Virus record (IMG/VR): IMGVR_UViG_3300037242_000119
Span: 1 to 23,248 of that record
Strand: one strand, 5' to 3'
DNA from: a virus
DNA length: 23,248 bases
Below are positions 1-23,248 of this stretch, piece after piece; positions within the stretch are counted from its first letter, which is position 1, and each line of letters begins with the position of its first letter. The translations under genes were made by a program, and so were the position numbers. The notes under the pieces are model-generated. The model made no database searches, was not told where the DNA came from, and saw only the letters and a program-made list of their open reading frames with translations.

Positions 1-16
1 ACTGCTATTGTCATGT

Positions 17-733
17 TTAGAACGGAGGTTTCGGAGTTTCCGCTGCCGTGACACTTGCGTCGACTGCCGTCGCTACAGCGACAGGCGGAACTGGAGGAAC
101 AGCATCAGGAGGAGCGACCTCAGCAACGCCAGGTGTCGTGACCACTGGCGCAGGAGCAACTGGAACTACTGGCGCCGTAACTGGCTCAGTTACAACTGGC
201 GGTCCAGCGACTGGTGGTGCAGGCGGAACAGTTGGTGCGGCGCCAGGAACAGGAACCGGTTGTCCTCCCGGAGCAACTCCAACTACAGGAGCATCGACGA
301 CTGGAACTGGCGGTGCTCCCGCCATTGCTCCAGCTAATGGAAGCAATTTACGAACTTCATTGCGAGTTGAGCCGTTGTATTCCGTTAGTCCGAGTTCGAC
401 TGTGCACATTGCATTGAGGAGTGCATTCGCAACTTGGTCATCACTCGGTTGCGCAGCAAAGAACTCCATGCCAAGTCCGAGGATCTTCATCTTTGAGAAG
501 AAGAATGCGAGCGCCTTCGCATTGTCTGGTGTGACAACGTAACGGTCCCACACTTTGCGATTTGCATGCGGACCGTTGATGACGGTCATCTCAACTTCAA
601 ACATTGACTTTCCGGTTTGCGAAATCTTGTGAGTCGATTTCCCAATCTTGATGTCGTATCGTCCTACTGGAAGCGGATCAAATCCGCCAGCCTCCTTGGC
701 TGATTCCAGCATCTCATTCCATGTCGGTGACAT
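17..733 (-). CDS. DUF669-like phage single-stranded DNA-binding protein
   Basis: This 238-residue protein is probably the phage ssDNA-binding protein. Residues 1 to about 130 fit the DUF669-type phage family: an N-terminal GRYDIKIGKS strand, then FEVEMTVINGPHANRKVWDRYVV and a helical segment with FFFSKMKILGL. Residues from about 135 are a Pro/Val/Ala-rich low-complexity tail with almost no charge. The tail ends PKPPF, which resembles the aromatic PF tip that bacterial SSB proteins use to recruit partners; that parallel is inference. The ATG follows a purine-rich AAGAGAGAAA ribosome-binding region. It lies just downstream of the Sak4-like ATPase gene, the usual pairing in phage recombination modules, where the binding protein coats ssDNA and the ATPase loads or anneals on it. 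Family assignment is by eye from a short conserved core, so it is good but not certain. Confidence 0.75.
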   Translation of the reverse strand: MSPTWNEMLESAKEAGGFDPLPVGRYDIKIGKSTHKISQTGKSMFEVEMTVINGPHANRKVWDRYVVTPDNAKALAFFFSKMKILGLGMEFFAAQPSDDQVANALLNAMCTVELGLTEYNGSTRNEVRKLLPLAGAMAGAPPVPVVDAPVVGVAPGGQPVPVPGAAPTVPPAPPVAGPPVVTEPVTAPVVPVAPAPVVTTPGVAEVAPPDAVPPVPPVAVATAVDASVTAAETPKPPF

Positions 734-748
734 TTTCTCTCTTTTCTT

Positions 749-1462
749 TTAGGCTTGGTCAGTGCTGTAGATTTTTGCGAGCATCTCTGTTATGTTCGGG
801 TTCTCTACCACTATTCCAAGTTTTCCAGTTCGGTCGCCGGCTTCAAATGCGCCTGCTTGACCGCACAATAGTCGATGCCGTATCTCACCTGTCGTCGCAT
901 CTGGTTCTGTCCACATGTAACCAACGACATCGACGTAGTACGGAAGAGTGTTCGCGAGCGCACCTTGAACGTACGGTCGCTTAATGCCGTCGTAGTCGCG
1001 AGTCATCGCGATGAAGGTGACGACTTGTAGAGGATTTGTCGGGTGGATGATCAAGTCACGATATGACCGCACGAGTGACGACATCTTACGGAGAAGTTCG
1101 CCCCAGTCCTGGATCTTCATCGCTTCTGTGCCAGCAAGAGCATCCACGCAGCGTTGCTGAGTTTCCGACAATGAATCAATTGCGGCAGACTTGAAGTGAT
1201 GTTGACCGCTATTCAACCAGTCGTATGTTCGTTGTACATCGGAGAACGTCCGTACATGGACCACAGCGGTATCCCACGTCCCATCTGGGACAGGAGGAGC
1301 CTCCATCATAGGATTCCATTGAATCTTCCTCGAATTGGTGAATCTGGTACTCGCGCCACCTTCTGCATCAAGGACAAGCCGTGGTGTCGGACTCGTGTCG
1401 GAGAGAAACGACTTACCGGTCTTGCTGTAGCCGTGGATGAGAAAACTTACGCCTTGCTGCAT
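749..1462 (-). CDS. Sak4-like RecA-fold ATPase (phage recombinase, AAA_24 type)
   Basis: This 237-residue P-loop ATPase resembles the phage AAA_24/Sak4 group of single-strand annealing or RecA-like recombinases. Walker A is GYSKTGKS at residues 11-18. A Walker B-like strand, SAAIDSLSE, has its acidic residue at about 96. LVLDAEGG near residue 30 matches the family's characteristic strand after the P-loop, and a later strand reads VVTFIAMTRDY. Length matches the family. It starts at an ATG sharing one base with the stop of the Cas4-like nuclease gene (TAATG), so the two are probably translationally coupled; a GAGG lies about ten bases upstream. The nuclease/Sak4/SSB order is a standard phage recombination module. 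The alternative, a generic phage nucleotide-binding protein, is the same superfamily. Confidence 0.8.
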   Translation of the reverse strand: MQQGVSFLIHGYSKTGKSFLSDTSPTPRLVLDAEGGASTRFTNSRKIQWNPMMEAPPVPDGTWDTAVVHVRTFSDVQRTYDWLNSGQHHFKSAAIDSLSETQQRCVDALAGTEAMKIQDWGELLRKMSSLVRSYRDLIIHPTNPLQVVTFIAMTRDYDGIKRPYVQGALANTLPYYVDVVGYMWTEPDATTGEIRHRLLCGQAGAFEAGDRTGKLGIVVENPNITEMLAKIYSTDQA

Positions 1463-2385
1463 TACAGATTGACCTCTGCTTCTGATGAGTACCGCTCTAA
1501 TGGATTATGGATCATGTACGATGATTCAATGACGCCTTCCGCATACGAGCCGTCATCGAACATCGGGCAGACTACTCGAAACTCGCAGTCCCAAGCGCAG
1601 TCTTTCGTCGGATTTGGATATGCAGCAATACGAGGATCTACACCGTTGTCAAGTGCGTCAACGACATCGATCATATCGGAGAGAACACCGAGGATTCGAT
1701 ACCAGTAACTGCGAAGACCAACGTCTGTGTGGTGGATCGGCTCTCTCAAGTAGAACGGAGGTTTCGCCGCCGCTGTACGCTTAACTTTACGAAGCATATT
1801 GAGCATTCCACCAGTGACGTGTTGGTCGACTGGAAGTGTCAATCGTTCAAGCAACTGGTACATGAGTGGTTGCTCGTTGATCTCGAGCGTTTTTGTCAAG
1901 CCATCGAATGATGCGCATGTCTTATGGTCCATCGAGAACAGACGATCATCAGTGATACGACGGACCCGAGTATCAAGTTTACCGATAATCTGTACTGGCA
2001 CTCGAAGACCTTCGAAGTCGGCGATGAGTTCTTTCTCCACCGCAAGCACTTCAATGTCGTCGTCAACACCAGTGTCTTCGACCCATTGGACGTAGCCTTC
2101 GATCATGATGAGTGCTAAATCAGCTTCTTTGTTGAGTTCATCTCGCGCCGTCGCATCTTCTGGGTCGAGTTGGTTTCGAGCTGTTTCGTACTGTTCTCGA
2201 ATCTTTGCGATCGGATCGCCAGGAACAGGAGCATATTTCACAGCGAGCGCTTCGTGAATTCTTGAGCCTAAAGGAAGCGGGCCAGTAACTCGTTGGTCGA
2301 TCTTGCGAAGCTTACGATAGTTACCCAGCCACCAACGCCTCCGACAACGTCTGAATGATGAGATTTCAGAGTTGCTGACGTGCAT
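1462..2385 (-). CDS. Cas4/RecB-like PD-(D/E)XK nuclease with Fe-S cysteines
   Basis: This 307-residue protein is a PD-(D/E)XK exonuclease of the Cas4/AddB/RecB type. It opens with SNSEISSFRRCRRRWWL, the classic N-terminal segment with the first cluster cysteine at C14. A His follows in SRIHEAL (H44). The catalytic core has D138 in GKLDTR and D153-H-K155 in SMDHKT. Three further cysteines sit near the C terminus as C-x3-C-x5-C (C263, C267, C273), so the four-cysteine iron-sulfur set is complete. Such phage enzymes resect DNA ends for recombination. No cas1 or cas2 and no repeat array is nearby, so a CRISPR role is unlikely. The ATG has an AGGGA ribosome-binding site and a promoter-like extended -10 element just upstream. 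Confidence 0.87.
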   Translation of the reverse strand: MHVSNSEISSFRRCRRRWWLGNYRKLRKIDQRVTGPLPLGSRIHEALAVKYAPVPGDPIAKIREQYETARNQLDPEDATARDELNKEADLALIMIEGYVQWVEDTGVDDDIEVLAVEKELIADFEGLRVPVQIIGKLDTRVRRITDDRLFSMDHKTCASFDGLTKTLEINEQPLMYQLLERLTLPVDQHVTGGMLNMLRKVKRTAAAKPPFYLREPIHHTDVGLRSYWYRILGVLSDMIDVVDALDNGVDPRIAAYPNPTKDCAWDCEFRVVCPMFDDGSYAEGVIESSYMIHNPLERYSSEAEVNL

Positions 2386-2406
2386 TTCGTCCCTTCGTCA
2401 TACTCG

Positions 2407-2415
2407 ATAATAACA
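2407..2415 (-). promoter_or_regulatory. Candidate extended -10 promoter before the Cas4-like gene
   Basis: On the minus strand this reads TGTTATTAT, an extended -10 element (TG, one base, TATTAT) in the 36-base gap between the helicase stop and the nuclease ATG. The ATG is about 21 bases downstream. I see no good -35 hexamer at 16-18 bases. The same GTGTTAT(A/T)AT core occurs before the helicase gene, which raises its credibility. Confidence 0.4.
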
Positions 2416-2421
2416 CGTTTG

Positions 2422-4209
2422 TCAGGACAAGCTCTGGCCAAATAGAAATTTTTTGAGGGTTTCTTTGTCACGGAGAATCTCGTTGAGGTTCTCATCCTTT
2501 TCACGGAGTCGTTCAATCTGGCGTGCCATTTCGAGTGTTCCTTCAGTGAAGATGTCAATGATCGTCACTTGCTTGTGCTGTTCAGAACCAATACGGTGCA
2601 CTCGATCTTCAGTTTGCTGGTTGTCGATTATCGACCAGGAACGCTGAAGACGAACAAGATACGGACTAGTCGTCAGTGTGATGCCAACTCCACCAGATTG
2701 AGCCATCAACAAGATCACTTGGACTCGCCGTTGCTGGAAGTCATCGATGATCGCTGCTCGTTGGTCCATCGACTGGCCGCCATGGATGCTCGTGAACGTG
2801 ATCCCGTCTTTAAGGAGTCGTTCTTCGCAGAGGTGAAGAAGTTGCCGTGACACCATGCTGATGGCGCACGATTCGTTTCCGATGTCACCAAGAACTTCCG
2901 ACATTGCTTCGACTTTGCATGACGGCATTTGGAGACCGACTTCACCGTCGTCAAGAATTTCCGCGTATGCGCCAGCGAACTGGAGCATCCTCGTGTATTG
3001 GGCGAGAGGATTCGTCGTGACAACGACACCGGTTTCAAGTTCAGCGATCATCGTCGCTGCCATGTCATTATAGGCATCCTTCTGCTTCTTCGCCATCGTG
3101 CAGATTCGCTCTTCGAAGACTTTTGCTGGTAAGAACGGCAGCAAAATCTCCTTTGGCACTCGACGGAAACGCGGGTCAAGGAACGAGAACAATTCTTCTT
3201 GATTGAGTGGATTCACTCCGCCGATGTCAAGTCCGCCCCACGTGTTGAACTGTGCCATCGCATATCGATCTATGAATTGGCCTTTGCGAGGAAAGTCCTG
3301 CGGCGAATTGCCGTGCATGATCGCCCAAAGGTCACCGAGGTGCGTGGCAACTGGAGTTCCTGTCGCATCCCAGCAGTAGCGAACGGTATCGGCATGTTGC
3401 AGCGCCCAGGAAGCTCGAGTCTGTTTGCTCATTGGATCTTTTGCGCGGTGAGCTTCGTCACGGATGACCGTTCGCCACGGAATGTTATTGAGAGCCTTTA
3501 CGTGGACCTCGCAGCGATTGTCTGTGATACCAGGGTTCTCGCCACCGTGCTGAACACACTTCGTCAGCGCGACAGAGCCATACGGTGCAAGACGAGAAAG
3601 AGTACGAACAGATTCCCAGTTGATGATGACAAGTGCTCGTTGACCGTCTTCGATTCCTTCAAGTTGCTTCTTACGAGTTTGAGTCCCACCGTCAAGGACG
3701 ATGATCTCACAAGGCATATTGAGCGCTGTTGCTTCATCTCGCCATGCAGAACGAACACCGTTCGGAGTAATGACTAACGCCGGCCAGCCGTCGTTAGGAA
3801 TAGCAAGCAGAAGTTGGCGAGTCTTACCTGTGCCCATTGGATCACCAAGTAAACCTCTCTTAGTAGTTTGAAGCCACTGGACACCAGCCCGCTGTGGCTC
3901 AAAGAGCCGAACGTCTTTTCCAGCGACACCATTCTCGTCAGGACGAATTGCGTCGCGAAGTGCCATCGAAGGGTCGATTCGTTCAGATCGTTCTTTAGCG
4001 GCCCAAGTCCAGAGTTCATCACCGATCTCAAGTCGCTCTTGGAAGATTCCACGGAGTGCGACGCAACTTGCCCAACTTAGCGGAAGAGTCCAATGATCAG
4101 GGTGCCCCGGAGTATCGTACCGAGAACCAGGGATGCTTTTAATGGCGTAACGATCACGATACTCTGTCGTGACATCAATCACATCATCGATAATCTCAGC
4201 TCGTGGCAT
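2422..4209 (-). CDS. SNF2-type DEAH superfamily 2 helicase
   Basis: This 595-residue superfamily 2 helicase of the SNF2/RapA-like type probably remodels or unwinds DNA during replication or recombination. Walker A is GDPMGTGKT at 122-130, after RAGVQWL, which matches the Q-motif/I region of SNF2 proteins. Motif II is DEAH at 251-254, and motif III DATGTPVATH is near 288. The C-terminal lobe carries QSGGVGITLT (motif V) and RVHRIGS (motif VI, 536-542). Just before the DEAH box, C218-x2-H221 and C233-x2-H236 form a possible zinc-binding insertion. The ATG has a GAGGACGG ribosome-binding site about seven bases upstream and a promoter-like TGTTATAAT in the gap before it. The exact cellular role is unknown; phage SNF2-like proteins of this size commonly sit in replication modules. 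Confidence 0.88.
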   Translation of the reverse strand: MPRAEIIDDVIDVTTEYRDRYAIKSIPGSRYDTPGHPDHWTLPLSWASCVALRGIFQERLEIGDELWTWAAKERSERIDPSMALRDAIRPDENGVAGKDVRLFEPQRAGVQWLQTTKRGLLGDPMGTGKTRQLLLAIPNDGWPALVITPNGVRSAWRDEATALNMPCEIIVLDGGTQTRKKQLEGIEDGQRALVIINWESVRTLSRLAPYGSVALTKCVQHGGENPGITDNRCEVHVKALNNIPWRTVIRDEAHRAKDPMSKQTRASWALQHADTVRYCWDATGTPVATHLGDLWAIMHGNSPQDFPRKGQFIDRYAMAQFNTWGGLDIGGVNPLNQEELFSFLDPRFRRVPKEILLPFLPAKVFEERICTMAKKQKDAYNDMAATMIAELETGVVVTTNPLAQYTRMLQFAGAYAEILDDGEVGLQMPSCKVEAMSEVLGDIGNESCAISMVSRQLLHLCEERLLKDGITFTSIHGGQSMDQRAAIIDDFQQRRVQVILLMAQSGGVGITLTTSPYLVRLQRSWSIIDNQQTEDRVHRIGSEQHKQVTIIDIFTEGTLEMARQIERLREKDENLNEILRDKETLKKFLFGQSLS

Positions 4210-4235
4210 CTTTTCCGTCCTCGTCCTCTACTGAA

Positions 4236-4244
4236 ATTATAACA
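4236..4244 (-). promoter_or_regulatory. Candidate extended -10 promoter before the helicase gene
   Basis: The minus strand reads TGTTATAAT, a perfect TATAAT with an extended TG. It lies in the 44-base gap between the RuvC-like stop (4254) and the helicase ATG (4209). The start codon is 26 bases past the hexamer, leaving room for a short leader and the GAGGACGG ribosome-binding site. No convincing -35 is visible, as is common for extended -10 promoters. Confidence 0.5.
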
Positions 4245-4253
4245 CAAATGTGC

Positions 4254-4685
4254 TTATCGTCGGAACAATGATTCATCAATAAATTTGTTATTTGCGAGAA
4301 AAAGTAGAAGGTGTCGTTGGGCATCTCTCGCATGATCATTTCTAGGCGGTTTCGGCCAACCAATGTGATTGAGCCGCTCATCGGTCCCAAATCGCTTAGC
4401 ATCTGCTGCGTTCTGTAAGTGAAACTCAACGTTCCCTCGATCACACATGAATCTAAGAGCTCCGATCTGCTCGAGTGGCCATGGAGCCTGGCTAAGACGT
4501 CCGGTTTGTCCACTGATGATGTATCGTTCGCAACAGACAAAGTCAATGTGACCAGGCGGCTCAATTAATTTGACTGCGAACCACAAGAATTGTTGATATT
4601 CAAGTTCGCCCTCATCGAAGTACTCTCCGTCCCAAAATGCGTATCCAGTCGTCTTACCGGGGTCAACTGCCAGAACACTTACTAT
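4254..4685 (-). CDS. RuvC-like Holliday junction resolvase (probable ATA start)
   Basis: This 143-residue RNase H-fold resolvase of the phage RuvC-like group would cleave branched recombination and replication intermediates. It begins VLAVDPGKTTGYAFWDG, with the first catalytic Asp in DPGKTTG. The strand FVCCERY supplies the catalytic Glu. PRNDHARDAQRH near the C terminus supplies the last acidic residues in the typical DHARDA-RH arrangement. The frame opens after a TGA at 4704-4706, and no ATG, GTG or TTG precedes the DPGKTTG strand. The first TTG (4584-4586) would delete the catalytic Asp. The best start is ATA at 4683-4685, directly after GGAGGTTT; CTG at 4671-4673 is the alternative. An inverted repeat overlaps the ribosome-binding site. 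Function is confident; the start is inferred. Confidence 0.85.
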   Translation of the reverse strand: MVSVLAVDPGKTTGYAFWDGEYFDEGELEYQQFLWFAVKLIEPPGHIDFVCCERYIISGQTGRLSQAPWPLEQIGALRFMCDRGNVEFHLQNAADAKRFGTDERLNHIGWPKPPRNDHARDAQRHLLLFLANNKFIDESLFRR

Positions 4686-4693
4686 AAACCTCC
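4683..4693 (-). promoter_or_regulatory. GGAGGTTTATA ribosome-binding/ATA-start motif (copy 1)
   Basis: On the minus strand a strong GGAGG is followed by TTT and then ATA in frame with the RuvC-like resolvase. The same arrangement occurs at 17885-17895 and 21417-21427. The Shine-Dalgarno to ATA spacing is short (three bases), so the ATA start is inference from the recurrence and from the lack of other start codons. Confidence 0.6.
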
Positions 4694-4710
4694 ATTGAGA
4701 TATTCAATGG
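4692..4710 (-). promoter_or_regulatory. Perfect 7-bp inverted repeat overlapping the resolvase ribosome-binding site
   Basis: The minus strand reads CCATTGA, a five-base ATATC loop, then TCAATGG. The second arm runs into the GGAGG ribosome-binding site, so the RNA hairpin would pair the first two G residues. It lies between the polymerase stop (4728) and the resolvase start. There is no U-tract, so it does not look like a terminator. A translational brake or RNA-processing site is more likely. Confidence 0.45.
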
Positions 4711-4727
4711 CTCGTTTCACCGCTGGT

Positions 4728-6509
4728 CTAGACATATTTTGCGCCCCAACGATCTAATGGTCCGTCAGCGCTTACTGTAAGCGGAACTGCCCAACGATCG
4801 TCAGACATAACTTTAACTGTTATACGCTTTATTTCTTCAATATTTTCTAGTGGCGCGTCAATGATTACCTCGTCATGAACTGGAAGAGTCAAAAATTCTC
4901 CGACTTCACTATTATCAAGTCTAACAAGTGCCTCTTTAAAAATATCCGCAGCAAGTCCTTGAATAAGTGCATTCACAAGTGCATAATCACGATCGTCAGG
5001 CGCGATCTCAAGCCGACCAATTGGAGTATTAACGTATGCGATTCCTTCTGTCTCTTTCCGCATCTTGACGACTTTGTTGACGGTACTTTGAAATACTCTG
5101 ACTCCAGGAAACATTGCATCGTACTGAGTGAGGAATGCCTTCGCATTATCTAATGGAATACCGGCCGTCCAGGCGATCTTCTCTGGGCCTGCACCGTAGA
5201 TCTTTGCAAATCCCACACTCTTCGCAATCTGCCGCCGAACATCACTCTTTTCGATTGTGTCGTCACCGTACACACGGCGAGCAGTAGCAAGATGGATGTC
5301 ACCAGAGTTGATGGCATCGATGAGGTTCTTGTCTTGAGCATAGTGAGCAAGACATCGCATCTCGATGCCGTCAAAGTCTGCGCTGATGAGACCGTTGCCA
5401 TCACGAGGAATGAAACAGTCACGAACGACTCGACCTCGAGGGAGAGTCTGCAATGCCGGGTGTTCCATCGACATACGACCAGTCCTGGCACCGACTTGAT
5501 TCATACGAGGATGCACGAAACCGTCAGCGTCTGCGTAGTCGAGAAATGGATCTAGGTATGTCGACCTGATCTTCTCACTTTTCCGTCGAGCCAGGACTTG
5601 ATACGCAAGCATTTGCCCAGCACCAAAGGTCGTTGGATCGGCATCTTCAAATTCACAACCGAGTATTTCCTCAATAGTCGACTCGTCAAAAGAGTATCCA
5701 CCGGTTGCAGTTCGACGACCGAGATCAACGCCAAGTTCGAGGAGTTGCTCAGTGACTTGCTTGTTTGAACCAGGACTGATTCCGTACGTAACTTTGCACC
5801 AATCTGCTACAGAATCTGCAAAGCTAGCGAGTTGACTAGACTTCTCTCTAGTGTATGTCAGGTCAATTCTAGATCCTCTAGCCTCCATATCGGTAAGAAC
5901 CCATTGGACTGCCTGTTCAAGGTCGTAAACCGCCTTGTAGGTAGTTTCGACTATCGGATGCAACTTGTCGAACAAATGCGCCGTCAGAACGGTATCGAGC
6001 GCACCGTAACACCAGTATAACTGGAAGTCTACCGGCACGGAAGCCCACGTCCAGTGCTGCTCACTCATGACCGCATCGAGTTGCTTACTCGCGTACGCCG
6101 CCGTCGAGTCGACAAGTCGTGATGCGTTTGACTTCAGTGCTGTTGAACCAGCTGGATTGATCAGGTGGCACATCAATCGAGTATCGTGGATATTCTCACG
6201 TGGCATTCGAATATTGCCGTGGTGCTCGATGAACCTGACGTCAAACTTTGAGTTGTGGCCAACCATTGGTTTGTCCGTGTACTTTGAAATCGCCTCCAAC
6301 GCGACCCCGCCCCATTGATTCCACGGAATTGCCCAGCCAGTACCGAGATCACCGAATTGGACGAGACGAAGTACATCGATATTCGGATCAAGTCCTGACG
6401 TCTCTGTGTCGAAGCCGAGAACTGTCCGTCGTTCTCCGAGCCACGACATGAACTTCTCTGCCGATTCAACTGAGTTGACGATTTCTAGGTTTGGATTACC
6501 GAGACTCAT
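4728..6509 (-). CDS. Family A DNA polymerase with 3'-5' exonuclease
   Basis: This 593-residue replicative polymerase of the Pol I family lacks the 5' nuclease domain. The proofreading domain is intact: D34-x-E36 in FDTETSG, D90 in GHNSKFD, and Y168-x3-D172 in YGALD. The polymerase domain has RTGRMSMEHPALQTLP, motif A DFDGIEMR (D378, E383), motif B RRQIAKSVGFAKIYG (R426, K430, F434, Y438) and motif C VHDE (545-547). F434 aligns with E. coli Pol I F762, so the usual discrimination against dideoxynucleotides is expected. Motif A differs from the common DYSQIELR in having DG for SQ. The ATG overlaps the dCMP deaminase stop (ATGA) and has GAAGGAA upstream. Context with deaminase, synthase and resolvase genes fits a lytic replication operon. 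Confidence 0.96.
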   Translation of the reverse strand: MSLGNPNLEIVNSVESAEKFMSWLGERRTVLGFDTETSGLDPNIDVLRLVQFGDLGTGWAIPWNQWGGVALEAISKYTDKPMVGHNSKFDVRFIEHHGNIRMPRENIHDTRLMCHLINPAGSTALKSNASRLVDSTAAYASKQLDAVMSEQHWTWASVPVDFQLYWCYGALDTVLTAHLFDKLHPIVETTYKAVYDLEQAVQWVLTDMEARGSRIDLTYTREKSSQLASFADSVADWCKVTYGISPGSNKQVTEQLLELGVDLGRRTATGGYSFDESTIEEILGCEFEDADPTTFGAGQMLAYQVLARRKSEKIRSTYLDPFLDYADADGFVHPRMNQVGARTGRMSMEHPALQTLPRGRVVRDCFIPRDGNGLISADFDGIEMRCLAHYAQDKNLIDAINSGDIHLATARRVYGDDTIEKSDVRRQIAKSVGFAKIYGAGPEKIAWTAGIPLDNAKAFLTQYDAMFPGVRVFQSTVNKVVKMRKETEGIAYVNTPIGRLEIAPDDRDYALVNALIQGLAADIFKEALVRLDNSEVGEFLTLPVHDEVIIDAPLENIEEIKRITVKVMSDDRWAVPLTVSADGPLDRWGAKYV

Positions 6510-6991
6510 GATTCCTTCACCATTGTGACTCCAATATTGTATTGTTTGAACAATGCCTCTGTGGCAAGCGGATCGCGTTTCATCTCATACGGTGTGATGA
6601 GCATCACAACTCGTTTAATTCCAGAATTCGAAATAGCAAGAGCACATCGTAAACATGTGACAGCATTGACATAAAGTGTTGCTCCATCTTTTTCAAGCCA
6701 GAGATTGCTCGCTCTCATGATTGAGTTTAGCTCAGCATGTATCGCGTGACAGTCACGATAGTGCGGATCGACATGATCTTCGCCGTACTCCTTTGCATTC
6801 ATTGCTCGAATGCACCAGTTCTCGCACATCGATGTGCGCTCTTCGTTCGCTGGTGCTCCGTTGTAACCAACGGACAGAATTCGATTGTCCTCAGAGACGA
6901 TGACGGCACCGTATTGAGCACGTGAGCAAAGACTTCGCTGGCCGACTAACTTCGCTGTACCCATCCAGAGGTCATCCCAAGACAATCGCAT
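6506..6991 (-). CDS. dCMP deaminase (ComEB/T4 Cd type)
   Basis: This zinc-dependent deaminase of about 161 residues converts dCMP to dUMP, the substrate for dTMP synthesis. The catalytic zinc site is visible: HAE at residues 85-87 and C-x2-C at 113/116 in TCLRCA. GYNGAP is the conserved substrate-binding turn of deoxycytidylate deaminases. Additional cysteines in SMCENWC and YRDCH resemble the structural zinc site of the T4-like enzymes. I chose the ATG at 6989-6991 because GGGAGA lies about six bases upstream; an upstream ATG (6995-6997) abuts that element and a TTG at 7010-7012 has no site. The gene overlaps the thymidylate-synthase-family gene by about 20 bases and the polymerase by 4, so it is coupled to both. 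Confidence 0.93.
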   Translation of the reverse strand: MRLSWDDLWMGTAKLVGQRSLCSRAQYGAVIVSEDNRILSVGYNGAPANEERTSMCENWCIRAMNAKEYGEDHVDPHYRDCHAIHAELNSIMRASNLWLEKDGATLYVNAVTCLRCALAISNSGIKRVVMLITPYEMKRDPLATEALFKQYNIGVTMVKES

Positions 6992-7841
6992 CGCCATCTC
7001 CCATTTCGTCAATTGCCGTTTGCTGTTTCTGGTGCCAGTAATCGGAATATCCGTGTCTCGGTACTATGACAGGAGTCTCGATAAGACCTTGAGCATGAAA
7101 TCGTAGTTCTTCAAGAGTGATATCATCCCAACCAATGCCGTTGTGCTCCATACGCGGTTGCTTTGGTTCAGTGAGCATATCAATCTTGTCGAAGTCTTTC
7201 TCGTATAAGTGGAACGAAATGGCATGATGGTAGTACGGGCCAGCCTCAATACCGAGAACATGAGCGATTGCGAGTTGGAGTTGAGAAAATTGGCCCCAAT
7301 CATGTGGAGTTCCCCACCACGCGTCATTGCTTCGCATCGTGACGTGGAGAATGAGTTGATCTTTGCGGATGAAGAATTGAAGCACAGTCGTACACGGAAC
7401 GTCTTTTGGCTGCACCGCATTGAAGAGGTCGAGCATCGGATCCCAAATCGTGATGAGCGCCTGTCGAGTGTCTTTGTCTGCCTTCAAACGATTGATGGCA
7501 CCTTCTAATTGCGCACCGATACGAACGCCGTATTGGCCATGGAATGCTTCACCGTTCAAGTATCGTGCCATATTTGGAGCAGCTTTGATGAGTCGATTTG
7601 GGTACGACGTACCAGTGATAAGCGTCAGTGATTCCATACTGATGAGTTTCATACTAAGTTTGCGATTGATGCCATGAACGATCGCAGAGTGTGGATCAAG
7701 TTTCATGACCACATCCATGATCTCTCGTGTCGCTTGACCACGAGGACTTGCTGGCTCACCGTCATCACGAAGCCATTTCAACAACTGCGGATAATCCCAA
7801 CGAACATCTTCGATGAGTAGTGATGTTCCTAGGTCTTCCAC
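6972..7841 (-). CDS. Thymidylate synthase-family enzyme with dCMP-type active site
   Basis: This protein of about 289 residues has the ThyA/dCMP hydroxymethylase fold. Catalytic Cys150 lies in VPCTTVLQFFI, Arg170 and Asp173 in MRSNDAWWG, and His211-Leu-Tyr213 in SFHLYEKD. KDTRQA is the phosphate-binding Arg loop and ESLTLITG matches the catalytic Glu segment. Aligned without gaps to E. coli GLPFN, this protein reads GTPHD, so the base-reading Asn177 is Asp (residue 181). In the family, Asp there favours cytosine, as in T4 dCMP hydroxymethylase and the Lactobacillus N229D mutant. It may therefore make 5-methyl- or 5-hydroxymethyl-dCMP. I chose GTG at 7839-7841, with GGACGAGGA upstream and only 13 bases of overlap with the kinase gene. 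A GTG at 7887-7889 would overlap by 61. Confidence 0.85.
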   Translation of the reverse strand: MEDLGTSLLIEDVRWDYPQLLKWLRDDGEPASPRGQATREIMDVVMKLDPHSAIVHGINRKLSMKLISMESLTLITGTSYPNRLIKAAPNMARYLNGEAFHGQYGVRIGAQLEGAINRLKADKDTRQALITIWDPMLDLFNAVQPKDVPCTTVLQFFIRKDQLILHVTMRSNDAWWGTPHDWGQFSQLQLAIAHVLGIEAGPYYHHAISFHLYEKDFDKIDMLTEPKQPRMEHNGIGWDDITLEELRFHAQGLIETPVIVPRHGYSDYWHQKQQTAIDEMGDGDAIVLG

Positions 7842-8650
7842 GGGTCCTCGTCCTTTGACGTAATAAACGGTATATTGGCGGTGTGACACGCCAAGTCTGC
7901 TTCTTCGTCAAGTGATACGACGAATGGATTGTAAAGCGCGTCCCATGCTCGCGGTAAATCTTCTCTGCAGTCAATGAACCCAGCCGCGACTGTATTGTCG
8001 AGTCCGAACTCTTTGATGATGCCGTACTCTTTCGTTCCTTCGTACGGCATGAAGGCAATCGCGGTCTCTGATGCGCCGATGTACAATTTCGTCGGTCGAC
8101 GCGGTCCGACATACGATTTGAACCAACCAGTTTGCTCCGCGCTGATTTCTGATGAACTACCGAGCAATGCAATAGGCGCGGCGTCATGGAATCCAGTGGT
8201 TGAACCAAAGACTGGAAGTGTTGTCCTCGTGATCGCTTCACGGTACTTGGTGATGATCGCAGGAATCTCTAAAGGATCGATGTAGTCATCTCCACGGTCA
8301 ACGACTCTGGCAGCAAGTTCGACGAGAGGCATCTCAGTGTAAACGAGAAGTGCACCCTTCGCTTTGAAGTATGAGTCCATATGCCAGTAGATGACTGGGT
8401 CAATTCCACCGTCATGACGTTTCAATGGGCCATACACATCTGCACCGATGTGCCAACGATCACAGATTATTGATTTGCTCTCAAACGGAACATAATCAAA
8501 AAGTGGGAGTTCATATTCATCGAGAAGATGACTTGTCGGCACTCCACGATGAATGATCTCTGCTTTTTCAGGTCCACCAAGATGCGTAACCAGATGGTTC
8601 GCTAGAGTGGTTTTGCCTGTACCGTCGCATCCTTCAATGAGGATTAGCAT
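7829..8650 (-). CDS. Thymidylate kinase-like P-loop kinase with extra C-terminal domain
   Basis: The first half of this 273-residue protein is a deoxynucleoside monophosphate kinase. Its Walker A is GCDGTGKTT (7-15), CDRWHIGADVYG (63-74) carries the Asp-Arg of the DRY motif, and a LID-like Arg segment VVDRGDDY follows near 117. The enzyme would phosphorylate dTMP or a modified dNMP. Residues from about 180 form a second domain, beginning KLYIGASETAIAFMPYEGT and ending in a hydrophobic strand NPFVVSLDEEADLACHTANIPF. That pattern (glycine-rich start, PF/PY strand, late VVxL strand with an Ala/His helix) recalls the uracil-DNA glycosylase fold without clear catalytic residues; this is a weak inference. 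The ATG has AGGACGGATAG upstream. A T4-like kinase placed directly before a dCMP-type synthase suggests they act in sequence. Confidence 0.8.
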   Translation of the reverse strand: MLILIEGCDGTGKTTLANHLVTHLGGPEKAEIIHRGVPTSHLLDEYELPLFDYVPFESKSIICDRWHIGADVYGPLKRHDGGIDPVIYWHMDSYFKAKGALLVYTEMPLVELAARVVDRGDDYIDPLEIPAIITKYREAITRTTLPVFGSTTGFHDAAPIALLGSSSEISAEQTGWFKSYVGPRRPTKLYIGASETAIAFMPYEGTKEYGIIKEFGLDNTVAAGFIDCREDLPRAWDALYNPFVVSLDEEADLACHTANIPFITSKDEDPWKT

Positions 8651-8677
8651 CTATCCGTCCTGTTCACTTATGTTATA

Positions 8678-8686
8678 ACTATATCA
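8678..8686 (-). promoter_or_regulatory. Candidate extended -10 promoter before the kinase gene
   Basis: The minus strand reads TGATATAGT, a TG-N-TATAGT extended -10; its TGA is also the stop codon of the gene upstream. The kinase ATG is about 28 bases further on. TATAAC overlaps slightly downstream as an alternative. It could begin the kinase/synthase/deaminase/polymerase operon. Confidence 0.35.
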
Positions 8687-9157
8687 CTCAATATGCTGCG
8701 GCGTGTAGAACGCTTGCTTAATTCCTTCATCTTTATCCGCTGCTTCGAGGAGCACAGTCATTGACGTTGACGGTATGTAGTACACGCCGTCTGTGTCTTT
8801 GAGACGAAGTCGTTCAATCACTGCACGAGGATCGTCTGAAACTTGCGCCCACTCTCGATTGATCTCGTGAACCACATTTTCGCTGAGACTCGGTTGGCAG
8901 ACTGGACATGGAATCGACTTTGGTTCCGGTAAGCGAAGGAGTGGATTCTTGTCCTTCATTTGATCACAGTTCACTCGATGGACGATGAGACTCTTCCCCA
9001 TACCAGAAACGATGTACTTACCGCCGAGTGTTTTGTAAATATCGACGACGAACCATCGTGGTTTCTTGTTCGTATACGACGTCGCAGTCGCTAGATGATA
9101 GCCCTCAAAGTCAAGTTGACGGCCTTTGTCAAAAAGGCTATAAAAGTGTGCTTCCAT
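8684..9157 (-). CDS. Phage protein of unknown function with Cys/His motif
   Basis: I do not recognise this protein of about 157 residues. The N-terminal half is a compact alpha/beta region (GYHLATATSY, PRWFVVDIYKTLGGKYIVSG). HRVNC is followed about 25 residues later by CPVC, giving His, Cys, Cys, Cys that could bind zinc. The C-terminal half is helical and charged and contains VYYIPSTSMTVLLEAADKDEG. The start region reads GTG ATG ATG after GAGGAC. I take the second ATG (9155-9157), which has seven bases of spacing, though the first ATG (9158-9160) is nearly as good. It sits at the boundary between the structural block and the nucleotide-metabolism genes. A small DNA- or nucleotide-related accessory role is possible but unsupported. 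Confidence 0.65.
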   Translation of the reverse strand: MEAHFYSLFDKGRQLDFEGYHLATATSYTNKKPRWFVVDIYKTLGGKYIVSGMGKSLIVHRVNCDQMKDKNPLLRLPEPKSIPCPVCQPSLSENVVHEINREWAQVSDDPRAVIERLRLKDTDGVYYIPSTSMTVLLEAADKDEGIKQAFYTPQHIE

Positions 9158-9190
9158 CATCACGTCCTCGCATTAAATCTTAACTCACGT

Positions 9191-9820
9191 TTATGGCGTG
9201 GAATTTCCGTTCACCGCCGTATTCTTCGCTGCATTTTGAGCTTTTCCAATCTGATGTTCTGCATCGAGTTGTGCTGTGAATCGAGCAAGAAAAATAGGAT
9301 TGACTGAGACAAGAAGAGTATTATTTTGCGCTTTGAATCCTGTCGGATTTTTAATGTCTGCCTTCAAACTGATGCCAGTTCCTTCACCAGAGTCGCTCCA
9401 ATTCATTGACCCTTCAAAGCCAATGCTCTGGCCAACGAGCACACCGCCTTTCGTGTGACTGATCTGGTGCGTAGCCGACTCGAGGATGACGAAACTGTTG
9501 CTGAAGTCAGTCGGATCATGCTGTTCGTCATAGGCAATAATTTTCTTCTCATGGACGCCGCCAGCTTGAGAACGATCAAGTGACGCTTGGACTTGCACGC
9601 CTGGATCTTGGAACAATGCCATGACGTCCGCGTTCAAGATATCATCATCAAATCCAAACATGTTGAACTTGAAGAACAGAGACTCTTGAGGAATCAAGTA
9701 ATGCAAGATACTGTGACAATCATCTCGACCGACAAGGAAGAGATAGTGATCGCCATAACCAGGAGTGAGAGCTTCTTCTGGTGTGAATTGTCCGAGTGGT
9801 GCGAGCCGTGGATCGTCCAT
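9191..9820 (-). CDS. Phospholipase D-fold protein with altered HKD motif
   Basis: This 209-residue protein has the layout of a single-motif PLD/Nuc-type domain. KFNMFGFDDDILNADVMALFQDPGVQVQASLD matches the opening strand, helix and strand of PLDc_2 proteins. The active-site segment is H122-T-K124 followed by GSMNWS (137-142), the normal spacing for H-x-K-x4-D-x6-G-S-x-N. The Asp position is Val129, so the HKD motif is incomplete; His, Lys and Asn remain. QNNTLLVSVNP then LARFTAQLDAEH matches the usual last strand and helix. One motif per chain implies a dimer, as in Nuc-like nucleases. No signal peptide is visible. The ATG has a good AAGGAG ribosome-binding site. It could be a nuclease, a phosphodiesterase, or a catalytically weakened structural derivative placed among virion genes. 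Confidence 0.72.
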   Translation of the reverse strand: MDDPRLAPLGQFTPEEALTPGYGDHYLFLVGRDDCHSILHYLIPQESLFFKFNMFGFDDDILNADVMALFQDPGVQVQASLDRSQAGGVHEKKIIAYDEQHDPTDFSNSFVILESATHQISHTKGGVLVGQSIGFEGSMNWSDSGEGTGISLKADIKNPTGFKAQNNTLLVSVNPIFLARFTAQLDAEHQIGKAQNAAKNTAVNGNSTP

Positions 9821-9828
9821 AGTTCTCC

Positions 9829-10152
9829 TTAGATTAGCGACATCGGCATTGGAGTGACAGTGATAGCACCGTTCTTTTGTCCTTCGCCTGATCCGTCACT
9901 TTCCCATTGCCATTTCCATGTACCAGGTTTACCGCGTGAAGCGATCGACATGATAAATGTGCCCGTTTCTGGATTTGTCATAGAACTTGAGCCAAAGAGA
10001 TACGGTCCTTGGACAGCGCCGCTATTTACACGATAGCCAAAGGCGACAGTTGCTGGATTGATCGGTTCTTGAGTTAATTCGTCTACGAATGTCGCCGTGA
10101 AAACAAGTACATTGCCTTCATCGAATACATCTGGTTGCGTCGCTACCGCCAT
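9829..10152 (-). CDS. Small Ig-like phage structural protein
   Basis: This 107-residue protein is probably a single immunoglobulin-like beta-sandwich. It has an opening strand VLVFTATFVDELTQEPINPATVAFGYRV, a central PYLFGSSS, and a closing PGTWKWQWES followed by a GAITVTPMP strand. The FTATF, tyrosine and GTWKW pattern recurs in small Ig-like proteins of phage virions. There is no catalytic motif, signal peptide or membrane segment. A strong AAGGAG lies a few bases before the ATG. Its position directly after the giant repeat protein gene and before the PLD-fold gene suggests a virion or fibre accessory, such as a cap or attachment protein; that role is inference. Confidence 0.65.
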   Translation of the reverse strand: MAVATQPDVFDEGNVLVFTATFVDELTQEPINPATVAFGYRVNSGAVQGPYLFGSSSMTNPETGTFIMSIASRGKPGTWKWQWESDGSGEGQKNGAITVTPMPMSLI

Positions 10153-10182
10153 TAACTCCTTGCTTGTCCAATTCTATTTAAC

Positions 10183-13100
10183 TCACGTTCTTACATTCGC
10201 AGAAGTGATGTTTTCTTCTGAAATTTCTTGCGCAAGTCCTGTCTCTACAGCAATTGATGTGTCAGATAATGTAGCGAGTGCAACGCCGCCGTCAGTTGTT
10301 GTGAAATCGACAATCGAAGCGCTAACTGGTGTGGCAACGGTAATTGAATTATCAAGCATTGTTTCAACAGAAGTTACGACGTTGTCAATTGAAGTAGCAA
10401 TTGTGATCTCGCCGCCTATCACCGTCGAGTTTCCAGTTGAGACATTTATGCAAGTAGCGATCGCTGTCAAATTGCTTATTTCTGTGCCGATTCCGATAAG
10501 GTTCGTTATACCGGTCACGACGCCGACAGAAGTGGAAGTGATAACGACATTGCGCTGCGTGTACACGACACCGATTGCAATGTCAGTGTTGACAGAAACG
10601 TCAACGGCATCTCTTATGATACTCGTATAGCGAGTTACGAAGTCGGTGTTAGACGATTGGTCTGTTGCGCCAGAGTAGAAACTGACTCTGCGAGTAGCAA
10701 CGTCAACGTTAATTGAAAGATCAGTAACATTTCTAGTGAATACAATGCGTTGAGTCGCCGTATCATTATTGAAGCTCGAGTCTGTCGCAGTTCTCGTTGT
10801 ACTTGTCCACCGCGCAGCAGAATCGAAGTTCAGCGAAGAGTCTGTGCATGCTCTACTGGTTGATCGTGAACCAATTGCTGCATCGATACTCGTACTTGAG
10901 TCGGATGCCGACCGAATAGATGCTTGTGTTCTCGTCGTGCTGTCTGTATTCACTGAAGAGTCGCTCACTGCTCTCGTTGGCGAGCCAGTGGAGTTGATTG
11001 CTACATCTGTATTTATTGAGCTGTCGTTCGCCACCCGAATGAATATTTGAGCAAGACGTGTGATGACATCACTATTGAGCGAAGCATCAATCGCATTACG
11101 GCTCTTGAATGTAGCAGATCGTGATGCCGTATCCGTGTTTACACTTACATCCGTGCAAACTCGTATGAAGGCAGTTGACCTTGTCGCACTGTCGTTATTG
11201 ATTGATGAATCAGTTGCGGAACGTACTGCTGCCGTGAATCTTGTCACGGTATCTGCATTGAGTGAAGAGTCAGACACCGATCGAATGAATGCCGCTGAAC
11301 GATTGATCAAATCAGTATTGTCGCTACCGTCATTCACACTTCGGTTTGTGGATACGAATCTCGTCACTGAGTCAGAGTTTATAGAAGTATCAATTGCTGA
11401 ACGAATGAACGCTTGAGTTCTCACTGCTGCATCTGTATTAAGTGAACTATCGCTTGCTGTACGTACTTGAACATTCGACGGTGAGGCAGCATCAATGTTC
11501 GTGCTTGAATCCACGGCACTTCGAATGAACGACTGAATCGCTCTGACAACAGCATCAGTGTTGATAGACGAGTCAATTGCAGTACGAACTATGAGTTTAG
11601 TTCGTGCGACGACATCAGTATTCACTGAAGAATCAGCACAAGTTCTTACGAGAATGAAGTATCGTTGGACTGAATCGATGTTGAGACTCGAATCGGATGC
11701 GGATCGAACCACGACAAATGTTCTAACTGTGACGTCACTATTAAGAGAAGTATCGACGGCAGAACGAATAAATGTTTGCGTAGCGCGAGTAACTGCATCA
11801 GTATTTGCACTCGCGTCGGTTGCCGATCGAACTATCGTTTGCACCTTGATCACTGCATCAGTATTCAAGGAAGCGTCTGCTGCCGATCGAACGAAGATTT
11901 GAACACTTCTCATAACTAAATCGGTATTCACAGAAGCGTCTGCTGCTGTACGAACTACAAAATGCGACCTTGTAACGGTGTCGGTATTCACTGAAGAGTC
12001 AACGGTTGAACGAATGAAAATCTGCACTGTTCGCGACACCGAGTCAGTATTAAGTGATGCATCCGTTGAGGTCCGGTAAATTGCTTGAGTTCTGACGACT
12101 GAATCGATATTCGTTGATGCATCTGTGGCAGATCTGATGAATGCTTGAGCCGTTCGAACAATCGCATCCGTATTGAGACTCGTGTCTGTCACAACACGCA
12201 GCCAGGCGAGTACTCTGACAACAGCATCGGTATTCAAAGAAGTGTCCGTTGCGGTGCGAATCAGCGGAGGTATCGATACAATTGCGGAATCGGTATTGAC
12301 GCTGCTGTCAATCGCAGTACGAATAAAAAGTTGAGTGCTTCTTGTTACTGCATCCGTATTGATGCTCGTATCGGTTGCCAACCGGACTTGAGTGAACGTT
12401 CTCGTCACTGTATCCGTGTTGATTGAGGAATCCGTCACTGAACGAATGAACAACTGAGCACTTCGAATGACAACGTCTGTATTCACACTTGAATCGGTTG
12501 CTGCGCGAATTTTACTCTCAGCGCGAGTAGCACTATCAGTGTTGACTGATGAATCGACGGTCGTTCGGATGAAGATTTGAACTGATCGAATAACAGCATC
12601 TGTGTTGAGTGAAGAGTCAATTGCGGTTCGAATTATTGACTGAATGCGAGTTACGGCATCCGTATTGACAGATGAATCTGAGCAAGTTCTAACGGATACG
12701 AATTGCCGAGTCACACTGTCCGTATTAACTGAAGAGTCGGTTGCTGTCCTAACGAATGCTTGAATACGGACGACCACATCGGTATCGACTGAATTGTCTG
12801 TCGCTGTTCGAATCACAGTATGTGATCTGGTTACGGCATCAGTATTTACTGAGTTGTCAGTCGCGCTTCGAATGAAAACTTGAACTGTACGAGTTACAGC
12901 GTCGGTATTGAGACTCGAGTCTGTAGTCGTACGAACGATAGTTTGAGTCCTCGTCACAGAATCGGTGTTAATGCTAGAGTCTGCGGTCGTTCTAATGAAT
13001 ATTTGCACGCTTCTTGCGACGGTATCAATGTTCACCGAATTATCACTTGCGCTTCTGACACGAGTGAGCGACCGCGAAGTTACATCTGTATTGACAGAGT

Positions 13101-14304
13101 TATCAGTACAAGTTCGGAAGACGCCAAGGATTCGTATTGCTACATCTGTGTTCAAACTAGAGTCCGACACCGTCCTAATAAACAGTTGCGTTACTCTAGT
13201 TGCTGCGTCTGTATCCAATGAAGCATCAGCGGCTGAACGAATGAATACGATTGTTCTCGCTACACTGTCGGTATTCACACTCGAATCTGTCGCCGTTCGA
13301 ATAAAAATTTGAACTGCACGAATTACTGCATCTGTGTTGACTGAGGAATCTACGGCCGTTCGAATTTCAATGATGAATCGGGTCACAACATCCGTATTCG
13401 CACTCGTATCAGAAACTGAGCGAATAAATGTTTGCGTTTGAGCGACAGCGTCAGTGTTTGTTGAAGAGTCAGTCGCTGAACGGATGAACAGTAAAGCAGA
13501 TCTATTTACGGTATCCGTGTTGATACTCGAATCAGTCACTGTACGGTTGAAGAGTTTTGTGGTGATAGCCACGTCTGTGTTAAGCGAAGAATCAGTTGCT
13601 GAACGAATGAAAATCTGAACCGTTCGAATGACCGCATCAATATTGACACTAGAATCGGTCGCTGTCCTGATCTCAATCAGACTACGAGCAACAGTATCTG
13701 TATTCGCACTAGAATCGGCAGCGCTACGAATGAAGGTTTGAACTAATCTACTTGTCAAATCGGTATTGATAGACGAATCAATAGCGGTTCTTATTGTCAC
13801 AAGTGAACGCGTGATGTTGTCTGCGTTTATTGATGAATCTGTTGCTGTTCGAATAAATATTTGAGTTGCACGCGTAACTGAATCAGTGTTAACTGAGGAA
13901 TCGGCTGTTGTACGTATTCGAACAAACGAACGAGTGACACTATCAGTGTTGACTGATGAATCAGTGACAGTTCTGACAAATGTTTGAGCACCTTTCGTTG
14001 CACTATCCGTATTTACACTGGAATCGACAGCAAATCTTGTTGCCATGAATGCCATTCGAGTGACGACATCAGTGTTGACTGAAGAGTCGGTGGCTAAGCG
14101 AACCTTGTCGCTAGTAGTCCTGGTCGCAGTGTCTGTATTGACTGAACTGTCAGTTGCTGAGCGTATGAAGACCTGAGCGCTTCTTGTGGCTACGTCTGTG
14201 TTGACACTGGAGTCTGTCGCGGTGCGCGTGAGCGAGACGTTCGACGCAAGACGTACAGGTCGCGGCCTGCGCGGAACTGGGAATGAACGTCCAAACCGAG
14301 CCAT
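10183..14304 (-). CDS. Giant tandem-repeat protein, likely solenoid tail fibre or adhesin
   Basis: This 1373-residue protein begins with a short basic, Pro/Arg-rich segment (residues 1-27). About 60 tandem units of 20 or 21 residues follow (28 to about 1252), then a 121-residue Ile/Thr/Val/Gly-rich tail with looser periodicity. The unit core is ATDSSVNTDAVTR followed by a variable segment ending in IR or FIR. The Asp-x-Ser-x-Asn-x-Asp core and the closing Arg are nearly invariant. The first position is nearly always Ala, Val, Thr, Ser or Cys, suggesting a buried small residue. The spacing and alternating beta pattern suggest a beta-solenoid rod with Asp/Asn and Arg ladders, perhaps metal-bound. 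No enzyme motif is seen. The ATG overlaps the upstream stop (TAATG). A host-binding fibre is likeliest; the fold is inferred. Confidence 0.8.
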   Translation of the reverse strand: MARFGRSFPVPRRPRPVRLASNVSLTRTATDSSVNTDVATRSAQVFIRSATDSSVNTDTATRTTSDKVRLATDSSVNTDVVTRMAFMATRFAVDSSVNTDSATKGAQTFVRTVTDSSVNTDSVTRSFVRIRTTADSSVNTDSVTRATQIFIRTATDSSINADNITRSLVTIRTAIDSSINTDLTSRLVQTFIRSAADSSANTDTVARSLIEIRTATDSSVNIDAVIRTVQIFIRSATDSSLNTDVAITTKLFNRTVTDSSINTDTVNRSALLFIRSATDSSTNTDAVAQTQTFIRSVSDTSANTDVVTRFIIEIRTAVDSSVNTDAVIRAVQIFIRTATDSSVNTDSVARTIVFIRSAADASLDTDAATRVTQLFIRTVSDSSLNTDVAIRILGVFRTCTDNSVNTDVTSRSLTRVRSASDNSVNIDTVARSVQIFIRTTADSSINTDSVTRTQTIVRTTTDSSLNTDAVTRTVQVFIRSATDNSVNTDAVTRSHTVIRTATDNSVDTDVVVRIQAFVRTATDSSVNTDSVTRQFVSVRTCSDSSVNTDAVTRIQSIIRTAIDSSLNTDAVIRSVQIFIRTTVDSSVNTDSATRAESKIRAATDSSVNTDVVIRSAQLFIRSVTDSSINTDTVTRTFTQVRLATDTSINTDAVTRSTQLFIRTAIDSSVNTDSAIVSIPPLIRTATDTSLNTDAVVRVLAWLRVVTDTSLNTDAIVRTAQAFIRSATDASTNIDSVVRTQAIYRTSTDASLNTDSVSRTVQIFIRSTVDSSVNTDTVTRSHFVVRTAADASVNTDLVMRSVQIFVRSAADASLNTDAVIKVQTIVRSATDASANTDAVTRATQTFIRSAVDTSLNSDVTVRTFVVVRSASDSSLNIDSVQRYFILVRTCADSSVNTDVVARTKLIVRTAIDSSINTDAVVRAIQSFIRSAVDSSTNIDAASPSNVQVRTASDSSLNTDAAVRTQAFIRSAIDTSINSDSVTRFVSTNRSVNDGSDNTDLINRSAAFIRSVSDSSLNADTVTRFTAAVRSATDSSINNDSATRSTAFIRVCTDVSVNTDTASRSATFKSRNAIDASLNSDVITRLAQIFIRVANDSSINTDVAINSTGSPTRAVSDSSVNTDSTTRTQASIRSASDSSTSIDAAIGSRSTSRACTDSSLNFDSAARWTSTTRTATDSSFNNDTATQRIVFTRNVTDLSINVDVATRRVSFYSGATDQSSNTDFVTRYTSIIRDAVDVSVNTDIAIGVVYTQRNVVITSTSVGVVTGITNLIGIGTEISNLTAIATCINVSTGNSTVIGGEITIATSIDNVVTSVETMLDNSITVATPVSASIVDFTTTDGGVALATLSDTSIAVETGLAQEISEENITSANVRT
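10549..14223 (-). repeat. About 60 tandem 60/63-bp coding repeats
   Basis: The repeat array inside the 1373-residue protein gene alternates 20- and 21-codon units. The 21-codon units carry a Q-x-F-I-R signature and occur about every second unit, making a roughly 123-bp higher-order repeat. Nucleotide copies are strongly diverged at synonymous positions: the same SSVNTD core uses many codon combinations. There is no near-identical pair of neighbours, unlike recent tandem duplications. Confidence 0.85.
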
Positions 14305-14996
14305 TACCTAAAACTCGCTCGCTTAATGGCTTGACGAGTCACGAGCACCTTCGCCTGCGACGCCAATCCCGCACATACCGTGAACCCATTCGCCGCGTTC
14401 GTTGATGCCGGTGACATCGACGCCGTTGGCTGGTATGCAGTTGACGCTGCAACGGCAGCCGAGAACGCTACGGCATCAGGAGTACTAATCGTGTAGGTGA
14501 AGGCCGCGCCATTAATTGGCGTGACACCGCCAGTTGGCCCATTGCCGCACCAGATAGAACCCCAGTACGCGAGCAACGTACCTGAAGGCGTCGTGATGTC
14601 TGGAAAGAACGCGGTCGTTGACGACGCGGGGTTCGTCGCTATCGCACCTGAGATATACCATTGCGTGTTCACACCGACGCCAGAAACGAGTGAATCAATA
14701 ATTATGTTGCTCAGACTGGTCGAGGCAGGAGTGACGGTGACAGTTGTAGCAGCCGCCGCAGCCGTTATGACAGCCACCCATGTTGTCGAAAAGTAAGAAC
14801 TCCACGAGCCAACGGCAATCTCTATCCACGTAAGGTATCCACCGCTGTCGCTGATGCCAGTGAGAGCCGCGAACGCATTAGCGGTGACGATGATGAGGTC
14901 ACCTTGCGCGCCGAGTTTTACGCTGGGGGCACCGCCAGAAAAGTACGGATACGACGCCGCGACCGAACGGGTGATAGCCACATCAGTCGCCGCCAA
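14304..14996 (-). CDS. Beta-rich virion protein, Ala/Thr/Ser-rich
   Basis: I do not recognise this protein of about 230 residues. It is rich in Ala, Thr, Ser, Val and Gly, with strands such as LGAQGDLIIVTANAF, TWIEIAVGSWSSYF and TTVTVTPAS, as in phage tail or decoration proteins. SPYFSGGAP-type turns and a lone WCGNGPTGG loop are present. The C terminus is basic (RQAIKRASFR). No enzyme motif, signal peptide or membrane helix is evident. The start is uncertain: a TTG at 14994-14996 overlaps the upstream gene by 14 bases, and a GTG at 14979-14981 lies just after its stop; neither has a strong ribosome-binding site. The stop overlaps the ATG of the giant repeat protein (TAATG), so the two are probably made together and may assemble together. 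Confidence 0.65.
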   Translation of the reverse strand: MAATDVAITRSVAASYPYFSGGAPSVKLGAQGDLIIVTANAFAALTGISDSGGYLTWIEIAVGSWSSYFSTTWVAVITAAAAATTVTVTPASTSLSNIIIDSLVSGVGVNTQWYISGAIATNPASSTTAFFPDITTPSGTLLAYWGSIWCGNGPTGGVTPINGAAFTYTISTPDAVAFSAAVAASTAYQPTASMSPASTNAANGFTVCAGLASQAKVLVTRQAIKRASFR

Positions 14997-15504
14997 TCTT
15001 GAACTTGAGGTAGCAGTAGCAGTTCGCCGCTGATGCCGCCGTCACGCGAATACGGCAGACGTGCGTGGCTGGAATGTAGAACTCCTGACCGAGTGGGAAC
15101 TGCAAGATGTTCTGATTCGTCGGTGAGATGAGTTGCAGGTCGCCACTCCGCACTGGTGCGGCCACGGTGCCTTCACTCGACGCGCTGTATCCAGAACCTG
15201 TTGTCGAGAGCGTGATGCCACCCGCTGAGGCCACGTTCGAGTCAACGGGGCCGTCATAGGTCGTGACGTCATTCGCTGCGAACGCGGTGACGGTAGCGGC
15301 AACTGCGACCGTCTCACAGAGTTCTACTTCAAATGGTGTAGCGGCAGCCGTCGCGTCGAATGAGATTCCCCACTCAACGATGTACATACCCTGAGTGGCG
15401 TGAAGGAGTTGGAGCATTGTTTTGATTCCTGATGCGTTGACCGCCACCTTCACTGGTGCCGCTGCTGCCGCACTCGCGCCGTTGTTGACTCTATAGAGGG
15501 CCAT
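14983..15504 (-). CDS. Beta-rich phage structural protein
   Basis: This 173-residue protein is probably a virion component. It begins MALYRVNNGASAAAAAP and has strands TMLQLLHATQGMYIVEWGISFDA and PFEVELCETV. It ends with CRIRVTAASAANCYCYLKFKIGGD, a pattern that fits a small jelly-roll or Ig-like fold. YIVEWGISFD followed by TPFEVELCE recurs in hypothetical proteins of phage tail regions, but I cannot name the family securely. It has no catalytic motif. The ATG directly follows the stop of the 23-codon mini-gene (TAA then ATG), and no strong ribosome-binding site is present, so translation probably depends on coupling. It overlaps the next gene by up to 14 bases. Confidence 0.68.
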   Translation of the reverse strand: MALYRVNNGASAAAAAPVKVAVNASGIKTMLQLLHATQGMYIVEWGISFDATAAATPFEVELCETVAVAATVTAFAANDVTTYDGPVDSNVASAGGITLSTTGSGYSASSEGTVAAPVRSGDLQLISPTNQNILQFPLGQEFYIPATHVCRIRVTAASAANCYCYLKFKIGGD

Positions 15505-15533
15505 TTATGACCCAGTAACAGTGTCCGTAATGG
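15505..15533. repeat. 29-bp direct repeat, copy A
   Basis: This matches 16757-16785 at 27 of 29 positions, beginning at the stop codon and covering the last nine codons (eight residues plus stop, and part of the codon before). Homology ends abruptly beyond it. The two copies flank the GH16 gene. Confidence 0.8.
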
Positions 15534-15576
15534 CGTTTGCGACTGAAGCCGCAGCGTCAATCGTATCGCGTTGCAT
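15505..15576 (-). CDS. 23-residue mini-gene sharing the 385-residue protein's C terminus
   Basis: This very short reading frame starts at an ATG sharing one base with the stop of the GH16 gene (TAATG) and ends immediately before the ATG of the 173-residue gene. It is thus linked to both neighbours. It reads MQRDTIDAAASVANA and then ITDTVTGS. Those last eight residues are identical to the C terminus of the 385-residue protein encoded upstream. The last 29 bases match that gene's end with two differences. It may be a remnant of a duplicated gene end, or a coupling peptide that keeps ribosomes moving through the junction. Independent function is uncertain. Confidence 0.5.
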   Translation of the reverse strand: MQRDTIDAAASVANAITDTVTGS

Positions 15577-16754
15577 TACGAACCAACAGGTATGTCGATT
15601 ATTACCCAGTCAACATCTAGTTCAATAGGCGTGGTAGCCGTCACACTCGCGTCAGGACCAGGATTCGGCATGACGTCACCTGTTTGAATTTGCAAGCACA
15701 GATTTTGACTGTCCAAGATACCCCCAGCAAGTTGCGCTGCTGAGAATACGAATGAACCAACTTGAGCACCGTCGCAACTGATGATGAGACCAGTTGACAA
15801 GAATTGAACTTGCCATACATGCCACTGAGAAAAGTCAACGCCAGTCGGAGCGGTCATTTCGATACCAAATTGCGGTCCGTGATCCGACCAGTGGATGGTT
15901 GCGGACATCTTCGTGATCGCTTGGTTCTTTGTCGTGATCTGGTTAATCTCAGCGAAGTCAAACTCCGTATCAGTGCCGTAGTTAATCGCCATCGGAGCGA
16001 TACCGGGATACGTATTGAACTTCATGCAGACGCTCTGAATGCTACCAGGTCCGACTAGTATCTTGCTATGAGTACCAGCACCACCCCAGTATGCAAGCGA
16101 TGCTCCGAGAGTCGGATTGTACTGGTAACAATCGACGATGTTTGTCGGGTCCGGGTACGCCTGGAAACGTGCGATCGAGTCACCCTTTAAGATAACGTGC
16201 TGCGAGATGAAGTAGCCAGTAGCAGTACCGCCACTTTCACCGTCGTACGCTGTGCCGCTTCCGCCGTCAGTCCAGTTCGCAGAGTTGAGCGACGTACCAG
16301 GAAAGTCGTCGCTGAGCACTCGTGTATAACCAGCTGCTACTGCTGGAATGCCGAAACCGCTAGGATTCGTCGATGAAGGCGGCGGAGTAGGTGGAGGTGT
16401 CGGCGGAGGAGTAGGAGGCGGCGTCGGCGGAGGTGTCGGCGGCGGAGGTGTCGGCGGAGGTGGAGTCGGCGTCGGAGGTGGAGTCGGCGGAGGCGTCGGA
16501 GTGGGCGGCGGCGGCTTCGGTGGAGTTGGTATCGGCGGAGGTGGCGCAGGCGGCGTAGGAGTGATCGGCGTCTCCCAGAACTTTGAAACGTATGCTTGCG
16601 CGATCGGCGGAAAGTCTTCGTTGATCGGATCGTACGTTCGTCCAGGGTAGCCATTTGACTCAGCCGTCATAAGATCCTCTCGTGTGAAGATCTTGACAAG
16701 ACCGGCCTCTTCAAGTTGCTCTGGAGTCGGCCCATAGTTGACTTTATCTGTCAT
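15576..16754 (-). CDS. GH16-type glucanase-fold virion protein with Pro/Thr linker
   Basis: This 392-residue protein has three parts. Residues 1-62 form a small charged N-terminal region (PTPEQLEEAGLVKIFTREDL). Residues 63-127 are an almost pure Pro/Thr linker. Residues 130-392 form a concanavalin-like glucanase domain. That domain opens with TRVLSDDFPGTSLNSANW, typical of GH16 enzymes, and contains EFDFAE at 264-269, matching the E-x-D-x-x-E catalytic signature (nucleophile Glu264, Asp266, acid/base Glu269). HVWQVQFLSTGLIISCDGAQVG matches the family's late strands. GH16 enzymes cut beta-1,3 or beta-1,4 glucans and galactans, so this is a plausible depolymerase for a host capsule or exopolysaccharide. 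There is no signal peptide, consistent with incorporation in the virion. It is flanked by a 29-bp direct repeat. Confidence 0.85.
   Translation of the reverse strand: MTDKVNYGPTPEQLEEAGLVKIFTREDLMTAESNGYPGRTYDPINEDFPPIAQAYVSKFWETPITPTPPAPPPPIPTPPKPPPPTPTPPPTPPPTPTPPPPTPPPPTPPPTPPPTPPPTPPPTPPPSSTNPSGFGIPAVAAGYTRVLSDDFPGTSLNSANWTDGGSGTAYDGESGGTATGYFISQHVILKGDSIARFQAYPDPTNIVDCYQYNPTLGASLAYWGGAGTHSKILVGPGSIQSVCMKFNTYPGIAPMAINYGTDTEFDFAEINQITTKNQAITKMSATIHWSDHGPQFGIEMTAPTGVDFSQWHVWQVQFLSTGLIISCDGAQVGSFVFSAAQLAGGILDSQNLCLQIQTGDVMPNPGPDASVTATTPIELDVDWVIIDIPVGS
16374..16568 (-). repeat. Low-complexity Pro/Thr linker-coding repeat
   Basis: On the plus strand this is a GGCGGAGGTGTC-type imperfect repeat. 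On the minus strand it encodes about 65 residues of PPTPPPTP. It separates the N-terminal anchor-like region from the GH16 domain and is likely prone to length change by slippage or recombination. Confidence 0.85.
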
Positions 16755-16756
16755 GG

Positions 16757-16785
16757 TTATGAACCAGTGACAGTGTCCGTAATGG
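16757..16785. repeat. 29-bp direct repeat, copy B
   Basis: This encodes the C-terminal ITDTVTGS and stop of the 385-residue protein and matches 15505-15533 at 27 of 29 bases. The pair brackets the GH16 gene. Confidence 0.8.
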
Positions 16786-17887
16786 TAACCGCGTCACCTG
16801 AAATCGTCAATGTCGCTGTGGCGTTCAGAAGAGTCTCAAACCACATGTTGATGGTTGAAGCGACCACTATCGAGTTGAAGAGTGCCATCTTCGCGATGGT
16901 AACTGGCACTGTGTCAGTACCGTTTGCAGTGAATGTATTCGCCGATGTGTATGTGTTCGTGCCGGCCGAGTGAGCGTAGGTTGTAACGGCTCGAACGAGA
17001 GCACCGCCACTGGTAACGATCTCGCCGGTCAACTGAGTATCGGTTGCAGAAGCAGCCGACGAGTTCGCGGTAATACCCATGAACTGCGCCGGCGAGACTC
17101 CCTGCACGATTGTGAACTTGTCGGTTGTGCCAGGAGTGGAACCAGCAGTAGAACCCGGTGTGGCCGGGTTGTACCAACGGTCGACAGTGAGCTGGGACGT
17201 TGTGTTCGACTGAATGTTACCCCAGACTCCAGTCGTGTTGTCCACGACGATCATGCCAATGTAGGCAGACGCGGTGAACGGTGTACCAGTTCCAGTGATC
17301 GTGGTCGTGGACGAAGCAGTGGCTGTCTGTTGCGCGAGAACCACCTGCGAACGACCTTGACCTTGCGCCCACATGTCTCGACCGGTGTTGACGAGAAGAT
17401 TCACGATGTCTTTGACATTGGCAACGAGCGGCGAGATCACTGGAGGAGTTGATCCGGGAGGACCGAACTGCGTGTAGTGAGTCAAGAACAGATCGTTTGG
17501 ACGACCGTAAGGAATCTCGTAGAAGTCGGAGAGCATCTTGCCGAATTCCGGTTCGTCACTCCAGACCCAAGTCGGTCGAGCATCGAGGGAGTTCGCCATC
17601 CATGAGCCTTCAGGGTGAACAAGGTCGCAGAGTGCGGCGGCGCCTGCGCCGTCTGTGACGCCAGCTCGTTCGAAGTTCGTGATGCCCTTGTTCATGATGA
17701 CGGATTCGTACAAATGCGCCTTGAACTTTGGAATCTCAATGCCAGAGTCATGAAGACCAGCATTCGTGTGACCAACGGTCGCATATGTAACGGTAGGAGC
17801 ACCTTCTAGACGATCCAGGTGCGAGACCATTTCTCCAGTCTCAGTGTTTCGGAAAGCCGCTGCCTTATTACCGAGTTCTACAAGTAT
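16757..17887 (-). CDS. Phage structural protein, tail or adhesin type (probable ATA start)
   Basis: This protein has 376 residues from ATA, or 385 from an upstream GTG. The first 170 residues are mixed alpha/beta with a conserved-looking core (HLYESVIMNKGITNFERAGV, DARPTWVWSDEPEFGKMLSDFYEIPYGRPND). After VLAQQTATASSTTTITGTG it is beta-rich, Thr/Ser/Gly-rich and ends ITDTVTGS, as in tail or baseplate-associated proteins. I cannot name the family. The GTG at 17912-17914 immediately follows an in-frame TAG and has no ribosome-binding site, while AGGAGATTTATA lies inside the frame. The ATA at 17885-17887 therefore fits the pattern seen in two other genes here. The stop is two bases before the GH16 ATG, implying coupling. 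Confidence 0.7.
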   Translation of the reverse strand: MLVELGNKAAAFRNTETGEMVSHLDRLEGAPTVTYATVGHTNAGLHDSGIEIPKFKAHLYESVIMNKGITNFERAGVTDGAGAAALCDLVHPEGSWMANSLDARPTWVWSDEPEFGKMLSDFYEIPYGRPNDLFLTHYTQFGPPGSTPPVISPLVANVKDIVNLLVNTGRDMWAQGQGRSQVVLAQQTATASSTTTITGTGTPFTASAYIGMIVVDNTTGVWGNIQSNTTSQLTVDRWYNPATPGSTAGSTPGTTDKFTIVQGVSPAQFMGITANSSAASATDTQLTGEIVTSGGALVRAVTTYAHSAGTNTYTSANTFTANGTDTVPVTIAKMALFNSIVVASTINMWFETLLNATATLTISGDAVTITDTVTGS

Positions 17888-17895
17888 AAATCTCC
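17885..17895 (-). promoter_or_regulatory. GGAGATTTATA ribosome-binding/ATA-start motif (copy 2)
   Basis: The minus strand reads AGGAGATTTATA with the ATA in frame with the downstream structural gene. It is identical to the copies at 4683 and 21417 except A for G at one position. It follows a short AT-rich intergenic stretch of about 60 bases with no convincing promoter or terminator; only a four-base GCAT/ATGC stem around a T-run is present. Confidence 0.55.
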
Positions 17896-17948
17896 TATGT
17901 GGATGTGATTGCACCTACATTTGAATATTACCATCTCAAGCATTCTTT

Positions 17949-18590
17949 TTATGCGACGCTAAGAGTAAGTCCAGTTAGAGCTGGAATACTCGGAGTGACA
18001 CCGGCGCCTCCAATAGTCAAGTGCTTTGACAGGTACGCGAATGAGATCGTGTCGCCACCAGTCGGCGCATCATGAAAGGAAACTGCAGCGAGACTTCCCC
18101 ATGAAGTGACTGATGTCGCGAATCCAATCATGTTCCCATTTGTTCCGGTAGTCGGATTTGAACCGCTAGGAGCTGGAAAATTCGCTGTCGTATTAGCGTA
18201 CTCAACACGACTGTATTCTGACGTCGAGACCTCATTGAATGACGGTATCGTACTCAACCAGAATGGTGTTGATATCGATGCGACGTCTTGCCAAATGGCG
18301 CCTCCGTCAAGGATTGTCCCACCAGGAGTGCAAGTAGTCCAGTCTGGTTCTGTTGCCGCATTCGTCGTTCCAGCCGTCGTGCAGACGAAAATTCGATTTG
18401 TCCCAGTTCCAGAAACGGAGAATGTGTCAAACGCTGTCGGGATGATATACGTTCCGGCCGTGACGACGCTTGAAGGACCTGGGTACATCTCACTCGTTTG
18501 AAGTCCGACCCAGTAGTTAGCGGGCGCCGCAACTCCACCGAAGACTGCTGGATACGCCACTGCAGTTTCACCGTAGTAAGTAAGTGGCAT
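17949..18590 (-). CDS. Tail-type structural protein
   Basis: This 213-residue beta-rich protein fits a phage tail or fibre component. The N-terminal half includes PANYWVGLQTSEMYP. The middle has the segment IFVCTTAGTTNAATEPDW followed by GGTILDGGAIWQDV. That motif (T-x-A-G-T ... EP-x-W ... G-x-x-x-D-G-x-x-W) recurs as a small module in phage tail proteins. The C-terminal half has FSVSGTGTN-like and AAVSFHDAPTGGDTISFAYL strands. It lacks an enzyme motif and membrane segments. The ATG follows AAGGTTGTAGAG two bases after the permuted peptidase stop. It is the last gene before the 60-base gap that carries the second GGAG(A/G)TTTATA motif. Confidence 0.68.
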   Translation of the reverse strand: MPLTYYGETAVAYPAVFGGVAAPANYWVGLQTSEMYPGPSSVVTAGTYIIPTAFDTFSVSGTGTNRIFVCTTAGTTNAATEPDWTTCTPGGTILDGGAIWQDVASISTPFWLSTIPSFNEVSTSEYSRVEYANTTANFPAPSGSNPTTGTNGNMIGFATSVTSWGSLAAVSFHDAPTGGDTISFAYLSKHLTIGGAGVTPSIPALTGLTLSVA

Positions 18591-18592
18591 CT

Positions 18593-19189
18593 CTACAACC
18601 TTACATCGTAGTATCGTGCATCATCTGCAGGAAACACTCCGACATCTGCCTCATCTGGAACTAGTCCCATGCATCGATGAGCAAGTGTGGCCGCTGTTGA
18701 ACAAACCATACTGTTGCCGATGCTTGCTGAAAGTTCAAAGAATGGGATGAACACGCCGACTACCATAATAGCAATAGACGTCCACCCATATTTGTTACCG
18801 ACGCACCAATTTGCGACTTGAACGGCGGCGGCACGTTGTTCAATTACCGCCTTGGTTGGGTGAACCACCGCATATTTCAAAAAGACATAGTTTTCGAGAC
18901 TCACGATTTTTCCGCCAGCTCCTGCTTGCATTTGAGAGACGAGAGCATTTTTGCCGCCGACGACAACGATCATTGCATGATTCACTTCACAGAATGCTCG
19001 TTCGTACTCTTTATTCCGCAGTATGACTCGTTGCATCCAATATTTGATTCGTTGGCCGAATCGAATCGCTTTTGCAGCAATATGCGCTCGTTTCACGAGA
19101 ATCATGTCGCCTGCTTCACTCGTTTTGCAATGAGTGCCAGAATCAAAGATTGCGACAGTCACTTCAGGAACTATCGCTAGTTTTTTCAT
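18593..19189 (-). CDS. Circularly permuted NlpC/P60-like (YiiX-type) papain-fold enzyme
   Basis: This 198-residue protein has the order of elements typical of permuted NlpC/P60 enzymes, with the His strand before the Cys helix. GDMILVKR is the opening strand, CEVNHAMIVV carries the candidate catalytic His71, and MVCSTAATLAHR carries the candidate nucleophile Cys163. GVFPADDARYYDVRL matches the closing 'P-x-D' segment of YiiX-like proteins. It has a hydrophobic stretch near residues 138-155. Such proteins act as amidases, peptidases or acyltransferases. Beside a two-domain peptidase and membrane proteins it may aid lysis or act on host envelope lipids or peptides. I chose the ATG at 19187-19189 because it overlaps the upstream micropeptide stop (ATGA); an upstream frame extension would read through that gene. 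Confidence 0.75.
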   Translation of the reverse strand: MKKLAIVPEVTVAIFDSGTHCKTSEAGDMILVKRAHIAAKAIRFGQRIKYWMQRVILRNKEYERAFCEVNHAMIVVVGGKNALVSQMQAGAGGKIVSLENYVFLKYAVVHPTKAVIEQRAAAVQVANWCVGNKYGWTSIAIMVVGVFIPFFELSASIGNSMVCSTAATLAHRCMGLVPDEADVGVFPADDARYYDVRL

Positions 19190-19263
19190 CGTATCAAAGT
19201 AACCCAAACTATGATGATGATAACGATGACGACGATAATCACGCCGCCTAAGGTTATTCTCAT
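19186..19263 (-). CDS. 25-residue single-pass membrane peptide
   Basis: This micro-gene starts with MRIT, continues GGVIIVVIVIIIIVWV and ends VTLIR. It is essentially one transmembrane helix with Arg at both ends. Its ATG shares a base with the coiled-coil gene stop (TAATG), and its TGA overlaps the ATG of the permuted NlpC gene (ATGA), so it is coupled on both sides. Both junctions argue that it is real despite its size. In a lysis cassette it could act as a pinholin-like, antiholin or anchoring peptide. That role is inference; the hydrophobicity and gene junctions are directly visible. Confidence 0.68.
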   Translation of the reverse strand: MRITLGGVIIVVIVIIIIVWVTLIR

Positions 19264-19757
19264 TAGTGAGGCCTCGTTTCAAGAATAATGAATACCACCG
19301 TTGCGCATGAACCGATGATAGTACCAATTATTCCATACATCTGAGATTGCGTTGTGCGTGACTGAACTTGCTGTCCTCGTGCACCTTGTTGCTGCGCCAT
19401 AAATTCATTGAGTGGTTTAAATCCTGCTTCCATCTGACTGGTAAGAGAGCCGATTGCTGCATCTCGCTGGTCATCTCGTGCTTTTACTGCTGCTTCGAAC
19501 TCTGTGCGTTGAACATATCCGCCCCGCTCATTTGCGAGTTGAGTTCGTAATTCGTTTGCTTGCCGGTCTTTGTACGTTTGAGTATTGCGTTCTAATTTGC
19601 GCGCGTCACGCTCAACCGACTGACGTTGCTTTTCGTGACGTGTAATTAGTCGCGCCATTTCACGACGAGTACGCTCGCGTTCATTCATCAATTGTCGATT
19701 AGCTTTTACACGAGATTCTAGTTGCGCAATATGTTCACTATTTTTTCTTTTTGCCAT
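19263..19757 (-). CDS. Coiled-coil protein with C-terminal membrane anchor
   Basis: Residues 1-110 of this 164-residue protein are strongly charged and helical (SEHIAQLESRVKANRQLMNER, RREMARLITRHEKQRQSVERD), giving a long coiled coil. A Gln-rich hinge (AQQQGARGQQVQS) follows, and residues 141-159 form a transmembrane helix, YGIIGTIIGSCATVVFIILE, with a short RPH tail. This tail-anchored layout is common among phage holin-associated or spanin-like proteins. I take the ATG at 19755-19757, which overlaps the holin-like gene by about 20 bases; an upstream in-frame extension lies wholly inside that gene and lacks coding character. The stop overlaps the micropeptide ATG. Role in lysis is inferred from position and topology. 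Confidence 0.75.
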   Translation of the reverse strand: MAKRKNSEHIAQLESRVKANRQLMNERERTRREMARLITRHEKQRQSVERDARKLERNTQTYKDRQANELRTQLANERGGYVQRTEFEAAVKARDDQRDAAIGSLTSQMEAGFKPLNEFMAQQQGARGQQVQSRTTQSQMYGIIGTIIGSCATVVFIILETRPH

Positions 19758-20013
19758 GAGCCTCCGCTTTTTCGTGCACAGCAATCCACCATTGAATGAG
19801 TCCAACTTCTCCAGGAAGGCATCGTAGACGATCTTCGTAAATTGCGTTCTCATGACGAAGTGCTGCTCGTTCTGCCTCGTGCTTTTTATGATCTTGATTA
19901 CGCGGATAAACGACTCGAATGTAGATGCCTCCGATGCCGGCAAGGATTCCGACAGCGACAGAAACATATGTTAGCCAATCACGAAGAATGTTATGAGCAG
20001 CTGCCGCCAGCAC
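19738..20013 (-). CDS. Holin-like small membrane protein
   Basis: This 91-residue protein has one strong transmembrane segment at about residues 14-37 (LTYVSVAVGILAGIGGIYIR). A charged helix with an EAERAALRHENAIYEDR stretch follows, and the tail is Lys-rich, ending in KKKK. Small size, an early membrane helix, a basic tail and position right after the peptidase gene are typical of phage holins, which release or activate the endolysin. The start is a GTG sharing bases with the peptidase stop (TAGTG). It has one helix rather than two or three, so a class III-type holin or an accessory membrane protein are both possible. Confidence 0.68.
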   Translation of the reverse strand: MLAAAAHNILRDWLTYVSVAVGILAGIGGIYIRVVYPRNQDHKKHEAERAALRHENAIYEDRLRCLPGEVGLIQWWIAVHEKAEAHGKKKK

Positions 20014-21419
20014 TAAGCCGCCGTGGGCAAGTGAATGTCCGTAAGCGTATCGAGAACAGCGGTAACAGCCGCGACGTCGTAACCGGCTTCACTCGCAAGC
20101 GCCTTTGTACCAACAACCCAGCATTCACCGATGCACTCATTGTCCCAGTCGATAGTCGCATCTTGCCAGGCTCCCCATGTTGCGAACGTGTCACCTGCGG
20201 CACTGTATGCAGCAAGCGCAATGTCATGACCCTCATTCGGATCTGGAGTTTCACCATTTGCCGTCGTCCAAGGAAGACCTTCTTGAAACAATTGTTCAGC
20301 ATCATCTGTGAGACTTACTGCAACGAGGCAACCGTGAAATTCGAGCATCGCGCGGTGAGCTCGAGCAGCGGCATTGTCACCATTTATGACTCCAGCCACG
20401 ACATTGACTTCAGCAAAGAACTCAATGATCTTCTGTTGATAGAGCCAGAGCAACCATGTTGCGTTTGAAACTCCCTGATCAGGATGCAGACCCTGCTCTC
20501 CCATCGCACGACCGTATGCAAAATAGAGACCTTCCGTGTACGCCGTGTGCGGAACTCGGAATCCCTCTTCGTAGAGAGTTTTACCGTCAGTCGTCGAGAT
20601 CGCCGCTTGGATCATTCGAATGTGCTCTGTGGCAGCGGGTCCGCAGTCACCGTACTCATCGTTGCCAAGCATGCCAAGGTTTTGACCTAGCAGACCGTGA
20701 CGAACATCTCCTGTTGGTGCCAACGGCGGAAGTGCAGTTGTCTTAAACTTGTGAAGTTCGAGTTCAGGAAAGTGCAATTCACCGATTCGTGATCCGCGCT
20801 TGCCGGCCAGACGAGGACGTGGTTTGTCGTAACCGACATGCGCGTACTGAGGAAGACCAGCAGTCGGGTACCCTGGAGGAGCTGTGAGGAATCGTTCATG
20901 TATCCAGTACCGAATAGCCCATCCGTTTTTTCGAGCAAGATCTGCAGCAGCAGCATCAGGAAGATGCACCATATGGTGAGCGTCCAACTCTGCTTGAGTC
21001 GGAGGAGGACTGACAACTGGTGCCGGTACAAGAGCGAGAGCTGGTCGAGTTGCAACAATATATTGAGTCGTGTCGTAGGCGTATCTACCGACCGGTTCTC
21101 CAGTGAACGGCGCTTGGAAGACCCAACCGTCTTCCATGAAGATCATCACGTGTCCTGGCTCAGCAGCAGTACCGTCAGAGCCAGCGATGAAGAGAAGATC
21201 TCCCGCTTCGAGTTTTGCGCCCTTTGCAAGGATGTAGACCTTGCATTGTTCATACGTCGTTCGAGGAATAGTAATGCCAACATGAGCATATGCTTCCATC
21301 GTGAGACCAGAACAGTCATATCCCTCTGGTCCGATGCCACCCCAGATATACGGTTTACCGTTCTGGAGTTTCGCCCAATCTAATGCGCCAATACCTGCCG
21401 TCTCTCTGTCAAATGTTAT
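20013..21419 (-). CDS. Two-domain cysteine peptidase endolysin-like protein (NlpC/P60 plus C39/papain-like), probable ATA start
   Basis: This protein is about 468 residues long. The N-terminal domain is NlpC/P60: KPYIWGGIGPEGYDCSGLT with nucleophile Cys36, and PGHVMIFM with His90. A Pro-rich hinge (about 130-140) leads to a middle region. The second domain has GNDEYGDCGPAATEH (Cys259), EGHDIALAAYS (His398) and FATWGAWQD (about 412-420), the Cys/His order of C39 or papain-like peptidases. Together they suggest a cell-wall hydrolase or virion-associated lysin; the natural second substrate is unknown. The first ATG (21297-21299) lies after Cys36. No ATG, GTG or TTG exists between the in-frame TAA and that point, so the ATA at 21417-21419, after AGGAGGTTT, is the likely start. 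The stop is coupled to the holin-like gene. Confidence 0.85.
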   Translation of the reverse strand: MTFDRETAGIGALDWAKLQNGKPYIWGGIGPEGYDCSGLTMEAYAHVGITIPRTTYEQCKVYILAKGAKLEAGDLLFIAGSDGTAAEPGHVMIFMEDGWVFQAPFTGEPVGRYAYDTTQYIVATRPALALVPAPVVSPPPTQAELDAHHMVHLPDAAAADLARKNGWAIRYWIHERFLTAPPGYPTAGLPQYAHVGYDKPRPRLAGKRGSRIGELHFPELELHKFKTTALPPLAPTGDVRHGLLGQNLGMLGNDEYGDCGPAATEHIRMIQAAISTTDGKTLYEEGFRVPHTAYTEGLYFAYGRAMGEQGLHPDQGVSNATWLLWLYQQKIIEFFAEVNVVAGVINGDNAAARAHRAMLEFHGCLVAVSLTDDAEQLFQEGLPWTTANGETPDPNEGHDIALAAYSAAGDTFATWGAWQDATIDWDNECIGECWVVGTKALASEAGYDVAAVTAVLDTLTDIHLPTAA

Positions 21420-21427
21420 AAACCTCC
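21417..21427 (-). promoter_or_regulatory. GGAGGTTTATA ribosome-binding/ATA-start motif (copy 3)
   Basis: A consensus AGGAGG, then TTT, then ATA in frame with the peptidase gene. It lies in a 49-base intergenic gap. In-frame codons from the preceding TAA to the catalytic cysteine contain no ATG, GTG or TTG, making this the clearest of the three cases. Confidence 0.65.
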
Positions 21428-21468
21428 TCAGGTCACGAAATTATTTTAACCAAACGTCAACTTCATAA

Positions 21469-22476
21469 TCAACACATGATCATGACTTGTTGCGCAGTTA
21501 CTGGCGGTGTATATGCTCCTAAGTCGATGCCTGCTGCGTTATGAGTTGCAGTTGCAGTAGCAAGTTCAACATTAGTGGTTAAATCATACGCGCCTAGTCC
21601 ACTTAAGTTAGTTGCATACGCGTGCAAACCGTCAGATGTAATTACCATATCGGCGAGAAATATGCCTAGTGTCGTTGTGATCGTTGTTGTAAATATTTCT
21701 GATGCTACATCAAAGACTCCTATTAGTCCACTAGTACCGCCAGCGATACCAAATACGTAAATAGTCGTTCCTGCATCATTGATGAAAATGCTTTTACAAA
21801 AGTTACCGATGCCAATTCCGTAAGAGTAGTTGCAGTCAAACGTGGCGACTACTGTAGTTGTGACTGTGAATGAAGAAACGTCAACAATAGTCATTTCTGC
21901 AAAATTTGCTCCTGATGCATCTTGAGTTAGAACAAAAAGAGTTGCACCGCCTGGTGTGATCACAACGTCACCACCGTTTGCAAAATAGGCATAAGGAGTC
22001 ATTGGAATAGTAGCAGCAATCGTAGAACTGGACACATCGATTTTTAGAAGCGCACTTGAAACGCTGTCAGACAAATACGCGTACACATATGTGTCGGATG
22101 GATCAAAGCACATACCGCTTACTGAACCAAATCCACTACCTACAGGAATAGTTGTTACAACAGTCAACGAAGTGAGATCAATGACAGAAAGTTGATGCGC
22201 CGAAGGATCAGAGGTGTATGCAATGAGTCCGCTATTTGAGATAGCAAGACCAGATTTCGAAGCACCAATAGTTACGGAACCAATGATTGCGCTTGTAGCA
22301 GCATCTACTGCCGTTAATTCATCAATACCGATACCAGTTGTGTAAAAAATCGTTCCTGCAGAGTTGAATCGAAGACTAAAACTTCCTGGCGAAACTGAGA
22401 TCGATGTGGAGTAACCAAGTGCTGTAGAATAGATGTCGGAATAAGATCCTGCGCCAGTGTAGAGATAGTCAGTCAT
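21469..22476 (-). CDS. YVTN-type beta-propeller protein
   Basis: This protein of about 335 residues is built from repeated propeller blades. Blade-like segments recur: GTIFYTTGIGIDELTAVDAATSAIIG, LIAYTSDPSAHQLSVIDLTS, YVYAYLSDSVSSALLKIDVSSSTI and ATLFVLTQD. Each has the 'hxxxDxxT' turn of YVTN/lactonase-like propellers. About six or seven blades fit. No signal peptide is present. In a phage virion region it probably forms a binding head of a tail fibre or adhesin rather than an enzyme. I chose the ATG at 22474-22476, four bases after the stop of the gene upstream (TAA then TCCAATG); extending further would overlap that gene by 48 bases. It has no strong ribosome-binding site, so coupling is likely. 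Confidence 0.8.
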   Translation of the reverse strand: MTDYLYTGAGSYSDIYSTALGYSTSISVSPGSFSLRFNSAGTIFYTTGIGIDELTAVDAATSAIIGSVTIGASKSGLAISNSGLIAYTSDPSAHQLSVIDLTSLTVVTTIPVGSGFGSVSGMCFDPSDTYVYAYLSDSVSSALLKIDVSSSTIAATIPMTPYAYFANGGDVVITPGGATLFVLTQDASGANFAEMTIVDVSSFTVTTTVVATFDCNYSYGIGIGNFCKSIFINDAGTTIYVFGIAGGTSGLIGVFDVASEIFTTTITTTLGIFLADMVITSDGLHAYATNLSGLGAYDLTTNVELATATATHNAAGIDLGAYTPPVTAQQVMIMC

Positions 22477-22480
22477 TGGA

Positions 22481-22927
22481 TTAGCCGAATGAAACTTGTA
22501 CGACGATTGTGAATGAGAGATCACCGATACCGCTAAGACTACTCGTTGTGATTGAGAGTTTGTGATTATTCGCTATCGTGTACGGAACTGAAAGCGGAAA
22601 TGTCGTTTGAGTACTCGTGACGGCGCATCCTGTCAGTCCAGCGATTCCAGAACCATTGTCTTTTAGGTCTATTGTCACCGAACCGGTGCTTATATCGGCG
22701 ATAGCATAGAGAATCTTCATGTTTTGCGTCAGTATGGAAGGGATGTATGGACCTGGATACGTCTTCGCGTTAATGAGCGGCCCGATGATCGCATACGGAA
22801 ATGGAATTGCAAAGACGACTGCGCCAGCCGTTCCTGGCACCCACGCAACTTCATCACCGTTTCCTGTGGACATCGCAAACAAACCTCTTTGAAGTGTCTT
22901 TGGAATCTTGCTTAGATTGAGTCCCAT
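22481..22927 (-). CDS. Small beta-rich structural protein
   Basis: I do not recognise this 148-residue protein. It has an N-terminal MGLNLSKIPKTLQRGLFAM, then strands VAWVPGTAGAVVFAIPFPY, MKILYAIADIS, GSVTIDLKDNGSG and a final LSFTIVVQVSFG. The composition, with no catalytic motif, fits a phage fibre, head-decoration or capsid-associated beta-sandwich. The start is the ATG at 22925-22927, chosen because GTAGGAGAAAAT gives a well-spaced ribosome-binding site that also contains the previous gene's stop. An upstream in-frame extension of 28 codons lies inside that previous gene. It is immediately followed by the YVTN propeller gene. Confidence 0.72.
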   Translation of the reverse strand: MGLNLSKIPKTLQRGLFAMSTGNGDEVAWVPGTAGAVVFAIPFPYAIIGPLINAKTYPGPYIPSILTQNMKILYAIADISTGSVTIDLKDNGSGIAGLTGCAVTSTQTTFPLSVPYTIANNHKLSITTSSLSGIGDLSFTIVVQVSFG

Positions 22928-22935
22928 ATTTTCTC

Positions 22936-23244
22936 CTACGATCCCAAGTAAAAAGCCGACATGTACGTCAAGAACGTACCAGTTACTCCAAGTGGGTCTT
23001 GGTAGCCCCATGCGTATGCGGCGTTCGATCCACTGTTGTTGACGTAAAGTGAAACAGTGTCTGCGCTAGCGTTCAAAAAAACGATATCCGATACGATGAA
23101 TGCCATGTCATATGAAGTCTCTGTTCCAGAAACCGTGCTGCCAAGTGTCGGAGTCGCTGTATCATTCACAATAATTTGCACGTTTGCGCTCACTAGCGGT
23201 ACTGGTGGAACATACGGAGGAGATGCAGACCCACTAAAAGTCAC
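22936..23244 (-). CDS. Small beta-rich structural protein, start uncertain at window edge
   Basis: About 102 residues are visible: a Pro-rich N-terminal region (GSASPPYVPPVPLVSANVQI) and strands ending YAWGYQDPLG and LTYMSAFYLGS. I do not recognise a family; composition fits a virion or fibre protein. A GTG at 23242-23244 is preceded by TA, making TAGTG like the junction at 20013, so this may be a true coupled start. The frame is still open to the window edge (23248), so a longer 5' part cannot be excluded. The stop codon is part of the next gene's ribosome-binding site. Confidence 0.58.
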   Translation of the reverse strand: MTFSGSASPPYVPPVPLVSANVQIIVNDTATPTLGSTVSGTETSYDMAFIVSDIVFLNASADTVSLYVNNSGSNAAYAWGYQDPLGVTGTFLTYMSAFYLGS

Positions 23245-23248
23245 TAGA

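Follow-up and report, generated by a model that had tools for sequence, protein, structure and literature searches.

A direct repeat of 29 bp flanks a GH16-like tail gene in the genome of an uncultured virus, and the repeat together with this gene is probably a scar left by recombination in an exchange slot for tail-fibre genes. Scars of this kind have been reported from other phages, and the locus provides a good example rather than a new mechanism. The whole stretch of DNA that was analysed, called the window below, comprises 23,248 nt (positions 1 to 23,248 of IMG/VR record IMGVR_UViG_3300037242_000119). The closest match of its DNA polymerase was found in Actinomycetia phage DSL-LC01, with 42% identity; an actinophage-like genome, and with it the host lineage, is only hinted at by this match.

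A duplicated gene end beside the tail gene

According to the list of open reading frames, all genes at this locus are encoded on the minus strand. The upstream structural gene (16757..17914) encodes a protein of 385 amino acids, which belongs to no Pfam or PHROG family and ends with ITDTVTGS before the stop codon. It is followed by the GH16-like tail gene (15576..16754, 392 aa) and by a mini-ORF of 23 codons (15505..15576), which reads MQRDTIDAAASVANAITDTVTGS and a stop. Two further genes come after it, one directly 3′ of the mini-ORF (14983..15504, 173 aa, beginning with MALYRV) and a second one in the same variable block (14304..14996, 230 aa). Next in order is the gene of a 1373-aa repeat protein (10183..14304, phrog_23524).

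The two copies of the direct repeat lie at 15505-15533 and 16757-16785 and are identical at 27 of the 29 positions. Copy 1 (16757..16785, minus strand, CCATTACGGACACTGTCACTGGTTCATAA) consists of the last eight codons and the stop of the upstream structural gene, and this stop lies 2 nt ahead of the ATG of the GH16-like gene (16754). Copy 2 (15505..15533, minus strand, CCATTACGGACACTGTTACTGGGTCATAA) forms the end of the mini-ORF. The segment flanked by them is about 1.25 kb long. Both mismatches, GTC/GTT and GGT/GGG, are synonymous, and the longest exact run common to the copies is 16 bp. An all-against-all scan of 29-mers, which covered the window minus the repeat gene and low-complexity parts, ranked this pair first; the next pair had 23/29 identities and shuffled sequence at most 22. 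The 29-bp match recurred in none of 100 dinucleotide shuffles. The repeat is real and beyond chance, which confirms what an earlier note on this DNA had claimed, that the ITDTVTGS end and its stop are repeated at 27/29 beyond the GH16-like gene, where they end a 23-codon frame. Extension of the repeat into its flanks was weak (mononucleotide shuffle, P = 0.03 on the 5′ side and P = 0.006 on the 3′ side) and was not used.

As the window comes from the record of an uncultured virus, an artefact of metagenome assembly was considered. It is extremely improbable: the 16-bp exact run is shorter than the usual assembly word sizes, the copies differ at two sites and the reading frames are coherent at both junctions. 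A direct repeat around about 1.25 kb might also point to a mobile element or a site-specific cassette, the repeat being a transposon target duplication or part of an integron-like cassette. However, those window proteins that were scanned included no transposase or integrase. The copies are also imperfect and, with 29 bp, long for a target duplication. Furthermore, a palindrome at the site did not go beyond chance, and the attC core was unmatched by inspection. We regard a mobile origin as very improbable.

The GH16-like gene

The 392-aa protein is composed of a short N-terminal part, a Pro-rich linker and a C-terminal domain of ~260 aa. The linker is rich in both Pro and Thr, comprises about 75 residues (16365-16590, minus strand) and joins the N-terminal part to the GH16-like domain. 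This domain contains the motif EFDFAE, which fits the ExDxxE pattern, and then a DFSQWHVWQV...DG stretch. The protein had no match in Pfam even at E 5, none to the GH16 profile PF00722 searched directly at E 10, and none among PDB sequences; the PF00722 model did give matches in 6 of 14 control genomes. Fold prediction of the domain without relatives reached a mean pLDDT of 33. The label GH16 used in the earlier note is thus read from the two motifs only, and the profile does not confirm it.

The GC content of the domain (0.51) is ordinary for the window, and therefore there is no compositional sign of foreign origin. The searches revealed no donor from which the GH16-like gene or the start of the mini-ORF could derive. 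The gene had also been compared to a moron-like cassette. Like a moron, it is an extra gene at a junction of structural genes; unlike one, it stands in a tightly packed row, and a consensus scan detected neither a promoter nor a terminator of its own. No minus-strand terminator-like site was found near the end of the gene, and the single promoter-like site ahead of it is at chance level. The label moron in its strict sense, which implies an own promoter and terminator, was not upheld.

The same locus in a relative

The relative is one IMG/VR contig, IMGVR_UViG_3300038465_000158 (96,685 bp; L003-L006). No others were found among the viral contigs (IMG/VR) or genome contigs searched, and the slot genes of the window and their neighbours had no relatives among the phages or plasmids searched. 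DNA homology between the window and this contig is collinear over about 2.4 kb, with 74.6% identity, and it breaks off precisely at the stop codon of the upstream gene, whose protein is 86% identical in the relative. The gene end is present there in one copy, CGATCACGGACACCGTCACAGGGTCTTAG, which differs from either window copy at 7 of 29 positions. On its 3′ side lie a 438-aa tail-fibre gene and then the repeat protein. The 438-aa gene belongs to phrog_4492 (E = 3e-39) and has matches in 34 phage records, many of them annotated as tail fibre. A homologue of the GH16-like gene was found nowhere in the 96.7 kb of the relative, and its record also yielded no homologues of the next two genes (15504-14983 and 14996-14304) or of the mini-ORF DNA. 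One unrelated tail-fibre gene in the relative replaces these three genes of the window. The relative differs from the window across the whole 2.5-kb slot, and the left side is collinear up to the stop.

As judged from this gene content, the locus is a slot that is flanked by two conserved genes and occupied by different tail genes, a predicted tail-fibre exchange slot. Its left border is the upstream structural gene and its right border is the repeat protein gene, which is kept in the relative. Because the next two window genes are also missing from the relative, it is a multi-gene exchange slot without a clean empty site. The earlier note had interpreted the repeat as the footprint of insertion of a depolymerase gene and had proposed a search for relatives with a single copy and no GH16 gene. 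A relative without the gene and with one copy was indeed found, and a recombination scar remains the preferred interpretation. This relative is different throughout the slot, with another tail gene in place, and does not support an insertion confined to the GH16-like gene.

Two other proteins of the window were noted. The 1373-aa repeat protein consists of dozens of ~21-aa DSSVNTD..TR repeats and is 1328 aa long in the relative (L003 8470-12456); phrog_23524 has no assigned function, and the protein is perhaps a long fibrous virion protein. A 428-aa protein (20013-21299, minus strand) has an NlpC/P60 domain at its N-terminus; the long C-terminal part is conserved and weakly assigned to a family, and the true start of the protein may be further upstream than this frame.

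Age of the copies and the mini-ORF

The peptide ITDTVTGS is identical in the relative, with none of its eight amino acids changed despite the 7/29 nucleotide differences, and across the upstream gene the window and the relative differ at 56% of fourfold sites. Given these two levels of divergence, the difference of only 2/29 within the window makes a recent common origin of the two window copies most likely. When the relative serves as outgroup, each window copy carries one of the two silent changes. A conserved DNA signal was rejected as the meaning of the repeat, as the third codon positions of ITDTVTGS vary freely in the relative; such variation would not be expected of a conserved RNA element either.

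The mini-ORF comprises 15 leading codons, followed by eight codons and the stop of the upstream gene. Its ATG overlaps the stop of the GH16-like gene (TAATG), and its own stop abuts the next ATG at 15504 (TAA/ATG). Many minus-strand structural genes in the window start on the preceding stop or within a few bases of it, without a clear Shine-Dalgarno site, which suggests that translational coupling is widespread among them. A role of the mini-ORF as a coupling relay to the next gene is plausible, since it would fit both the overlapping stops and starts and the absence of clear ribosome sites.

The mini-ORF might even be functional in its own right, encoding a small peptide or serving as a selected relay through which the next gene regains stop/start contact with the GH16-like gene. 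The contacts at both of its ends, the neighboring starts on or beside stops without clear Shine-Dalgarno sites, and the two synonymous mismatches would agree with such a function. However, the peptide had no homologue in phages or in the relative; its conservation, which the earlier note had named as a finding that would speak against its own interpretation, was looked for in both and not found. Two synonymous differences out of two are expected without any constraint at P of about 0.08-0.11, and they may date from a time when both copies were gene ends. The silence of both differences is weak evidence, and it fits copies that diverged as functional gene ends before being joined. In addition, RNA hairpins like the one at this site are nothing unusual in this genome. 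A selected function of the mini-ORF therefore seems unlikely.

An RNA palindrome over the mini-ORF was one of the rejected candidates. It had a z-score of -3.2 relative to its own shuffles, yet 6.6% of segments of the same size fold equally well. It was also rejected on stem counts, which were close to those in shuffles (37 vs 30-34).

Origin of the second copy

The present arrangement would have been created by recombination, either between the genomes of related phages or within a single genome that had duplicated gene ends. The cassette would consist of the GH16-like gene plus the initial 15 codons of the frame that originally came after it, joined to a second 29-bp copy of the upstream gene end. 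Offset recombination appears to be the most economical account, and it would leave a hybrid 23-codon frame. Copy 2 may come from a sister copy or an allele of the upstream gene. The mini-ORF would be a hybrid of a foreign start and the end of the neighbor, tolerated because the stop/start contact with the next gene was kept. Three routes would fit: insertion with duplication, crossover between related phages at offset positions, and tandem duplication followed by deletion. The step that created copy 2 is not polarised, because the single relative differs from the window over the full slot; this relative is compatible with gain or loss, and with insertion or duplication plus deletion.

The last of these routes is a variant of the recombination scar and not an alternative to it. 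The upstream gene, or the gene plus the cassette, would have been duplicated in tandem, the second copy deleted to its last 29 bp, and the start of another gene fused to it. The end product would be the same, and tandem paralogues exist nearby in the relative, where three ~165-aa SKIPKT...QRG genes lie at L003 219-1719. The window has one such gene (22481-23011), and from these copies the number of SKIPKT...QRG genes in this tail region is seen to change via tandem duplication. However, the segment between the two copies of the repeat showed no other clear remnant of the upstream gene, and the similarity 5′ of the repeat is weak, with the shuffle P of 0.03 given above. We consider a duplication remnant possible but somewhat unlikely.

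A point against the recombination scar is the 16-bp longest exact run, which is short for RecA-type recombination. The window encodes, on the minus strand, a Sak4-like single-strand annealing recombinase (749..1462; phrog_124, E = 1.5e-28; 88% identical in the relative), a PD-(D/E)XK exonuclease (1462..2385; phrog_1218, PF12705) and a single-strand DNA binding protein-like gene (17..733; phrog_378, DUF669). Activity on short, diverged sequences has been reported for Rad52-like phage recombinases (PMC3945230) and for annealing proteins in general (PMC5499656). The Sak4-like protein is a candidate agent of the recombination, and the exonuclease may be part of the recombination module. Recombination between the copies, for example by the phage's own Sak4/SSB/exonuclease set, could also excise the cassette precisely. 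Such an excision would remove the GH16-like gene and the mini-ORF and leave both neighbors whole, with a predicted junction in which the next ATG touches the upstream stop.

Comparison with known gene junctions in phages

Two cases in mycobacteriophages have been published as recombination products (Pope et al. 2011, PMC3029335). Genes 67 and 68 of Island3 have a common 3′ end of about 60 bp, in frame, which is present in a single copy in Brujita. In LRRHood (genes 43-46), a 1.35-kb insert lies between 29-bp direct repeats, and the repeat sequence occurs once in Cali (Pope et al. 2011, PMC3029335). The 29-mer scan used for the window was run on both records and gave 28/29 for Island3 and 29/29, with a spacing of 1356 bp, for LRRHood. 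The window shares with these cases an extra gene between short direct repeats made of the 3′ end of the upstream gene, and a single copy in a relative without that gene, here the GH16-like one.

In Island3, too, the extra gene follows gene 67 and its 3′ end repeats the end of gene 67. However, the inserted gene there (85 aa) has the repeated end as its own C-terminus, whereas in the window this end belongs to a separate 23-codon frame after the 392-aa gene. Brujita is nearly identical to Island3 elsewhere; the relative of the window is diverged and carries another gene. The LRRHood cassette is of similar size, and its 29-bp repeats are placed in a similar way, one at the 3′ end of the preceding gene and the other ahead of the following gene. 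Its repeats are identical and its empty site is clean, in contrast to the 27/29 copies of the window and a relative with a different tail-fibre gene. The LRRHood cargo is a repressor segment and not a tail gene, and only in the window is the downstream copy in frame with a start. The boundary-sequence model of phage mosaicism likewise has a short common sequence at gene junctions as the exchange point. However, the boundary of the window is not kept as DNA in the relative, and given the 7/29 differences it is not a general signal.

It is improbable that the repeat is used repeatedly. In this scenario, the duplicated gene end would be the annealing site at which the phage's own Sak4/SSB/exonuclease system removes or acquires depolymerase cassettes, and the mini-ORF would be a translation relay, which in the presence of a cassette maintains expression of the genes behind it. 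If this were true, the population would be mixed for host-range genes. As a recombination scar, the locus adds a case from an uncultured phage lineage, and from a host-range slot, to the small number of documented repeats at gene junctions from which the formation of phage mosaics can be seen. A gene end that is duplicated in this way is a testable footprint, and systematic searches for it could reveal exchange slots.
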